The notes under the pieces: model-generated
The model's input: only the letters and a program-made list of their open reading frames with translations
Databases searched by the model: none
Told to the model about the DNA's origin: nothing
Translations under genes and position numbers: made by a program
NCBI RefSeq assembly: GCF_000424005.1
Contig: NZ_KE384121.1
Coordinates: forward strand, 84,182 to 148,181
Reading direction: 5' to 3'
DNA length: 64,000 nt
From: Pseudobutyrivibrio ruminis CF1b
GTDB lineage: Bacteria; Bacillota; Clostridia; Lachnospirales; Lachnospiraceae
Part shown: positions 1-64,000 of the stretch, one piece after another
Numbering within the stretch: the stretch's first letter is position 1
Layout: the number at the start of each line of letters is the position of its first letter

Positions 1-103
1 CAAAGACCTATTATTCATCATATTATTATGTTTATTTACTAACAAAACTGCCATTTTCATCACTCAAGACTTAGTATCCACAAATTAAGTTATAGGTTTG
101 CAA

Positions 104-244
104 TTAGGTCACCATAATCAAATCCGTCTCTGTATTTTTAGCATAACCATATCTTATGGTTTTACAAGATTTGGATATGAAAATATATAGAAACAGGCAA
201 AAAATAAAATCATTCAATTCAGTAATCAGAATTGCATCATCCAT
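104..244 (-). pseudogene. cas4 remnant (5' end only, frameshifted)
   Basis: An ATG at 244 follows the cas12a stop by 12 bases and has a good AAGGAG five bases upstream. The first 16 residues contain LNDFIFC, which resembles the start of type V Cas4 nucleases (recalled, not searched). Right after the cysteine the expected P-V-S-I-Y-F-H continues only in another frame, so one base appears lost from the CC pair in TTTTGCCTG. The open frame runs on to a stop at 104 without Cas4 character, and no RecB-nuclease or Fe-S cysteine motifs follow. The position fits the canonical cas12a-cas4-cas1-cas2 order. Alternative: a chance small ORF. Confidence 0.6.
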
Positions 245-256
245 GAAATCTCCTTA

Positions 257-3200
257 TTATATTTGATTACGCTGCGCATACTCTAACCACTCGGCATTTG
301 ACATTGCTAGATTAAGCTTATCACCTGAAGGAGTATTTCTGATTTGCTCTAAAACCCATAATCCTTTTCTAGCAATATTAAATGCACCATTAGCATCAGC
401 ATCCTTAGGCTTTGATGCATCACATGCTTCAGAATTAAAGAACTCACCTCGGTCATTCATTATTGGTGAAATAATATAGTCTCTAGTAACATCATTAGAG
501 CTATTTCTCATTTGCATTGTTTGTTGGAATAATCTGGTTAGGCTTCTAAAGAAATCTGCCTCATCTACGCTCATTATCTTGTTCTTTAATTCTGCACCAT
601 CTTCATAACTAATTCCGTATATACTGAATAATTCCTTAAACTCTTCAGATAACACTATTGTTTTATCATCAAAAGAATTGTTTTTCTCAGTATTTCTAAA
701 CTTTATTATTCTTTCTCCATAGGTGCATACCGTCCACTGACTTCGTGCACCACAAGCCCTATCAGTAAATTTCTTGTAATCAAATGCAAATTCAAAATAT
801 CCAGACTCATTGTTATAAGAAATTGAATCGAATCTACTAAAAAATTCTTTGGCTTTTTCAACATTCTCATACTTAACGTAAAAGAGATTTGCAAAACCAG
901 TGGTTGGATCAATCTTACTAGTCAAATAGGCTGGAACATAATAAATAATACCTGTCTGTTTTCCCATATCCTTAAAACTTGTAAATTTCGATGTTAATTG
1001 AAGTGCATTTAAAGCCCCACCAAATTCTTCCGGTTTATCTTGTTTTCTACTCTTATCAATGACCAGATAATTCAATTTATCAATAAGCATTTTTTCAAAC
1101 TTTTGATATACCTGCTTTTCAACCTTTTGACGCCCTCGCTTAAATCCGAAGTTCAAATCCTCAAGGCAAATAATAGCGTTGTACTTTAATACCAGCTTAG
1201 CAATCACATTAACTACTTGGCTTAAATAACCTTCTTTCAGTTCTTTGATATTCTCTATAGTAGTCCAATTTTTGCGTGCTCTGTCTCTATCTCCCTCTTT
1301 CTCATCTAGCAGCTTATGATAATCCGTTTCAATAGAATACTCATTATTGATAATTGAATTAAGAGAAATCTGTTCTAAGATAGTTCCATCTGTGTCAACC
1401 ACTACAACATAAAGTAGATTTCGCTCTCCTCTGTCAATACCGATAACTCTTACTTTCTCATCATTTCTCAGAGCATCATTAACAACATCATTGAATCTTC
1501 TGGTCTCATCTACGCCAAAGTTCATGGTTACTGGAATATGTAACATAAATTTATCTTTAGAATATCTGCGATCTTTAATAATGTCATAGCCAAATTTACT
1601 TGTAGGCTTATCAACTGCTCTCTTTGAATTCTTGTTTTTTATTTCCTCCCCAGCTTTATGAATAATAACTTCTTCATCATTGATTGATGCCGGTCTATAA
1701 AATACCTCAGCTTCACCATTTAATTTGTAAACTACGTTATTCAAGTTTCGCTGGTCAAACAGCATTTGTAAATAAATCGTGTGAAGATTAAGATTGCCTT
1801 TACTATATGGAGAGAAATCCTTGTTATAAATTTGGAAAAGATACAATTCATCCCTCTCTACTAAACTTGTGATATAATCTGCATCTACATCTGTATATGT
1901 AATCTTATATCCCTGTTTTTCAACCTCCCTATAAAACCCACTAAGGTCTTCATAAGTACATGTCTCCGAAAACTCAAATCCAAAAGATGACCAATCTGGA
2001 TGTTTTTCTATAGAAGCTTTAAAAAAATCAATTAATGCATGACAATCTTCCAAAGAAAAATTATCTCCCTTTTTATGCGTGCCTGCCTTATACTTCGCTA
2101 ACAGTTCTTCGGAAGGCTTGTAGTAATCCAAATTTGACTGAGCAAAAAAAACTTTTGGTAACATCTTATTAGGTCCTGGCAATAACTTATAATTCACTTT
2201 GTGATACACATCATTACTTGTAGCCTTAGGAATATTAACAAAAATTTTATTAGCTTTTGTATTCATGATTCCTAAGTAATACATTCCATCTTTTTCAAAC
2301 AAAATTCCTAAATTATCTGTTTCTTTATTTTTATCCCATCCATTCAGTAATGTTGCCCTATTAAAGTTCAGCTTAAACTTCTCAGTAGAAAATGGCTTTT
2401 GAGTGAGATAATTACGCGACATATTATACAGAGAATCCACGTTCTTTATTTCCGCCAAAATATTTTCTTGCTCAGCATAAACCACAAGATTTTTCTCTAC
2501 CTCTTGTCCACTACCGTTAATAAGCTTTATATCTCGCTCAAAGTCTTTTACTGTATCTAAATATGATTTTATTGCCTCAACAGCATTTGTATTCTTACGA
2601 AGCGATTTATTCTTATCATGTTTTCTAAGAACAATTTCATCAAAATCATTTTTTGCTTCTGCAATAGCAGTAATATCAGATTCTAGTTTTTCGATATATT
2701 TTCCTATTACATCACTATTATCGTCGAACAAACCAATGATTGTTTCTAAATCATAGCTTTTATTCTTTTTTAATTCTTTTTGTCTTTTTTCGTAGTACTT
2801 TTCATCTTTCTTTTTCTTGGAATTTGCTAAATCATACTCATCTGAGAGTTTTTCATCAATCGCATTCCAAGAGCCGAATACTATATTTGAAAATGATGTC
2901 TTTGAAACATCATTTTTAATATAAACTAGACTTCCATCGGATTCTACAAGCGCAATCTTAAAATCTGTAATGATTTCTGAATTTAGAAATACATTCATAT
3001 TCTCTGCAAATGATTCTATGTTAGTAATCAAATCTTCATCATCCGAAAACTCATCTATAAATGCTTCCTCTCTATCTGACAATATCTGCTTATACAAACA
3101 TTTCATTTGAGGCACTTTTCTAAATCCTTCTTGCTTTTTATTCTGTTGATTAAAAAGATTGATTGCGGTATTCAACTTGCCAATGGCCGCATTATAATTA

Positions 3201-3874
3201 TCTATCCCGTCCTGAGTTAGCGTCCTTTCAAATGTCTCTATAATAAACAAGCAGTCCTGATCCTCTTCAGATAACCCTTCTGCTCTTACCCCTGCTTTTT
3301 TAGCAATAGCATATGCCTTGATATTGTCCAAAAACTTAGGCAGGTTTTCATTAATCAATCTATATGCTACTGTAGATGATTTTTCTTCATCTGAATATAA
3401 ATTCTTTCTAACCTCATTATAGCTAGAAAAATATGTGTAAAAATTGCTAAATGAATCCAGTGCTTTATAATCAGTATCATTATCATATAGACTTTGTAGT
3501 AATTTTATAATCTCCTTGTTGCCTATCTTTGGAAAATTCTCATGATTCTTTAAGAGACTAACTATCTCTTTACGTAGTTTATCCTGACACTTACTAAATG
3601 CATCAACTGAGTTTTTCTCTTTGGATAAATTGAAATATAAATCATATGCATCTGATAGATCAGATAAATGAACTCCCTGCAATGCCTCATTAATCAACTG
3701 CTTATGATAATTATCCATTAATTTCTTCACATGCTCATAATCAGCTTTTCTCTGGATATCTGCCTCAAGAATCCCGTTTTTCCTAATATTTTCAAGTGTC
3801 TTACCTACAGGAATCAATTCATTTCTAAGTGTTTTACTAATTGGATACATTTTTGTTAAATTCTGATAGTACAT
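257..3874 (-). CDS. cas12a: Cas12a (Cpf1), type V-A CRISPR effector nuclease
   Basis: RNA-guided DNA endonuclease, 1205 residues from the chosen start. An upstream in-frame ATG at 3898 is possible, but AGGGAGGG lies nine bases before the ATG at 3874, and MYYQNLTKMYPISKTLRNEL is the usual Cas12a opening. Visible elements are: PAM-side KMLPK near residue 570; the pre-crRNA-processing segment LHIPVTMNF with H779; RuvC-I GIDRGERN (D814); RuvC-II ICLEDLNFGF (E905); Nuc-lobe QMRNS (R1123); and RuvC-III DADANGA (1158-1164). All catalytic positions known for the family are present, so it looks active. It lies 24 bases downstream of the antitoxin gene and is probably co-transcribed with it. No CRISPR repeats occur in this window. 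Confidence 0.97.
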   Translation of the reverse strand: MYYQNLTKMYPISKTLRNELIPVGKTLENIRKNGILEADIQRKADYEHVKKLMDNYHKQLINEALQGVHLSDLSDAYDLYFNLSKEKNSVDAFSKCQDKLRKEIVSLLKNHENFPKIGNKEIIKLLQSLYDNDTDYKALDSFSNFYTYFSSYNEVRKNLYSDEEKSSTVAYRLINENLPKFLDNIKAYAIAKKAGVRAEGLSEEDQDCLFIIETFERTLTQDGIDNYNAAIGKLNTAINLFNQQNKKQEGFRKVPQMKCLYKQILSDREEAFIDEFSDDEDLITNIESFAENMNVFLNSEIITDFKIALVESDGSLVYIKNDVSKTSFSNIVFGSWNAIDEKLSDEYDLANSKKKKDEKYYEKRQKELKKNKSYDLETIIGLFDDNSDVIGKYIEKLESDITAIAEAKNDFDEIVLRKHDKNKSLRKNTNAVEAIKSYLDTVKDFERDIKLINGSGQEVEKNLVVYAEQENILAEIKNVDSLYNMSRNYLTQKPFSTEKFKLNFNRATLLNGWDKNKETDNLGILFEKDGMYYLGIMNTKANKIFVNIPKATSNDVYHKVNYKLLPGPNKMLPKVFFAQSNLDYYKPSEELLAKYKAGTHKKGDNFSLEDCHALIDFFKASIEKHPDWSSFGFEFSETCTYEDLSGFYREVEKQGYKITYTDVDADYITSLVERDELYLFQIYNKDFSPYSKGNLNLHTIYLQMLFDQRNLNNVVYKLNGEAEVFYRPASINDEEVIIHKAGEEIKNKNSKRAVDKPTSKFGYDIIKDRRYSKDKFMLHIPVTMNFGVDETRRFNDVVNDALRNDEKVRVIGIDRGERNLLYVVVVDTDGTILEQISLNSIINNEYSIETDYHKLLDEKEGDRDRARKNWTTIENIKELKEGYLSQVVNVIAKLVLKYNAIICLEDLNFGFKRGRQKVEKQVYQKFEKMLIDKLNYLVIDKSRKQDKPEEFGGALNALQLTSKFTSFKDMGKQTGIIYYVPAYLTSKIDPTTGFANLFYVKYENVEKAKEFFSRFDSISYNNESGYFEFAFDYKKFTDRACGARSQWTVCTYGERIIKFRNTEKNNSFDDKTIVLSEEFKELFSIYGISYEDGAELKNKIMSVDEADFFRSLTRLFQQTMQMRNSSNDVTRDYIISPIMNDRGEFFNSEACDASKPKDADANGAFNIARKGLWVLEQIRNTPSGDKLNLAMSNAEWLEYAQRNQI

Positions 3875-3898
3875 GTTAAAATCCCTCCCTATAATCAT

Positions 3899-4180
3899 TT
3901 ATTTTCTCATTGGCTGAACAGTGAATGACAATTCTAACTGCTTAAAAATTTTAAGCACAGTGGCTAAATTAGGTATGCTTACCCCGGATTCTATTCTAGC
4001 AACTGAAGAATGTGGTATTCCACATAGAGAAGCTAACTCTCTTTGCGATAAATGAAGATTATGTCTTTGCTGAATCATAGCCCCCACAATAGCAGATATT
4101 TCTTCTGCCTCATCAATATCTCTACCTAACTTTGGATTTGTTTTTCTAACTTTTTCCTTGTACTTATTCCAATCGCTCAT
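3899..4180 (-). CDS. HigA-like XRE antitoxin
   Basis: 93-residue protein with a basic N-terminal segment and an XRE-type helix-turn-helix at about residues 38-85 (SQRELASLCGIPHSSVARIE). It starts five bases after the end of the toxin gene, giving the toxin-first order typical of HigBA. Antitoxins of this class neutralise the toxin and repress their own promoter through the HTH. Here that repression would also cover cas12a, which begins 24 bases downstream. The family call is from motif recognition. The exact antitoxin subfamily is uncertain. Confidence 0.85.
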   Translation of the reverse strand: MSDWNKYKEKVRKTNPKLGRDIDEAEEISAIVGAMIQQRHNLHLSQRELASLCGIPHSSVARIESGVSIPNLATVLKIFKQLELSFTVQPMRK

Positions 4181-4185
4181 TATGG

Positions 4186-4545
4186 TTACCCCTTTCTAGA
4201 AATCCAATCATTTCGTTCTGCTTTTGCTTTTTCTATTTCTCTCCGTGGAGTCTTTTGTGTTTTCTTTCTAAAGTGATGCAACAAAACAAAAGTGTCGTCC
4301 TTGAAATAAAAGAATAACACTCGGTTATTCCCAGGTCTTAACTCCCAAATATCTTCTTCAAGATGCTTAGTTACATTCTCTCCAAGCTGAGTCCCATAGT
4401 CTTCTAGAAACTGTATGTATTGTATTGCTTGTTTATACTGGATTCTAGCATCCTTGTTTGTGCTTGCTTTCTTCTCAAGACCTTCTAAAAAAGCCTCTAT
4501 ATTACAATCTCCTCTTGCAGTGCGATAAAAGTCAATTTGAAACAT
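4186..4545 (-). CDS. RelE/HigB (phage Gp49-type) toxin
   Basis: 119-residue protein of the RelE/ParE superfamily, Gp49-like branch. The diagnostic C-terminal half is clear: IWELRPGNNRVLFFYFK followed by FVLLHHFRKKTQKTP and a basic tail. Members are ribosome-dependent mRNA interferases. It is first gene of the HigB-HigA-cas12a operon. The ATG at 4545 has GAGG about eight bases upstream, and a sigma-A-like promoter lies just before it. Function is inferred from family; toxicity is not shown by sequence. Confidence 0.88.
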   Translation of the reverse strand: MFQIDFYRTARGDCNIEAFLEGLEKKASTNKDARIQYKQAIQYIQFLEDYGTQLGENVTKHLEEDIWELRPGNNRVLFFYFKDDTFVLLHHFRKKTQKTPRREIEKAKAERNDWISRKG

Positions 4546-4569
4546 AAAAGAACCTCGTTTCTTAAAATA

Positions 4570-4598
4570 ATGATAGCATCAATGCGTTCAACTTTCAA
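4570..4598 (-). promoter_or_regulatory. Promoter of the higB-higA-cas12a operon
   Basis: On the minus strand TTGAAA (4593-4598), 17 bases, then TATCAT (4570-4575), ending 24 bases before the toxin ATG. This is close to the sigma-A consensus. No other good promoter is seen between the toxin and cas12a. Confidence 0.65.
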
Positions 4599-4607
4599 TC
4601 ATCTCCA

Positions 4608-4625
4608 CTCATGTGCGCTCATGTG
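4608..4625. repeat. Tandem CTCATGTG repeat upstream of the TA-cas12a promoter
   Basis: CTCATGTG occurs at 4608-4615 and again at 4618-4625, a 10-bp period (about one helical turn), ending nine bases upstream of the -35 box. Such spacing suits side-by-side binding of a regulator, with the HigA-like protein the obvious candidate. Binding is inference. Confidence 0.45.
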
Positions 4626-4812
4626 AATAATTGTAATCCACTTTTGTGTCCATATATATACCCATCGTTCCAAAATCAAGTCACCGAGCAAGTCAAGAGA
4701 AGCTTTAAAGCTTTTGTCAGGAGGCGATGACAACATGCGGCCTGCCGGCTACTCTTTTGACAATACCTATAATCCAAAGCACCTTATCTGCCACAAAAGT
4801 TGTGTACAATCT

Positions 4813-4836
4813 AAAAACAGCGCCCCGATGGGCGCC
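4813..4836 (-). terminator. Intrinsic terminator of the pectate lyase gene
   Basis: Minus-strand stem GGCGCC-CATCG-GGGCGC type (4820-4836, three-base loop) followed by GTTTTTAG. It lies 23 bases after the pectate lyase stop. The rest of 4626-4812 holds no convincing gene, apart from a doubtful plus-strand 47-codon frame at 4735-4878 behind an AGGAGG. Confidence 0.8.
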
Positions 4837-4858
4837 ATTATTTTTGCCGGAAATATGT

Positions 4859-6946
4859 TTAATTTACAGGGTATGTAAGTGCATGATTCTGTGAACCTGC
4901 GTAGCTTGAAGCCCATGACTTGGCGCTGCCAGCATCACGTGTGGCATAGCCATAGTTTGAACCTGGTCGCCAGTTTGTAGGACCAGCAATTCTAAGATTT
5001 GAAATGCTTCTTGAAAGAATACTTCCACTGTCAGTAAATCTTCCCTGGTAGTCCATATCATTTACAACTGCCCCCTTATGACTGCCTGCCTCGAAGCAGT
5101 TCTTCTCTGAATAAATGTTGCATTCAGTGTAAGGTGTATAACCCAAATCAAAGTCATATACATAGTTATTATAGCAGTGGAAATAACCGTAGCGCATAAG
5201 ACCAGGAGCTCTTGTGATTGTCTGCTTAAAGTAGTTGTTACAGATAGTCATACATGGATAACCACTGTAAGTATTTCTTCCATCCTCGTTTGGATAACCA
5301 AGGATGAGACCATATTTATGCCCCCCGAAGAAACAGCTTGTTACAGATACATAATTTGCCTTTAATCCAACGTAAAGGAATTTATCTGTATCGTTGTTGT
5401 GGATATATGTATCCTGATTCATGTTGTGGCCCGGCCATGAGCAATGATCAAGCCAGAAGTTATTGCCATCTGAAATGTACATCTGAATATCATCGTTGTT
5501 ATTGATGTTTACAGAATGTGAGAATGTAAGATTCTTGTATATATTATTTCCTGATGACTGTATGTTTCTAAAGTGAATATTGTTAAGTGTGTGGGCATTG
5601 TAAGAACCGATGAAAGTCTTATTTGAACCAACATTTACCTTTGTAAGTGAGTTCTGAGAAATATTAGAACCAATTACGATTGTATAAGGTGTAGAACCAG
5701 AAGCGTATCTTAAAAGATCACTTAAAGAGTTTACAGTTACTGTCTGTCCGAACACACCTCCAGTCACAGAAGCTTTTTCTCTGCCATTCATATCCTTTGA
5801 ATAGCCTGCAAAGCCTTCTACTCCGTAAGGAGCCACTCTGAAGCACTGGCTGGCAGAACCATTGAAATTGCCAAGCTTATAGGTATCGCCAGAAAGTGTA
5901 AGTGCAAGATTAGTATTGTTGTTATTTACAATTTTATAGTTCAGTGCATTTCCTGTGGCATCGTTCTTTGTTGCCACTATTTTCCAGCACTGTGAGCTAT
6001 CACCATTTGAAACAGCCGCATCTGCAACAGTAACGCCCTCTGAAACATTGCTGCCGTATGGAGTGAGGCAATAGCCTGTAGCTACGTTTACGATTCTATA
6101 TACGCCGTTATTCACATATGAAAGAATCCATCTGTTTGAATTATTGCTGTTGCTTTCGGATGTAAGAGCAGCGCCATTTGAACCATTATCATTTAAGAAT
6201 TTCCCGTCAGAACAGTTTACAAAGTTAATCTGCTGTTCAGGATAAACATTTCCAAGAGGTGATGTGGTTGGAGCAGGCTCATAGCTGCCGGCATTATTAT
6301 TTCCAGTGTTGCTGTCATTATTCCCAGTATTTCCATTATCTCCATTGTTACCGCTATTACCATTACCACCATTATTTGATGGCCATGGAGCCTGTTCAAA
6401 ATACCAGATTTCATTATCTTTTCCAGAGTACTTATACTCTATAATATTTGTTCCACTTGTTTTTCTGGCACCATAAACATTTAAAGCAGAAGCAAAATTT
6501 GATACTTCTGTGGCAATGTAATATCCCATACTGTTGTCCGCCTGACGAATTGAAAAATTCTGTGCAGCCTGACCGTTGTTGGAATAAATCTGTATGTTGG
6601 TACCATTGTCTGCTGAACCCCATGCTACGTCCAGTGACATTCCTCCTGTCATATCTGTAGCTGGGTGTAATCTGAAATTACCTGTTGAATCATTCTTTTC
6701 CAGAATCCAACGCTGACCAAGTGAGCCAGTTCCTGTGGACTGTACTACGTTAGCTGCGTTGTCTGCAGAGTCATTTTCTACTGTCAAGTAGAGTCCGCTT
6801 TTCTTGTTTTTGATGTAGTAGATGTTACCACTTTCAGGCGTTATAGCCTCCGCGTGAGCATCTAATACTGGTGCTGCGATGAGCGACAATACAGTGACAA
6901 GCACCATAGTAAAAACCGCCGCAAATCGTCTGAAGTTTTGCTTCAT
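4859..6946 (-). CDS. Secreted pectate lyase (PL1) with two ricin-type lectin modules
   Basis: 695 residues from the ATG at 6946, which has GGAGG nine bases upstream; the ATG at 6952 is too close to it. A signal peptide ends near residue 32 (LDAHA). Two ricin-B/CBM13-like domains follow at about 38-185 and 240-375, separated by an Asn/Gly-rich linker. The C-terminal 310 residues form a PL1 beta-helix lyase, with FWLDHCSWPG, repeated asparagine-ladder strands and TRAPGLMRYGYFH carrying the likely catalytic arginine. It should cleave polygalacturonate by beta-elimination outside the cell. It is monocistronic with its own terminator. Confidence 0.88.
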   Translation of the reverse strand: MKQNFRRFAAVFTMVLVTVLSLIAAPVLDAHAEAITPESGNIYYIKNKKSGLYLTVENDSADNAANVVQSTGTGSLGQRWILEKNDSTGNFRLHPATDMTGGMSLDVAWGSADNGTNIQIYSNNGQAAQNFSIRQADNSMGYYIATEVSNFASALNVYGARKTSGTNIIEYKYSGKDNEIWYFEQAPWPSNNGGNGNSGNNGDNGNTGNNDSNTGNNNAGSYEPAPTTSPLGNVYPEQQINFVNCSDGKFLNDNGSNGAALTSESNSNNSNRWILSYVNNGVYRIVNVATGYCLTPYGSNVSEGVTVADAAVSNGDSSQCWKIVATKNDATGNALNYKIVNNNNTNLALTLSGDTYKLGNFNGSASQCFRVAPYGVEGFAGYSKDMNGREKASVTGGVFGQTVTVNSLSDLLRYASGSTPYTIVIGSNISQNSLTKVNVGSNKTFIGSYNAHTLNNIHFRNIQSSGNNIYKNLTFSHSVNINNNDDIQMYISDGNNFWLDHCSWPGHNMNQDTYIHNNDTDKFLYVGLKANYVSVTSCFFGGHKYGLILGYPNEDGRNTYSGYPCMTICNNYFKQTITRAPGLMRYGYFHCYNNYVYDFDLGYTPYTECNIYSEKNCFEAGSHKGAVVNDMDYQGRFTDSGSILSRSISNLRIAGPTNWRPGSNYGYATRDAGSAKSWASSYAGSQNHALTYPVN

Positions 6947-7063
6947 AAACATTATCCTCCATGTTTTTTACTGCCTAAAAGGCACAACTATTCTCCTCCA
7001 TGCCAAGCCGGCATCTTAGCATGTTCCGTATATTCTACCATAGTGACGATTAATCTACAAAAA

Positions 7064-7094
7064 AGAGGCTCTGGTGAAATTCACCAAAGCCTCT
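7064..7094 (-). terminator. Terminator of the ABC-F gene
   Basis: Minus-strand stem AGAGGCTTTGGTGAA with its partner TTCACCAGAGCCTCT, followed by TTTTTTG. It begins 17 bases after the ABC-F stop. One internal mismatch is visible. Confidence 0.85.
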
Positions 7095-7110
7095 AAATAT
7101 AACCATTTAA

Positions 7111-8751
7111 TTAATCATCCTCAAGCTCATCAGATGAAAGCTCAAGTACTGTACGCTTACGAGCCATCTCATCAGACTCAAGGTACTCATCGTATGTAGT
7201 CATCTTATCAATCATCTGTCCGTTTGGAAGGATTTCGATGATACGGTTTGCTGTAGTCTGCACAATCTCGTGGTCACGAGAAGAGAAAAGGATAACACCT
7301 GAGAACTTCTGGAGACCAGTATTAAGTGCTGTGATACTTTCCATATCTAAGTGGTCAGTAGGCTCGTCGAGCATAAGAACGTTAGAGTTCTCAATCATCA
7401 TACGCGAAAGAAGAACACGAACCTTTTCACCACCGGATAATACCTTCATCTTCTTAGCACCGTCATCGCCAGCGAAAAGCATACGTCCAAGGAAACCACG
7501 GACATAAGTAGCATCCTTAATCTCAGAGAACTGTGTAAGCCAGTCTACAATAAGAAGGTCTGTTGAGAAGATCTCTGTATTGTCCTTAGGGAAGTAAGAC
7601 TGAGATGTAGTAACACCCCACTTGTAGCTTCCTTCGTCTGGCTCCATCTCACCAGCAAGAATCTGGAAGAGAACTGTCTTAGCCTTTTCGTTAGAACCAA
7701 CGAGGGCAATTTTATCCTCGCGACCTACGTTAAATGAAAGGTGGTCAAGTACTAACTCACCGTCAATTGTCTTTGTAAGGTTTTCAACTGAAAGAACCTC
7801 GTTTCCGATTTCACGAGCTGGGCGGAAATCGATGTATGGGTACTTACGGCTAGATGGACGGATGTCATCAAGCTGAATCTTCTCTAATGCGCGTTTACGA
7901 GATGTAGCCTGCTTAGACTTAGAAGCGTTAGCAGAGAATCTCTGGATGAACTCCTGCAATTCCTTAATCTGCTCTTCCTTCTTCTTATTAGCTTCCTTAC
8001 GCTGCTGGATAATAAGCTGTGAAGACTGATACCAGAAGTCGTAGTTACCAGCGTAAAGCTGAATCTTACCATAATCGATATCTGCTGTGTGAGTACATAC
8101 CTTATTAAGGAAGTATCTGTCGTGGGAAACGACGATAACTGTATTCTCGAAGTTAATAAGGAACTCCTCAAGCCAGCCAATAGCATCTAAATCAAGGTGG
8201 TTTGTAGGCTCATCGAGAAGAAGTACATCTGGTGAACCAAAAAGTGCACGTGCAAGAAGAATCTTGACCTTTAATGCGCCTGGAAGATCTGCCATCTGTG
8301 TGTAATGGAACTCTGTGTCTACACCAAGACCATTAAGAAGAGTAGCTGCATCTGCTTCTGCGTTCCAGCCATCCATCTCAGCGAACTCTGTCTCAAGCTC
8401 AGCTGCGCGGATACCATCCTCGTCAGAGAAATCTTCCTTCATATAAATAGCGTCCTTTTCCTTCATAATATCGTAAAGACGCTGATTACCCATGATAACT
8501 GTATCAAGAGCTGTAAACTCATCATATTTAAAGTGATCCTGCTCTAAGAATGAAAGACGGTTACCAGGTGACATTGTAATTTCACCGCTTGTAGGCTCAA
8601 GCTGGCCAGATAAAATCTTAAGGAATGTAGACTTACCTGCACCGTTGGCACCGATAATACCGTAGCAGTTTCCCTCTGTAAATTTGATATTAACCTCTTC
8701 GAAAAGGGCTTTCTTGCCGAAACGAAGAGTGACGTTATTTGCTTGAATCAT
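7111..8751 (-). CDS. ABC-F family ATPase (YkpA/YbiT-like)
   Basis: 546-residue soluble protein with two ABC domains and no membrane segments, as in the ribosome-associated ABC-F family. Domain 1 (about 1-250) has Walker A GANGAGKS, Walker B VLLLDEPTNHLD and a degenerate signature LPGALKVK. A charged linker (about 240-300) follows. Domain 2 (about 318-530) has LSGGEKVRVLLSR and MLDEPTDHLD, but its Walker A reads GSNEKAKT, lacking the usual glycine-lysine pair. This asymmetry is known to me from YkpA-like proteins. ABC-F proteins act on the ribosomal E site, in translation regulation or antibiotic protection; no resistance subtype can be assigned. The ATG follows AAAGGA. A possible attenuator precedes it. 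Confidence 0.9.
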   Translation of the reverse strand: MIQANNVTLRFGKKALFEEVNIKFTEGNCYGIIGANGAGKSTFLKILSGQLEPTSGEITMSPGNRLSFLEQDHFKYDEFTALDTVIMGNQRLYDIMKEKDAIYMKEDFSDEDGIRAAELETEFAEMDGWNAEADAATLLNGLGVDTEFHYTQMADLPGALKVKILLARALFGSPDVLLLDEPTNHLDLDAIGWLEEFLINFENTVIVVSHDRYFLNKVCTHTADIDYGKIQLYAGNYDFWYQSSQLIIQQRKEANKKKEEQIKELQEFIQRFSANASKSKQATSRKRALEKIQLDDIRPSSRKYPYIDFRPAREIGNEVLSVENLTKTIDGELVLDHLSFNVGREDKIALVGSNEKAKTVLFQILAGEMEPDEGSYKWGVTTSQSYFPKDNTEIFSTDLLIVDWLTQFSEIKDATYVRGFLGRMLFAGDDGAKKMKVLSGGEKVRVLLSRMMIENSNVLMLDEPTDHLDMESITALNTGLQKFSGVILFSSRDHEIVQTTANRIIEILPNGQMIDKMTTYDEYLESDEMARKRTVLELSSDELEDD

Positions 8752-8772
8752 TAGATTTTCCTTTCTCTATAC

Positions 8773-8816
8773 AAAAAAACAAGTTGGAAAACAAGGCAAG
8801 CCAATGAAGTCCAACT
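8773..8816 (-). promoter_or_regulatory. Possible transcription attenuator in the ABC-F leader
   Basis: On the minus strand AGTTGGA (8810-8816) and TCCAACT (8782-8788) can pair across a 21-base loop and are followed within two bases by TTTTTTT (8773-8779), about 20 bases before the ABC-F start. This looks like a terminator inside the leader. Many ABC-F genes are controlled by attenuation, but no leader peptide was identified. Confidence 0.35.
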
Positions 8817-8976
8817 AATAATCAAACAGAGTTATATTACCAAAAAAAATCAGATTTGTACATATTATAAAGAGCCAAATCATTGACTTCACACTATTAT
8901 AACAAAGATAACTATCTATAACTTGCCCTTTAATACTTCACGGTATCGTGATATAATTCTTCTAAAGGAGAATAAT

Positions 8977-9228
8977 ATGCCAGTTATATCAAGATTTAAT
9001 GGGATTGTGATTAGAATGTATTTTCTTTCAAGCGAGCACAATCCCCCTCATCTTCATGCTATTTATGGTGATGATGTAGCAGCTATAGATTTTCAGACTG
9101 ATGAAATTCTAGATGGATATTTACCACCTAAGACTATGGAATTAGTTCTACAGTGGATATCTCTTCACAGAGATGAATTACTACAAATATGGGAAACTCA
9201 AAATTTCATAAAAATTCCACCACTATAA
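8977..9228 (+). CDS. DUF4160 family small protein
   Basis: 83 residues from the ATG at 8977 (MPVISRFNGIVIRMYF), chosen because AAAGGAG lies seven to eight bases upstream and the family begins this way. The core EHNPPHLHAIYGD is the recognisable DUF4160 signature. It is followed 14 bases later by a DUF2442 gene, its usual partner; such pairs are predicted toxin-antitoxin-like modules, though the biochemistry is unknown to me. Regulation is not evident beyond a weak TTGACT box near 8893. Confidence 0.75.
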   Translation: MPVISRFNGIVIRMYFLSSEHNPPHLHAIYGDDVAAIDFQTDEILDGYLPPKTMELVLQWISLHRDELLQIWETQNFIKIPPL

Positions 9229-9242
9229 TACAGGAGGTAGTT

Positions 9243-9680
9243 ATGTTTCATAAAATAAAAGATGTACAACCCCTTCCAGACCACAAACTAAATGTTTATT
9301 TTTCTGAAGGTCAGCGAAAATTATATGATATCGTCCCTTTATCTTCTAAACACCCTCTATTCAAAGACTTGTTAACCGATGATGATTTGTTTAATTCTGT
9401 GCAAGTGGATGTAGGTGGTTTTGGAATAATATGGAATGATGACCTGGATTTATCATGTGATGAACTTTGGGAGCATGGTCAAAAGGTAGATTCTCCATTT
9501 GATGGGCTTATGTCCTTAAGAGATGCTACCGAAATGTGGGGACTGAATGAAAGTACCCTCAGACGAGCAATCATCTATGGTAGATTCTTGCTTGGAATTG
9601 ATGTCTGTAAATTTGGTAAGCAATGGGTCATTTCATATGAATCTATGCTTAGAGAATACGGAGAACCAAAAGCTAGCTAA
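9243..9680 (+). CDS. DUF2442 protein with C-terminal helix-turn-helix
   Basis: 145 residues from the ATG at 9243, behind an AGGAGG at 9233-9238. Residues 1-80 are a DUF2442 domain (FHKIKDVQPLPDHKLNVYFS, ending near DELWEHGQ). The remaining 60 residues form an excisionase/MerR-like HTH: MSLRDATEMWGLNESTLRRA, then a wing-like WVISYESMLREYG. The fusion suggests an antitoxin that binds DNA and the DUF4160 partner. The unusual phased site array beginning 228 bp downstream could be its target, which is speculation. It converges with the small membrane gene at 9686. Confidence 0.75.
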   Translation: MFHKIKDVQPLPDHKLNVYFSEGQRKLYDIVPLSSKHPLFKDLLTDDDLFNSVQVDVGGFGIIWNDDLDLSCDELWEHGQKVDSPFDGLMSLRDATEMWGLNESTLRRAIIYGRFLLGIDVCKFGKQWVISYESMLREYGEPKAS

Positions 9681-9685
9681 TAGTT

Positions 9686-9814
9686 CTAAAAAGGAGTCCT
9701 CAAAGACTTTAATATTACTAAACCAATCATCCCTAAATCTATTAATATAAACAATAAAATAGCAAATGCCTGATACCGCTTTTGTTTCTTTAGTTCTTCA
9801 GCTGTCTTTGTCAT
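9686..9814 (-). CDS. Small single-pass membrane protein (42 residues)
   Basis: Open frame beginning MTKTAEELKKQKRY and then a hydrophobic segment (AFAILLFILIDLGMIGLVIL) before a basic tail KSLRTPF. The charge pattern predicts one membrane helix. AAGGAG lies nine bases before the ATG at 9814. It ends six bases from the end of the DUF2442 gene on the other strand. The phased site array lies upstream of its start, so the array may control it. No family is recognised. It could be a toxin-like or stress microprotein. Confidence 0.6.
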   Translation of the reverse strand: MTKTAEELKKQKRYQAFAILLFILIDLGMIGLVILKSLRTPF

Positions 9815-9907
9815 AACATTTTTCTCCTTCGAGTTTATAGGCTATTTATTATATATGTCCATTTATATCATATTATCTTTGAAATTCCGATATAAATCAC
9901 TAACAGA

Positions 9908-10215
9908 TTACGGGTAACATACATTAATTTCTATCTTCACCCGTAATTGAAAAAACAATAAAATTCTACTTACGGGTAGGCCCATTGGCGCTGTTATGTA
10001 CCCGTAATTTTTCTTGATTTTACTGTTAAATCCCTTGTAATTGATCATTAACAAATTTAATTTACAGGCAGATTTTATAATTTTCTATTCCCACCCGTAA
10101 ACCCTCCTCTCTTCTACGGGTATAACACCTCCTTGAACTAGTCTCACCCGTAACCCCCAATATCCATACTCTGAATTTACGGGTTGAGCACAAATATATA
10201 GCAGGCCACCCGTAA
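9908..10215. repeat. Phased array of TTACGGGT / ACCCGTAA sites
   Basis: Exact TTACGGGT occurs at 9908, 9970 and 10177, and TACGGGT at 10115. Exact ACCCGTAA occurs at 9939, 10000, 10093, 10146 and 10208. Degenerate copies sit at 10032 (CCCTTGTAA) and 10062 (TTACAGGC). Most consecutive sites alternate in orientation and are 30-31 bp apart, close to three helical turns; the 10000-10115 part is irregular. Intervening sequences of about 23 bp are unrelated. No protein frame crosses the block. It fills most of the 540-bp gap between the small membrane gene and the BIG2 protein. Confidence 0.85.
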
Positions 10216-10294
10216 ATCCGAGCTTTGTTGATAGCATTTCACTAAAGTTTATTTTATAGAATGCAGTTAGAATCTAAATATCTGCAAAACCAAA

Positions 10295-10312
10295 GGCGCC
10301 CAAACGGGCGCC
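10295..10312 (-). terminator. Terminator of the BIG2 surface protein gene
   Basis: Minus-strand GGCGCCC-GTTT-GGGCGCC stem followed by TTTGGTTTTG, 43 bases after the stop at 10356. Confidence 0.8.
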
Positions 10313-10355
10313 CCTGATTTAAAAAGGTATTTTTTACATGAAGATGTTTTTTATT

Positions 10356-12341
10356 TTAAGGATTTACTAGTTCTACAGTTTTTGTTGCTGTTATGCCACT
10401 AGCATCTTTAGCTGTTGCTGTAATAGTAACAGAACCAGTAGTAGCTGTAGTTGGTATTGTCAACACACCAGTGTCCTCATTAATAGTTGCACCTGTTGTA
10501 GTTGATACTGACCAAGCAACACCATTATTTGTTGCATCAGCAGGTAAAACATCAGCAATATATGTTTCTGTTGTTGCATCAGAGGTAGGGATAGTAACTG
10601 AGTCAGCACCAGATATACTGATATTTGTTACAAGCTTTGGAGCTGTAACTTCAACTTCACATATTGATGTAGCTGTTTCACCATCATAAGTGTATGTAGC
10701 TGTAATAGTTGCTTTTCCTGCTGCTTCACCAGTAACAACACCATTGCCATCTACAGATGCTACACTTGAATCACTAGATGTCCATCCTAATGTAGCTCCA
10801 CTTGTACCTGAAATAGGCTTAAGATTGATATTGTTTTTTAAATTTACAGTTTCACCAACTTCTATAGCAGATTTGCTATTCTCAAGTTTAACTTCAGGAA
10901 CACACTTTGTAACATTTACATTACAAGTTGCTTCATATGTCTTATTTCCAATTTGAATAGTTGCCTTAATAGTTGTAGGACCAACAGTCAATGCTGTTAC
11001 TTCAGCATCATGATGTGTACCAGTTGAAGCATCAGCATATGCTACAGATGCTACATCAGCATCTGTTGAAAGCCAAGTAACTGTAGCATTTGAAGGAACA
11101 ACGATGGCACTCAAAGCAGCTTTTTCTGTTTTCTGAAGTGCTAATGATGTCTTGGTAAGATTAATTGAAGGTTTAGCAACATTAACCTTGCATGTTGCTT
11201 CATAGTCAGAATTACCTTCTGTAATTCGAGCTCTAATAGTTGCAGTTCCTGAACCCACGCCAGTTACTGTTGCATTTGCAGTATGACCAGTTGTAGATCC
11301 ACCTACGACTGTAGCTACCGATTCATCACTAGAGAACCAAGTAACAGTTGCACCTGATGGCCATACTGTTGCTGTTATTGTTTCTGTATTGTTACCAGTA
11401 GCATTTGATACATTAAGTTCATTTGTATCTAACTTAATTGAAGCAGCGGTTACTGTAACAGTACATGAAAGCTCAATAGAAGGTGTATCAGGATCACTAT
11501 CATCTATTTTAATAGAAACCGTACTTGTACCAGATGCTAAACCTTCTATTTCAAAAGTATCTGCTGTCATAGCTGTAGCGGTTTTATTTGCAACTGTAGG
11601 AACTGTTGATGCAAATGTTGTAGATGCTATAGAATATCCAGATGGGAGATTTGCTACTGTAAGAATCTTCGTTTCACCAACAGCAATTGTGGCGTCCTCC
11701 AACGCAGGTGCTGTAGGAGCAGGAGCTGGGCTAGGTGTTGTACTAGAAGATGAGCTAGAACCACCAGAAGATCCTCCTGAAGAACCGCCAGATGAAGCTG
11801 CTGCCTTAGTAGCTGTAGTCTTACCTGGTAATATACTCTCAGATGGGAAGCCACCTAATGTTCTGTGCTCTGTCTGTCCTAATGTAGCAAAGTGCTGATA
11901 ATACATTTCCATATTATCACCAAATGCTGCTGCAAGATCAGGATAAGCTGCCTTGTATGCATTAACATCAAAATACTGATTAATCTGTCTGCCTTCCTTG
12001 ATACCAAATTTCATAAAATGACTAAATAAGGCATCTGCATTGTCGCCAAAAACAGCAACTACATCTGGATTCTGCTTTGCATAGAAAGCAGCGTCGAATA
12101 ACTGACGGATAGGTGAGCTTGTAACATCAGCGGCACTAGAAGCTCTGCCTTCATTTTTACCAAACAGATTGTAGTGGTTCTCGAGCGCCTTACGAGATGT
12201 GCCAACCTTAGCTACTACATCCGGATTCTGCTGAGCATAATAGTCAGGGTCAAATGCTGCATATGCAGGTACGGATGCGGCTACAGTTGCGGCCGCAACT
12301 GCGATAGCCATGAATCTTACTAGTTTCTTGTTTCTAGCCAT
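10356..12341 (-). CDS. Secreted multi-BIG2 surface protein with three N-terminal 40-residue repeats
   Basis: 661 residues; AGGAGG precedes the ATG at 12341. A signal peptide ends near residue 28 (VPAYA). Three imperfect repeats follow (about 30-68, 81-118, 122-160), each with Y-x-x-x-N/Y-P-D-V/L, F/V-G, H-(Y/F) and G-x-x-E-G-R-like positions. I recognise the repeat as common in Lachnospiraceae exported proteins but cannot name its ligand. A Gly/Ser linker (180-210) leads to about five BIG2-type immunoglobulin-like domains up to the C-terminus. No LPXTG, membrane anchor or enzyme domain is seen, so the first repeats may provide wall or glycan attachment. Confidence 0.75.
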   Translation of the reverse strand: MARNKKLVRFMAIAVAAATVAASVPAYAAFDPDYYAQQNPDVVAKVGTSRKALENHYNLFGKNEGRASSAADVTSSPIRQLFDAAFYAKQNPDVVAVFGDNADALFSHFMKFGIKEGRQINQYFDVNAYKAAYPDLAAAFGDNMEMYYQHFATLGQTEHRTLGGFPSESILPGKTTATKAAASSGGSSGGSSGGSSSSSSTTPSPAPAPTAPALEDATIAVGETKILTVANLPSGYSIASTTFASTVPTVANKTATAMTADTFEIEGLASGTSTVSIKIDDSDPDTPSIELSCTVTVTAASIKLDTNELNVSNATGNNTETITATVWPSGATVTWFSSDESVATVVGGSTTGHTANATVTGVGSGTATIRARITEGNSDYEATCKVNVAKPSINLTKTSLALQKTEKAALSAIVVPSNATVTWLSTDADVASVAYADASTGTHHDAEVTALTVGPTTIKATIQIGNKTYEATCNVNVTKCVPEVKLENSKSAIEVGETVNLKNNINLKPISGTSGATLGWTSSDSSVASVDGNGVVTGEAAGKATITATYTYDGETATSICEVEVTAPKLVTNISISGADSVTIPTSDATTETYIADVLPADATNNGVAWSVSTTTGATINEDTGVLTIPTTATTGSVTITATAKDASGITATKTVELVNP

Positions 12342-12402
12342 GTTTTTGATTCCTCCTAATAAAATATTTCTCCCATTGTGCCAATTTTATAATGCAACCA
12401 AC

Positions 12403-12511
12403 TGGTAGCATGGAAGAGTTAAATTTAACACAGCCAAAGCTGTGCCCCTAAATTTTTCTTGCCACCGTTTGGTAGCATCTTTACGACTACTATATCACCA
12501 TTTGGTAGCAT
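12403..12511. promoter_or_regulatory. Three ACCA-NN-TGGT operator-like sites and a hairpin
   Basis: In the 314-bp divergent gap, TGGTAGCAT occurs at 12403, 12470 and 12503. On the minus strand each reads ATGCTACCA followed by two bases and (T/C)GGT, an imperfect dyad. Two of the copies extend the match to TTTGGTAGCAT. A CACAGC-GCTGTG hairpin with flanking AAATTTA arms lies between sites (about 12420-12456). The sites are suited to control of the BIG2 gene, the divergent XRE gene, or both. Confidence 0.5.
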
Positions 12512-12655
12512 TGTCTCAGAAGAACTGAAAGTTTCACAATCTTTTCACACATTTAGACATTTTTGTCGTTTATTGTGCGACTATTTAACTGTGTATCATT
12601 AGGATTGCTTATATAACTTTAGGTTCTGAACAAATAACTTATCAGAGGAGACAAT

Positions 12656-12862
12656 ATGTACCTAAAGAGACTAGAAGATCTCAGAATTGATAACGACTTA
12701 ACTCAGCAGCAAGTTGCTGATATTTTGCTGTGCCAGCGTGAGGTCTATCGTCGCTATGAAAAAGGTACCCGTGAACTCCCTCTGTCTTATGCCGTTAAAC
12801 TGGCTAAATTCTATGACGTATCTCTCGACTATCTTGTTGGTCTTTCAGACTCTCCAAATTAA
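12656..12862 (+). CDS. Small XRE-family transcriptional regulator
   Basis: 68 residues, almost entirely one helix-turn-helix: LTQQQVADILLCQREVYRRYE with the usual DVSLDYLVGL closing segment. GAGGAG lies seven bases before the ATG. It is divergent from the BIG2 surface protein, and the repeated ACCA-NN-TGGT sites between them are plausible targets. No effector domain is present. Confidence 0.85.
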   Translation: MYLKRLEDLRIDNDLTQQQVADILLCQREVYRRYEKGTRELPLSYAVKLAKFYDVSLDYLVGLSDSPN

Positions 12863-13013
12863 GTAAACATTTAAGTAATATGTGACTAAATTGTGAACTG
12901 ATTATTTGTGAGATATTACTCAAACTTAAATTTATTGTGCATTTAAGACAATTTTTCGTAATCGTAGAGCAATAATTAGACAGTTTGATTATTACGGATT
13001 TGTTACAATTTAA

Positions 13014-13025
13014 TTGCTCGAGCAA
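13014..13025. promoter_or_regulatory. Perfect 12-bp palindrome upstream of the CBM protein
   Basis: TTGCTCGAGCAA lies 60 bases before the CBM protein start, in a 223-bp gap. An AAAACGTTTAA segment follows it. It may be an operator; no cognate regulator is identified. Confidence 0.35.
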
Positions 13026-13085
13026 CGAAAACGTTTAAGGAACTGAAAAGATATTTATATTACTAGAAAAGGGGGACTTTTGAAG

Positions 13086-14900
13086 ATGAAGAAAAAAGTC
13101 GCAGGTCTATTAAGCGCAAGCTTAGCTGCTGGATTATTCTTATCAAGCAGTGCAACAATTATGGCCGCACCTAGCATCAGCCCATATGACACAGTTCAGG
13201 CTGAGAAGGCAATTACCAAAAATGGTGTTGAGGTCGCAACTGATGGAACAAACTCATATATTACAAGCCTTGAGAAAGGTGATTCATTCAGCACAACACC
13301 ATTGAATTTTTCAAATGGGTTAACAGGTTTTTCTGCTTCATTTAGATCAGCAGGCGCTGGTTTAGTAGAAGTAAGACTTGATAAAGAAGATGGTGAGGCA
13401 CTTGGCTCATTCAAGATTAGCAACACTAATGGCGAATTCAAGAGCTACACAGCAAAGGTGTCAAAGAGCATCGAAGGTCAGCACACACTTTATTTTGTAG
13501 GTAAGATGGGTGATGTTGATGTAGATTTCTTTAATGCTACTGCTGCAGGAGAAGTAACTCCTACACCAACTGCTACACCTACACCAGCTCCTACTACTGT
13601 TGTAACTGGCGAAGTAAATCCATATGAAACAGTTGAGGTTGAAAAAGTATCAGAGCTCAAGGATGCAATGGTTACTCCTAATAAGAGCGCTGTTATGATT
13701 AAATATAATGGCTATGCACTCATCAAGAATGTAAACTTCGTTGATGGCGCTGCTATTATCACAATCAATGGTAAGACAACAAGTAATTTATCTATCCTTG
13801 ACATCAGAGTAGATGGTCTTGATGCTGCTAACTCTGTAGGTAACGCTAAGTTCTCTAAGGCAAATGAGGGAGCTAAGACAATACAGGTCAAGAAGGACAT
13901 CACAGGTGTTCACGATGTTTATTTAGTAAATACATTCGCTGATTCAAATGTAACAGTTGATTCTATCATCGCTAAGGCAGCTCCATCTAAGCCTACACCT
14001 ACACCAACTGCTACTCCTACACCAACACCTACACCAGTACCTACTGCAACACCTACTCCAACACCTACTCCAACTCCAGTTCCAACTGCTACTCCTACAC
14101 CAGTTGTTGGTTCTGTAAACCCTTATGAGACAGTAGAGGTTGAGAAGGTTGCAGAGCTTAAGGATGCAATGGTTACACCTAACAAGTCTGCTGTTATGAT
14201 TAAGTCTAATGGCTATGCACTCATCAAGAATGTAAACTTCGTTGATGGCGCTGCTATTATCACAATCAATGGTAAGACAACAAGTGATTTATCTATCCTT
14301 GATATCAGAGTTGATGGTCTTGATGCTGCTAACTCTGTAGGTAATGCTAAGTTCTCTAAGTCTAACGACGGTGCTAAGACAGTACAGATTAAGAAGGATA
14401 TCACAGGTGTTCACGATATCTACTTAGTAAATACATTTGCTAACTCAAATGTAACAGTAGATTCAATTATCGCTAAGGCAGCTCCATCAAAGCCTACACC
14501 AACACCTGTTGTAACTCCAACTCCTACACCTGTTGTTACACCAACACCTACTCCAGTTGTTACACCTACACCTACTCCAGTTGTTACACCTACACCTACT
14601 CCTGTAGTTAATAAGGATCTCGCATTTGAGTATCAGATTAACAGCTGGGGAACAGGATATACAGTAAACTTCTCTGTAGTAAATAAGACAGGTAAGAACG
14701 TTGACGGTTGGAAGGTTAAGCTTAGCAAGAAAGATGTTAAGATTGACAGCAGCTGGTGCGTAAATGTTGCTGAAGAAGGTGACTACTACGTAATCACTCC
14801 AATGTCATGGAACAAGACTATTTACAACGGCGGAAGCGCTCAGTTCGGTATCCAGGGTTCTGGTAAGATTGGTTCAACAATCAATTACGTACTTGAATAA
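13086..14900 (+). CDS. Secreted CBM-only protein (three CBM6-like repeats plus CBM2-like domain)
   Basis: 604 residues from the ATG at 13086 (AAGGGGG about ten bases upstream; a TTG at 13080 is less likely). A signal peptide ends near residue 28 (ATIMA-AP). Three beta-sandwich CBM6/36-like modules follow (about 30-155, 175-300, 345-470), each opening with PY(D/E)TV and separated by Pro-Thr linkers. Modules 2 and 3 are nearly identical. The C-terminal 90 residues resemble CBM2: LAFEYQINSWGTGYTVNFSV, then GWKVKLS, SWNKTIYNGGSAQFGIQGSG. No catalytic module is present. It probably binds plant polysaccharide as an adhesin or helper; this is inference. Confidence 0.75.
   Translation: MKKKVAGLLSASLAAGLFLSSSATIMAAPSISPYDTVQAEKAITKNGVEVATDGTNSYITSLEKGDSFSTTPLNFSNGLTGFSASFRSAGAGLVEVRLDKEDGEALGSFKISNTNGEFKSYTAKVSKSIEGQHTLYFVGKMGDVDVDFFNATAAGEVTPTPTATPTPAPTTVVTGEVNPYETVEVEKVSELKDAMVTPNKSAVMIKYNGYALIKNVNFVDGAAIITINGKTTSNLSILDIRVDGLDAANSVGNAKFSKANEGAKTIQVKKDITGVHDVYLVNTFADSNVTVDSIIAKAAPSKPTPTPTATPTPTPTPVPTATPTPTPTPTPVPTATPTPVVGSVNPYETVEVEKVAELKDAMVTPNKSAVMIKSNGYALIKNVNFVDGAAIITINGKTTSDLSILDIRVDGLDAANSVGNAKFSKSNDGAKTVQIKKDITGVHDIYLVNTFANSNVTVDSIIAKAAPSKPTPTPVVTPTPTPVVTPTPTPVVTPTPTPVVTPTPTPVVNKDLAFEYQINSWGTGYTVNFSVVNKTGKNVDGWKVKLSKKDVKIDSSWCVNVAEEGDYYVITPMSWNKTIYNGGSAQFGIQGSGKIGSTINYVLE
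13612..14490 (+). repeat. Near-identical internal duplication in the CBM protein gene
   Basis: About 380 bases encoding NPYETVEVEKV through VDSIIAKAAPSKPTPTP at 13612-13990 recur at about 14111-14490. Few codons differ. The copies flank a Pro-Thr linker that is itself a short-period DNA repeat, so recombination could change module number. Confidence 0.85.
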
Positions 14901-14942
14901 ACACATTCACCATTCTTTTCATTCATTCACATGAGATAAATT

Positions 14943-14974
14943 GGGGAGCTCGTTTTGATGCGAGCTCCCTTTTC
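14943..14974 (+). terminator. Terminator of the CBM protein gene
   Basis: GGGGAGCTCG and CGAGCTCCC pair across an eight-base loop and are followed by TTTTC. It lies 43 bases after the stop. Confidence 0.85.
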
Positions 14975-15003
14975 TATGCCATTTTATATTTTTCTGCAAA
15001 ATA

Positions 15004-15032
15004 AAAGAGACGCCAGCGGAGCGTCTCTTTCA
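15004..15032 (+). terminator. Second hairpin with T-run
   Basis: AAGAGACGC pairs with GCGTCTCTT across seven bases and is followed by T. It may back up the preceding terminator or act for either strand. The remaining gap to pyruvate kinase (15030-15197) holds only a doubtful 21-codon frame. Confidence 0.55.
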
Positions 15033-15049
15033 AAAGGGAGAATAATGTT

Positions 15050-15115
15050 ATGAAAAAATTGTATCTCTCTCGAGATGAGTATATATTAACTGAAATTTAT
15101 GTTCAAGTCATGTAA
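15050..15115 (+). CDS. Possible 21-residue peptide
   Basis: ATG at 15050 behind AGGGAG (nine bases) opens a frame MKKLYLSRDEYILTEIYVQVM before TAA. There is no promoter I can point to after the two terminators and no known family. It could be a chance ORF. Confidence 0.2.
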   Translation: MKKLYLSRDEYILTEIYVQVM

Positions 15116-15197
15116 GAAGTGTGAATTGTCTGTGAATAAAAATAAATTTCTGACAAATCATTATTTCATATAACTATTCTGCCCTGGAAGTCAATTA

Positions 15198-16613
15198 TTA
15201 GCCGATTGTCTCAACCTTGATTGTGTTTGTATTACCTACAGAACCATCGATTGGACCACCTGTAAGAACTACCATATCGCCCTCTTTTAAATCAAGCATC
15301 TGCTGAACACGATTTGTAGCATGGTAGAACATAACATCAAGTGACTTAAACTTATCAACGAGAACTGGTGTAACACCCCAGCTAAGTGCAAGTCTTCTCC
15401 ATACCTTCTTATCTGTTGTCATAGCAACAACATCTACTGGGCAACGGAAACGGCTAACACGCTTTGCTGTGTAACCAGACTTTGTACAAGCAACAATTGC
15501 CTTTGCATTAACATCGATAGCCATAGAACATGTTGAGTGGCTGACAGCATCTGCTGTGTTGATAACAGCGATGTCTTCCTTATGGAAACGTCCTTCGTAG
15601 TTAATGTCGTTCTCTGTAGTCTCAGCAATCTCAGCCATAGTAGCAACAGCCTGAACTGGGAACTTACCCTGAGCAGACTCGCCTGAAAGCATGATAGCTG
15701 ATGTTCCATCATATACAGCATTAGCAACGTCAGAAATCTCAGCACGTGTAGGACGTGGATTAGAAATCATAGACTCAAGCATCTCTGTAGCTGTAACAAC
15801 GCTCTTACCAAGGGCACGAGCCTTAGAGATAAGCTCCTTCTGAACTGCTGGAAGCTTAACGAATGGAATCTCAACACCAAGGTCACCACGAGCAACCATG
15901 ATACCGTTAGCAATCTCAAGAATTTCCTCAACATTGTCAACACCTGGCTGATTCTCAATCTTAGCGATAACAACGATATCCTTACCACCGTTCTCATCGA
16001 GGAATGTTCTAAGCTCTACCATATCCTGCTTTGTAGAAACGAAAGATGCAGCAACGAAATCAACATCGTTCTCAATACCGAAAAGGATATCCTTCTTATC
16101 CTGCTCTGAAAGGTATGGGCCTGACATAACCTTGTTAGGGAAGCTCATAGACTTCTTATTGCTCATTGTTCCGCCTGCAGTACACTTTGTAATAACATCG
16201 TGTCCCTTGATATCTGTAACTTCGAAGAATACGATACCGTTGCAAACTGAAAGTGTATCACCAACTTTAAGATCATTGTGAAGGTTCTTGTGAGTAACAG
16301 ATACACGTGTCTGATCTCCTTCTACATCATCTGTTGTGAAAATGAATGTGTCACCTTCTTTTACAGTAACAGAACCATCCTTGAATGTCTTGATACGATA
16401 CTCTGGTCCCTTTGTATCAAGAAGAATAGCGATAGGAAGATTAAGCTTCTTACGAACCTTCTTAACTAAATCCATCTTCATGCCCTGCTCTTCATGATCA
16501 CCATGTGAAAAGTTCATTCTGGCAACATTCATGCCGGCCTTAGCCATAGCTGTGAGAGTCTCCTCGTTCATACTTGCTGGACCAATTGTACAAATAATCT
16601 TAGTTTTTCTCAT
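15198..16613 (-). CDS. pyk: Pyruvate kinase
   Basis: 471 residues from MRKTKIICTIGPAS at 16613, with TAGGAG upstream; the longer frame beyond this start lacks family similarity. It converts phosphoenolpyruvate and ADP to pyruvate and ATP in glycolysis. Visible motifs are NFSHGDHEEQ, KIENQPGVDNVEEI, MVARGDLGVEIP and GTSAIMLSGESAQGKFP. It ends at the normal allosteric domain and lacks the C-terminal PEP-utiliser extension found in some Bacilli. A palindrome AAACAA-A-TTGTTT lies in its leader and resembles one upstream of lactate dehydrogenase. Confidence 0.97.
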   Translation of the reverse strand: MRKTKIICTIGPASMNEETLTAMAKAGMNVARMNFSHGDHEEQGMKMDLVKKVRKKLNLPIAILLDTKGPEYRIKTFKDGSVTVKEGDTFIFTTDDVEGDQTRVSVTHKNLHNDLKVGDTLSVCNGIVFFEVTDIKGHDVITKCTAGGTMSNKKSMSFPNKVMSGPYLSEQDKKDILFGIENDVDFVAASFVSTKQDMVELRTFLDENGGKDIVVIAKIENQPGVDNVEEILEIANGIMVARGDLGVEIPFVKLPAVQKELISKARALGKSVVTATEMLESMISNPRPTRAEISDVANAVYDGTSAIMLSGESAQGKFPVQAVATMAEIAETTENDINYEGRFHKEDIAVINTADAVSHSTCSMAIDVNAKAIVACTKSGYTAKRVSRFRCPVDVVAMTTDKKVWRRLALSWGVTPVLVDKFKSLDVMFYHATNRVQQMLDLKEGDMVVLTGGPIDGSVGNTNTIKVETIG

Positions 16614-16633
16614 TAAATAACTCCTATCTATAT

Positions 16634-16646
16634 AAACAAATTGTTT
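16634..16646. promoter_or_regulatory. AAACAAATTGTTT palindrome upstream of pyk
   Basis: A 13-bp dyad 21 bases upstream of the pyk ATG. A shorter AACAA-N-TTGTT dyad occurs at the same kind of position upstream of lactate dehydrogenase (52923-52933), and both are followed by AGATAGGAG or a close match. Confidence 0.4.
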
Positions 16647-16723
16647 TAAAAAAAGAACGAAATCTGTTCTATAATACCACCAATCACCCTTTACGTAAAC
16701 CACCGATTTTATTTTACCACATG

Positions 16724-16750
16724 AAAAAGGAGCCGACATCAGTCGGCCCC
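16724..16750 (-). terminator. Terminator of the LamG/GH43 operon
   Basis: Minus-strand GGGGCCGAC-TGAT-GTCGGCTCC followed by TTTTTCATG, 20 bases after the LamG stop. Confidence 0.85.
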
Positions 16751-16769
16751 TAGATTTAACAAAAAGTTC

Positions 16770-19454
16770 TTATTTAAATATTGTAAGTAATCCAAGCTTG
16801 GTAAGAACAAATCCAAGTAAAGCAAGTACCGCAACTACTGCTGCAATAATTCCAGCAATAGCGCCGGCGCTAAGTCCTGCTGTCTCTCCTGCCTCTGGAA
16901 CTGGCTCATCAACAACAGTCTCTTCTGCTGGCTGTTCAACAGATTCCTCTACATCAGCCTCTACCTCTGTCTCTTCATCTGCCTTCTCCTCAAGTGATGA
17001 ATCTGACTCGATATCTGTTTCACTTGTCTCAAGCGCTTCGCCCTCAGATGCCTCTGGCTTTGTTGCATGACCAGGCTGTGTCTGAGAACCTGCAGGCTGC
17101 TGTGGTCCTGCTGCTGGAGCCTGTGGATCTGTGATAGTTGTAGCTGTCTCAGTACCTGTAGCTGGTGTAGTCTGTCCACCTGTTGAAGCTGAGCTTCCAG
17201 ATGAAGAGCTTCCAGATGATGCTGTACTTCCACCTGTAGAACCAGAACCCGAACTTGGCGCTGGTGCAGGAGCTGAACCTGAGCTTGGTGCTGGTGCTGG
17301 TGCTGGTGTCTTATCTGTAACATCAACTGCTGTAGCATACTGCATCTCAAATCCATCTGAAACAGCCTTAACCGTAGCTGTCACAATTGTCTTTCCTACT
17401 TTATTTGCCACAATCTTTCCATCCTCATAAGCAGCTACTGCTGCATCTTCAGATGTATATTCTACTGTAACCTTATTAAGAATTGTTTCTGGAAGTACAA
17501 ATAAATCCTTATTACTTCCAGCCTCAATTGAAACTGTAACCTCTGCCTCTGGAATTACGTCGAATGGATCAACATATTCATCAGCAAGCTCTAATGTTTC
17601 AATTGCCTTCGTAAGTCTTACTGTAGCTGAATCAATCTCATCAAATGTAGCAGCTGCCTCAGCCTCGGCAATTACCTCCTGAAGGCGTCCTGCAGATTCT
17701 GCTGACATAAATGTAAGGTCAAATGCCTTTGCTCTTTCGATAAGGGCAGTGAGCTCTGACTTATCAAGTGCATCTACTGCAAGGTAAAGCTCAACTCTAG
17801 CTGTCTTGCCTTCAAGAGAAGCTTCTGCTGTAAGCTTAACCTCTGAAGACTCATCAGTTATTGTAACTACACCCTTTTCAGAGATTACTTCAGGCTTTGA
17901 AGATGTCCAGTTGATTGAAGTACCAACAACACTTGTTGGGAGCTCAAGGTTATATCTGATATGTTCTCTATCAGTATTCTGTCCCTTGATTGCCTCAAAG
18001 TCACAAGCGGCATCAAGACTTGTCTGAAGTCTGTTATCAAGGAATTTCTCTGCCTCAGCCTTGATAGTAGCTGCATCCATTGCTCTGTTGTAAATCCTAA
18101 TCTCGTCAAATGAACCATCAAAGCATGGATCCCAGTAGTTGGCTCCAAAGAGAATTGACTCATTCTCACCTGCAAGTGGGTTGTTGTACGCACCGCTTGC
18201 TGCCTTCTCGCCATTTACATACATATCAAGGCGACCATCTGTACCAACCAAAGTAACAAGTGACCATGAATTATTTGCTATAGTAGGATTTCCAATAGTT
18301 GTCCAGTTCATAGCTGCAGCATTTCCAACAGTAACTGCACTACCTTCTGTTCTACCCCAAAGCTTGTATGTCTGGTCGCCACCATCTCCTGAAATAGCTG
18401 TCCAATGTTCTGGGGCATGATATCCCATAAGCATCATAACCTGATTGTTAGCCTGTGACTTATTTGGTTTTACAAGATATGAAATAGTAAAGTCTGTTCC
18501 ATTAACCTTATTTCCAAGATTAAGACCATATCCATCTGTAGCAAGAGCCTTTCCGTTTGCGCCGTTTACAAATTTAAGCTCGCCATCGTATGCACCAAGT
18601 CCCTGCTTAATAGCCTTTGCGTCACCGATGCCATTTTCGAAATCATAAGAACCAACAAGATAATTGTCGTAATCAACAACACCTGTCTCCTCTTCGACTT
18701 CCTTTAAGGACTTACCTGTGAAAAGTCTTTCGATATCTATTTCTGAAAGTGTACGGTCGTAAACCATAACATCATCTACGAGACCTTCAAAGCATTTATC
18801 CCAGTTGTTTGCACCAATGTAAATATCCTGATTCTCTCCGGATAATACTGAAAGGAATGACTCATTGCCTTCGGAAATACGATTTCCATCGTAATATGCT
18901 TTTACAGTATCACCTTCACCTGTGATTACGATGTGGTGCCACTCATTTGCAGCATAGGTCGCAAATGTCTTTGTAACCCATGAAAATTCAGGCTTTCTGT
19001 CATACCAGAACTTAAGGAGTGTCTTATTTCTGTCTCCAGAAACTGCATACCACTTTTCCGGGTCATGATATCCAAGAAACAGCACTGACTGATTTTCAAG
19101 CTGCTGTACTGAAGGCTTTACCCAAAGTGAAACAGAAAAGTTTTCTCCAAGATTCTGCTGATTAAGCTTGAGACCATATCCTCCATCAAGCTTAAGTGAG
19201 TTTCCGTCCTTAGTCTCATCCCTGTTTGCATCATATTTTACTTCGCCATCATAATTTCCAAGGCCCTTAACAATTGCCACAGCCTGGCTGCCGCCCTTAA
19301 CATTCTTAAGGGCGCCGCCATCAAAATCATACCAGGCAACTACATCATCATATAATTTATCCGCCTTAGCTATATTGTAGCCAACGAAAGGTGTTGCCAA
19401 AGCAAGTGCCATGACGCCGACAAGTAAGCCATAATATTTCTTATTTTTTCTCAT
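16770..19454 (-). CDS. Membrane-anchored secreted LamG-domain protein
   Basis: About 894 residues. Three ATGs in a row follow AAGGAG; the third (19454, MRKNKKYYG) has the best spacing. A signal peptide occupies residues 1-32. Two LamG/concanavalin-like domains follow (about 35-245 and 260-470), with IYIGANNWDKCFEGLVDDV and FGANYWDPCFDGSFDEI marking each. Then come Ig-like domains with an FIVAR-like helical segment, a Pro/Ser/Gly linker, an acidic Glu/Asp stretch and a C-terminal membrane helix (AGAIAGIIAAVVAVLALLGF) with basic tail. It lies 17 bases after the giant GH43 gene and is probably a cell-surface glycan-binding partner. No catalytic motif is visible. Confidence 0.75.
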   Translation of the reverse strand: MRKNKKYYGLLVGVMALALATPFVGYNIAKADKLYDDVVAWYDFDGGALKNVKGGSQAVAIVKGLGNYDGEVKYDANRDETKDGNSLKLDGGYGLKLNQQNLGENFSVSLWVKPSVQQLENQSVLFLGYHDPEKWYAVSGDRNKTLLKFWYDRKPEFSWVTKTFATYAANEWHHIVITGEGDTVKAYYDGNRISEGNESFLSVLSGENQDIYIGANNWDKCFEGLVDDVMVYDRTLSEIDIERLFTGKSLKEVEEETGVVDYDNYLVGSYDFENGIGDAKAIKQGLGAYDGELKFVNGANGKALATDGYGLNLGNKVNGTDFTISYLVKPNKSQANNQVMMLMGYHAPEHWTAISGDGGDQTYKLWGRTEGSAVTVGNAAAMNWTTIGNPTIANNSWSLVTLVGTDGRLDMYVNGEKAASGAYNNPLAGENESILFGANYWDPCFDGSFDEIRIYNRAMDAATIKAEAEKFLDNRLQTSLDAACDFEAIKGQNTDREHIRYNLELPTSVVGTSINWTSSKPEVISEKGVVTITDESSEVKLTAEASLEGKTARVELYLAVDALDKSELTALIERAKAFDLTFMSAESAGRLQEVIAEAEAAATFDEIDSATVRLTKAIETLELADEYVDPFDVIPEAEVTVSIEAGSNKDLFVLPETILNKVTVEYTSEDAAVAAYEDGKIVANKVGKTIVTATVKAVSDGFEMQYATAVDVTDKTPAPAPAPSSGSAPAPAPSSGSGSTGGSTASSGSSSSGSSASTGGQTTPATGTETATTITDPQAPAAGPQQPAGSQTQPGHATKPEASEGEALETSETDIESDSSLEEKADEETEVEADVEESVEQPAEETVVDEPVPEAGETAGLSAGAIAGIIAAVVAVLALLGFVLTKLGLLTIFK

Positions 19455-19471
19455 CATCATTCTCCTTGCTT

Positions 19472-22400
19472 CTACTTTCTGTATGCCTTGTCAACAACAT
19501 TGATTGTAACCTCAGCCTCGTATTCTGTTCCGCAGAACTCATAAGAAACTGTGATGGTCTTCTTTCCTGTCTCCGCTGTAACATCCTCAGGAACTGTAAC
19601 CTTAAGACCTTCATTTATAGTTACTCTCTTGCCATTTTCAAGAGTTGCTCTGATTCTAATATCATCAGTCTTAACTGTCTCACCAACAACATACATTCTT
19701 ACTGACTTCTGAACTCTTGAAGACTTGATAACCTCAGATGCCTTCACTGTTCCTTCAGCAACCTTTTCTGTAAAGAATGTAGCCTCATCTGCCTCTGGCT
19801 CCTCTGTAAGGATAAGCTTGCCATTAACTGATGCAAGATAATATCCGTGATGTAATGCACTTTCGAATGTTACGCCCTTGCCTGAAAGACCCTTGATTGT
19901 TCTAAAGGTCATAGCCTTTGCCTCATCCTTTGTACCATTTACATCCTGTGAAAGAACAACACTATAATTACCATTCTTGTCAGCCTTACCAACTGCAAGA
20001 TACATACCTGGCTTGTAGTTAGATTCGATTGATACTAATGCTTCGTTATTCTTGTTGAGCTTTCCTGGGTTGATTTCCCATTCAGCATTCTCACCGTCAT
20101 ATACGAAATCACATCCAACAGTCTTGCCTGTCATTGGATAATCAGCATCATCACGTGTATTTTCGAATTCCTTTACGAAGATTGTGTTCTTCTTAGAATC
20201 AAAAATCTTGCTGACTGTTCCTGTGAGACCAACTGCTGTCTTCTTAATATATGGAATGCTTCCGTCTGCGTTTACCTTAAACTCTTCACAGCAGGCAACT
20301 CTTCTGAAACCACTTCCGTGAGGAAGGCTACCATCGTGATATACGAAATATGTATGACCCTTGAAATCAAATACTGCCATATGATTTGTATTTGATGTAG
20401 CACTTGGCTCCATTACAACATCTCCGAAGGTCCATTCATTATTGAGGAAGTCCTCCAGACTATCGCAATATGCATAAGCCATCTGCTCTCTCCAGTCATA
20501 AGCGAAGAACATGTAATATCTGTCCTTGCCGTTTGCAAGCTTGTGCTTGTAGTAGTAAGGAGCCTCTGTAAACTGATGTCCACTTGGCATTCCCTTAATT
20601 ACGCCAACTTTGATATCAGCGTTCTTCTTGTCAGATGCCTTCTCCACTGAAAGCTTATCCTCGTTTCCATCCTTATCAACGATAGAAATCATATCCTCCT
20701 TAAGCTCGCAGTTGAAGAATCTTACGTTGCCCCAGCCAAGGATGCGGTGTTCATTGCCATCTTCATCCTTCTCAATCCAGAAGGTTGGGTCAATGTCTTC
20801 CCAAGTGCTGACGCCGTCATAGGTATCAACATTCTTTACAAGTGGCTTTCCGATATCCACAAATCCACCTGTAGGAGAATCTGAAACAGCAACGCCGATG
20901 CACTTGCCACCACCATAGCTGCCCTTTGCCTCTGAGCAATAGTAGAAGTAATACTTACCGTTATATTTAACCACCTGTCCAGCCCATGCACTATTCTTAT
21001 CCTGTACCCAAGATATATCAGAATCATTAAGGAACTCGCCCTCGTATTTCCAATTCTTCATATCCTTAGATGAGTAGCATCTCCAGTCTGGCATCACATA
21101 ACTTTCGTTAGAAGATGTATCGTGGCCAACATACGCATATACGGTATCACCATCTACGAGAATAGAAGGATCTCCACCATAAAGCACATCGCCATTCTCA
21201 TCAAAGCCAAGCATTGGGTTACCTGAGTTGCTCTTCTCAAGAACAATTTCTTCTGCCTCATCATCAAAGTCGTTCCAATCAGAACCTGTAAGAGCTGAAT
21301 ACTCATCAGCTGTGATTGGCATTACATAACCGTGACGATACTTAATCTTGTTGTAAGAACCAAGCTTGTCATCAGCAACAAATTCAAAGTCACCAGATGC
21401 TAAATCTGTAGTAACTACTGGATAGTAACCCTGACCTCTTGCGAATCTGTCGATAAGCAAGCACCACTGATCCTCACCAGCCTCATTCTTCTCGTTGAGC
21501 TTGAAGATGATTGGTCCCTCTACTGCACCAACCTTTCCAGGAAGTGTCTTATCAAGGAACTTAGAATTAATATCTGTAAAGTTTCCAAGAACTCTGTCTG
21601 CCACGTCAATCTTTATTGATCCGTTAGACTCGTTCTTTGTGTAACGATAATACTTTCCATCGTTACCCTTAATCATTGTAGAATCGATTACCTTAATGAT
21701 TACGCCATCACTGTTGCGTCCACCTTCGTGGTAAAGCTTAGGCTCAGTGAAGTGTACGAAATCACGTGTCTTTGCATAGTAGATTGCATGATTCTCATAA
21801 TCCTGAGTAATCTTCTCGTTCTCATCTACCTCAAGTCTTGTAGCTGACCAGTAAACAACATACTCGCCTGTTACATCATCGTAAACAAATTCTGGAGCCC
21901 AGGTACAACCTGCATTTTCTGGAGCGATTTCTGCAAGCCATGGCTTTGACCAGTGAACCAAATCACTTGATTCCCAAACAACGATGCTGTGGCTTCCGTT
22001 GCTACCAGCAGCTGGCCAAGCATTTGCCTTATTGTGATAAATGCTAAGGTCAGTAGAAATCATGTAGAACTTGTCACCCTCAGGTGTTCTTGCGATATAC
22101 ATATCACGAAGACCACTCTCGCCGATTGTACTTGTTATGATTGGGTTATTGTTGTTAAGGTCTTCCCAGTTGAATCCATCAGTTGAAACAGAGAAGTATA
22201 CCTGCTCATCACTTGCTGCACCTTCTGTACCAGTGAAGTGAACGAATAAGTATCCAACATATTCATCAACATCCTTTGGAGCCTTGACTACCTTGCAGTT
22301 GTATGTCTTTGTTACACTCTCATCACCCTTAGAGAATGTAGCAGTAAGTGTTACATTTGTATCCTTATCCTGACGTGTAACCACACCGGCTGGAGTTGCA

Positions 22401-25400
22401 TCATAACCAGCATTCTTTACTGTCTTTGTGCTGATTACCTTTTCATCAGAAGATTCCCAAGAAATGCTTACGCCATTTACCTCTGAAGGAAGTGAGATAT
22501 TGCCCTTAATCTTGTTCATATTAGGAATAACGTAGTTATTAGCTACATAATTTACATCCCCGATTTCCTCAAGGCGGGCAACCTTGCCTGCGACATAAAG
22601 TCTTGCAACATCATCGTTCTTGTAAGCTCTGTTGTATACCTTTACGTTGTCAAAGTAACCTCTGAAATAATCATCTGCTGAGTAGAATGATTTACCAAGA
22701 TATCCAAGTAAATCCTCTCCCAAATCAGAAACCTTCATTCCAGTTTTCTTGTTAACTCCGATAAGTTTTCCATCTCTGTAAAGAGACATCTTCGAACCAT
22801 CAACTACGATTGTGATGTTAATCCATGTGCTTGCTGTGTTTGGATACTTAGCTGAATCCTCAACCTTCTGCTCTGCACCACCACCGCTTTTGGTAATAGC
22901 AAGCTTCTCTGCTGTAGGCATTGCCTTGTAGAATAAGTACTTGCTGTTGTCCTGACCAAAGGTGAATGTAAAGTAATTTCCAGTTCTTGTAACTTCCTTC
23001 ACATCAAAGGAAATTGTCATCTTATTTCTGTTATCAAAGAATCCCTTAGGGAATTCAAGATAAGAATTGCTTCCGCCTACTGAATCATCACCGCTAAGGT
23101 AAAGCACCTTGCCGTAGTCATCATCTGAAACGTACTCGCCTTTGTATGCCTTTCCGTCATTTCCATTTCCTGAAGCATCCTTAACAATGCCCTTTGAAAG
23201 AGTTTCATTGAAGTTGTACTCTAAGATAGGCTCAGCCTTAATCTCCTCACCTTCAACTACTACGTTAACCCTGAAAGTGTCTCCGCCCTTAATGAAATCC
23301 TCAGAGCTGAGATTAAAGATTGGAAGTCCATCCTCATCAAACAATACCGTCTTTACGTATGCATTTCTGCATGGATCGTAAAGTGGATCTCCGCTGTGTG
23401 TAGCGTGTGTTCTTGACTCTCTTGCATGATAAACAATTACAAGATTTCCGTTCTCATCATATGTAAATGAGTTGTGACCTGGACCTGAAACTTCGTCATC
23501 AAAATCTGAGCTTGTAAGAATAGGATATGGAAGCTTTGTCCAGTTGCTAACATCAGTAAGGTCAGCTCTCTCATCAGCATACATAAGTCCCACACAGTAC
23601 TCTGAACCTGTTCCTGATGCAGAGAATGTCATGTATACCTTGCCATCCTTGTGGAATACACCTGGACCTTCATTTACCTTGTATCTTACAAGTTCCCAAG
23701 CGAACTCTGGCTTTGTAAGAAGCTTAGCTTCACTTGTAAGCTGAGTAGGATTTTTAGGATCGATTGTTGCGATGAATAAGTAGCTTAATCCATCAGGGTT
23801 CTTAAGATTCTTTGTCTCGTCTGCCCAGATAAGATAATGCTTTCCACCTGCCTCGAAGTATGTCATATCAAGTGACATAGCATTTAAAATATTGTCTCCG
23901 CTAACAGGCTTTACAAGCTCTGGCTCACCCCATTTTTCAGCATCAAGCATGCTCTCCTTCTTTGGATTACCTTCAAACTTGATCATAAATGGGCGGATGT
24001 TAAATGTTGTGCCACTGCCTGTATTAAGACCTGCTGTTGCAACCAGGTACCAGCTATTACCAATCTTGTGCATCTCAGGTGCCCAGATAAATCTGCCAAG
24101 GCTCTTGCTTGTATTCTCATCCCAAACACTAACCTCTTCAGCTGTGGCAAGACCCTCGATTGTCTTTGCACGTCTTAAGATGATTCTGTCGTAACCATCT
24201 TTATCACCATTTCCATCCATTGGATATGAAGCTGTGAAATAGTAATATCCATCATCTTCATTGTAGACAACATATGGATCTGCTCTCTCTGGAATGAGCG
24301 GATCAGCTGCGTCAGTGAAGTTTCCTGAACCACCAATCACACCTTCAAGTGTGTATGTTCCAGGAAGCTCTAAATCTACATTGTCAACACTATCCTCTGT
24401 AAATCTAAGTGAGTATGTCTTTTTAGTTCCATCAGAATACTCAGCCTTAACTGTGTTCTTCTTGATGTACTTCTCGAGAATCTCTCTGAATTCTTCCTGT
24501 GATGTGAGGGCATCAACTTTGATTACATCAGTTGGAAGTTCACTGAGAGATGTGTTGTAAGGATTAGTAAATTTCTCTACTACTTTTTCATATTCTGCAT
24601 TTGTAAGACCGATTTCTGAACCATAAACAGCATCAGAAGGGGCACCGGTCATATCCTTGATTGTATAATCGATTCTTACAGGTCTGCTGAATTCCTTCAT
24701 GTCCTTTGAATGAATGAAGTATGTACCATCAGCAGTTCCAAGATAAATCTCATATCTCTCATCTGTAAGATCATATACAGCCTGAATCTTTCTCACATCT
24801 GAAACATCACCGGTATCGATTGCTGTCTCATTTGCGTATGTAATCAAATCCTCAGATGTATATGTAATAATCTGGCTTCCTTTTCCATCAGCGGCTACCA
24901 GATAGAAGGTTTCGCCATCAGCGCTACGCATAACAGTTGGAGCTGAAAATGTTTTGTTGCCAACTGCTGTGTAGAGGATTGGCTGATTCTTATGAAGTGC
25001 CTTGAAGCTTCCGTTTTCTTCTGCGGCAATCTTCATACCACCATCCTGACCTGTGGCTGGACTGTTGCTAACATATGTAGCAACATCCTTTCCTTCTTTT
25101 AATACAATAAGTCGGAATTCTTTCTCGACGTCATTTTCACCATCATTATATTTAGCTGTAAGTGTTACCTCTTTGTCCCTTGAAGAACGTGTAACCTTAC
25201 CATCAGCGGTAATTACATCTTCATCGCTTGTAGACCAGGTAATCTTTTTCTCCTTATATTCTCCAGGTAGATCAATATCATCTGTAACATAACCTAAGTT
25301 TAAAGAAAACTCTGTTTCTGTTACCTTGCCAGCCTTACGATTTATATAGTTCTTATATAAATCAGCTACCTGCTCTTCTGTGAGTGCACCTGCGTATACT

Positions 25401-26338
25401 TGATAATTATCAAGCTTAGCCTTGCAGTACTCACCACTTCCCCAGTTTGCTTTACCAATATTGAAAATTGGTGATGTGCCAAGAATACTTGTAAGCGCAT
25501 CATCTGATGCAGCACTACCAGCAACTTCTCCATTTATATAAGCAACTGTTTCATCTTTTCCATAAACAATTTCTACGTGATACCAGCTATTTGTTGAAAG
25601 TGAAGGTGCAAAATTACCAGCTCGGCCTTCGTCAAATCTTTCTATATTAAGCTTCGAACCATTCTGGAATCCACCAATGTAGTGTAAATTGCTTTCACTT
25701 CTTGCTGAAGTATCATTTGCTGCAAAATACAGCCAGTCTGTGTTTGTTCTTTCGAAATAAACATCTGCTGCAATGGAAACTTCATCAAGCCCTGCAAGAA
25801 GACTGCTTCCATCCTTCTTTGTTACTGAAAGGAACTGATTACTTCCATTCAGCGCAATTGCTGAACCAGCATTGCCATAACTCTTTACAACATCGTAAGA
25901 TCCTTTTGCAATGGCCTCAGCCCCAGTAATATCATCGCCATTTTCAAGGTCTTCAAAATTGAAATCCGCCAAGAGCTCCAAGCTCTGCTTTTCTTCCTCC
26001 TCGTCATCTTCTTCAAGGTCTTCTTCAGCTTCAAGCAACTCACTGTCAGCCTCTAAAGCATCCTCTTCCAAAGAAGCTTCTTCGGAAATTTCTTCTTCAG
26101 CATCATCAACGGAATCTGTTGATTCCTCATCTTCAGAAACCTCTTCCTTCTCCTCAGAAGTTTCCTCTTCCGTTGAATCTGAAGAATCAGCTGTAGAAGA
26201 ATTTTCTTCTACTGTTGTCTCGTCAGTCTCTGTAGCCTGAACCAAATTAAGACCTGAGCCAGGTGTTATACCTGACCAGGCCATAGCTAGTGCAAGAGAG
26301 ACTGCCAGGAGACGTTTCATCTTTTCTCCATGCTTCAT
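19472..26338 (-). CDS. Giant secreted multi-domain GH43 enzyme (arabinofuranosidase/xylosidase-type)
   Basis: 2288 residues with a signal peptide ending near LNLVQA (35) and an acidic Glu/Ser tract (about 39-118). LamG follows (122-325), then a BIG-like domain and a propeller-like region. A first GH43 propeller (about 690-1040) shows ERADPYVVYN, WAPEMH and NEGPGVF. A second LamG (1060-1270), a BIG-like domain and a second GH43-like propeller (about 1375-1700, CTWAPEFVYDD, AVEGPII) follow. A third GH43 unit (about 1725-2030) shows GGDPSILVDG, DPTFWIE and FTEAPYYY. A fascin/AbfB-like region and an Ig-like end close the protein. GH43 enzymes remove arabinose or xylose from plant polysaccharide. 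Substrate cannot be fixed from sequence, and some units may be non-catalytic. Confidence 0.85.
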   Translation of the reverse strand: MKHGEKMKRLLAVSLALAMAWSGITPGSGLNLVQATETDETTVEENSSTADSSDSTEEETSEEKEEVSEDEESTDSVDDAEEEISEEASLEEDALEADSELLEAEEDLEEDDEEEEKQSLELLADFNFEDLENGDDITGAEAIAKGSYDVVKSYGNAGSAIALNGSNQFLSVTKKDGSSLLAGLDEVSIAADVYFERTNTDWLYFAANDTSARSESNLHYIGGFQNGSKLNIERFDEGRAGNFAPSLSTNSWYHVEIVYGKDETVAYINGEVAGSAASDDALTSILGTSPIFNIGKANWGSGEYCKAKLDNYQVYAGALTEEQVADLYKNYINRKAGKVTETEFSLNLGYVTDDIDLPGEYKEKKITWSTSDEDVITADGKVTRSSRDKEVTLTAKYNDGENDVEKEFRLIVLKEGKDVATYVSNSPATGQDGGMKIAAEENGSFKALHKNQPILYTAVGNKTFSAPTVMRSADGETFYLVAADGKGSQIITYTSEDLITYANETAIDTGDVSDVRKIQAVYDLTDERYEIYLGTADGTYFIHSKDMKEFSRPVRIDYTIKDMTGAPSDAVYGSEIGLTNAEYEKVVEKFTNPYNTSLSELPTDVIKVDALTSQEEFREILEKYIKKNTVKAEYSDGTKKTYSLRFTEDSVDNVDLELPGTYTLEGVIGGSGNFTDAADPLIPERADPYVVYNEDDGYYYFTASYPMDGNGDKDGYDRIILRRAKTIEGLATAEEVSVWDENTSKSLGRFIWAPEMHKIGNSWYLVATAGLNTGSGTTFNIRPFMIKFEGNPKKESMLDAEKWGEPELVKPVSGDNILNAMSLDMTYFEAGGKHYLIWADETKNLKNPDGLSYLFIATIDPKNPTQLTSEAKLLTKPEFAWELVRYKVNEGPGVFHKDGKVYMTFSASGTGSEYCVGLMYADERADLTDVSNWTKLPYPILTSSDFDDEVSGPGHNSFTYDENGNLVIVYHARESRTHATHSGDPLYDPCRNAYVKTVLFDEDGLPIFNLSSEDFIKGGDTFRVNVVVEGEEIKAEPILEYNFNETLSKGIVKDASGNGNDGKAYKGEYVSDDDYGKVLYLSGDDSVGGSNSYLEFPKGFFDNRNKMTISFDVKEVTRTGNYFTFTFGQDNSKYLFYKAMPTAEKLAITKSGGGAEQKVEDSAKYPNTASTWINITIVVDGSKMSLYRDGKLIGVNKKTGMKVSDLGEDLLGYLGKSFYSADDYFRGYFDNVKVYNRAYKNDDVARLYVAGKVARLEEIGDVNYVANNYVIPNMNKIKGNISLPSEVNGVSISWESSDEKVISTKTVKNAGYDATPAGVVTRQDKDTNVTLTATFSKGDESVTKTYNCKVVKAPKDVDEYVGYLFVHFTGTEGAASDEQVYFSVSTDGFNWEDLNNNNPIITSTIGESGLRDMYIARTPEGDKFYMISTDLSIYHNKANAWPAAGSNGSHSIVVWESSDLVHWSKPWLAEIAPENAGCTWAPEFVYDDVTGEYVVYWSATRLEVDENEKITQDYENHAIYYAKTRDFVHFTEPKLYHEGGRNSDGVIIKVIDSTMIKGNDGKYYRYTKNESNGSIKIDVADRVLGNFTDINSKFLDKTLPGKVGAVEGPIIFKLNEKNEAGEDQWCLLIDRFARGQGYYPVVTTDLASGDFEFVADDKLGSYNKIKYRHGYVMPITADEYSALTGSDWNDFDDEAEEIVLEKSNSGNPMLGFDENGDVLYGGDPSILVDGDTVYAYVGHDTSSNESYVMPDWRCYSSKDMKNWKYEGEFLNDSDISWVQDKNSAWAGQVVKYNGKYYFYYCSEAKGSYGGGKCIGVAVSDSPTGGFVDIGKPLVKNVDTYDGVSTWEDIDPTFWIEKDEDGNEHRILGWGNVRFFNCELKEDMISIVDKDGNEDKLSVEKASDKKNADIKVGVIKGMPSGHQFTEAPYYYKHKLANGKDRYYMFFAYDWREQMAYAYCDSLEDFLNNEWTFGDVVMEPSATSNTNHMAVFDFKGHTYFVYHDGSLPHGSGFRRVACCEEFKVNADGSIPYIKKTAVGLTGTVSKIFDSKKNTIFVKEFENTRDDADYPMTGKTVGCDFVYDGENAEWEINPGKLNKNNEALVSIESNYKPGMYLAVGKADKNGNYSVVLSQDVNGTKDEAKAMTFRTIKGLSGKGVTFESALHHGYYLASVNGKLILTEEPEADEATFFTEKVAEGTVKASEVIKSSRVQKSVRMYVVGETVKTDDIRIRATLENGKRVTINEGLKVTVPEDVTAETGKKTITVSYEFCGTEYEAEVTINVVDKAYRK

Positions 26339-26500
26339 TCTTATTCCCCCAATTTGATTAGAGTAGTTATGCTAATGCAGCTACGCCCCAAGTAGCGACA
26401 CTAGCGGGTACACTAAAAATTTTATGTTATAGCCTGATTAGGGTAAATAGAATTTCTTTCACAGTTTCGTCACAGCTTTCGTAAAAATTTAGCCTTGATT

Positions 26501-26549
26501 AAAAAAAGGTAGAAAATTTTTAGATAATCTACCTAAAAATTTTCTACCT
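26501..26549 (-). terminator. AT-rich terminator of glgC-glgD
   Basis: A perfect 17-bp inverted repeat, AGGTAGAAAATTTTTAG at 26507-26523 and its complement at 26533-26549, with a nine-base loop. On the minus strand it is followed by TTTTTTT. It lies 41 bases after the glgD stop. The stem is unusually long and AT-rich. The rest of the 252-bp gap is featureless apart from the GH43 leader. Confidence 0.85.
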
Positions 26550-26590
26550 ATAAATCTAAAATATTTTTATTTTATTTAAACTAGTTATCT

Positions 26591-27709
26591 TTACAGCACA
26601 TCATTTCTTTTTATATATGCAGGTGTTACGGATTCAGATACAATCTTCTTCACGTTCTTAACCTTAACCCATTTATCAATTACCGCATTTTCGATATAGG
26701 TTCCATCACTGATATCAGAATATGAAAGTATGATGGAATTCTTTATTATAGCGCCCTTTCCAATATGAACATGACGTCCAATGATAGAGTTCTCAACAGT
26801 TCCTTCAATAGTAGCAGCATTACATACCAGCGAATTTACAACCTTAGCACCTGGATAATAGTGTGTAGGGCAGGCATCTGTGGTATGGGTATAGAATGGC
26901 CAATCCTGCTTGAAGAAATCCATCGCTGTACCATAATCCAAAAGCTCCATGTTTGCCCTGTAGAAGTCATCAAGACTGGTGATTGCTGCAAAATATCCCT
27001 TATGCTGATATCCTCTGATATCAAGGGTGTCGCAGCTTAAGGCAATAATATCTGCAAATGAATAAGCACTTGATTCTCTTTTTGCCTTCTTAATCAAAGC
27101 AATAAACAAATCCTTGGACATTACATATGTGTCCATGCTGATGTTCTTATCCTTTGCGGTGCCCATATTTCTTGTGAGACTCTGAACACCCTTCTGCTTA
27201 TTCAGCTCCACAACATTACATGCTCTATAGTATTCCTTAGCCTGATCAACCTTGTGATAAAGGAGTGTGATATCATTACCTGCTTCCACATGCTCATCTA
27301 AAAGCTTTTGGAAATCCTGCTTATACACCATGTAGCTAGGGGCTACGATTACATAGTCCTGAGGCATACGCTCAAGCTGCTCCAGGTTTTCCATGTATGC
27401 AGTAATATCAGTATTATAAATTGAATTTGCACCATTCTGCTGTGTAAAAAGAAGCTGCAAATTACCACGTTTTGAATTGATATTATAGTGACGACCTGAA
27501 CCAATGTGTTCAACAAGGGAACGTGGTCTACTGTTCAAATATACGTGTATACGATTTATACCACTGTTACTCATGTTAGAAAGTGGGAAATCGATTACAC
27601 GAAATCTTCCGATAAATGTGAAGGCTCCGATTGGACGATAATCATGAAGACCTTCAACTCTGATATAGTTAGGTGCTGAATTTATTACACCAAATGCTTT
27701 ATTTGCCAT
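26591..27709 (-). CDS. glgD: GlgD, regulatory subunit of ADP-glucose pyrophosphorylase
   Basis: 372 residues; GGAGG precedes the ATG. It is paralogous to GlgC next door (RVIDFPLSNMSNSGI), with a left-handed beta-helix C-terminus (VENSIIGRHVHIGKGAIIKN). It lacks the GGRGSRL nucleotide loop of GlgC, as expected for the GlgD subunit. It partners GlgC in making ADP-glucose for glycogen. The gene starts three bases after glgC ends and shares its transcript. Confidence 0.95.
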   Translation of the reverse strand: MANKAFGVINSAPNYIRVEGLHDYRPIGAFTFIGRFRVIDFPLSNMSNSGINRIHVYLNSRPRSLVEHIGSGRHYNINSKRGNLQLLFTQQNGANSIYNTDITAYMENLEQLERMPQDYVIVAPSYMVYKQDFQKLLDEHVEAGNDITLLYHKVDQAKEYYRACNVVELNKQKGVQSLTRNMGTAKDKNISMDTYVMSKDLFIALIKKAKRESSAYSFADIIALSCDTLDIRGYQHKGYFAAITSLDDFYRANMELLDYGTAMDFFKQDWPFYTHTTDACPTHYYPGAKVVNSLVCNAATIEGTVENSIIGRHVHIGKGAIIKNSIILSYSDISDGTYIENAVIDKWVKVKNVKKIVSESVTPAYIKRNDVL

Positions 27710-27712
27710 AGC

Positions 27713-28852
27713 TTAGTCCTCCCCCTTTACATTTTTTGCAACAAGAAGGATTTCTTCACTCTTCTTTTCTCCTACCTTTGCATTCTTTCCGATGCGTACA
27801 TTTTCTGCCACGAGAGCTCTAGTAACAACTGCCCCCTCCTCGACGATAGCACCAGGCATCAAAACAGAATCGATAACCTTTGCCCCCGGAGCAATTTTGC
27901 AGTTTGTGAAAATGACTGAACGCTGTACAGTTCCACCCACTGCAGCACCCTGATTAATGTATGCACCATCAATCTTGGCTGTTGAAGCAATGTACTGAGG
28001 CGTGATACCACTGTCCTCTGTGTAAATCTTCCATGATGTATCATCGAGATCCAGCTCGTTGTCACTATCAAGAAGATCCATGTTTGCTTCCCAAAGCGAA
28101 TCGATAGTTCCTACATCCTTCCAGTATCCTGAGAACTCGTAAGCACAAAGCTTCTTGCCATCATTTAACATAACAGGAATGATATCTTTTCCAAAGTCAT
28201 GATCTGAATCTGGATTTTTCATATCCTCCACAAGAAGCTTTCGAAGAGTCTTCCATGTAAAAATATAGATACCCATAGATGCCAGATTGCTCTTTGGCTT
28301 AGCTGGCTTCTCTTCAAACTCGATGATACGTCCCTGGCCATCAGTATTCATGATACCGAAGCGACTAGCCTCTTTCATAGGAACACCACGAACAGCTATA
28401 GTAGCATCTGCCCCCTGCTCCTTATGATAGGTAAGCATTTTGTCATAATTCATTTTGTAAATGTGATCCCCAGATAGTATCAGAATATACTCTGGGTCAT
28501 AGGCATCTACAAAATCTATATTTTGAGAAATAGCATCAGCTGTTCCTCGATAAACATCAAGACCTGAATCTGCTTTCTCTCTTGGTGTTAAGACAAATAC
28601 ACCACTATCCTTTGTATCAAGTCCCCATCTACCTCCAGCGGCAACATAGCTGTTCAAAAGAACAGACTCGTACTGTGTAAGAACACCTACAATATCTACG
28701 CCTGAATTGGCGCAATTACTAAGTGGGAAATCAATGATGCGGTATTTACCGCCATAAGAAACTGCTGGTTTAGCCACCTTGTTGGTCAAGTCATGTAGAC
28801 GACTGCCTCGGCCACCAGCTAAAATCATAGCTAGCATACTGGTCTGAGCCAT
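27713..28852 (-). CDS. glgC: GlgC, glucose-1-phosphate adenylyltransferase
   Basis: 379 residues. It makes ADP-glucose from glucose 1-phosphate and ATP, the committed step of bacterial glycogen synthesis. Visible motifs are [43 protein letters not shown] and FEEKPAKP, with a beta-helix C-terminus. GGAGG lies upstream of the ATG. It is first gene of glgC-glgD; the 214 bp between its start and the tRNA-Glu promoter show nothing further that I can support. Confidence 0.97.
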
Positions 28853-29066
28853 ATATTATTCCTCCCTCGACAAATAATAACATTACATTCTCTTAATTAA
28901 TATTCTAATAGTTTTGCACAAAAGTCGCAACGAAAATAATATATTTGTTGTGAAAATTTACAGATAAATTTAGCGCTATTTGATTTGGCTTTTTATGAAA
29001 TGATATTGCTGAGTATTGTCATACTTTTCAAATAATTCTGAATATAAAAAAATAGTGATTTTTCTA

Positions 29067-29095
29067 TTGACGAATGGATAAAACCATAGTAATAT
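29067..29095 (+). promoter_or_regulatory. Promoter of tRNA-Glu
   Basis: TTGACG (29067-29072), 17 bases, TAATAT (29090-29095). The tRNA begins 43 bases later, after a leader with TGTCG/CGACA arms. Confidence 0.7.
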
Positions 29096-29137
29096 ATGTC
29101 TTGTCGCTGAGGCAAACACCTAAACGACAGACAACAT

Positions 29138-29209
29138 GGTTCCTTGGTCAAGCGGTTAAGACGTCGCCCTCTCACGGCGAAAACAGCGGTTCGATTCCGC
29201 TAGGAACTG
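29138..29209 (+). tRNA. tRNA-Glu (anticodon CTC)
   Basis: 72 nt. Acceptor GGTTCCT pairs with AGGAACT, discriminator G. The anticodon stem CGCC/GGCG encloses CTCTCAC, giving CTC. The T arm is GCGGTTCGATTCCGC. CCA is not encoded. Confidence 0.95.
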
Positions 29210-29218
29210 CTAAAAAAG

Positions 29219-29247
29219 AGCATCGCAGATTGCGATGCTTTTTTTTA
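29219..29247 (+). terminator. Terminator of tRNA-Glu
   Basis: AGCATCGCA and TGCGATGCT pair across a two- to three-base loop, followed by TTTTTTTT. The T-run overlaps the end of the convergent NUDIX gene. Confidence 0.9.
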
Positions 29248-29715
29248 ATCTACAGTCACTTCCATCTTTACGTTCTTCCAGTCAAGAATTGGTCTGGCAT
29301 CAGGTGTGAATAAGTTATCTACTGGAATATCCTCGCGGTTGAAAAAGCGATGTTCCAACACCTCAGAATCCTCATCAGAAATGGTTCCTGTATAAGTATC
29401 AGTAATAAAGATAACCGATAACGAATAAACCACATCCTTATTTGGATATGTTATTACTCTATCTTCTCCAGAATACAGTCCAAATAATCTAAGGTTATCC
29501 ACATGAATTCCTACTTCTTCAAACAGCTCTCTTTTCGCTGCCTGCTCGTAAGTCTCATATGCATCCAATGCACCACCTGGCACGCACCATTCTCCAGTAT
29601 CACTTCTCTTCTGAAGAAGCACCTGTCCCTTATCATTTTCTATTAAGACACCACAGCCTACTCCTATAAGCAAATCATGTCCTACGTATTTACGAAGTTT
29701 TCCTATGTAATCCAT
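29245..29715 (-). CDS. NUDIX hydrolase
   Basis: 156 residues with a complete Nudix box at about 48-70: GGALDAYETYEQAAKREL followed by FEEVGI. The family hydrolyses nucleoside diphosphates linked to another moiety; the substrate is not predictable here. It is probably last gene of a HAD-AGE-NUDIX operon (31 bases after the AGE gene). Confidence 0.9.
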   Translation of the reverse strand: MDYIGKLRKYVGHDLLIGVGCGVLIENDKGQVLLQKRSDTGEWCVPGGALDAYETYEQAAKRELFEEVGIHVDNLRLFGLYSGEDRVITYPNKDVVYSLSVIFITDTYTGTISDEDSEVLEHRFFNREDIPVDNLFTPDARPILDWKNVKMEVTVD

Positions 29716-29746
29716 TTTATGTCTCCTATTATTTTTCTAGTAAGTA

Positions 29747-30979
29747 TTATCTAGTCCTGCTTAAAGCTGCTGCAATTGAAACACCTACCATCTCATTATA
29801 TGGAATCATTGTAGCTTGTAGGGCATGATAAATATCACATTTGCCCGGCCAGACTGTGTCCAGAAGTTTGTTGTTCTGGTCCAGCTGATGGAACCAGGAA
29901 CCAGTCTCATGGTCAAAAACATACTTATCTAGATATTCCATAAATGCAGCGTAGTCTTCCTTATACTTTTCATTGCCTGTCACTCTGAACAAAACTGCAG
30001 AAGTATTAATTGCCTCAGCAAGTGTCCAGTGCATTCTGTCATGGACGATTGGTTTGCCATCCCATCCAGTGGTGTAGCAGATACCAGGTGCTCCATCTAC
30101 ATTCCAGCCATCTTCTATGGCGCGATTGTATAGTTTTTCAGCTATCTTGATATAGTCATTTACATTCTCGCCATTGCTTCCGTATGTGGAGATGGCCCAC
30201 TGTACTATAAGCCTTGCCCACTCGATACCATGCCCTGGTGTAGCACCATATGGTTTGAAGCAATCATCAGGCTTATCCTTATTGCACTCTAAATCAGGTA
30301 TCCAGTCACTTGTAAAATGCTCAGGAATTCTGTACTCATTGTCGCGAGCCCATCCGATTACAAAATTTATAATTCTTCCAGCGCGGATTCGATAGTTTTC
30401 ATCATCCAGCGCATCTGCCACTGCAAGAAATGCTTCCACGGAGTGCATGTTTGCATTCATGCCACGATATTCATCCAGCTTTGTAAACTCGGTATTCCAG
30501 GTATCAACTGATAGTCCCCTATCCCCCTCCCAGAAATGTGCATCATAAGCTGCGATAGCCGATTTGAGCAATTCCTTTGACTTTGGACGCTTTGCAAGAT
30601 AGGCAGAAGTAGCAGCCAATATTACAAATGCATGGGCGTAACACTGCTTATTTGGCAAATAATCTCCATCTGATGTAATCCCAGCATACCATCCGCCGTG
30701 ATCCTCATCATAAAGCTCTCCTAAAAGGCCTTTTAAAGCTGTATCCGCCAATGCTTCGCTTCCCTCATGACCAAGCATCACGCCAAGAGAATACACATGG
30801 GCCATACGGCTTGTTATCCAGGTTTCACGAGGTCTGTCCTTCCAAGGAGTGCCATCATCTCCTAAATAATAAGAGCCTCCACCAGGGGATGGAAACTGGT
30901 GTCCAAAGGACAGCAGACTGTTTCTCATCTCTCTGACAAAGGCTTTGTTTTCAGGTGTATCAAGTTGGTATTTTCCCAT
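29747..30979 (-). CDS. AGE-family sugar epimerase/isomerase (YihS-like)
   Basis: 410 residues forming the alpha/alpha-barrel of the N-acylglucosamine 2-epimerase superfamily. Landmarks are TWITSRMAHVYSLG, GGWYAGI, GMNANMHSVEAFLAV and RMHWTLAEAINTSAVL, with histidines placed as in YihS and cellobiose 2-epimerase. The N-terminal motif is closest to YihS-type aldose-ketose isomerases as I recall them; mannose isomerase or cellobiose epimerase activity is also possible. It lies 32 bases downstream of a HAD phosphatase. Confidence 0.85.
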   Translation of the reverse strand: MGKYQLDTPENKAFVREMRNSLLSFGHQFPSPGGGSYYLGDDGTPWKDRPRETWITSRMAHVYSLGVMLGHEGSEALADTALKGLLGELYDEDHGGWYAGITSDGDYLPNKQCYAHAFVILAATSAYLAKRPKSKELLKSAIAAYDAHFWEGDRGLSVDTWNTEFTKLDEYRGMNANMHSVEAFLAVADALDDENYRIRAGRIINFVIGWARDNEYRIPEHFTSDWIPDLECNKDKPDDCFKPYGATPGHGIEWARLIVQWAISTYGSNGENVNDYIKIAEKLYNRAIEDGWNVDGAPGICYTTGWDGKPIVHDRMHWTLAEAINTSAVLFRVTGNEKYKEDYAAFMEYLDKYVFDHETGSWFHQLDQNNKLLDTVWPGKCDIYHALQATMIPYNEMVGVSIAAALSRTR

Positions 30980-31011
30980 AGTAGATATCCCCCTTATCCA
31001 CTGATGCTGAA

Positions 31012-31812
31012 TTAATCTAGTAACCCTATCTTTTTTAATGCTTGAAAAACCCCTTCTTCGTCGTTGCTCGAAGTGATGTTAAAATCGGCTTTCATATCCT
31101 CTGGAGCATTCTCCATCAAAAATGGTGCACCAACAGTTTTTAACATCTCAATATCATTATAATGGTCTCCGAAGGCAACTGCATCAATTTTATTTATATT
31201 TAATTTTTCGCAAAACATTTCTACTGCAATTCCCTTGTTTACTCCCTTTTCCATCACCTCAAGGAGGATATCAGATGACTTAACAATAGAAAGGGAAGGA
31301 TATTTTTTCTTAAGAACAGCTTCAATTTCATCTATTTCGTCAGGGTTGCACATACAAAGGAATTTACCTATTTCCATACCATTTGGAATATCATCCACGG
31401 TGCCTTTTGTGGACTGAACTTCAACGATATTTTCCTCATTGATGACTCTCTCATCGGATTTGTCATTTACAATCCAATCATCCATGGTATATACATTCCA
31501 GGTGCAATCCCAGCCTTCTTCCGTTATTACCCTTATCAGGCTTGAAACAGTAGACTTGCTGATACCTTTCGAAAAAATAATTTCTCCATCCTCTCCCAAA
31601 ATCAATGCCCCACTGTAGCATATGATAGGAGCCACAAAATTATATCTTCGAAAAATAGGATAAACTCCAGATGGTCCTCTGGCTGTCACTATGACAAATG
31701 GAATGCCCTGACGCTTCAAATTTTTAATGGCATTTTCGGTATTTTCTGACATTCTATGATTGCTGTTTAAAAGCGTTCCATCGATGTCACTAAAAACTAT
31801 TTTGTAATTCAT
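31012..31812 (-). CDS. Cof-type HAD hydrolase
   Basis: 266 residues. Motif I SDIDGTLLNS carries the nucleophile and acid-base aspartates, VTARG is motif II, and AFGDHYNDIEML is motif IV. A type IIB cap lies between. Cof-like HADs dephosphorylate sugar phosphates or cofactors. It begins the HAD-AGE-NUDIX group behind the sugar transporter terminator. Confidence 0.9.
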   Translation of the reverse strand: MNYKIVFSDIDGTLLNSNHRMSENTENAIKNLKRQGIPFVIVTARGPSGVYPIFRRYNFVAPIICYSGALILGEDGEIIFSKGISKSTVSSLIRVITEEGWDCTWNVYTMDDWIVNDKSDERVINEENIVEVQSTKGTVDDIPNGMEIGKFLCMCNPDEIDEIEAVLKKKYPSLSIVKSSDILLEVMEKGVNKGIAVEMFCEKLNINKIDAVAFGDHYNDIEMLKTVGAPFLMENAPEDMKADFNITSSNDEEGVFQALKKIGLLD

Positions 31813-31875
31813 GCTGTCTCCCTTATCTAGTAACTTAATAGTTCTACAGGAAAATTATAGGCCCCTAAAAGATAA

Positions 31876-31904
31876 AGGGGCAGGACTATAGAAATCCTGC
31901 CCCT
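31876..31904 (-). terminator. Terminator of the sugar ABC transporter operon
   Basis: AGGGGCAGGA and TCCTGCCCCT pair across nine bases on the minus strand, followed by TTATCTTTT. It lies 20 bases after the chvE stop. Confidence 0.85.
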
Positions 31905-31923
31905 AAATTATAACCTAAAAATA

Positions 31924-33066
31924 TTATTTCAAAAGCTCTAATCTTGAAGGGTCGTTAGCAAATACTTCCTTTGCGTTGTCTTTTGTAACAACTACTGGTG
32001 GTAATTCGTAAATACGAACATTCTTAACACCATTGTCTACTTCTACATCTGTTGCAGGCATACCATTGCCAGCCTTAAGAGAATCGATGATTTCGATTGT
32101 CTTTGCTACAAGATCATTTGTTGGCTTTGCAACAGTAGAATACTGACGTCCTGACCATACCCACTCAACTGACTCATTCTCAGCATCAAGACCAGATACT
32201 ACAGGAATTTCCTGACCAGCATTCTCGCATGATGTGATAATTGCACGAGCGATACCATCGTTAGGTGAAAGAACACCATCGATTTCCTTGTCTGAGTAGT
32301 TACCTGCAAGAAGTGAATCCATTCTTGACTGTGCCTTAGCATTATCCCAATCAACAGTTGCACACTGTGTGAAATCTGTCTGTCCAGATACAACTACAAG
32401 TGTTCCATCGTCAATCTTTGGCTGTAATACTGACATAGCACCTGTGAAGAAGTTTGGAGCATTAGGATCAGCAGGGCCACCACCGAAAAGCTCGATGTTA
32501 TATGGAGGCTCACCCTTCTTCTCCTCAAGTCCCTGTAAAAGAGCCTGAGCCTGAAGCTCACCAGTCTTTACAGATCCAAACTGTACTACACCATCAACAC
32601 CTGATGTGTTTTCAAGAAGACGGTCATAGCCGATTACATATACGCCAGCTTCCTTAGCCTGCTCAAGGACAGCACCAAGCTGCGAACCATCAACAGGACC
32701 TACAACGATAACCTTTGCACCGTTCTCAATCATAGACTCAATCTGCTGTTGCTGCTGAGTAACCTTCTGGTCAGCTGCCTGAACGATTGGCTTGTAGCCT
32801 GCCTCTTCAAGCTGTGCTGTAAACATTTCCTCAGCCTCTTTCCAGTTCTGAGTTCCAAGCCATGGAAGAGAAACACCAATTGTTGCCCCATCCTCAAAGC
32901 CTGGGAATGACTCCTCTGCTGTTGTCTCTGTTGTTGCAGCCTCTTCTGTAGTCTCGGCAGCTGTATCTGTTGTAGCAGCCCCCTCTCTACTTCCCCCACA
33001 TCCGGTGAATGTAGCAAATGCCATTGTTGCTACCATTGCCATAGATAAAAGTGTTCTTTTTTTCAT
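31924..33066 (-). CDS. chvE: ChvE-type monosaccharide-binding lipoprotein
   Basis: 380 residues from the ATG at 33066, nine bases after AGGAGG; the ATG at 33075 abuts that site. The lipoprotein signal ends ATFTGCGG with the lipid cysteine. A periplasmic-binding type 1 fold follows (IGVSLPWLGTQNWKEAEEMF, VIGYDRLL, VLSPNDGIARAI, SGLDAE). The gene closes the mmsA-mmsB-chvE operon. ChvE-type transporters take several aldoses, including xylose, arabinose, galactose and glucose. Nearby xylB suggests pentose, as inference. Confidence 0.92.
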   Translation of the reverse strand: MKKRTLLSMAMVATMAFATFTGCGGSREGAATTDTAAETTEEAATTETTAEESFPGFEDGATIGVSLPWLGTQNWKEAEEMFTAQLEEAGYKPIVQAADQKVTQQQQQIESMIENGAKVIVVGPVDGSQLGAVLEQAKEAGVYVIGYDRLLENTSGVDGVVQFGSVKTGELQAQALLQGLEEKKGEPPYNIELFGGGPADPNAPNFFTGAMSVLQPKIDDGTLVVVSGQTDFTQCATVDWDNAKAQSRMDSLLAGNYSDKEIDGVLSPNDGIARAIITSCENAGQEIPVVSGLDAENESVEWVWSGRQYSTVAKPTNDLVAKTIEIIDSLKAGNGMPATDVEVDNGVKNVRIYELPPVVVTKDNAKEVFANDPSRLELLK

Positions 33067-33086
33067 TAAATACATCCTCCTAGTTT

Positions 33087-34289
33087 TTATTTTGAAAAAA
33101 TTCTACCGATGATAGAACTCTTTCCGTTCTTTTTGTTATATACATCAAAGGCTACTGCTGCAAGAAGTACAAAGCCCTTGATAACCTGTGTCTTATCGGC
33201 ACCAACACCCATAAGCATAAGACCATTGTTAAGAACTGCCATAACCATACCACCGACGATAGTAGCAAGGATTGTACCAACACCACCTGATACTGCTGCA
33301 CCACCGATGAATACAGAAGCGATAGCATCCATCTCCCATGAAGTACCATCTGCAGGGCCAGCTGCTGTTGAACGTCCTACGAAAAGGATACCTGCAACTG
33401 CAGCAAGGAATGACATGTTCATCATTGTAAGGAAATAAGTTCTCTTTACATTTACACCAGATAAAGCTGCTGCCGCCTTGTTACCACCAACAGCATATAC
33501 GTGGCGACCAAACTTTGTGCGCTGTGTAATGATGTGGTAGATAATTGTTAAAAGCAAAAGTATAAGGCCTGGTACTGGGAATGATGTTCCAACTCGTCCT
33601 GAACCAAAAAGGTATGTAAAATATCCGATAAGCACAGTCATAAGTGCGATTCTTGTTACTACAGCCCAAAGTGGGGTTTCACCAACCGGGGAGTTCTTTG
33701 AGCGGTTGTATTTACGAATCTGGCCAACTGCGAAACATACAATTCCAATAAGTCCAAGAACGAGTGTAGAATTGTTCATTCCTGTAAATGAAGGACCCCA
33801 TTCAGGTAAGTATCCAGCACCGAACCACTTAAGCTCTTCTGGAGCTGGAACTGAAATTGAACGAGAAATCCAAATTACACCACCACGGAAAATCATCATG
33901 CCACCAAGTGTTGTGATGAAGCCTGGTATTCCAAGCTGTGACAGGAAGAAACCATGCCAAGCACCAGCTAAAATACCAATAGCAAGAGCAATAAGAACCG
34001 CTACCCACCAAGGTACATTGTAGTTTTTAGCCACCAGTGCCATTACCATTCCGGCGAAGCCCGCCACAGAACCAACAGACAAATCAATCTGCCCAATTAC
34101 GATTACCATAAGCATTCCAAGTGCAAGCACAAGGACATAAGCATTTCCAGATAAAAGATTCTGGAAGTTTGATGAAGTAAGCATTCTTCCATCTGAAATA
34201 ACATTAAAAATAAGTATCAATAAGCCTAACGCAACTACCATTGTGTATTGGCGAAGATCCCCACCCAATACCTGTTTTATATATTTCAT
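33087..34289 (-). CDS. mmsB: Monosaccharide ABC transporter permease
   Basis: 400-residue integral membrane protein of the RbsC/XylH/GguB family with about ten hydrophobic helices. Landmarks are GQIDLSVGSVAGF, GIPGFITTLGGMMIFRG, GRHVYAVGGNKAAAALSG (the family signature) and VFIGGAAVSGGVGT. It lies 72 bases after mmsA and 20 before chvE. A small TTGTTTTTC/GAAAAACAA hairpin sits between mmsA and mmsB and may tune their ratio. Confidence 0.95.
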   Translation of the reverse strand: MKYIKQVLGGDLRQYTMVVALGLLILIFNVISDGRMLTSSNFQNLLSGNAYVLVLALGMLMVIVIGQIDLSVGSVAGFAGMVMALVAKNYNVPWWVAVLIALAIGILAGAWHGFFLSQLGIPGFITTLGGMMIFRGGVIWISRSISVPAPEELKWFGAGYLPEWGPSFTGMNNSTLVLGLIGIVCFAVGQIRKYNRSKNSPVGETPLWAVVTRIALMTVLIGYFTYLFGSGRVGTSFPVPGLILLLLTIIYHIITQRTKFGRHVYAVGGNKAAAALSGVNVKRTYFLTMMNMSFLAAVAGILFVGRSTAAGPADGTSWEMDAIASVFIGGAAVSGGVGTILATIVGGMVMAVLNNGLMLMGVGADKTQVIKGFVLLAAVAFDVYNKKNGKSSIIGRIFSK

Positions 34290-34361
34290 AAATCTATCCT
34301 TCCTTTCAAAATACCAAGTATATTTAGGTTTTTGTTTTTCCTCAGAAAAACAAGAACTAGA

Positions 34362-35900
34362 CTAAGAGTTCGATGTGATTGTCATCTTCTTCATTAAGCT
34401 TTCCTGATTTGCTTCATAGCTCATCATCTCACCAGTAATTGTGCCCTCGAAAATTGTGTAAATTCTATCTGCCATTCCAAGAAGCTCTGGAAGCTCTGAA
34501 GAAACAAGAATTACTGCCTTTCCCTGATCTGCCAACTGATGAATCAGCTTGTAGATTTCGTATTTTGCACCTACATCAATTCCTCGTGTAGGCTCATCCA
34601 AAATCAAAATATCAGGCTCGGTAAACATCCATTTTGAAAGGACTACCTTTTGCTGATTTCCACCTGAAAGAGTTGTAACTCCAACATCAATACTTGATGT
34701 TTTTATCTTGAGTGATTTTCTGTATTCCTCGGCAGCTGACTGCTCCATATCAGGACTTAAAAGACCACCCTTTGTTATCTTATCAAGGTCAGCTGAAACC
34801 ACTGTTTTTCTGATTGAATCAAGCAGATTCAGACCTAAGTTTTTTCTATCCTCTGGAACGTAAGCAATACCATTTTTGATTGCCTGCTCAACTGAATTAA
34901 GGGTCACCTCACGGCCCTTTATCTTTATAGAACCACCTCTGTAGATTCCATAATTTTTACCGAATATAGAACGCATCAGCTCTGTTCTACCTGCGCCCAT
35001 AAGACCTGCAAATCCTACGATTTCACCAGCCCTTACATTGAAGCTTGAGTTCTTGCAAACCATTCTGCCTGCAACCTCTGGATCCTCAATGCACCAGTTT
35101 TTTACCTCGAAAATAATATCGCCAATCTTTGGCTCATGCTCTGGATATCTGTTTTCGATTGAACGACCAACCATAGATTTAATGATTTGATCCTCATCAA
35201 CCTTACCAGCCTCCACATCGTAGCTTTCCACTGTGTGTCCATCGCGGATAACTGTTACTGCATCAGATACCTCTGCAATTTCGTTTAATTTGTGGGAAAT
35301 CATGATACAGGTGATTCCCTTATCTCTAAGTCCCTTCATCAGCTCTAAAAGATTTGCTGAATCTGCTTCATTTAATGCTGATGTTGGCTCATCCAAAATC
35401 AAAAGCTTTACGTTTTTTGACAATGCCTTTGCAATTTCTACCAGCTGCTGCTGTCCAACACCCAAGTGCTTTATTAATGTGTCTGGGTTAATTGTAAGAC
35501 CTACTTTTTTGAGAATCTCGCTTGTTTTAGCTCTCTCCTCTGCCCAATTTATCAATCCCTTATGAGTAATTTCATTTCCCATGAAAATATTTTCAGTGAT
35601 TGAAAGTTCAGGAATCATTGTCAATTCCTGATGAATGATTGCAATGCCTGCATGTTCAGATTCTTTGATGTTTTTGAATTTCATTTCCTGGCCCATATAT
35701 ATGATTTTCCCATCGTAGGTACCATATGGGTAAACACCTGACAGAACCTTCATCAGCGTGGATTTTCCTGCTCCATTTTCACCGCATATTGCGTGAATGG
35801 AACCTGTGTGAACATTGAGATTTACATCATCCAACGCTCGTACACCTGGAAATTCTTTCGTAATCCCTTGCATCTGAAGGATATAAGAATTGCGTTCCAT
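34362..35900 (-). CDS. mmsA: Monosaccharide ABC transporter ATPase
   Basis: 512 residues with two ABC domains. Domain 1 has GENGAGKST, LGVGQQQLVEIAKAL and LLILDEPTSAL. Domain 2 has the degenerate Walker A typical of sugar importers (GLMGAGRTEL), plus LSGGNQQKVVLSKWM and LDEPTRGIDVGAKYEIY. It energises import with MmsB and ChvE. It lies 38 bases after the ROK regulator and may share its transcript. Confidence 0.96.
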   Translation of the reverse strand: MERNSYILQMQGITKEFPGVRALDDVNLNVHTGSIHAICGENGAGKSTLMKVLSGVYPYGTYDGKIIYMGQEMKFKNIKESEHAGIAIIHQELTMIPELSITENIFMGNEITHKGLINWAEERAKTSEILKKVGLTINPDTLIKHLGVGQQQLVEIAKALSKNVKLLILDEPTSALNEADSANLLELMKGLRDKGITCIMISHKLNEIAEVSDAVTVIRDGHTVESYDVEAGKVDEDQIIKSMVGRSIENRYPEHEPKIGDIIFEVKNWCIEDPEVAGRMVCKNSSFNVRAGEIVGFAGLMGAGRTELMRSIFGKNYGIYRGGSIKIKGREVTLNSVEQAIKNGIAYVPEDRKNLGLNLLDSIRKTVVSADLDKITKGGLLSPDMEQSAAEEYRKSLKIKTSSIDVGVTTLSGGNQQKVVLSKWMFTEPDILILDEPTRGIDVGAKYEIYKLIHQLADQGKAVILVSSELPELLGMADRIYTIFEGTITGEMMSYEANQESLMKKMTITSNS

Positions 35901-35938
35901 AGTTAATACTTCCTCCCTTTTATTACCTAAAACAAGCT

Positions 35939-37156
35939 CTATTTTCTAACTAGATACTCGCTTGGTTTCCTAAGCATTTTGTCAGTTGCTATCGCAGCTG
36001 CACCGTAAAGTGTAGGGTCGATTGTAAGCTCTGATATTTTTATCTGCACCCTACTGCTGATTTCTGGTAAAATCCGCTCCTTCACAATCCTGTTTATTGT
36101 TGGAAGCAAAAGATTTCCTCCCTGAGAAATGCTGTCGCCAATTACTATGATTTCTGGATCATAACCATTAATTAAGGTTACGCAGCCATAGCCTATGTAC
36201 TCAGCTATCTCATCTACCAATTCGAGGGCTTTCTCATTCCCCTCCTTTGCAGCAATAAAAACTTTATTGCATGCTTCCCATCTATTTGTAATTTCCTCCT
36301 GAAAAATTTCAGGAAGAAGCTTTTTGGCTTTCTTCAGCATGGCTGTTGCTGAACAATACAGCTCCAAGCAGCCTCTGTTTCCGCACTCACAAGCTGGTCC
36401 ATTTACATCTATGCTGATGTGTCCTATCTCACTTGCTATGCCTAGATTCCCAAGCAGCAATCTGTCGTGATCAACTATCCCTGAACCAACTCCCTCTCCC
36501 ACAAGGAAGTAGGTAAGCGAATTTAATGGTCTTCCATGATTTCCAAACCACCATTCAGCAAGTGCACCCGCATTAGCATCCTGCTCGATAAAAAATGGCT
36601 TATCAAATTCGTTTTGGAACTCATCTATAAAATTTACATCATGCCAGCTTGGCATCCTTGTTACCATGGCTATTCGACCTTCTTTTCTTAAATAAGGCCC
36701 AGGTACTGCCATTCCAATTGCAACAATGTTTTTGTATTTATTAAGCAGTTCATGAATTTGTTTTTTCATTTCAGCTAAAACATCTTCTGCAAATTCATCA
36801 AGGCCAAATTCTGTTTCCTGCTTCGTGTAATTTTTTCCACAAATATCAAAAACCCCGATTGAAAAAACATGCCTTGAAAACTTTACCCCAATAACCAGAT
36901 TCTTTTCGGCATTTAGTCTGAGTCCGATAGAGCGACGATTGCCGTTTCCCCTGACAAAGCCCACCTCGGAAACAATTCCCATTTCAATTAGAACTGCAAC
37001 TATTTTTGTGACAGATGCTTGTGTCAGGCCTGTCATTTTTGCTATATCCGCCCTGGAGCATCCATCAGTCTGCTGGAGTATTCTAACAATAGCTGAACGA
37101 TTCATCTCCACTAAATCGTTTGTATTGTTCCCCGCTACCTCTTTTATTTTATCCAT
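35939..37156 (-). CDS. ROK-family transcriptional regulator (XylR-like)
   Basis: 405 residues from MDKIKEVAGNNTND at 37156, with GGAG seven bases upstream. The N-terminal winged helix (SRADIAKMTGLTQASVTKIV, about 35-85) is joined to a ROK domain with the zinc motif GHISIDVNGPACECG-NRGCLE. The phosphate loop reads GVKFSRHVFSIG without the catalytic aspartate pattern, so it is a sensor rather than a kinase. A 29-bp nested dyad centred at 37201 is the likely autoregulatory operator. Context suggests control of the sugar transporter and perhaps xylB. Confidence 0.92.
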   Translation of the reverse strand: MDKIKEVAGNNTNDLVEMNRSAIVRILQQTDGCSRADIAKMTGLTQASVTKIVAVLIEMGIVSEVGFVRGNGNRRSIGLRLNAEKNLVIGVKFSRHVFSIGVFDICGKNYTKQETEFGLDEFAEDVLAEMKKQIHELLNKYKNIVAIGMAVPGPYLRKEGRIAMVTRMPSWHDVNFIDEFQNEFDKPFFIEQDANAGALAEWWFGNHGRPLNSLTYFLVGEGVGSGIVDHDRLLLGNLGIASEIGHISIDVNGPACECGNRGCLELYCSATAMLKKAKKLLPEIFQEEITNRWEACNKVFIAAKEGNEKALELVDEIAEYIGYGCVTLINGYDPEIIVIGDSISQGGNLLLPTINRIVKERILPEISSRVQIKISELTIDPTLYGAAAIATDKMLRKPSEYLVRK

Positions 37157-37186
37157 ACCTTCTCTCCAGAAATTGTATTTCAAGAG

Positions 37187-37215
37187 TTAATTACTTAACG
37201 TTGTTAACACATTAA
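37187..37215. promoter_or_regulatory. Nested dyad operator upstream of the ROK regulator
   Basis: TTAAC-GTT-GTTAA (37195-37207) lies inside TTAAT (37187) and ATTAA (37211-37215), all centred at 37201. It is 30-60 bases before the ROK start. The rest of the gap (37216-37506) is very AT-rich and shows no gene. Confidence 0.55.
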
Positions 37216-37506
37216 TTCATGAGTGGGCTTCGGTCAATATAAATGCTAAAATTATTTGATTTTTGTAAATTTTAGTGATTTTAACATTGAATATTTTGTT
37301 AAATACACACAAATATGCGTATTATGTGACATTATGTGAGTATTTTCAGTCAACCTAATCATCATTTAGGGAATTTAAAGGTTTTATTTGATGATAATTT
37401 GAGCGTTTTAAGCAAAGATAATCAACAAAATGCTCAATTAGTATTATTTTGCTATATGAATAGCAAAATTGTGCTATTGACTTTTGCACTCAGATATTTT
37501 TAAAAA

Positions 37507-37546
37507 AAAGATTCTGTGGCCAATTATTTCTGGTCACAGAATCTTT
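37507..37546 (-). terminator. Terminator of xylB
   Basis: AAAGATTCTGTG and CACAGAATCTTT pair across 16 bases with further internal pairing, followed by TTTTTA on the minus strand. It lies 38 bases after the stop. Confidence 0.85.
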
Positions 37547-37584
37547 TTATTTTATAAATTCTATTTTAATTTACACTTTAAAAA

Positions 37585-39042
37585 TTAGAATAAGCTCTTT
37601 ACTGTTGGATAAAGCTTCTTGAACTCCTGATATCTCTCTTCGTATTTACGAATTAATTCTGGATCAGGCTCAACTGTTTCCTTTACTCTTACTATCGCCT
37701 GGCACGCTTCCTCTACGGAAGCGTACATTCCGCAACCTACTGCTGCAAGGATAGCACCACCAAGTCCTGGTCCTTCCTCGTTTTCAAGAATATCAAGCTT
37801 AAGATTCATAACTGAAGCGATAATCTGCTGCCATAATGGGCTCTTTGCACCACCACCGCAAATCTTAGAACGCTCAATCTTAATGCCCTGGCTACGTGCT
37901 ACCTCAAGTGAATCACGAAGGCCAAAAGCAACACCTTCAAGAACTGCCTGTGTCATATCCTCACGTGTAGTATCCATTGACATTCCGATGAACATAGCAC
38001 GTGCATCTGGATTGTTGTGTGGGCTACGCTCTCCCATAAGGTATGGAAGGTAGAATACACGGTTCTCTCCAAGATTCTTGATACCAGCCTGCTCTGCTGG
38101 ATAATCCTTTGTCTTAAGGATTTCATCCATCCACCACTTGTTGCAAGATGCAGCTGAAAGCATACATCCCATAAGATGATAGCCACCATCAGCATGGTCA
38201 AATGAGTGAAGAGCATTTGCAGGGTCTACTGTAAAGTTCTTGCTAGAGATGAAAATTGTACCTGATGTACCAATTGAGAGGTTGCACTTGCCCTCTCCAA
38301 CTGTACCTGTACCAACAGCTGCTGCAGCATTATCTCCAGCACCAGCAATAATCTTAACATCATTTGTGAAGCCAAGCTCTGAAGCAACCTCAGGCTTGAT
38401 TGTACCTACTACTTCGTAGCTCTCATAAAGCTTTGGAAGCTGAGCCTCTGAAACGTGGCAGATATCCATCATTTCCTTGCTCCAGCATCTGTTCTTTACA
38501 TCGAGAAGAAGCATACCGCTGGCATCAGAATAATCTGTACAGAAGCTTCCAGAAAGCTTGTAAGCAATGTAATCCTTTGGAAGCATAATTTTAGCTACCT
38601 TAGCCCAAAGTTCTGGCTCGTTCTCTTGCATCCAAAGAATCTTTGGAGCTGTAAAACCAGCAAATGCAATGTTTGCTGTGTACTCAGAAAGCTTGTCCTT
38701 TCCGATTACGTTGTTAAGGTATTCAGTCTCTTTTCCTGTACGTCCGTCATTCCAAAGGATAGCTGGACGGATAACATTATCATCAGCATCAAGTGTTACA
38801 AGACCGTGCATCTGTCCACCGAATGAGATACCAGCAACCTGGCTCTTATCTACCTCTGAAGTAAGCTCCTTAATACCAGCTACTACCTGAGTCCACCAGT
38901 CCTCTGGCTTCTGCTCAGACCAACCTGGATGTGGGAAGCTGAGGTCATATTCTTTTGAAACGATTTTCTTGATTTCGCCATTACCTTCCATAAGAAGAAG
39001 CTTAACAGCGGATGTACCCAAATCAACACCAATATATAACAT
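37585..39042 (-). CDS. xylB: Xylulokinase
   Basis: 485 residues of the FGGY sugar kinase family. The N-terminal phosphate loop is GVDLGTSAVKLLLMEG. SFGGQMHGLV and ILWNDGRT are typical of XylB, GAGDNAAAAVGTG follows, and GGGAKSPLWQQI lies near the C-terminus. It phosphorylates D-xylulose to xylulose 5-phosphate. It follows the FucI-like gene by 62 bases with a hairpin between. No xylose isomerase gene (xylA) is in the window. Confidence 0.95.
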   Translation of the reverse strand: MLYIGVDLGTSAVKLLLMEGNGEIKKIVSKEYDLSFPHPGWSEQKPEDWWTQVVAGIKELTSEVDKSQVAGISFGGQMHGLVTLDADDNVIRPAILWNDGRTGKETEYLNNVIGKDKLSEYTANIAFAGFTAPKILWMQENEPELWAKVAKIMLPKDYIAYKLSGSFCTDYSDASGMLLLDVKNRCWSKEMMDICHVSEAQLPKLYESYEVVGTIKPEVASELGFTNDVKIIAGAGDNAAAAVGTGTVGEGKCNLSIGTSGTIFISSKNFTVDPANALHSFDHADGGYHLMGCMLSAASCNKWWMDEILKTKDYPAEQAGIKNLGENRVFYLPYLMGERSPHNNPDARAMFIGMSMDTTREDMTQAVLEGVAFGLRDSLEVARSQGIKIERSKICGGGAKSPLWQQIIASVMNLKLDILENEEGPGLGGAILAAVGCGMYASVEEACQAIVRVKETVEPDPELIRKYEERYQEFKKLYPTVKSLF

Positions 39043-39065
39043 CTTTTTATTCTCCTATTCTAAAA

Positions 39066-39088
39066 ATGGCTGGCTAAAAGCCAGCCAT
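39066..39088 (-). terminator. Intercistronic hairpin between the isomerase-like gene and xylB
   Basis: ATGGCTGGC-TTTTA-GCCAGCCAT followed by TTTTTAG on the minus strand. It may partly terminate transcription or protect the upstream message end. Confidence 0.65.
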
Positions 39089-39104
39089 ATATTTATGCCT
39101 TAAA

Positions 39105-40589
39105 TTATCTCCAAGGATTCTCTGTTGGATATCTTACGCCTGCTGGCTGGTTGTATCCGATTTCATCTACATCTACTCCGATGTACTTGAATACCTCGAA
39201 GAGTGACTTTCCGAAGTGTCCGAATGCAACAGCTCCGTGATGTGGGAATCCCTTCTCGATTAACCAGTGACGATAGAAGCGTCCCATCTCAGGGATTGCA
39301 AATACACCGATTGAACCGAATGACTTTGTACGAACATCAAGAACTTCACCCTGTGCAATGTAAGCGCGAAGCTTGTTGTCAGCTGTAGACTGAAGTCTGT
39401 AGAATGTGATTTCACCTGGAGCGATATCACCTTCAAGTGTTCCGTTTGTAACCTCTACAGGAAGTGCTCTAGCCATAATCTTCTGGTTTCTCATCTCGCA
39501 GAATGCAAGCTTTCTAGAGCATGTATTTCCGCAGTGGAATCCCATGAATGTATCCTCAAGTGTGTAATCTGTCTTACCCTTGATTTCCTCGTTGTACATA
39601 TCCTTTGGTACTGAGTTGTTGATATCGAGAAGTGTTACAACATCCTCTGATACAACTGTACCAATGAACTCTGAAAGACATCCGTAGATATCAACCTCGC
39701 ATGATACAGGGATTCCTTCGCCTGTAAGACGAGAGTTTACATAGCAAGGAACGAAACCAAACTGTGTCTGGAATGCAGGCCAGCACTTGCCAGCGATTGC
39801 TACGTATTTACGATATCCCTTGTGATCACGAACCCAATCCTTAAGTGTAAGCTCGTACTGAGCAAGCTTCTCAAGAACCTCTGGTTTCTTGTTACCAGCG
39901 CCAAGCTCCTTCTCCATATCTGCAACAACCTCTGGGATACGGCTATCACCAGCGTGCTTGTTGAATGCTTCGAAAAGATCAAGCTCTGAGTTCTCCTCGA
40001 TTTCAACACCAAGGTTGTAAAGCTGCTTGATTGGTGCATTACAAGCAAGGAAGTTCATTGGTCTTGGACCAAAGCTGATAATCTTAAGATCTGAAAGTGC
40101 GATTACGGCACGAGCGATTGGCTCGAACTCATGAATCATATCTGCGCAATCCTCAGCATCACCTACTGGATACTCTGGGATATAAGCCTTTACATTGCGA
40201 AGCTGAAGGTTGTAAGATGCGTTAAGCATACCGCAGTAAGCATCTCCTCTACCATCGAGAAGGCTGTTGCCTGACTCCTCAGCTGCTGCACAGAACATCT
40301 TAGGTCCATCAAAGTGCTTTGCAAGAAGTGTCTCAGAAATTTCTGGGCCAAAGTTTCCAAGGTATACGCAAAGTGCATTACATCCAGCCTTCTTGATATC
40401 CTCAAGAGCCTGTACCATGTGGATTTCGCTCTCAACGATACATACTGGACACTCATAGATGTGCTCAGCGCCGTACTTCTTTGTATATGCAGCGATAAGT
40501 GCCTTTCTTCTGTCTACTGATAAGCTTTCTGGAAAGCAGTCACGAGAAACTGCTACTACACCAATTTTTACATTTGGCATGTTATTCAT
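39105..40589 (-). CDS. L-fucose/L-arabinose isomerase-like protein
   Basis: 494 residues. AAGGAGG lies nine bases before the ATG at 40589; ATGs at 40595 and 40577 are alternatives. It matches the FucI/AraA-type fold: N-terminal flavodoxin-like part (KIGVVAVSRDCFPES), then GPRPMNFLACN, VSCEVDIYGCLSEFIG, MGFHCGNT and a C-terminal HHGAVAFGHFGKSLFEV. Such enzymes interconvert aldoses and ketoses with a divalent metal. It sits before xylB and has no fuculose kinase or aldolase beside it, so a pentose role is more likely than fucose. The substrate is unproven. Confidence 0.8.
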   Translation of the reverse strand: MNNMPNVKIGVVAVSRDCFPESLSVDRRKALIAAYTKKYGAEHIYECPVCIVESEIHMVQALEDIKKAGCNALCVYLGNFGPEISETLLAKHFDGPKMFCAAAEESGNSLLDGRGDAYCGMLNASYNLQLRNVKAYIPEYPVGDAEDCADMIHEFEPIARAVIALSDLKIISFGPRPMNFLACNAPIKQLYNLGVEIEENSELDLFEAFNKHAGDSRIPEVVADMEKELGAGNKKPEVLEKLAQYELTLKDWVRDHKGYRKYVAIAGKCWPAFQTQFGFVPCYVNSRLTGEGIPVSCEVDIYGCLSEFIGTVVSEDVVTLLDINNSVPKDMYNEEIKGKTDYTLEDTFMGFHCGNTCSRKLAFCEMRNQKIMARALPVEVTNGTLEGDIAPGEITFYRLQSTADNKLRAYIAQGEVLDVRTKSFGSIGVFAIPEMGRFYRHWLIEKGFPHHGAVAFGHFGKSLFEVFKYIGVDVDEIGYNQPAGVRYPTENPWR

Positions 40590-40634
40590 TGTCATTACCC
40601 TCCTTAATACTACCGGCTTCCCTTTACAAAAATT

Positions 40635-40698
40635 AAAAGCCTCTAAAACGTTTATTTTGTATGATTATAATATCAGACAAAAAATTTTAGAGACTTTT
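40635..40698. promoter_or_regulatory. Inverted-repeat promoter region of the isomerase-like gene
   Basis: AAAAGCCTCTAAAA (40635-40648) and TTTTAGAGACTTTT (40685-40698) are inverted copies with one mismatch. A minus-strand TATAAT (40664-40669) lies between, and no good -35 is seen, because the right arm occupies that position. Confidence 0.5.
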
Positions 40699-40756
40699 AA
40701 AAATTTACTACGTGATGGAATTTTTTTGACTTTCTTTTGTTGATTATGTCAAAATT

Positions 40757-41221
40757 TTACTTCATTTCACGGATAAGATTGACCATTTCGATAGCTCCCT
40801 GAGCACATTCAAAGCCTTTATTACCAGCTTTTGTACCAGCTCGCTCTACAGCCTGCTCAATTGTATCGGTCGTTAAAACTCCAAACATTACAGGGATTCC
40901 TGCACTCATGCTTACCTGTGCCACTCCCTTTGAAACCTCAGAGCAAACATAATCATAGTGTGATGTTGCGCCACGGATTACTGCGCCAAGACAGATTACA
41001 GCGTCATATTTTTTACTTTCTGCCATCTTCTTTGCAATAAGTGGAATCTCAAAGGCACCTGGTACCCATGCCACATCAATGTCCTCTTCTTTTACGTTTT
41101 CACGCTTAAGGCCATCAATGGCTCCACCTAATAATTTTGATGTAATGAACTCATTAAAACGAGCCACAACAATACCTACCTTCACACCTTCTGATACTAA
41201 TTTTCCTTCGTAAACTTTCAT
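40757..41221 (-). CDS. ribH: 6,7-dimethyl-8-ribityllumazine synthase
   Basis: 154 residues from [14 protein letters not shown] at 41221 (AAGGAG nine bases upstream; the ATG at 41227 is too near). Family motifs are [35 protein letters not shown] and [12 protein letters not shown]. It condenses ribityl-aminouracil with dihydroxybutanone phosphate. It is last gene of the FMN-riboswitch-controlled riboflavin operon. Confidence 0.97.
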
Positions 41222-41243
41222 TATCATTATCTCCTTCTTTTAT

Positions 41244-42449
41244 TTATGCATCTTTTACTTCTAATATATGACCCATTCTTGCTTTCTTTGTTTTCAGATA
41301 GAACACATCATATTTATTTGCTTCTATTTCAATAGGCACTCTCTTGGAAATCTCCATTCCATAATCAGACAGCTGGTAAACCTTGTCAGGGTTGTTTGTG
41401 AGAAGCTCCAGGGAATGAATTCCAAGGTCACGTAAAATCTGTGCACCTGTATAGTACTCACGAAGGTCCCCTGGGAAACCAAGGGCGATATTTGCATCGA
41501 GAGTATCCATACCTTCATCCTGAAGCTTGTATGCCTTAAGCTTATTTACAAGACCGATACCTCTACCCTCCTGTCTCATATATAAAAGGACACCTCTACC
41601 ATTTCTTGCTATTGCTTTCATAGCTGCATCAAACTGCTGTCCACAGTCACATCTCATTGAACCAAACACATCTCCTGTAAGGCACTCTGAATGAACACGG
41701 CAAAGCACATCCCTGCCATCTGTTATATCTCCCATAACCAGCGCTACATGATGTTCTCCATTTAACTTGTTGATATAGCAGTGTGCCATGAACTCACCGT
41801 AGCGTGTAGGCATCTTTGCAATAGAAACGCACTCTACCAGCTTGTCATAGACCTTGCGATATTCCACAAGCTCAGGGATTGTGATAAAGGTTATCCCCAT
41901 ATCCTCTGCTAGTTTACGCAATGCCGTTCCACGCATCATGGTGCCATCCTCAGCCATAATCTCACAGCAAAGACCACATTCCTTAAGACCTGCCAGCTTC
42001 ATTAAATCCACTGTGGCCTCTGTATGACCTGGGCGCTCAATGACACCACCAGCCTTTGCCACAAGAGGAAACATATGGCCTGGACGTCTAAATTCCAAAG
42101 GGCTCACATTATCCTTAACACAGCTTCTTGCTGTAAGGCCACGCTCTGCTGCTGATATTCCTGTGGTGGTATCCACATGGTCAATAGATACCGTAAATGC
42201 GGTTTCGTGGTTATCAGTGTTGTGGCTGACCATTGGCGGAAGTGCCAGCTTATAAGCAAGCTCCTCGCTCATTGGCATACAGATAAGACCTCTCCCCACA
42301 GATGCCATAAGGTTTACATTTTCTGTAGTAGCAAACTCTGCTGCACAGATAAAATCTCCTTCATTCTCTCTCCCCTCATCATCCATAACCATGATGACCT
42401 TACCATTTTTCAAATCATCAATAGCTCTTTCAATCGATTCTCTTCGCAT
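41244..42449 (-). CDS. ribBA: Bifunctional DHBP synthase / GTP cyclohydrolase II
   Basis: 401 residues. The N-terminal half is RibB ([35 protein letters not shown]). The C-terminal half is RibA ([18 protein letters not shown] with zinc cysteines, [20 protein letters not shown]). It supplies both precursors of lumazine. Its start overlaps the end of ribE by 40 bases, and the ribosome site lies inside ribE, suggesting translational coupling. Confidence 0.97.
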
Positions 42450-43042
42450 TTTTCTTCCCTTCCTAAAAACTTCTTTATATATTTTCCAACCACATCATTT
42501 TCCAGATTAACTACATCCCCAATTTTCTTATGACCTAAAACTGTCTCCTTTAAGGTGTGGGGTATGATACTTACCTTAAAGCTGTCACGGCTCACATCTG
42601 CCACAGTCAGGCTGATTCCATCTATTGTGATGGAGCCTTTTTCAACGATTCCATCCATTATCTTTCCATCAGTCTTTATCCCGAACCAGACTGCATTACC
42701 ATCCTGTCTTATGCTTTTTATCTTTCCTGTACCATCGATATGTCCACTGACAATATGGCCTCCAAACCTGCCATTTGCAGCCATAGCTCTTTCCAAATCC
42801 ACAGGGCTTCCAACTGTAAGAGACCCAAGACTGGAACGGGAAAACGTCTCATTCATCACATCCGCAGAAAATCCATTTGAGTTATACTCCACTACAGTCA
42901 GACACACGCCATTTACAGCTATGCTGTCACCCATGTGGATATCCTCAAGAATTCTGCTGCAATTTATGGTAATGCGCTGCTGTCTTCCACCTCTTTCGAT
43001 TCTTTGAACCTTCCCCAGCTCTTCAACTATTCCAGTAAACAT
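42410..43042 (-). CDS. ribE: Riboflavin synthase, alpha chain
   Basis: 210 residues with two lumazine-binding repeats ([10 protein letters not shown] and [14 protein letters not shown]; second repeat with [10 protein letters not shown] and [11 protein letters not shown]). It dismutates two lumazines to riboflavin. It overlaps ribD by one base and ribBA by 40. The C-terminal tail beyond the second repeat is Lys/Glu-rich. Confidence 0.97.
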
Positions 43043-44130
43043 TAGTAAACAACCTCATTTTCTATGATCAAATCTTCTCCTGCCCAAACAGTCTCGATAG
43101 GATTCAGACGAATGGCATCATTTATATTTTCAATTCCAAGTCCTTCCACAGGTGATTTGCTGTTTCCTCCAAAAATCTTTGGAGCCATATGGATATGGAT
43201 TTCATCTACAATCCTGCTTTCCAGCGCACTGTAATTCAGAGTTCCGCCTCCTTCTAAAAGCACACTGTCGATGCCCATTTCTCCAAGCCTCGCCATTAGC
43301 ACATTTAAATCAATCCCATTATCTGCCTGTGGAATGTTAATTACCTTACAACCCTTTTTCTTAAACTCAGCGACCTTTTTCTTATCTTCAGATGATGTGG
43401 CAATAATTGTCTCGATTTCATCAGCTGTATTTACCACCTTTGATGTAAGCGGTGTACGTAAATGCGAATCGCAAATTATTCTCACCGGATTCTTTGCCGG
43501 CTCATCCAGCCTGCAGTCAAGACCAGGATCATCCATTATTACAGTAGAAACTCCTACCATTATCCCCGACAGATTCTTCCTAAGTCTGTGCACATTCTCC
43601 CTTGCCTCATCTCCAGTTATCCACTTTGACTCCCCTGTAACTGTGGCTATCTTTCCATCAGCAGTCATTGCATATTTCATAACTACATAAGGGCGCTTGG
43701 AAGACATGTATTTGTTGAACACACGGTTTAGTTTTTTACACTCTTTTTCAAGGAGTCCCACCTCTACCTTAATACCATTTTCCATGAGAATTCTGGCACC
43801 TTTGCCGGCCACAACGGGATTCACATCAAGGGTTCCAATCACAACTCTTGTGATGCCACTTTCAATTATGGCTTCGGTACAGGGTGGTGTCTTTCCATAG
43901 TGACAGCACGGCTCCAAGGTGACATAAATTGTGGCACCCTCAGGGGATTCCGAGCAATCTCTCAACGCGTTTCGCTCTGCATGTAAATCACCATATTTTC
44001 TGTGGTAGCCTTCGCCAATAATCTTCCCATTCTTGACGATTACTGCACCTACCATTGGATTCGGATTTACGAATCCTGCTCCAAGCTTCGCAAGCATAAT
44101 CGCTCGCTGCATGTATTCCTTGTCTTCCAT
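43042..44130 (-). CDS. ribD: Bifunctional riboflavin deaminase/reductase
   Basis: 362 residues from MEDKEYMQRAIMLAK at 44130, behind GGGAGG; the frame upstream of it is not conserved and overlaps the riboswitch terminator. The deaminase half has HAERNAL and PCCHYGKTPPC zinc ligands. The reductase half has KYAMTADGKIATVTG and LLEGGGTLNYS. It is first gene of the operon, directly behind the FMN riboswitch. Confidence 0.97.
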   Translation of the reverse strand: MEDKEYMQRAIMLAKLGAGFVNPNPMVGAVIVKNGKIIGEGYHRKYGDLHAERNALRDCSESPEGATIYVTLEPCCHYGKTPPCTEAIIESGITRVVIGTLDVNPVVAGKGARILMENGIKVEVGLLEKECKKLNRVFNKYMSSKRPYVVMKYAMTADGKIATVTGESKWITGDEARENVHRLRKNLSGIMVGVSTVIMDDPGLDCRLDEPAKNPVRIICDSHLRTPLTSKVVNTADEIETIIATSSEDKKKVAEFKKKGCKVINIPQADNGIDLNVLMARLGEMGIDSVLLEGGGTLNYSALESRIVDEIHIHMAPKIFGGNSKSPVEGLGIENINDAIRLNPIETVWAGEDLIIENEVVY

Positions 44131-44145
44131 TCTTTTCCTCCCAAA

Positions 44146-44182
44146 TAAAAAATGGCCTTGGAAAAATTCCAAGGCCAAATAT
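44146..44182 (-). terminator. Riboswitch-controlled terminator before ribD
   Basis: GGCCTTGGAA-TTTT-TCCAAGGCC stem followed by ATTTTTTA on the minus strand, ending just before the ribD ribosome site. A second hairpin (CTCTGAGA/TCTCAGAG, 44206-44232) lies between it and the aptamer, possibly the antiterminator. Confidence 0.85.
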
Positions 44183-44260
44183 AGTTCATCCCTTAAACTA
44201 AAATACTCTGAGACTATAAAATAATCTCAGAGCAAATATGTTCCACAAATAAACTACCAT

Positions 44261-44366
44261 CTTCTTTCATCCAGACTATACTGTCGGCTTCGGAATCTCA
44301 CCGAATCATGCCTTGCGGCTCGTGGGCTATACCACCGGTAGGGAATCACACCCTGCCCTGAAGATA
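44261..44366 (-). promoter_or_regulatory. FMN riboswitch (RFN element)
   Basis: Minus-strand sequence shows the conserved blocks CTTCAGGGCAGGGTG, ATTCCCTACCGG, AGCCCACGAGC, GATTCGGTGAGATTCCG and GCCGACAG, then AGTCTGGATGAAAGAAG. FMN binding would stop transcription before ribD. Confidence 0.97.
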
Positions 44367-44382
44367 CTATTTAATTGAGTAA

Positions 44383-44411
44383 ATACTACGACACCTTGTT
44401 ACGGCTGTCAA
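44383..44411 (-). promoter_or_regulatory. Promoter of the riboflavin operon
   Basis: Minus-strand TTGACA (44406-44411), 17 bases, TAGTAT (44383-44388), with the aptamer beginning 17 bases downstream. Confidence 0.8.
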
Positions 44412-44449
44412 GAATCATAATAAAAAATAAAAAAATTTAAAATTAGGGC

Positions 44450-44477
44450 TTGCAAAATTTTGAAAACCTTATATAAT
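44450..44477 (+). promoter_or_regulatory. Promoter of tRNA-Lys(CTT)
   Basis: TTGCAA (44450-44455), 16 bases, TATAAT (44472-44477), 37 bases before the tRNA. Confidence 0.75.
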
Positions 44478-44514
44478 AATTATCGTTGCTGTTGAAAAAC
44501 AGCTTTACATATAA

Positions 44515-44587
44515 GCGCGACTAGCTCAGCTGGCAGAGCACCTGACTCTTAATCAGGGTGTCCAGGGTTCGAACCCCTGGTCGCGCA
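44515..44587 (+). tRNA. tRNA-Lys (anticodon CTT)
   Basis: 73 nt. Acceptor GCGCGAC/GTCGCGC, discriminator A; anticodon loop CTCTTAA between CCTGA and TCAGG. T arm CCAGGGTTCGAACCCCTGG. Confidence 0.96.
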
Positions 44588-44591
44588 CTCA

Positions 44592-44620
44592 AGCATCAAG
44601 TTTTACTTGGTGCTTTTTTT
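44592..44620 (+). terminator. Terminator of tRNA-Lys(CTT)
   Basis: AGCATCAAGT-TTT-ACTTGGTGCT followed by TTTTTT. Confidence 0.85.
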
Positions 44621-44687
44621 GTACCCAAAATAACTATAGGCAAAAAGAGCAACCTCAAAACGAAGCTGCTCTGTCATAATCTTCTAT

Positions 44688-45515
44688 TTAGTTGTTCTTT
44701 CTATACTCACTTGGAAGCACTCCATACTTTTCCCTAAACGCATTAGAGAATGCCTTTGAATTAGGGAAGCCATTGCCAAGTGCGATATCCACTATCTGTC
44801 CACCTGTCTCCTCAAGCTCACGAACTGCGTGCTCTAAACGGATGCCAAGAAGGTAATCCTTGAAGTTAATACCAGCGTGTTTCTGGAACATACGAGACAA
44901 ATATGATGGCGAGTAATTAAACTGATCTGCCATCAGCTCAAGTGAAAGTGGCTCAGCGTAATGATCCTTCATGTATCTGGTAATACTTGAAAGCTTTTTT
45001 AACTGCTTATTGCTCTTTACAATATCCTCATTAACATTGAACTTTCTATACTTTGTAACAAGAATGTACAAAAGCTCATAGTACAAACTAAGTACCTGAA
45101 GCTTGTTACCCTCTCCTCCATTTGTATAAATAAGATACATCTCCTGAAGAAGGGTAAATACTCGGTGATCAGACTCTCTGTCACCGTGAGAGAACCAGAT
45201 AAACTGGTCATCTGTAAAATATTCTGCAAAGGTATCCTGTGGTATCTGAAGCACCACTGTCTTATTAGGGTTTGGTGCTAAGATACTGTGTACCTCATTA
45301 CTGTTAACAATAACAAATTCACCATTGGTAAGTGGGAATTTCTTATCGTGAAGAGTGAAATCTAACTTGCCCTCCCAAACTGCGAAAATCTCAATAGAAC
45401 GATGCCAATGCTTGTCACGAATATAATTGCCACTAGCTCCTTCAAATGAAAATAACTTGAAAGGAAGCCCCGCATCAGTGACTACTACCTCGTGCTGATA
45501 ATCCTTTAAATCCAT
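44688..45515 (-). CDS. AraC-family regulator with cupin domain
   Basis: 275 residues. The N-terminal cupin (about 15-110, KHWHRSIEIFAVWEGKLDFT, NSNEVHSI) likely senses a sugar-type ligand. The C-terminal double HTH (about 175-270) has MADQFNYSPSYLSRMFQKHAG and ALGNGFPNSKAFSNAFREKYG-type helices. It begins directly at the end of the GNAT gene (no gap). Targets are unknown. Confidence 0.92.
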   Translation of the reverse strand: MDLKDYQHEVVVTDAGLPFKLFSFEGASGNYIRDKHWHRSIEIFAVWEGKLDFTLHDKKFPLTNGEFVIVNSNEVHSILAPNPNKTVVLQIPQDTFAEYFTDDQFIWFSHGDRESDHRVFTLLQEMYLIYTNGGEGNKLQVLSLYYELLYILVTKYRKFNVNEDIVKSNKQLKKLSSITRYMKDHYAEPLSLELMADQFNYSPSYLSRMFQKHAGINFKDYLLGIRLEHAVRELEETGGQIVDIALGNGFPNSKAFSNAFREKYGVLPSEYRKNN

Positions 45516-46268
45516 CTAACATATCTCCATAAAATACCTGCAGTCTCCATCTTCCTGATAATACTGGAAGGTGAATCCCAATTTCTCTAATAACCTTCTG
45601 CTTGCAGTGTTTGCCGGGTCGCATCTGGCTATGAGACTTTTCATGCCATATTCATCCCTTGCAAGCTGAACTATTTTAGAGCATACCTCATAGGCCAGTC
45701 CCTGTTTCCAGCGGTCTGAGGAAATGCAAAAGCCTAACTCGGCCTGTCCCTCCTCAGTGCAGGTCTCACGAACCTCTATGCCTGCCCTGCCAATAAGTTC
45801 ATTAGTAATTGTATCATAAATCAACCACATTCCAAAGCCATATAACTTATAAATATAGTCGATATAATTCTGCTCATATGCCTTCTCCGCCTCATAATCA
45901 AAAAGAGGCTCCATATACTCTGTCATCCCAGGTTTATTGTAAAGAGCCACCAGGTCATCCAAATCTTCCATGGAAAACTCTCTGATATAAGTACGGGCTG
46001 TCTTTACTATATCCCAGGGTATTCCTTTGCATCTGCGGTAGATGTTTTCAAAATCCTCATCCTCTACCTCATCTACATCCAATAGCAGATGATCACATTC
46101 CAAACCTGTAATTTCATCATGTTCATAACCTGCCACAGGAATCTGGCGATTTAGGCACTCATCAAGAACAGCCTGGCTGTCCGAGAGTACAAGAACTCCC
46201 TCCGGATAGTCAGGCTGTAAATCATCTAGCTTATTAACTTTGATAGTTCTTTCAAGATAACTTGCCAC
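45516..46268 (-). CDS. GNAT acetyltransferase with N-terminal extension
   Basis: 250 residues. The GNAT fold occupies about 90-250 (YIREFSMEDLDDLVALYNKP, AELGFCISSDRWKQGLAYEV, RCDPANTASRRLLEKLGF). The first 85 residues (VLVLSDSQAVLDECLNRQIP and following) look like a small Rossmann/HAD-like piece, unusual for this family. It overlaps the metallopeptidase by one base. The substrate is unknown. Confidence 0.85.
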   Translation of the reverse strand: MASYLERTIKVNKLDDLQPDYPEGVLVLSDSQAVLDECLNRQIPVAGYEHDEITGLECDHLLLDVDEVEDEDFENIYRRCKGIPWDIVKTARTYIREFSMEDLDDLVALYNKPGMTEYMEPLFDYEAEKAYEQNYIDYIYKLYGFGMWLIYDTITNELIGRAGIEVRETCTEEGQAELGFCISSDRWKQGLAYEVCSKIVQLARDEYGMKSLIARCDPANTASRRLLEKLGFTFQYYQEDGDCRYFMEIC

Positions 46269-46969
46269 TAATCTCTTCTCCTGCCATTAACGATGTATAC
46301 CATTCTGAGCAACTGAAGAATTGTAGTAAATAATGCTGCAACATATGTAAGAGCTGCCGCCTGTAATACCTTAGTGGCACCTGCATGCTCCTCACCCTCT
46401 AAAATACGATCCTGCTCCAAAATGCGGAGTGCTCTTGCACTGGCATCAAACTCTACTGGAAGTGTGATGAGCTGGAAAGCTACTACGAAAGTGAAAAGGA
46501 AAATACCAACCTGAGCAAGTGGTGTATATCCAAGGATAAAACCAAGTAAAATAACTGGCCATGAAACCCATGAACCTATATTTGCAAGTGGCACCGATGC
46601 TGAACGAAGCTTAAGTGGCGCATATCCTTCCTGATGCTGGATGGCATGACCACACTCATGAGCTGCTACACCAAGAGCGGCTACGCTGGTCTGTCCATAA
46701 ACTGCATCGGAAAGGCGAAGCACTTTCTCAGTTGGAGAATAGTGATCAGTAAGATTTCCTCTGATTCTCTCTATTCTAACATCGTAAATACCTGCTGCAT
46801 GTAAAATATGTTCCGCCACTTCATTAGAAGTGATTCCTCTATAATTTCTGAGCTTGCTATATTTTGCGTATGTTCTTCTAACATTTAATGAAGCAAGTCC
46901 GCTGATAGCAGCTCCAATAAGTACTAAGATAACTGTCCAATCATACCCATATCCGTATCCGTAATACAT
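46268..46969 (-). CDS. YugP-like membrane zinc metallopeptidase
   Basis: 233 residues. An N-terminal membrane segment (DWTVILVLIGAAISGLASL) is followed by the zinc motif AAHECGHAIQHQEGY (HExxH), two central hydrophobic helices and a glutamate-bearing FDASARAL segment. It is first gene of a tight three-gene unit with the GNAT and AraC genes. The family role is not known to me. Confidence 0.88.
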   Translation of the reverse strand: MYYGYGYGYDWTVILVLIGAAISGLASLNVRRTYAKYSKLRNYRGITSNEVAEHILHAAGIYDVRIERIRGNLTDHYSPTEKVLRLSDAVYGQTSVAALGVAAHECGHAIQHQEGYAPLKLRSASVPLANIGSWVSWPVILLGFILGYTPLAQVGIFLFTFVVAFQLITLPVEFDASARALRILEQDRILEGEEHAGATKVLQAAALTYVAALFTTILQLLRMVYIVNGRRRD

Positions 46970-47060
46970 ATGTATCCTCCTAAAAAAGAATATTTATCTT
47001 CCTATAGTATAATTGTTTAAGCCCAAGATTACTAATAAAAAAAGTATAAAAGATTTATTA

Positions 47061-47086
47061 AAAAAGCCCCTGAATTAATCAGGGGC
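47061..47086 (-). terminator. Terminator of the DUF6273 gene
   Basis: GCCCCTGA-TTAAT-TCAGGGGC followed by TTTTTT on the minus strand, 20 bases after the stop. Confidence 0.88.
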
Positions 47087-47105
47087 ATAGCATTCATTAA
47101 TATAA

Positions 47106-48311
47106 TCAGTTCACATCTATTCGACAGGACATGGTATAAATCTTTCCGTTAGATTTCTTCATACGAACTGTTACATTGGCAGAGCCTTTTCCAACAGCTG
47201 TTACCTGCCCATTAGAATCTACCGTAAATACGTTAGCGTCCGAAGTGGTGTAAGTACAATTGTACTGTTTATCTGTGCTGTTCAGGTAGTCCATATCAAT
47301 TGCCACCTGGGCCACTCCTCCCGGTCGCATTGAATAATCTGAATCCTCAGGAAGATTTATATCACCTACGTTTGTACCATTGTTTGCGTAGGTTCTTGTG
47401 CTTGCGGCTTTAGTCTCTGTAGTTGTTGCAGTCCCGCTTGTTGTAGATGTTGTAGCTGATTTTGTACTTGTAGTTGTGGCAGCAGAGTCAGTTTTTGTGC
47501 CAGAAGACTTTTTATCCTTTGAACTGCTGTCGCTTGTATTCTCATCCACTTCTCCCAGCTTTACATTCATAGCTGGTCTGATTGAATCTCCAGCATAATA
47601 ATACATTCTATATATCAGCTTGTCCGTATCATTTCCAAACAATCCAAACGTAGGATCATCATAAGAATTAGTTCTCAGTGGGAACTGAAGAAGTGTTTCA
47701 TTCTTCATAGTGTCCTTATGGGTTGTGTACTCGTCACTTGAAAGGAAGAATACATAATCCGAGGTTGTTGTCTGGGAATTATATATCGCCATGTTAAGGG
47801 CGTTCTTTTGCTGGCCACCTACATATGCAGCGTCCATGGAAGTGTCATGGTAATAATTCATTATTGAATTCTTGGCATCCTGTTCAGAAAGAGTGGTCTT
47901 CTTAATCATTGCCCTCTCAGCATCATTGAAACATTCCTTGTAAAATGTCTGATTCAGCCAACCTCTCCAATAATTTTCAGACCATCTAACATATCCGGCT
48001 GCTGTTCCCTTTTGTTTAAACATCTGAGCGATAGCTGTCCTATAGTTTGTTACTGATTTAGAATTCAATGGTTTGCGGGTAGTAACCAAAGCCATCTTTG
48101 TTGTATCGTCATAGGTCAATATTGTCCATGACAAAATAGTGCCATCCAAGTGTCCAAATGCTATATCATCACCAACTGCATAAGTGGCATTTCCAGATCC
48201 TTTTTTCTTGGCTGCCTCAGCAGTTATCGGTGTCCCAATAAAAGATGCCAGCATCAAAACTGCCATACCCAATGCCATAATATTTTTCATATATAAATTG
48301 ATTTTTTTCAT
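47106..48311 (-). CDS. Secreted DUF6273 protein with C-terminal BIG2-like domain
   Basis: 401 residues from the ATG at 48311 (AGGGG six to seven bases upstream). A signal peptide ends near TAEAA. The DUF6273 region (about 35-240) has VGDDIAFGHLDGTILSWTIL, NYWRGWLNQTFYKECFNDAE and the closing SIRPAMNVKLG; such domains are common in clostridial exported proteins and have no known activity. A Ser/Thr-rich linker (245-305) and one BIG2-like domain (315-401) follow. It is monocistronic. Confidence 0.75.
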   Translation of the reverse strand: MKKINLYMKNIMALGMAVLMLASFIGTPITAEAAKKKGSGNATYAVGDDIAFGHLDGTILSWTILTYDDTTKMALVTTRKPLNSKSVTNYRTAIAQMFKQKGTAAGYVRWSENYWRGWLNQTFYKECFNDAERAMIKKTTLSEQDAKNSIMNYYHDTSMDAAYVGGQQKNALNMAIYNSQTTTSDYVFFLSSDEYTTHKDTMKNETLLQFPLRTNSYDDPTFGLFGNDTDKLIYRMYYYAGDSIRPAMNVKLGEVDENTSDSSSKDKKSSGTKTDSAATTTSTKSATTSTTSGTATTTETKAASTRTYANNGTNVGDINLPEDSDYSMRPGGVAQVAIDMDYLNSTDKQYNCTYTTSDANVFTVDSNGQVTAVGKGSANVTVRMKKSNGKIYTMSCRIDVN

Positions 48312-48498
48312 ACCCAACCCCTGTATATTTTTTCCAATAAATATCATATCTATAGTTCAAAACATTTATCGGCAATTCGTAATTTTACTTTATAGTCTTT
48401 TATGATTTTTTTGTAACTAATTCAAAGTATTGGTAATTGTAAATTGAACCCCCAGTTGATATACTGATTCTCAGTTTTCTAAATTTAAGGAGTATGAA

Positions 48499-49203
48499 AT
48501 GACAAAAAAAGATATGCTAAAATTGTTGCACAACGAAGAACCCGTTTTACGTGCAGAAATCACCGCTCTTTACTCAGTTTTAGATCACAAGCTGGGCTTA
48601 CATGGTGCAGATGTACCTATCACATTTGGAATGGACGAAAAGGCCTTAGGCTCATATCTCCCACCATCTTATGATAACGAAGAACAGTTTCAGTTCTCAC
48701 TTTTCTTCATTGGCTTCTGTATGAATGATCAGCTCACAAAGGCTGACAGAGTCAATCTCTACAAGCATGAATATGCCCACTACATGACAAGACACATTAG
48801 TATCCCAGAAAAATATAATTGGCAGCCAGGTGTACACGGCAGTGCATGGAAATACTGCTGCTCACTTATCGGAGCTATTCCATCTGATTACTATATTGAA
48901 AATGCAAGCATTCAGAAAATTGACTATGATTCAGTGTTAGAGCGCCCTAGCGTTGACCATAAGCAGGTGCAGATGCTTGATACATATCGCACACAGAAGA
49001 TGTATGCAAACATGGAAAATGCAAAGGTTAAATACGAAGTTGGTGATGTGGTTACACATCCTAAGTTTGGCGAAGGCACAGTTAAGGAAATAGAAAAACA
49101 GCCATCTTCAGTCCGACTTCACATCGCATTTGGTGACGAAGTAAAAGTCATTGACCAAAAATGGCTGGTAAAAACTCGCTATCAAAGAGTAGCCGATAGA
49201 TAA
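48499..49203 (+). CDS. SprT-like zinc metalloprotease with PcrA-type Tudor-like tail
   Basis: 234 residues, cytoplasmic. Residues about 90-125 hold LYKHEYAHYMTRH (HExxH) and HGSAWKYC with a third histidine, the spacing typical of SprT/Spartan-like proteases. The C-terminal 55 residues (YEVGDVVTHPKFGEGTVKEI) resemble the Tudor-like end of PcrA/UvrD helicases, which contacts RNA polymerase. Spartan-like enzymes cut DNA-protein crosslinks; that role here is inference. AAGGAG lies seven to eight bases before the ATG. It is a single gene on the plus strand. Confidence 0.65.
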   Translation: MTKKDMLKLLHNEEPVLRAEITALYSVLDHKLGLHGADVPITFGMDEKALGSYLPPSYDNEEQFQFSLFFIGFCMNDQLTKADRVNLYKHEYAHYMTRHISIPEKYNWQPGVHGSAWKYCCSLIGAIPSDYYIENASIQKIDYDSVLERPSVDHKQVQMLDTYRTQKMYANMENAKVKYEVGDVVTHPKFGEGTVKEIEKQPSSVRLHIAFGDEVKVIDQKWLVKTRYQRVADR

Positions 49204-49209
49204 TATAAC

Positions 49210-49300
49210 GCCTGTTACGCTCTCAAGCCTTGGTATACCCCGCTCAACTAACACGTTTCGCTAAGGTATTACCAAGAGCTTGATAGCTACAGGCTATTTT
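49210..49300 (+). terminator. Long hairpin after the SprT-like gene
   Basis: GCCTGT pairs with ACAGGC, GCT-C-TCAAGC with GCTTGA-T-AGC, CTTGGTA with TACCAAG, and TACC with GGTA. This makes a stem of about 27 bp with a 25-base loop, followed by TATTTTTTATTTTT. It is much longer than a usual terminator. Confidence 0.65.
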
Positions 49301-49801
49301 TTATTTTTCTATTTTTTCTAGCAGTTTTATTAACGTAGTCTCTAAATCTAATCCATGTTCATCTACGATAACATCTGCATACTTTTCATACAAAGGCACA
49401 CGCTCTTCATATAAAGACTTCAAATTTTGTCCATCTTTTAATACGACTCCACGTCCTTTCAGGCTTCCAAGTCTGCTATCAAGTGTTTCATAATCAAGCT
49501 TAAGGTATACTACAGTTCCGATTTCTTTTAAGTGTTCCATAGCTTCGGCGCCATAGATAACACTGCCACCAGTTGCAATGACTGTCTTATCCGTCTGTAT
49601 TCCCGCATTAACATCGTTTTCTATCTTCAGGAAACCATCAACACCTTCTTCAGCGATTATTTCCTTTAAAAGGCGTTTTTCGCGCTTCTGGATAAGTAAA
49701 TCCGCATCTACGAACTCATATCCCAATTTCTTTGCAAGAACAACTCCAAGAGTACTCTTTCCTACTCCAGGCATACCGATTAAAACAATGTTATTTTTCA
49801 T
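49301..49801 (-). CDS. aroK: Shikimate kinase
   Basis: 166 residues. Walker A GMPGVGKST, substrate motif FVDADLLIQ, ATGGSVIYG with the shikimate-binding glycines, and lid arginine near GRGVV. It phosphorylates shikimate in aromatic amino acid synthesis. It stands apart from other aro genes; the nearest upstream gene encodes a radical SAM protein 55 bases away. Confidence 0.88.
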   Translation of the reverse strand: MKNNIVLIGMPGVGKSTLGVVLAKKLGYEFVDADLLIQKREKRLLKEIIAEEGVDGFLKIENDVNAGIQTDKTVIATGGSVIYGAEAMEHLKEIGTVVYLKLDYETLDSRLGSLKGRGVVLKDGQNLKSLYEERVPLYEKYADVIVDEHGLDLETTLIKLLEKIEK

Positions 49802-49855
49802 GACAAATCCTCACTGATAAAAAATTTTAATCCGTATTATACCATATAAGTGTTG

Positions 49856-50953
49856 TTAATTCTGCTGCAAAATAGCCTCAACCTGATCACGCTTTTCAAA
49901 TAAAACGCATCCACCTACATGATCATCCATAAGGACGTCAGTATCCTGCAACACCTTGAAGAGTCTTGATGATATAGCACCTTTGAGAGATGCCTCTCTT
50001 ACATTAGTATCTGAGTATGGTGAGAATGGGCATGGTTCTGCTCCTCCATGAGAATTGATATGGAAGAATCCGCGGCCTGCTGCCACACATCCACCTGATG
50101 ACTTCTCATCTCCTGGGAATGAAATGAATACCATCTCCTCATACTTTTCTCTAAGTTCATCAATTCTTTCACGAAGCTTTATTTCCTGCTCCTCTGATAA
50201 TGCTAAATGCTTGCTCTCATCAGATACTGGAACATACTCTACATAGATTGCTGCCTTGCATCCATATCCACCAAGCATGGATACAAACTCGTCTGATAAA
50301 ACATCATCAAAATTCTCAGTAGTAACAGTGATAGAATTTCCGAAGATGAGATGCTTCTCCTTAAACTTTTCCATGTTGGAAATAAGCTTATCATAGATGC
50401 CCTCACCACGTCTGTTATCAGTAGCCTCCTTATGACCTTCGATACTCATGATAGGCACAAGGTTACGATTCTTATCAAACATCTTAAAGTACTCATCACT
50501 GATGAATACTCCATTTGTAAAAATGGGGAAAAGAATTTCCTTATATGATGCAGCTGATTGAATTACGTCTTTACGAAGTAATGGCTCACCACCTGCAAGA
50601 AGGATAAAGCTGATACCTAAATCTCGTGCTTCCTCAAAAATCTTGCCCCACTCTTCTCCAGACATCTGATCTACCGGAGCGCAGTCCTTTGTGGCCTCAT
50701 TCTGTCTAGAATAACAGCCTGCACAATGAAGGTTGCAGTTACTAGTGATAGAGGCAATCAAAAATGGAGGGACATGCAGTCCTTCCTCCTTATATTTCAG
50801 TCTTGTGTCTGATGCCTTCTTGGATGCTTTGGCAAAGCTTGCCATAAAGATACTTTCTGCTGGGTCCTTTAATGTAGCACGAAGAGCATCCTTAACAACT
50901 CGCTCTACACCTTTTGTCATGTAACTCTGAATGTCAAAATTTCTTTCTTTCAT
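49856..50953 (-). CDS. Radical SAM protein with SPASM-like C-terminus
   Basis: 365 residues. The cluster motif CNLHCAGC (C-x3-C-x2-C) near residue 73, AGGEPLLR and SIEGHKEATDNRRG fit the radical SAM barrel. C-terminal cysteines in GGCVAAGRGFF, EPCPFSPYSD and VGGCVLF suggest an auxiliary cluster. The first 65 residues are a helical leader. No peptide substrate gene is seen beside it. The reaction is unknown. Confidence 0.88.
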   Translation of the reverse strand: MKERNFDIQSYMTKGVERVVKDALRATLKDPAESIFMASFAKASKKASDTRLKYKEEGLHVPPFLIASITSNCNLHCAGCYSRQNEATKDCAPVDQMSGEEWGKIFEEARDLGISFILLAGGEPLLRKDVIQSAASYKEILFPIFTNGVFISDEYFKMFDKNRNLVPIMSIEGHKEATDNRRGEGIYDKLISNMEKFKEKHLIFGNSITVTTENFDDVLSDEFVSMLGGYGCKAAIYVEYVPVSDESKHLALSEEQEIKLRERIDELREKYEEMVFISFPGDEKSSGGCVAAGRGFFHINSHGGAEPCPFSPYSDTNVREASLKGAISSRLFKVLQDTDVLMDDHVGGCVLFEKRDQVEAILQQN

Positions 50954-51008
50954 TTTCTTACACTCACTTCTTTATTCTGATTATGCACCATTTAATTGCA
51001 TGTAACTA

Positions 51009-51036
51009 ATTATATCACCCAATTTTCCGATGTCAA
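51009..51036 (-). promoter_or_regulatory. Promoter of the radical SAM gene
   Basis: Minus-strand TTGACA (51031-51036), 16 bases, TATAAT (51009-51014), both perfect boxes, 56 bases before the ATG. Confidence 0.75.
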
Positions 51037-51194
51037 TATTATATATGACAGGGAATCATTATAAAGTTAAACTATGTAAACATTGTGTAAAATTGCGATG
51101 ATATATATCCAAAATCTTCATATTGGTATGGCATTATTTGAAAATGATGCTAGAATGGCGAGCGTGGTGATGATTATTTCGAGAGGGAAATAAA

Positions 51195-51902
51195 ATGGAT
51201 ATTAACTGCGGTAATTCTTCTTATGAAGATAATAGAACAGCGGAAGCAAAATTTAGAGATGCTTCCATTATTTTAGGAATTCTTTTATCAGGAGTAGGTG
51301 TCTGGGTGATTATTTATGCGCTCTGGGAACACCTTGGTCGACCAGTTCCGGTTTCATATATGGTCCAGGCCGTTGATTTACTTGGCATAGCCATGTGCCT
51401 TACTGCTTGGCGTTTTACAAGCTTCTCTGTTAAGGAACTTGGACTTTTTCCTGAAAATCCAAAGAAAGTAGCTATTGAAACTTTAATATTATGCGGAATA
51501 GCTTTTGTGATACTTGCTACTATTAAATTTGTTGGACAAATGTATGACCCTACTTTGTTCCAAACTGAAAGAGGCTTCTTTGATATTCGAAGATTTAACT
51601 TATATCAGATTTTCTACCTCTTTACAGCTTTCATTCAGGAATTCACAGCCCGAAGCATTATGCAGACTAACCTTCGAAGAGTTTGCGCCACCAGACATAA
51701 AACAATGTATGCCATAGTTCACGCGTCCGTTGTTTTTGCTGTATTCCATATTGAGTATGGTTTCTGGTTCATGATAGGAGCTGCTTTCCTCGGCGGTCTT
51801 TTAGGCGTTGTCTACGAAAAACAAAAGACAGTCTTAGGAGTTTGGATTATCCACTGGTTTCTTGGCGTAGCAGCATTCTTATTTGGAATTATAAATCAAT
51901 AA
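51195..51902 (+). CDS. CPBP-family intramembrane protease-like protein
   Basis: 235 residues with about six to seven membrane helices. The CPBP motifs read IQEFTARSIM (family EExxxR with the first Glu replaced by Gln), VVFAVFHIEYG (FxxxH) and IIHWFLG. Members include CAAX-type proteases and bacteriocin-immunity proteins. The changed motif leaves activity uncertain. AGAGGG lies upstream of the ATG at 51195. Confidence 0.85.
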   Translation: MDINCGNSSYEDNRTAEAKFRDASIILGILLSGVGVWVIIYALWEHLGRPVPVSYMVQAVDLLGIAMCLTAWRFTSFSVKELGLFPENPKKVAIETLILCGIAFVILATIKFVGQMYDPTLFQTERGFFDIRRFNLYQIFYLFTAFIQEFTARSIMQTNLRRVCATRHKTMYAIVHASVVFAVFHIEYGFWFMIGAAFLGGLLGVVYEKQKTVLGVWIIHWFLGVAAFLFGIINQ

Positions 51903-51907
51903 AAATA

Positions 51908-51941
51908 ATCCCAGGAGTTTTAAATTCTCCTGGGATTTTTA
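51908..51941. terminator. Bidirectional terminator between the CPBP and ldh genes
   Basis: ATCCCAGGAG and CTCCTGGGAT pair across nine bases, followed by TTTTAT on the plus strand. On the minus strand ATTATTTTT follows. It lies within 20 bases of both stops. Confidence 0.85.
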
Positions 51942-51956
51942 TTTGACGCATTCTTT

Positions 51957-52904
51957 TTATAAAACTTCGTCTATTACCTTTTTCAAAGTCGCTGCAGATG
52001 CCTTTAATGCCTCAACCTCTGAGTCACTCAGACTAATTGGCACTGTAGTCTCTACACCATTCTTACCAACGATTGCTGGCATACTGAGTGCCACATCAGA
52101 AATACCATAATTATCATGCTGGATACTTGAGACAGGTAAAATTGTCTTCTCATCACGCACTATAGCCTCGCAGATTCTACGAACTGACATTGCTATTCCG
52201 TAGTAAGTAGCACCCTTTTTCTCAATAATTCCATAAGCACTATTCTTTACGTTTTCAGCAATAGCCTTCATTGATGCCTCGTGCTCGAAATGACCTCTCA
52301 TCTCGCAGAAATCATTGATAGGTATACCGGAAACATTTGCACTGCTCCATGCAGCTATCTCACTGTCGCCATGCTCACCAATGATAAAAGCATGCACTGA
52401 GCGGCTATCGACCTGAAGATGCTCACCCAAAAGATATTTAAATCTTGCTGTATCGAGTGTTGTTCCTGAACCAAATACTCTATTCTCAGGATAACCTGAG
52501 AGCTGCTTTGCAGCATATGTAAGAATATCTACAGGGTTTGCAACTATAAGCATAATGGCATCTTTGTTTACCTCTGCAATCTGAGGAATGATAGATCCAA
52601 AGATTCCTACATTCTTCTTTACCAAATCAAGTCTTGTCTCACCTGGCTTCTGGCCTGCACCTGCAGTCACAATGATAAGATAAGCATCTGAAATATCCTT
52701 ATAATCGCCAGCATATATCTTCATAGGCTTTGCAAAAGGAAGTCCATGGCTGATATCAAGCGCCTCTCCTTCAGCCTTTTCCTTATTTGCATCTATTAAA
52801 ACCATCTCAGAAAAAAGACCGCTTTCCATAATTGCAAATGCCGAAGCTGCACCTACAAATCCACATCCAATTACTGCTACTTTTCTGTAATTTAAACCTG
52901 ACAT
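51957..52904 (-). CDS. ldh: L-lactate dehydrogenase
   Basis: 315 residues from MSGLNYRKVAVIGCG at 52904 (AGGAGG six bases upstream). NAD-binding GCGFVGAASAF, mobile-loop QKPGETRLDL, VANPVDILTYA, GSGTTLDTARF and the active-site GEHGDSE identify lactate rather than malate dehydrogenase. It reduces pyruvate to L-lactate in fermentation. A dyad AACAATTTGTT in its leader resembles one before pyk. Confidence 0.95.
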   Translation of the reverse strand: MSGLNYRKVAVIGCGFVGAASAFAIMESGLFSEMVLIDANKEKAEGEALDISHGLPFAKPMKIYAGDYKDISDAYLIIVTAGAGQKPGETRLDLVKKNVGIFGSIIPQIAEVNKDAIMLIVANPVDILTYAAKQLSGYPENRVFGSGTTLDTARFKYLLGEHLQVDSRSVHAFIIGEHGDSEIAAWSSANVSGIPINDFCEMRGHFEHEASMKAIAENVKNSAYGIIEKKGATYYGIAMSVRRICEAIVRDEKTILPVSSIQHDNYGISDVALSMPAIVGKNGVETTVPISLSDSEVEALKASAATLKKVIDEVL

Positions 52905-52922
52905 AACAAACCTCCTATCTAA

Positions 52923-52933
52923 AACAATTTGTT
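52923..52933. promoter_or_regulatory. AACAA-N-TTGTT dyad upstream of ldh
   Basis: An 11-bp inverted repeat 19 bases before the ldh ATG, matching the core of the pyk leader dyad. Confidence 0.4.
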
Positions 52934-53007
52934 GTCCTGAATACATAATAACATGTTTTGAATGTTTTTGTTAGTCTTATCTAACCTTGTATACAATTTT
53001 GTCCAAT

Positions 53008-53310
53008 CTAAATGTTTCTTCCTTGATACTGCACCGTTACAACTAGTATTCTCATCTTTTCTTCATCAATTCTAAATATAGCAATATAATTATCTATTAT
53101 TAATTGTTTATATCCTTTACTAGCATATCTACCAGCTGTCCTATCTTGATGCGACTCTGGGAATGTATCCAGACCAAGAATAGCCTTCTTTATTCTATCA
53201 ATCTGTCCTTTTGCATTTTCTGGAGACAACTTTTCATAAGCAATATAAGCATATATTTCTTCTGTATCCCTATACGCTCTTGGCATTAATTCTACAGTAT
53301 ACTTATTCAA
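53008..53310 (-). CDS. RelE/ParE-family toxin
   Basis: About 100 residues if started at the TTG at 53310, which overlaps the antitoxin end by eight bases and has GGAG ten bases upstream; an ATG at 53349 would add 13 unconserved residues. The fold is visible in YTVELMPRAYRDTEEIYAYI, LDTFPESHQDR, GYKQLIIDNYIAIFRI and ILVVTVQYQGRNI. Members inhibit gyrase or cleave mRNA. It forms a module with the Phd-type antitoxin just upstream. Confidence 0.88.
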   Translation of the reverse strand: MNKYTVELMPRAYRDTEEIYAYIAYEKLSPENAKGQIDRIKKAILGLDTFPESHQDRTAGRYASKGYKQLIIDNYIAIFRIDEEKMRILVVTVQYQGRNI

Positions 53311-53566
53311 AATACTTTTTCTCCAATTCTGCAAAAGCATCCTTTGCATCTATTGTCTTACCAGTTTCAGCAAACTCCTGCTCTGCCTCAAAAATAGCCT
53401 GATCTATACGATTTTCCCTTGCGAACTTCTCGTATAATTCTGCACTCATAACCACAAGATCACTATATCCATTTTTAGTAATAAAAATAGGTTCCTTTTG
53501 TCTATGTGCAATTTCTGATATTTCACTTGTATTTCTTAAATCTCTAATAGGCATGATTGTTGGCAT
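53303..53566 (-). CDS. Phd/YefM-family antitoxin
   Basis: 87 residues. The N-terminal DNA-binding part has IMPIRDLRNTSEISEIAH, and FITKNGYSDLVVMSAELYE is the family signature. The acidic C-terminal helix should wrap the toxin. AGGAGG precedes the ATG at 53566. A 14-bp palindrome in the promoter (53597-53610) is the likely self-operator. Confidence 0.92.
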   Translation of the reverse strand: MPTIMPIRDLRNTSEISEIAHRQKEPIFITKNGYSDLVVMSAELYEKFARENRIDQAIFEAEQEFAETGKTIDAKDAFAELEKKYFE

Positions 53567-53596
53567 AGTGTCTACCTCCTTTGTTAAACATATTGT

Positions 53597-53610
53597 AGCA
53601 TAATTATGCT
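53597..53610. promoter_or_regulatory. Operator palindrome of the Phd/ParE module
   Basis: AGCATAATTATGCT, a perfect palindrome, lies just upstream of a minus-strand TACAAT -10 box, 31 bases before the antitoxin ATG. Confidence 0.6.
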
Positions 53611-53667
53611 GCGTTGTATATATCTTTACTTAAAATCCTATTTTCTTACATATTGCTGTTTCAACCA

Positions 53668-53719
53668 GTGACAAATTGTCACCTCTGCAATTATTGGTCT
53701 CGACACAGGTCTCGACACG
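53668..53719. repeat. GTGACA-AAT-TGTCAC dyad and tandem 12-bp repeat
   Basis: A dyad at 53668-53682 matches the operator pair upstream of the neighbouring XRE gene. GGTCTCGACACA (53696-53707) is repeated as GGTCTCGACAC (53708-53718), ending just beyond the XRE gene stop. Confidence 0.5.
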
Positions 53720-53722
53720 CTA

Positions 53723-54598
53723 TCAATCTAAATTACCATATTTTTGTATGTACTTCATAACAACCATCGTTATTATCAAAACTATAAATATTGATATAGA
53801 TAAAACACCTATTGATTGCAATGCATCTTCATAAGTTACTAATGAACCCATCCATTCTCTATAAGAAATACATAAAAATACATTAGCTACGCTTACAAAG
53901 ACTGCCGAAGCAGATACTTTTTTCATATGTTTTAATTTATACCATTCATATTCAAATAATCCTATACTAGCTAATGTAATACTGCCCAATATTTTTGAAA
54001 GAAGCGGTCCATAATTCTCAGGTGCAACATAAACAGCTAGCAAATCTAAATAATAAATTGCTCCAATCATGATAACTACACTCACTACGAATAATAACAA
54101 TGTAATTAGACTAATGATTCTATACTGATTATCTCTTTTATCCTCACACACCAGACTTTTTCTAGTGGTACTTCCAATCAATATCAAATTGCAAATCACT
54201 AGGAACACAATATCATACTTAAAATTCCAACTGTAGCCCTTTCCTGAAACAAAAGCAAAATAAAACCGTATTAAAATAATAATTAAGATTATTATATTTG
54301 AAATTATATCTATTTTTCTTCTGACCGAATCTCTTGCCTGTATTTTGACTATCCTTAATAACTCTGAAAGTGCTTCTTCTTTATCCTCAGAAGATTCTCC
54401 ACTAACAAGCTTTTCGATACTGATATCAAGACAATTAGATAAATCTTCTAGAATCCCTACATCCGGAAAACTATCACCGTTTTCCCAGCGTGATATCGCT
54501 TTATTTGATACCCCTAAAATATCCCCTAATTCTGTTTGCGTATATCCCTTTTGAAGACGTGCACTCTTTATAAGTAAACCTGTCTTTTCCTTATCCAT
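53723..54598 (-). CDS. XRE regulator fused to a multi-pass membrane domain
   Basis: 291 residues. An XRE HTH fills residues 5-60 (YTQTELGDILGVSNKAISRW, typical of this class) with GDSFPDVGILEDLSNCLDIS after it. A linker leads to about six membrane helices (near 98, 128, 165, 205, 235, 265). The layout suggests a membrane-tethered sensor-repressor. AGGAGG precedes the ATG. Two dyads 21 bp apart upstream, and one downstream, share TGTCACC half-sites, suggesting autoregulation. The ligand is unknown. Confidence 0.82.
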   Translation of the reverse strand: MDKEKTGLLIKSARLQKGYTQTELGDILGVSNKAISRWENGDSFPDVGILEDLSNCLDISIEKLVSGESSEDKEEALSELLRIVKIQARDSVRRKIDIISNIIILIIILIRFYFAFVSGKGYSWNFKYDIVFLVICNLILIGSTTRKSLVCEDKRDNQYRIISLITLLLFVVSVVIMIGAIYYLDLLAVYVAPENYGPLLSKILGSITLASIGLFEYEWYKLKHMKKVSASAVFVSVANVFLCISYREWMGSLVTYEDALQSIGVLSISIFIVLIITMVVMKYIQKYGNLD

Positions 54599-54679
54599 GG
54601 ATATCTCCTCCTAAAACAAGAATGCAACATAAGTCCAATTTATGCAATCTATTTTAACGAGAATAATATAAATTGAGTC

Positions 54680-54717
54680 GGTGACATTTTGACACCAACT
54701 GGAGACAACTTGTCACC
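54680..54717. promoter_or_regulatory. Tandem operator dyads upstream of the XRE-membrane gene
   Basis: GGTGACA-TTT-TGACACC (54680-54696) and GGAGACAAC-TTGTCACC (54701-54717) have centres 21 bp apart, two helical turns, and overlap or adjoin the likely -35 region. Confidence 0.6.
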
Positions 54718-54774
54718 AATAGATAATCTTACTATAGATACATACAATAACAAAAAAAGCCTTCATATCGAAGA

Positions 54775-55002
54775 CTATTTTTCAAACAACTCTGGTTCTG
54801 ATTCTTTTAATATATCCGCAAGTACCTTGTAGTCTAGATACTGCATTCCTTCCTTGCCTTGATTTATTTTATTTGAAAGCTTACTACCATAATAGATAGC
54901 CATTGCTTTCTCTAGAGAAACATTGTTTTCTTTTGCTATATAAGAAATCAATCTCTCTTCCAAACTTTCCTGGTATACCTGTTCTAATACTTTATCGTCC
55001 AT
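54775..55002 (-). CDS. Small acidic helical protein of the DUF3990 module
   Basis: 75 residues, no family recognised with certainty. It is helical with ERLISYIAKENNVSLEKAMA and ends LADILKESEPELFEK. It starts two bases after the DUF3990 gene, in a position where a third module member is often seen. It may be an immunity or antitoxin component. A plain hypothetical protein is equally safe. Confidence 0.65.
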   Translation of the reverse strand: MDDKVLEQVYQESLEERLISYIAKENNVSLEKAMAIYYGSKLSNKINQGKEGMQYLDYKVLADILKESEPELFEK

Positions 55003-55004
55003 TA

Positions 55005-55484
55005 TTAAACCTCATATGAAGATGTATAAGTCAAAAGATTATCTATAGCTTTTTGTGATATAAAAGCTATCTGGTCATAAGTTTCATATACCTTGATTTC
55101 TTTCAAAGCTCTATCTCTATCCCAGATGCCTTGATGATACATATCTACAACTCTAAAAACCTTATCATCAGCTACTTTTCCAATGATGATATCATATTGT
55201 TTGTATTCTTCATTTCCATCTCTACATGAGCATACAAAATCTATCCACTCTATCAAATCATCAGGAAATGTTTTTACCTTAAAGGAATCATAATCAGCTT
55301 TCAGTTCGTAACAGTTAACTATAGACACATCCTTATTAAAGATATCAGCCTTTCTTCTAGCCCATTTTTCAGCCTGTTCCTTAACTGTAGTAATATAAAA
55401 ACCTTTACCAAAATCTAATGGTCTATATGAGTGATTAATATCTGGCTTCTTAATTACATCAATTCCGCCATGGTAAACAATCAT
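55005..55484 (-). CDS. DUF3990 protein (ADP-ribosyltransferase-like fold)
   Basis: 159 residues. The start MIVYHGGID and the later DFGKGFYITTVKEQAEKWA match DUF3990, which I recall as related to ADP-ribosyltransferase toxins (YHG and GFY-T motif positions). It overlaps the DUF3791 gene by four bases (ATGA). It is a predicted toxin or effector of a three-gene module. The catalytic glutamate is not securely identified. Confidence 0.75.
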   Translation of the reverse strand: MIVYHGGIDVIKKPDINHSYRPLDFGKGFYITTVKEQAEKWARRKADIFNKDVSIVNCYELKADYDSFKVKTFPDDLIEWIDFVCSCRDGNEEYKQYDIIIGKVADDKVFRVVDMYHQGIWDRDRALKEIKVYETYDQIAFISQKAIDNLLTYTSSYEV

Positions 55485-55696
55485 ATTTTAACACCTCTTG
55501 CATTTAAATAATCTGTAATGTCATCAATAACATAGGACGTGCTTTGAGTATGAATTATATCAAAATGCTTAACTAAATAATTATTTATACAATCAACACT
55601 ACTAAGCATAGTATAAACCTCGGATGGTAGTTTCCCCCACTTATTAGCACAAGCATGAATCATGTAGATTACAAACGAAAAAGATTCTTGATTCAT
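55481..55696 (-). CDS. DUF3791 protein
   Basis: 71 residues: SFVIYMIHACANKWGKLPSE, then SVDCINNYLVKHFDIIHTQS and a C-terminal IDDITDYLNARGV, the usual DUF3791 shape. DUF3791 and DUF3990 genes often occur together. It is first in the module, with AGGAG before its ATG. It may be the antitoxin partner. Confidence 0.75.
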   Translation of the reverse strand: MNQESFSFVIYMIHACANKWGKLPSEVYTMLSSVDCINNYLVKHFDIIHTQSTSYVIDDITDYLNARGVKI

Positions 55697-55756
55697 CTAT
55701 TTAATCTCCTTTGTTAAATTAACTCCTACATAAATAATATAACAGATTCCTACATA

Positions 55757-55790
55757 AAAGAAAAAGCCTTCAGACATAAGTCTGAAGGCT
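55757..55790 (-). terminator. Terminator of the tRNA operon
   Basis: AGCCTTCAGAC-TTAT-GTCTGAAGGCT followed by TTTTTC on the minus strand, just past tRNA-Lys(TTT). Confidence 0.88.
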
Positions 55791-55798
55791 TCATTTGC

Positions 55799-55871
55799 TG
55801 AGGCTGAGGAGGCTCGAACTCCCGACAACCTGATTAAAAGTCAGGTGCTCTACCAACTGAGCTACAACCCC
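55799..55871 (-). tRNA. tRNA-Lys (anticodon TTT)
   Basis: 73 nt. Acceptor GGGGTTG/CAGCCTC with two G-U pairs, discriminator A; anticodon loop CTTTTAA between CTGA and TCAG. Last tRNA of the operon. Confidence 0.95.
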
Positions 55872-55922
55872 ATATTAAATTAGTTGCGATATTTCCTAAA
55901 AGAAAAAGGCATAGATCCGAAA

Positions 55923-55994
55923 CTGGGCTAGCTGGATTCGAACCAGCGAATGCCAGAATCAAAATCTGGTGCCTTACCGCTTGGCGATAGCCCA
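55923..55994 (-). tRNA. tRNA-Gln (anticodon TTG)
   Basis: 72 nt. Acceptor TGGGCTA/TAGCCCA, discriminator G; anticodon loop TTTTGAT. T arm GCTGGTTCGAATCCAGC. Confidence 0.95.
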
Positions 55995-56021
55995 ACGTGT
56001 ATTGAGTTGCTACCGCAACAG

Positions 56022-56096
56022 GGTGGGTAGAGGGGTTCGAACCCTCGACCTTCGGAACCACAATCCGACGCGCTAACCAGCTGTGCCACACCCACC
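56022..56096 (-). tRNA. tRNA-His (anticodon GTG)
   Basis: About 75 nt including the extra 5' G paired with C73. Anticodon loop TTGTGGT between CGGA and TCCG. T arm GAGGGTTCGAACCCCTC. Confidence 0.95.
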
Positions 56097-56122
56097 ATAC
56101 TGATAAAATTAAACCGTATAAA

Positions 56123-56196
<74 letters not shown>

Positions 56197-56222
56197 ATAT
56201 TGATAAATCTTAGAAAGTAAAA

Positions 56223-56293
56223 AGCGGGTGATGGGAATCGAACCCACGTATTCAGCTTGGAAGGCTGATGTTCTACCATTGAACCACACCCGC
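56223..56293 (-). tRNA. tRNA-Gly (anticodon TCC)
   Basis: 71 nt. Acceptor GCGGGTG/CACCCGC, discriminator T; anticodon loop CTTCCAA between CAGC and GCTG. Confidence 0.95.
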
Positions 56294-56313
56294 ATGCTTT
56301 ATTAATTTCTAAG

Positions 56314-56388
56314 TCGGGGTGACAGGATTCGAACCTGCGACCCCCTGGTCCCAAACCAGGTGCTCTAGCCAAACTGAGCCACACCCCG
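56314..56388 (-). tRNA. tRNA-Pro (anticodon TGG)
   Basis: 75 nt. Acceptor CGGGGTG/CACCCCG, discriminator A; anticodon loop TTTGGGA between CCTGG and CCAGG. First tRNA of the six-gene operon. Confidence 0.95.
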
Positions 56389-56438
56389 ATAAGTGATGCC
56401 CGCGAGAACCATGCGTATCTCTCTCGCGAACAAAAAGA

Positions 56439-56467
56439 AGTATATAGGAGAATAGCGTTAATGTCAA
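56439..56467 (-). promoter_or_regulatory. Promoter of the six-tRNA operon
   Basis: Minus-strand TTGACA (56462-56467), 17 bases, TATACT (56439-56444). A CGCGAGA/TCTCGCG leader hairpin (about 56402-56428) lies between it and tRNA-Pro. Confidence 0.88.
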
Positions 56468-56557
56468 CAACTTTTTTTAAATTTAATTGTTAGATTTTAA
56501 CCTAAAGTTTCTGAAATTCCGACAACTTCTTTTTGTAGTGAGACTGATACCTCCAGG

Positions 56558-56914
56558 CTATTCTAAGATATGACTCAGGCCCTGAGCGATAATCGTTACC
56601 ACATGTTCATCTGCAAGGCTGTAGTAGATCTGCTTGCCTTCGCGGCGGCTCTTTACAAGTTTATTAGTACGGAGAATCTGAAGCTGGTGTGATACTGCAG
56701 ACTGAGTCATACCAAGGCTCTCTGAAATATCACATACGCAAAGCTCTGCCTCAAATAAAGCAACAAGAATTCTCACTCTTGTGCTATCTCCGAATACTTT
56801 AAAAAGCTCTGCTAAATCATATAGAGCATCCTCATCTGGCAATTCTGTTAAAACCTTATCTACTAAATTTTTATGAACACAGTGCTCTTCACAACACTCT
56901 ACATGTTTTCCCAT
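56558..56914 (-). CDS. ArsR/SmtB-family metal-sensing repressor
   Basis: 118 residues from MGKHVECCEEHCVHK at 56914 (GGAG seven bases upstream). The winged helix includes FKVFGDSTRVRILVALFEAE, ELCVCDIS and SESLGMTQSAVSHQL. The DEHVVTIIAQGLSH segment gives the D-x-H-x10-H alpha-5 zinc site, and the N-terminal cysteine cluster and CVC could form an alpha-3N site for cadmium or lead. It is last gene of the efflux operon. An operator-like dyad lies at 59121. Confidence 0.92.
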   Translation of the reverse strand: MGKHVECCEEHCVHKNLVDKVLTELPDEDALYDLAELFKVFGDSTRVRILVALFEAELCVCDISESLGMTQSAVSHQLQILRTNKLVKSRREGKQIYYSLADEHVVTIIAQGLSHILE

Positions 56915-56993
56915 ATCTATACTCCATTTCAATTATATTCTTGTGGACTTTTTTAGTTGCCCACAAGAAATCATATTAATACTATATCACAGT

Positions 56994-58859
56994 TTACTTT
57001 ACTCTTAACGCTCTAATTGCATTTAAAACTGCAATAACCATAACACCTACATCTGCGAAAATCGCAAACCACATATTAGCGATTCCGAAAGCACCAAGAA
57101 TAAGACAACCCACCTTGATTCCAATTGCAAAATAAATATTCTCGTAAACTATTCTCATACACTTACGTGCAATTCCTATAGCCTTTGCTATCTTCTTAGG
57201 GTCATCATCCATAAGAACGATGTCAGCTGCCTCTATCGCTGCGTCAGAGCCTAATGCACCCATGGCAACACCTATATCTGCTCTTGATAATACTGGAGCA
57301 TCATTGATGCCGTCTCCAACGAAAATAAGCTGTTCCTTAGGCTGCTTATATTCTAACAACTCTTCCACCTTTGTGACCTTATCAGCTGGAAGAAGCTCTG
57401 AATATACCTGATCAAGTCCTAAATCAGCAGCAACTATATCTGCAACCTGCTTACTGTCACCAGTAAGCATAACAGTCTTCTTAACTCCTGCTTTCTTTAA
57501 TGCCTTCACCGCTTCCTTAGAAGTAGCCTTAAGCTTATCAGAAATGAGTATGTATCCCTTATACTGACCATCGATAGCCACATGGATTACAGTGCCTGGC
57601 TCATTTACGTTATCAATAGAAAGTCCCAGGGATGTCATAAGCTTTTCATTACCAGCAGCCACCTCTGTACCGTCTACATTAGCCTTAATTCCAGCTCCTG
57701 CCACTTCCTGTACATCAACAACCTTAGATGAGTCTATAGGTTTACCATAGGCCTCTTTAAGGCTCTTGGAAATAGGGTGATTAGAGAAAACCTCAGCCAT
57801 TGCAGTCTTCTCTAAAAGCTCTTCCTCTGAAATGTCAAACGGAACAATCTTCGTAACCTGAAATACACCTTCTGTAAGTGTACCAGTTTTATCCATTACA
57901 ACATATTTTGCTCGTGATAATAAATCTAAATAATTAGAACCCTTAACCAAAACACCTGCATGGCTGGCGCCACCAATTCCTGCAAAGAATGTGAGTGGAA
58001 TACTGATAACAAGGGCACATGGACAGCTGATTACAAGGAATGTAAGAGCTCTGTAAATCCACTGTGTCCAAAGTGGATCCATACCGATAATAAGTCTTAC
58101 CACTGGTGGTATAACTGCAAGTGCCAATGCTGAGTAACAAACCACTGGTGTGTAAACTCTGGCAAATCTTGAAATGAAATTCTCCGGCTTAGATTTCTTT
58201 GATGAAGCATTCTCCACCAAATCCAAAATCTTAGAAGCTGTAGACTCACCAAATTCCTTTGTAGTGCGGATTGTAAGTACACCTGACATGTTGATACAGC
58301 CAGATATTACCTCGTCTCCTACCTTAGCACTTCTAGGTACACTCTCACCTGTAAGAGCTGCTGTATCGAGACTGGCAGAACCATCGATAACCACACCATC
58401 AATAGGTATCTTCTCGCCGGGCTGAACCACTATCTCGCTTCCAATTTCAACCTCATCAGGATCAACCTGAACAAGCTCACCATTCTGCTTAAGATTAGCA
58501 TAATCAGGTCTGATATCCATAAGGGCTGAAATATTCCTACGGCTCTTTCCGATGGCATATGACTGAAACAGCTCACCAATCTGATAGAACAACATAACTG
58601 CGACGCCCTCTGTGTACTCGCCAAGTGCCATAGCACCAATGGTGGCCACTGCCATAAGGAAGTTTTCATCAAAGACCTGCTTATTCTTAATTCCCTTAAA
58701 TGCCTTTTGTAATATGTCATAACCTATTACGAAATATGGAACCAAAAACAGGGCAAATCTGATGATGCTGCCCTCTTCCAGTGGAAGAACCAGCAACACT
58801 CCCATCAGCACCGCTGCAATTATTATTCTATATAAAACCTTCTTCTGCTTCTTAGTCAT
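56994..58859 (-). CDS. P1B-type heavy-metal ATPase (Zn/Cd class)
   Basis: 621 residues with about eight membrane helices. SCPCAL is the metal-binding CPC, VMDKTGTLTEG the phosphorylation site, TGES the actuator loop, NHPISKSL the HP motif and GDGINDAPVL the hinge. Class-specific late helices with a K/D pattern (GIKVGCLILGAFG, ADVGVMVIAVLNA) fit the ZntA/CadA group. It lacks the usual N-terminal HMA domain, which is encoded by the separate gene just upstream. It should export zinc or cadmium. Confidence 0.95.
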   Translation of the reverse strand: MTKKQKKVLYRIIIAAVLMGVLLVLPLEEGSIIRFALFLVPYFVIGYDILQKAFKGIKNKQVFDENFLMAVATIGAMALGEYTEGVAVMLFYQIGELFQSYAIGKSRRNISALMDIRPDYANLKQNGELVQVDPDEVEIGSEIVVQPGEKIPIDGVVIDGSASLDTAALTGESVPRSAKVGDEVISGCINMSGVLTIRTTKEFGESTASKILDLVENASSKKSKPENFISRFARVYTPVVCYSALALAVIPPVVRLIIGMDPLWTQWIYRALTFLVISCPCALVISIPLTFFAGIGGASHAGVLVKGSNYLDLLSRAKYVVMDKTGTLTEGVFQVTKIVPFDISEEELLEKTAMAEVFSNHPISKSLKEAYGKPIDSSKVVDVQEVAGAGIKANVDGTEVAAGNEKLMTSLGLSIDNVNEPGTVIHVAIDGQYKGYILISDKLKATSKEAVKALKKAGVKKTVMLTGDSKQVADIVAADLGLDQVYSELLPADKVTKVEELLEYKQPKEQLIFVGDGINDAPVLSRADIGVAMGALGSDAAIEAADIVLMDDDPKKIAKAIGIARKCMRIVYENIYFAIGIKVGCLILGAFGIANMWFAIFADVGVMVIAVLNAIRALRVK

Positions 58860-58874
58860 GCCATCACCTACTTC

Positions 58875-59093
58875 TTAAAGATATATCTCACAGTCGTCCT
58901 CAACCTTTTTACAATTCTTAAGAACCTCATCCATTACAGCCTTTACATCTGCGCCTTCCTCGAACTCTACGCTCATCTTAAGAGCCATAAAGTTTACAGA
59001 TGCATCTGCAACACCTGCAGTATCCTTAGCTGCCTGCTCCATTTTATTTGCACAGTTTGCGCAATCAACTTCAATCTTATAAGTCTTCTTCAT
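58875..59093 (-). CDS. Stand-alone heavy-metal-associated (HMA) domain protein
   Basis: 72 residues from MKKTYKIEVDCANCANKMEQ at 59093, nine bases after AGGAGG. C-x-x-C binds metal, and the ferredoxin-like fold spans the whole protein; an acidic CEIYL tail may add a ligand. It precedes the ATPase by 15 bases and probably delivers metal to it or supplies its missing N-terminal domain. The first gene of the operon. Confidence 0.92.
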   Translation of the reverse strand: MKKTYKIEVDCANCANKMEQAAKDTAGVADASVNFMALKMSVEFEEGADVKAVMDEVLKNCKKVEDDCEIYL

Positions 59094-59120
59094 TTTATAT
59101 TTCCTCCTCGCTTGAACATT

Positions 59121-59134
59121 TGAATGATTGTTCA
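59121..59134. promoter_or_regulatory. ArsR/SmtB-type operator
   Basis: TGAATGATTGTTCA, with flanking ATT/ATATG extensions, matches the TGAAxxxxxxTTCA operator core of the zinc-sensing ArsR family. It lies 28 bases before the HMA gene. A nearby AACCCCATT/AATGGGGTT hairpin (59152-59183) likely terminates the SGNH gene. Confidence 0.65.
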
Positions 59135-59194
59135 TATGTTGATATAAATATAACCCCATTAACATCATCTGTCAATGGGGTTCATAATTTTTTC

Positions 59195-59932
59195 TTATTT
59201 TTTATTTTCTTCCTTAACTGCTTTCTTTATGAAATCATATACAGTGTCAGAAATCAAATCATAGCCTGCTGCTGTAAAATGAATTCCATCAGTATATAAT
59301 TTCTCTTTACCGACTGTTACTGCATTTAAATCTATTAGATTTACACCTGTCTCCTCTGCCACAGAAGAAATAATATCTCCAAGCTCACCGTTTACAATAT
59401 CGTTTTGAACACTATATTCCGCCTGAATATTATTATCTATTGGGAAGCAATAAGGACTTCTCATCAAATAAACTACCGGCTTAGAATCAAGGTTCTGATA
59501 GCTTTTTACCAGATTTAAAAGTCCCTCTCTGTAGTCCTCCTGATTCCAGTTAAAAGTCTTTGTGTCATTTGTGCCAAGCATCAAAATAACAATATCCGGA
59601 TTAGATTTTAATGATTCCTTATACTGCTCCGACTCCACGTATGGCAAATCACCACTTGCTGATGCTGTAGCATTTCTAAGGCCATAATTTGATACAAGAT
59701 AACCTGTTCCAAGCTTAGTCTGAAGCTGTGAAGGATAAGAATCTATTTCTCTAGTCTTTAAAACACCACTGCCGTAAGTAAGGCTGTCACCAACACAGGT
59801 GATACGAACTCTGGTGTCTTTGCCTCCAAACATTCCTGAATTAAAAAGCACAACAAAAAGCAAAACTATCGCAACTAGTAATACAACCATCTTTCTCTGA
59901 AATAAGCCTCTCACAATTCTTCTAATGTCCAT
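59195..59932 (-). CDS. Membrane-anchored SGNH/GDSL hydrolase
   Basis: 245 residues. One N-terminal membrane helix (MVVLLVAIVLLFVVLF, about 15-32) exposes the catalytic domain outside. Blocks are GDSLTYGSG (nucleophile serine), NYGLRNATASASG, LGTNDTKTF and DGIHFTAAGYD (Asp-His). Likely an esterase, for example acting on acetylated polysaccharide; the substrate is unknown. It lies 23 bases after thiN. Confidence 0.9.
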   Translation of the reverse strand: MDIRRIVRGLFQRKMVVLLVAIVLLFVVLFNSGMFGGKDTRVRITCVGDSLTYGSGVLKTREIDSYPSQLQTKLGTGYLVSNYGLRNATASASGDLPYVESEQYKESLKSNPDIVILMLGTNDTKTFNWNQEDYREGLLNLVKSYQNLDSKPVVYLMRSPYCFPIDNNIQAEYSVQNDIVNGELGDIISSVAEETGVNLIDLNAVTVGKEKLYTDGIHFTAAGYDLISDTVYDFIKKAVKEENKK

Positions 59933-59955
59933 GACATCTACCGTAAGCCAATGTA

Positions 59956-60618
59956 TTAGTCTACTGACTCAATTACAATCAGCGTCCCCTCTTCTATAGT
60001 TATGACTCCCTCATCTTCAGCAAGCTCGTTGCTGACAGTAAGTGTACTAAAGCCCTGTATTTCGCCATCCTTTACAGGGTATTTGAAACCTGTCATATTC
60101 AGGCCCTTTACTGGTCCCATATACGGAAATACGGAAATGTATTTTCCAAACTGGTAATCCTTTTCCACCACGTAGGTTTCACCAGGCTGAATCATCTGAA
60201 TAGAATTGTGTGAATCCATCATTGTAACCATTCTGCCTGCCTTAAGGCCCTTGCCCACAAGGCTAATATTTCCCAACACATGATCCAGACGGGTACCTGT
60301 GGCTCCAAGAAGGAAAATCTCATCATCTTCTGAAGTCTTTTCTATGGCAAGATCAAGGGCGGCCTCTGTGTCAGTGTCGTCCTTAACAGGATTAAGGGTA
60401 ATCACCTGCACACCTGCTGCCGTGGCTCTGGAACTAACGTCCCCTTTAGCAGAATCAAAATCTCCTATCAACACATCAGGTTTTACTCCCATGCGCTCAC
60501 ATGCCTCGTACCCTTTGTCACAAGCAATCAAAAATAAGGAGGACTCATCTAAATCCTCAATGAATCCTCCTGTAAACTTTTCATCAATATTGCCACCTGC
60601 AATTATAACTACTATCAC
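59956..60618 (-). CDS. thiN: Thiamine diphosphokinase
   Basis: 220 residues. ACDKGYEACERMGVKPDVLI and GDFDSAKGD form the catalytic aspartate region, KDDTDTEAALDLA and LLGATGTRLDHVLGN follow, and the C-terminal beta domain binds thiamine. It transfers pyrophosphate from ATP to thiamine. It overlaps rpe by four bases in the conserved kinase-rsgA-rpe-thiN cluster. Confidence 0.95.
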   Translation of the reverse strand: MIVVIIAGGNIDEKFTGGFIEDLDESSLFLIACDKGYEACERMGVKPDVLIGDFDSAKGDVSSRATAAGVQVITLNPVKDDTDTEAALDLAIEKTSEDDEIFLLGATGTRLDHVLGNISLVGKGLKAGRMVTMMDSHNSIQMIQPGETYVVEKDYQFGKYISVFPYMGPVKGLNMTGFKYPVKDGEIQGFSTLTVSNELAEDEGVITIEEGTLIVIESVD

Positions 60619-61268
60619 TGCATTTTCTCCAATAATTTTTCAGCGTTAGCTTTCACGTCGCCGTTAAATACAGCTGAGCCAGCAACAATAATATTAGCTC
60701 CAGCTTCTAATACATCCTCGATTGTGTCCTCGTTAATACCGCCGTCCACTTCGATATCAATCTTTAACTTTCTCTGGCGAGCCATAACGGAAAGTTCTCT
60801 AACCTTATCAATAGTGTAAGGAATAAGGCTCTGTCCACCAAAGCCTGGATTAACAGTCATGATAAGAACCATATCCACCTTTTCAAGGACATGCATAATC
60901 TGCGAAATTGGTGTGGCTGGATTGATAGCAACGCCTGCCATAACCCCTGATTTTTTAATTAAATCGATTGTAGCATCAAGATGCTTACATGCCTCAGCAT
61001 GAACTGTTATAATATCGGCTCCTGCATCTACAAAGTCCTTAATGTAGCGTTCAGGATCCACAATCATAAGATGTACATCAAAAAGTCTGTCTGTATATTT
61101 ACGAATGGTACGAAGAACAGGAAGTCCAAAGCTGATGCTAGGAACGAATACACCGTCCATTACATCAAAATGAACATACTGGGCGCCTGCCTCGTCAATA
61201 AGCTCCAATTGCTCCTTAAGTATTCCAAAATCAGCAGATAAAATTGATGGTGCCAGACATTTTTCCAT
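60615..61268 (-). CDS. rpe: Ribulose-phosphate 3-epimerase
   Basis: 217 residues, TIM barrel. LAPSILSADFG, HFDVMDGVFVPSISFG, DVHLMI, MTVNPGFGGQSLIP and IEVDGGINEDT carry the metal and catalytic residues. It interconverts ribulose and xylulose 5-phosphates, linking with the xylB product upstream in the window. It starts nine bases after rsgA. Confidence 0.97.
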   Translation of the reverse strand: MEKCLAPSILSADFGILKEQLELIDEAGAQYVHFDVMDGVFVPSISFGLPVLRTIRKYTDRLFDVHLMIVDPERYIKDFVDAGADIITVHAEACKHLDATIDLIKKSGVMAGVAINPATPISQIMHVLEKVDMVLIMTVNPGFGGQSLIPYTIDKVRELSVMARQRKLKIDIEVDGGINEDTIEDVLEAGANIIVAGSAVFNGDVKANAEKLLEKMQ

Positions 61269-61277
61269 GGTCTTCTC

Positions 61278-62162
61278 CTATCGATATTTATTATTTTGTT
61301 GCTCAACCATTTCAGAGTAAATCTGTAAATAGTTTTCATATCGGCTGGCTGCGATTTCTCCAGATTCCACAGCAGCCTTGACTCCACAATCAGGCTCCTT
61401 GTGATGGGCACAGCCTGTAAATCTACAATTTTCAGCAGGCTCGATAAATTCAGGAAACAGCCTGTATAAATCCACTGGTTCCACCTTTGGGACAAACAAA
61501 GATGAGAACCCTGGAGTGTCCATAATGTATGTGTCATCTCCAAGATATAAAAGCTCTGAATGTCTTGTGGTGTGCTTTCCTCGACCAATCTTCTCGGAAA
61601 CTTCTCCAGTCTCCATAACCTGACCTTCGGTAAGAATATTCACAATGGAACTCTTTCCAACACCGGAAGGGCCAGCCACAGTGGATGTCTTTCCCTTTAA
61701 AATCTCTTTTATAGCATCAATACCTGCCTCTTCTTTGGCAGATGTAAAGATAACTTTGTAGCCAGCAGGCTCGTAGGTCTCACGCATCTGCTGTTGAAAA
61801 CCTTCGTCCGCCAGGTCGTCTTTGTTGAAACAAATGATGATTGGAAGCTCCTGCTCCTCCATCATACATAAAAATCTATCCAAAAGATTGAGATTAGGCT
61901 CAGGGCTTTTAGTAGCAAAAATGAGCAATGCCTGATCTACATTCGCCACGGCAGGTCTGATAAGCTCAGACTTTCTTGGCAGAATGCTGATAACATTGCC
62001 CGTCATTTCCTCTTCTGAAATAACGTCGATTTCCACGTCGTCCCCTACAAGAGGCTTTATTTTGTCTTTTCTGAAGGCGCCCTTGGCCTTGCACTCGTAT
62101 ACACCGGATTCTGCCTGTACGTAGTAGAATCCGGCGATACCTTTAATAATCTTACCTGTCAT
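61278..62162 (-). CDS. rsgA: Ribosome small subunit GTPase A
   Basis: 294 residues. An OB fold at the start is followed by the circularly permuted GTPase: NKDD (G4) precedes GPSGVGKSS (G1) and DTPGF (G3). The C-terminal zinc knuckle is CRFTGCAHHKEPDCGVK. It assists late 30S maturation. It starts three bases after the PASTA kinase gene, the usual Firmicutes order. Confidence 0.97.
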   Translation of the reverse strand: MTGKIIKGIAGFYYVQAESGVYECKAKGAFRKDKIKPLVGDDVEIDVISEEEMTGNVISILPRKSELIRPAVANVDQALLIFATKSPEPNLNLLDRFLCMMEEQELPIIICFNKDDLADEGFQQQMRETYEPAGYKVIFTSAKEEAGIDAIKEILKGKTSTVAGPSGVGKSSIVNILTEGQVMETGEVSEKIGRGKHTTRHSELLYLGDDTYIMDTPGFSSLFVPKVEPVDLYRLFPEFIEPAENCRFTGCAHHKEPDCGVKAAVESGEIAASRYENYLQIYSEMVEQQNNKYR

Positions 62163-62165
62163 AAA

Positions 62166-64000
62166 TTAGTTTGGTGTTCCCTTTACAGTCTGAGTTGATG
62201 TTTCAGTTGCATTAGGATTTTCCTTCATAGTTCCATCTCCTGAAAGATATAAAGGAACATATGTGAGTGTTACAGTAAGTGTATCTACCTTAACCTCAGA
62301 AATATTAATTGAACCATTCTTTGGTATTGTTCCTGACTTACCAAGCTCAGCGATTTCATACTTGCACTCGCCATCATATGGATTTGGAATGCTGTAGCTG
62401 TATGTAACATCTTCCTTGCCCTTGCTGATTACAAGAGTAATGTTTGTGTTAGGTGTTACCTTCTCGCCTGCTTCGATAGACTGGCTTACAACAGAACCTG
62501 CAGGAACGTCCTCTGAGAACTCCTGGGTTGTGCTTGTAACAATAATCTGTGAGTTGCTAAGTGTCTGTGTAGCATCTGCCTGAGTCATACCAACAACACT
62601 AGGAACTGATACTGTTCCATCAGCAGATGAATCGCCTGAATCAGAACTTCCCGATTCTGACTTTCCTGAATTAGATGAACCATCAGAGCCTTCTACTGTA
62701 AGACGAAGTGTGTCACTAAGAGAGAATTCCTTTCCCTCTGGAACTGACTGCTCTGTAATAATTCCATCTTCAACATCATTGTTATCTTCATAAGATACAA
62801 CTACGTTCTTTTCTGTAAGTCCAAGTTCCTCAAGCTGCTTAAGAGCCTCTTCGTACTGTGTACCAACAAGATTAATCATTGTGACCTTCTTTGAACCAAA
62901 GTTGAAAAGGCCTACAAAATTACCAGCGATAACTACAAGGATTGCAACGATAGCGATAGCTGCAACGATACCTGAGATTGTAAGGATGCGATCCATCTTT
63001 GAATCTTCCTCTTCATCATCGTAATCGTCGTCATCGTAATATTCGTCATCATAGTACTCATCATCATAGTACTCGTCTTCATATTCATCGTTGAATGTAA
63101 GAGCCTCTGCTGCACGCTTTGTAAGAGTCTCCTCCTGCTCTGGTGTAACCTTGTGCATAACACGAGTCTGACCAAGATCTGACTCGACGATAGTAACGAA
63201 ATCTTCGTTAGGGCTGACGAGAGCTTTCTTTAAATCCATAAGCATGTCTGAAATAGTGGCATAACGTCTGTCTGCCTTTTTCATAGTAGCCTTAAGGATA
63301 ATTTTCTCAAGTGAAATAGGAAGGTCTGGTGCATAAGCGCTAGGTGCAACCATCTCCTCCTGAAGGTGCTGGATAGCAATAGCTACAGTGTTGTCGCCAT
63401 CAAATGGAACGCGGCCTGTAACCATCTCGTACATAACGATACCCAGTGAATAAATATCGCTCTTTCCATCTACGAAACCATTTCTAGCCTGCTCTGGTGA
63501 TGAATAATGAACAGAACCCATAACATCTGCATGGATAGTGTTTGAGCTTGCTGCGCGGGCAATACCAAAGTCTGTAACCTTAACCTTACCCTCTGTAGAA
63601 ATGATGATATTCTGTGGCTTAATGTCACGGTGAATGATGCCCTTCTGATGAGCAGCCTCAATACCACGACCAACCTGAATTGCAATAGAGATAGCCTCTT
63701 TGAAATTGAGCTGTCCCTTCTTCTCAATGTATGTCTTAAGAGTGATACCTTCTACATACTCCATAACGATGAAGTACATACCATTCTCAGAACCTACATC
63801 ATATATGTTAACGATATTTGGATGTTCAAGACCAGCTGCTGACTGAGCTTCTGTTCTGAACTTTGCTACGAAAGTAGCATCCTCGGAAAATTCTGGTTTT
63901 AAAATCTTAATAGCAACCTCGCGGCCAAGGATGTGATCCTTTGCGCGATATACATCAGACATTCCGCCTGAACCAACCTTGTCTATAATTTCATATCTAT
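62166..64000 (-). CDS. prkC: PASTA-domain Ser/Thr protein kinase (5' end outside window)
   Basis: The frame is open to the right edge (RYEIIDKVGSGGMSDVYRAK), so the true start lies beyond; about 611 residues are present. The kinase domain has VAIKIL, IIHRDIKPQNIII, TDFGIAR and SSPEQARNG. An acidic juxtamembrane tract with repeated YYDDE units precedes the membrane helix (IVAAIAIVAILVVIAG). Two PASTA domains (INLVGTQYEEALKQLEELG; VPSVVGMTQADATQTL) and a third, divergent extracellular domain follow. Such kinases sense muropeptides or lipid II and control growth. It heads the kinase-rsgA-rpe-thiN cluster. Confidence 0.97.
   Translation of the reverse strand, partial: RYEIIDKVGSGGMSDVYRAKDHILGREVAIKILKPEFSEDATFVAKFRTEAQSAAGLEHPNIVNIYDVGSENGMYFIVMEYVEGITLKTYIEKKGQLNFKEAISIAIQVGRGIEAAHQKGIIHRDIKPQNIIISTEGKVKVTDFGIARAASSNTIHADVMGSVHYSSPEQARNGFVDGKSDIYSLGIVMYEMVTGRVPFDGDNTVAIAIQHLQEEMVAPSAYAPDLPISLEKIILKATMKKADRRYATISDMLMDLKKALVSPNEDFVTIVESDLGQTRVMHKVTPEQEETLTKRAAEALTFNDEYEDEYYDDEYYDDEYYDDDDYDDEEEDSKMDRILTISGIVAAIAIVAILVVIAGNFVGLFNFGSKKVTMINLVGTQYEEALKQLEELGLTEKNVVVSYEDNNDVEDGIITEQSVPEGKEFSLSDTLRLTVEGSDGSSNSGKSESGSSDSGDSSADGTVSVPSVVGMTQADATQTLSNSQIIVTSTTQEFSEDVPAGSVVSQSIEAGEKVTPNTNITLVISKGKEDVTYSYSIPNPYDGECKYEIAELGKSGTIPKNGSINISEVKVDTLTVTLTYVPLYLSGDGTMKENPNATETSTQTVKGTPN

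Follow-up and report, generated by a model that had tools for sequence, protein, structure and literature searches.

A phased array of inverted words in Pseudobutyrivibrio ruminis CF1b as a probable gene-less part of a nuclease–array system

Autoregulated DNA-binding proteins with phased operator arrays exist. In REPIN/RAYT systems, a nuclease-type gene, that of a REP-associated tyrosine transposase (RAYT, TnpA-REP), is tied to its own short palindromic words and to dispersed extragenic inverted doublets (PMC3116915, PMC8266576). Sets of the direct repeat TAACTGA in Beggiatoaceae represent another case, in which copies of one heptamer, many of them just upstream of genes, are unexplained and have no known partner gene (PMC4679880). 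No description of the nuclease–array system considered below was found among the open-licence papers listed.

The window, i.e., the whole 64-kb stretch of DNA that was analysed, has all its 8 exact copies of the words TTACGGGT and ACCCGTAA at positions 9908–10215, against 0.56 expected, and at most 3 such words were found in any of 100 shuffles of the window. The exact words, the near-matches and their alternating direction lie where an earlier, sequence-only reading of this DNA had placed them. The basic unit is an inverted pair, namely a word, 22–24 bp and the inverted word (TTACGGGT-N22..24-ACCCGTAA), and five pairs, three perfect and two degenerate, are located within 308 bp. The word CTACGGGT at 10114 is a near-match with one change, and the degenerate copies TTACAGGC (10062) and TCCCTTGTAA (10031) were identified by eye. 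The features of the array and the gene beside it are given below, one per line; here and elsewhere, L and G numbers denote the loci and genomes compared, and G000 is the genome of the window itself.

9908..9946, no strand assigned: unit 1, TTACGGGT-N23-ACCCGTAA
9970..10007, no strand assigned: unit 2, TTACGGGT-N22-ACCCGTAA
10062..10100, no strand assigned: unit 3 with degenerate left arm, TTACAGGC-N23-ACCCGTAA; found by eye, register matching the other units, right arm an exact word
10114..10153, no strand assigned: unit 4 with one change in the left arm, CTACGGGT-N24-ACCCGTAA
10177..10215, no strand assigned: unit 5, TTACGGGT-N23-ACCCGTAA
9908..10215, minus strand by analogy with the L021 leader array (step layout): the whole solo array
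9686..9814, minus strand: small ORF of 42 aa with a hydrophobic stretch (by eye), nearest downstream gene to the array in the minus sense

The units start at 9908, 9970, 10062, 10114 and 10177, which gives steps of 62, 92, 52 and 63 bp, or approximately 6, 9, 5 and 6 helical turns. The ladder of 30–31 bp proposed earlier was right as regards spacing by whole turns and wrong as a strict 31-bp ladder, as these steps show; other arrays step 31/22, 29/23, 33/20 and 28/25, with same-orientation steps close to whole turns. A promoter within the 9-turn gap of the array was also considered and dropped once a conserved promoter had been found upstream at other loci. The 42-aa ORF has no meaningful relative among the array and nuclease loci compared (best other match with E 0.62). 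At 8977–9680 of the window, a DUF4160 and DUF2442-HTH gene pair adjoins an ABC-F gene; our guess is that the pair is arranged like a toxin–antitoxin module. It was also found beside an ABC-F gene in G024, a part of DUF4160 is present in G018, and the pair was unmatched in the compared stretches of the remaining congeners. An FMN riboswitch (Rfam RF00050) occupies positions 44255–44369 on the minus strand.

In the whole genome (3.27 Mb), 15 perfect pairs of the TTACGGGT type were found and none of a control pattern. These pairs belong to five arrays: that of the window and those at about 160 kb (L018) and 571 kb (L019) of contig C1, 61 kb of C6 (L020) and 57 kb of C7 (L021). Unit steps in the latter four are 52, 62, 63, 72, 83, 94 and 156 bp, and L018 and L020 each contain one ATGCATCC pair, 41 and 62 bp, respectively, from the first TTACGGGT-type unit. 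Perfect TTACGGGT pairs were present in 5 of the 61 genomes searched, including the own genome (control pattern, 0). Pairs of the same geometry were detected among 29 genomes of the genus for ATGCATCC (18 genomes) and, among the matches listed, for TACTACCT (10 genomes), with no match of the control patterns; CTACGGT pairs were found in 4/29, where the control pattern matches once in 7/29, so chance matches occur. Among the matches listed, the TTACGGGT arrays of other Clostridia have spacers that are quite different. In Treponema (L114, L135 and L138), alternating TTACGGGT-type words were noticed in clusters, with no nuclease in the stretch examined. The two congeners represented by L019 (4951–5145) and L025 (1501–1539) are distinguished by a block of 156 bp (15 turns) located between copies of ACCCGTAA, which is, by eye, an in-phase gain or loss of a unit. 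A short ORF with a cysteine-rich end at 5332–5418 of L018, just upstream of sulphur-amino-acid genes, looks by eye like a cysteine leader peptide.

The array of L021 ends directly before the gene G000:C7:55946-56764, which is situated 37 kb from the window array on the same contig. The two arrays have nearly the same layout (steps 62-94-52-63 in L021 and 62-92-52-63 in the window), and because of this likeness the sense of the window array was taken, by analogy, as the minus strand. Identical bases were counted at 113 of 226 spacer positions, whereas 60 spacer shuffles gave 35% on average and 43% at most; BLAST aligned the window array with L021 at 68% identity over 134 bp (E 8e-5). Thus, the earlier statement that the spacers are unrelated applies inside the window array, where they look unrelated to one another, and does not apply to the comparison with L021. 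The word in the window array is that of the L021 nuclease, its layout is that of the L021 leader, and its spacers align with those of the leader better than chance would allow; as far as sequence comparison can tell, the window array is a loose relative of the leader array of its cognate nuclease, without that promoter or gene: the promoter TTGACA-N17-TATA[TGC]T is absent upstream of the window array, and no nuclease homologue was found anywhere in the 64-kb window. In our opinion, the window array is probably a solo, i.e., gene-less, DNA platform of a nuclease–array system.

The product of the L021 gene (261–273 aa) is a PD-(D/E)XK nuclease-like protein having homologues at other array loci and no Pfam or NCBIfam assignment. 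The PADLOC models PDC-S68 and HEAT_CxxC_PDDEXK match its C-terminal part (E 1.3e-28 and 6e-8), spanning only residues 149–271 and 160–271, so that the N-terminal half lies outside. A model of the protein was predicted with pLDDT 94, and a Foldseek search gave weak matches (best E 0.014), among them the PD-(D/E)XK enzymes Bax1, DrdV and MunI. In 41 chosen members (alignment A1), E158, P188-D189 and E204 are invariant and H follows E204; a K two places past E204 is not among the invariant features given for A1, and the protein is PD-(D/E)XK-like. A Pfam search with the same number of members (41, E 0.01) found no HuH (Y1-type) transposase, and three other families matched one member each, weakly. 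The N-terminal half is more variable, with a mean identity of 30% against 50% for the other half.

About nine such genes are present in the own genome. Among the matches listed, homologues were found in at least 41 of the 99 genomes searched (own genome included), and two genomes from another family within the order also contain them. Of 299 genomes drawn from across the phylum, 11 matched: four from the same family, including the own genome, nearly over the full length and seven in the C-terminal part. Distant relatives occur in Murdochiella and Levyella. Three short unannotated faecal phage records of a phage collection matched, one of them covering 87% of the protein, and nine records of a plasmid collection matched in the C-terminal part only.

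The regions upstream of 62 nuclease genes (60 chosen among the matches listed, together with L021 and L024) were searched for over-represented inverted 6-mers without regard to spacing (p<0.01, 200 shuffles each). A significant inverted-word family was found in 44/62 of them against 0/89 control regions, and 18/62 did not reach p<0.01. In the own genome, six of the eight examined upstream regions were significant, with six different words. The words are 6–9 bp long, differ between paralogues of one genome and include TTACGGGT, CTACGGT, ATGCATCC, TACGTG, TACAGT, TACTTG, TACGTC, TTACTACC, TACTATC, TATGGG and GCACGC. G000 carries ATGCATCC pairs, and none of its eight examined nuclease upstream regions has ATGCATCC. 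In three held-out genera, four of nine nuclease genes (L324, L339, L325 and L326) have a significant word family and five do not; two of the nine genes, L325 and L341, also show a strong word family further downstream. A scan of DNA by pattern only, with 115 loci listed and a nuclease homologue sought within a stretch of at most 8 kb per locus, found the homologue in 9/46 loci with four or more clustered half-sites against 1/69 with fewer. In the search of relatives proposed in the sequence-only reading, this kind of array recurs, and the recurrent adjoining gene encodes the PD-(D/E)XK nuclease-like protein. Sequence comparison establishes that many members of this multi-copy family have a phased inverted-word array beside the gene.

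Proteins of higher identity have more similar words (Mantel r 0.33, p 0.0002; 49 proteins, 1176 pairs), and the correlation holds in pairs with less than 50% identity (p 0.003). For the same 49 proteins, the partial correlation is 0.29 (p 0.0005) for the N-terminal half with the other half held constant and 0.00 (p 0.48) for the nuclease half treated likewise. These 49 of the 62 loci leave out the broken or short genes L215, L222, L224 and L239 (by reading), loci with fewer than six called sites and the weak array calls L209, L218, L243 and L260. The best reading is that the N-terminal domain would recognise the word as duplex DNA and that protomers would assemble on one face of the helix.

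The promoter TTGACA-N17-TATA[TGC]T was found upstream of the gene in 26/62 loci, and the same pattern occurs twice in the whole 64-kb window on both strands. The first called word follows it at 82–164 bp in 18 loci and at 236–513 bp in six, and two have no called word. With this promoter upstream, the leader array would lie within the transcript. The suggestion that the array is always upstream of the gene was overturned by arrays located downstream. Judging from coordinates, the array is upstream in four of ten pattern-found nuclease loci (L060, L067, L099 and L110), downstream in five (L115, L141, L143, L144 and L151) and about 3 kb off in L055. Among 31 loci with both sides of the gene examined, three of which are C-terminal matches only, 17 are significant upstream and four downstream. 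The leader position is therefore not general, the array outside the genus being often downstream of the gene, and these downstream arrays are unexplained by a pure operator model. A leader motif, which ends in CATTTCGCC and has a GGC..GCC hairpin, was noticed upstream of 7/62 nuclease genes (L021, L024, L211, L212, L214, L217 and L226).

Alleles of the same loci were compared between species. When G000 and G008 are aligned at the L021 locus, they have 92% identity in the flank on the array side, to a point 28 bp short of the array; similarity is then lost over the array, and on the far side it resumes only about 3 kb past the gene. The nucleases of this locus are 66% identical in DNA and 54% in protein, and their words differ. 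At one chromosomal locus, the same promoter, TTGACA-N17-TATATT, is present in the TTACGGGT leader and in the ATGCATCC leader. At a second locus, with flanks of 93–95% identity, the nuclease gene has 76% DNA identity and the same word, and the array is not alignable. We infer that array and gene change together, either by allelic replacement or by fast divergence.

The 162 distances between same-orientation neighbours (55 of the 62 loci with a seed word, each distance taken once per array) fit best to a period of 10.50 bp (R 0.74; of 2000 null values, the highest was 0.27). After removal of the three commonest distance classes, 61 distances still give 10.55 bp and R 0.58. In 18 chosen solo loci, a period of 10.45 bp was obtained (R 0.85, n=60; largest null value 0.43); this set omits L364, L369, L374, L375, L376, L026 and others, and a single element is represented among the 18 by several copies. 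The AT content is highest in the middle of the unit (0.85–0.91), with a further peak near ±9 bp, as would be expected if the minor groove faced a bound protein there. The association, the phase, the covariation of word and domain and the leader position in many loci of the genus are thus established at the level of sequence.

A mechanism may be proposed for the nuclease–array system. The family-specific N-terminal half would read one word per protomer in duplex DNA, and two protomers would be opposed across an AT-rich centre that spans about three turns. Cooperative assembly along one face of the helix would then cover the array. Where a leader array stands downstream of a sigma-70-type promoter, the complex would block transcription and keep the nuclease low. 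Solo arrays, some of them within MITE-like elements, may serve the same protein as sinks or as substrates. For the nuclease, putative activities that may be deduced from these comparisons are binding, autoregulation, cutting and mobilisation.

According to another, rather doubtful explanation, the arrays are REPIN-like mobile DNA, the nuclease being a domesticated transposition enzyme and the array pairs the substrate that it moves. Solo arrays occur for other words too, no nuclease homologue was found in any of the 18 chosen solo loci, and no common neighbour gene was seen at solo loci. For two words, solo arrays do carry the word of resident nucleases, which speaks for the nuclease–array system proposed above and also for mobility. 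All three genomes with solo CTACGGT units are among the 5/29 with an examined CTACGG nuclease (p 0.003), and an examined TTACTA[CT] nuclease is present in 6/9 genomes with solo TTACTACC units and in 2/20 without them (p 0.004; the set omits G003); with exact TTACTACC and nuclease-linked units included, the link is weaker (3, 7, 0, 19; p 0.03). For TTACGGGT, no significant link between solo units and an examined cognate nuclease was found over 29 genomes (1, 3, 1, 24; p 0.26). In all these tests, words were assigned only for examined nucleases among the matches listed, and cognates may be missing.

Mobility is also favoured by a TTACTACC array element of G022, copies of which (L364, L365, L366, L375, L376 and, in G000, L369) are 92–97% identical over 112–215 bp, two more having 79–80% identity; against this, L364, L366, L375 and L376 lie at contig ends, and the number of separate places is uncertain. 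MITE-like flanks are common to L018, L023, L027, L029, L036 and L167, and the L018 element is missing at the same place in G028, with the 8-bp ACTAAGGA at both of its ends in G000. However, an ordinary transposase could move such MITE-like parts around arrays, the arrays of the window, L021 and L024 have no match to these flanks, and the two nuclease loci compared across species stay in place. The MITE-like stretch at 1350–1965 of L027 has, by eye, the inverted-repeat flanks TTTCAACCTGCT and AGCAGGTTGAAA, hairpins on both sides and an array with two words inside.

It is quite improbable that the arrays work as RNA, i.e., that a transcript forms consecutive hairpins (stems of 8 bp, loops of 23 nt) and in this form binds, regulates or guides the nuclease. 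The promoter found upstream in 26 loci would put a leader array into the transcript, and for the arrays of the window and of L021, none of 100 shuffles folds as well (z −4.0 and −4.4); favourable folding energy is, at the same time, a general property of inverted repeats. The conserved promoter is absent at the 10 solo loci examined. When 8-nt arms were compared, edge positions included, the change was confined to one arm in 130 of 190 units whose spacers are distinct, and compensated arm positions number 22 against 17.4 expected, a value reached in 21 of 300 permutations. The hairpins suggested earlier are disfavoured, as arm changes are not clearly compensated and the 10.5-bp quantisation of unit steps is without evident meaning for hairpins joined by single strands; one-sided changes and helical phase together favour duplex DNA. 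Rfam 15 gave no match in the array regions of the window (gathering score) or of eight array loci (E up to 1), and a known RNA family was rejected. A CRISPR-like array was likewise rejected, as before, since the words alternate in direction and have about 8 bp and spacers recur within the array in L051 and L088.

It is very improbable that an unrelated regulator, e.g., the DUF2442-HTH or a nucleoid protein, binds the array and that the nuclease is merely a regulated or neighbouring gene: the window array is intergenic and close to DUF2442-HTH, but tblastn over 419 loci found this gene only at the window locus and in G024 (L304), where the following 594 bp have no array, and the choice of word tracks the N-terminal half of the nuclease. 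Of the regulator platform suggested in the sequence-only reading, the DNA platform on one face is strongly supported by the 10.5-bp phasing elsewhere (162 and 60 distances), and DUF2442-HTH as its binder is given up.

Returning to the nuclease–array system, it connects many paralogues of a multi-copy nuclease family, hitherto undescribed and found in rumen and gut bacteria, with a matching DNA word. Paired words and paralogues make the DNA-reading code of the N-terminal domain workable by comparison, natural word-swapped alleles are available at one chromosomal place, and this may be a case of repeat dispersal without the HuH enzymes of REPINs. A broader and tentative idea is that of a genome-resident system of a new kind, in which hypervariable nucleases, each with its own word owing to a fast-changing N-terminal domain, might assemble on phased arrays beside their own genes, and non-autonomous elements might collect arrays, sometimes with several words, to exploit these nucleases. 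If this is true, the switching of words at one chromosomal locus would represent an arms race comparable to that of PRDM9 or of zinc-finger repressors.

Summarizing the comparison with known systems, the PADLOC candidate defence entries PDC-S68 and HEAT_CxxC_PDDEXK have a related C-terminal nuclease domain and differ in that the matches are without the N-terminal half. The Beggiatoaceae TAACTGA sets are similar as sets of short-word repeats, many of them just upstream of genes, whereas the present words are inverted and in helical phase, and a nuclease family is linked to them. Autoregulated operator arrays share with the arrays described here sites in the gene's own upstream region that lie on one face of the helix and suit cooperative binding; in contrast to them, the protein here carries a nuclease domain that looks intact, its many paralogues have different words, and arrays are found loose elsewhere and in some cases downstream of the gene. 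With REPIN/RAYT, the system has in common an enzyme gene linked to cognate words, dispersed extragenic inverted doublets and covariation of enzyme and word. Doublets cognate to a linked enzyme gene are indeed dispersed here, although the genome-level link for TTACGGGT is not significant. Differences from REPIN/RAYT are a PD-(D/E)XK-like rather than HuH protein, words of 6–9 bp about three turns apart in multi-unit arrays with a 10.5-bp phase, a low number of copies per genome in the cases examined and hairpin pairing that is not clearly supported. On the basis of these sources, REPIN/RAYT is the nearest system in logic, with a different class of enzyme.
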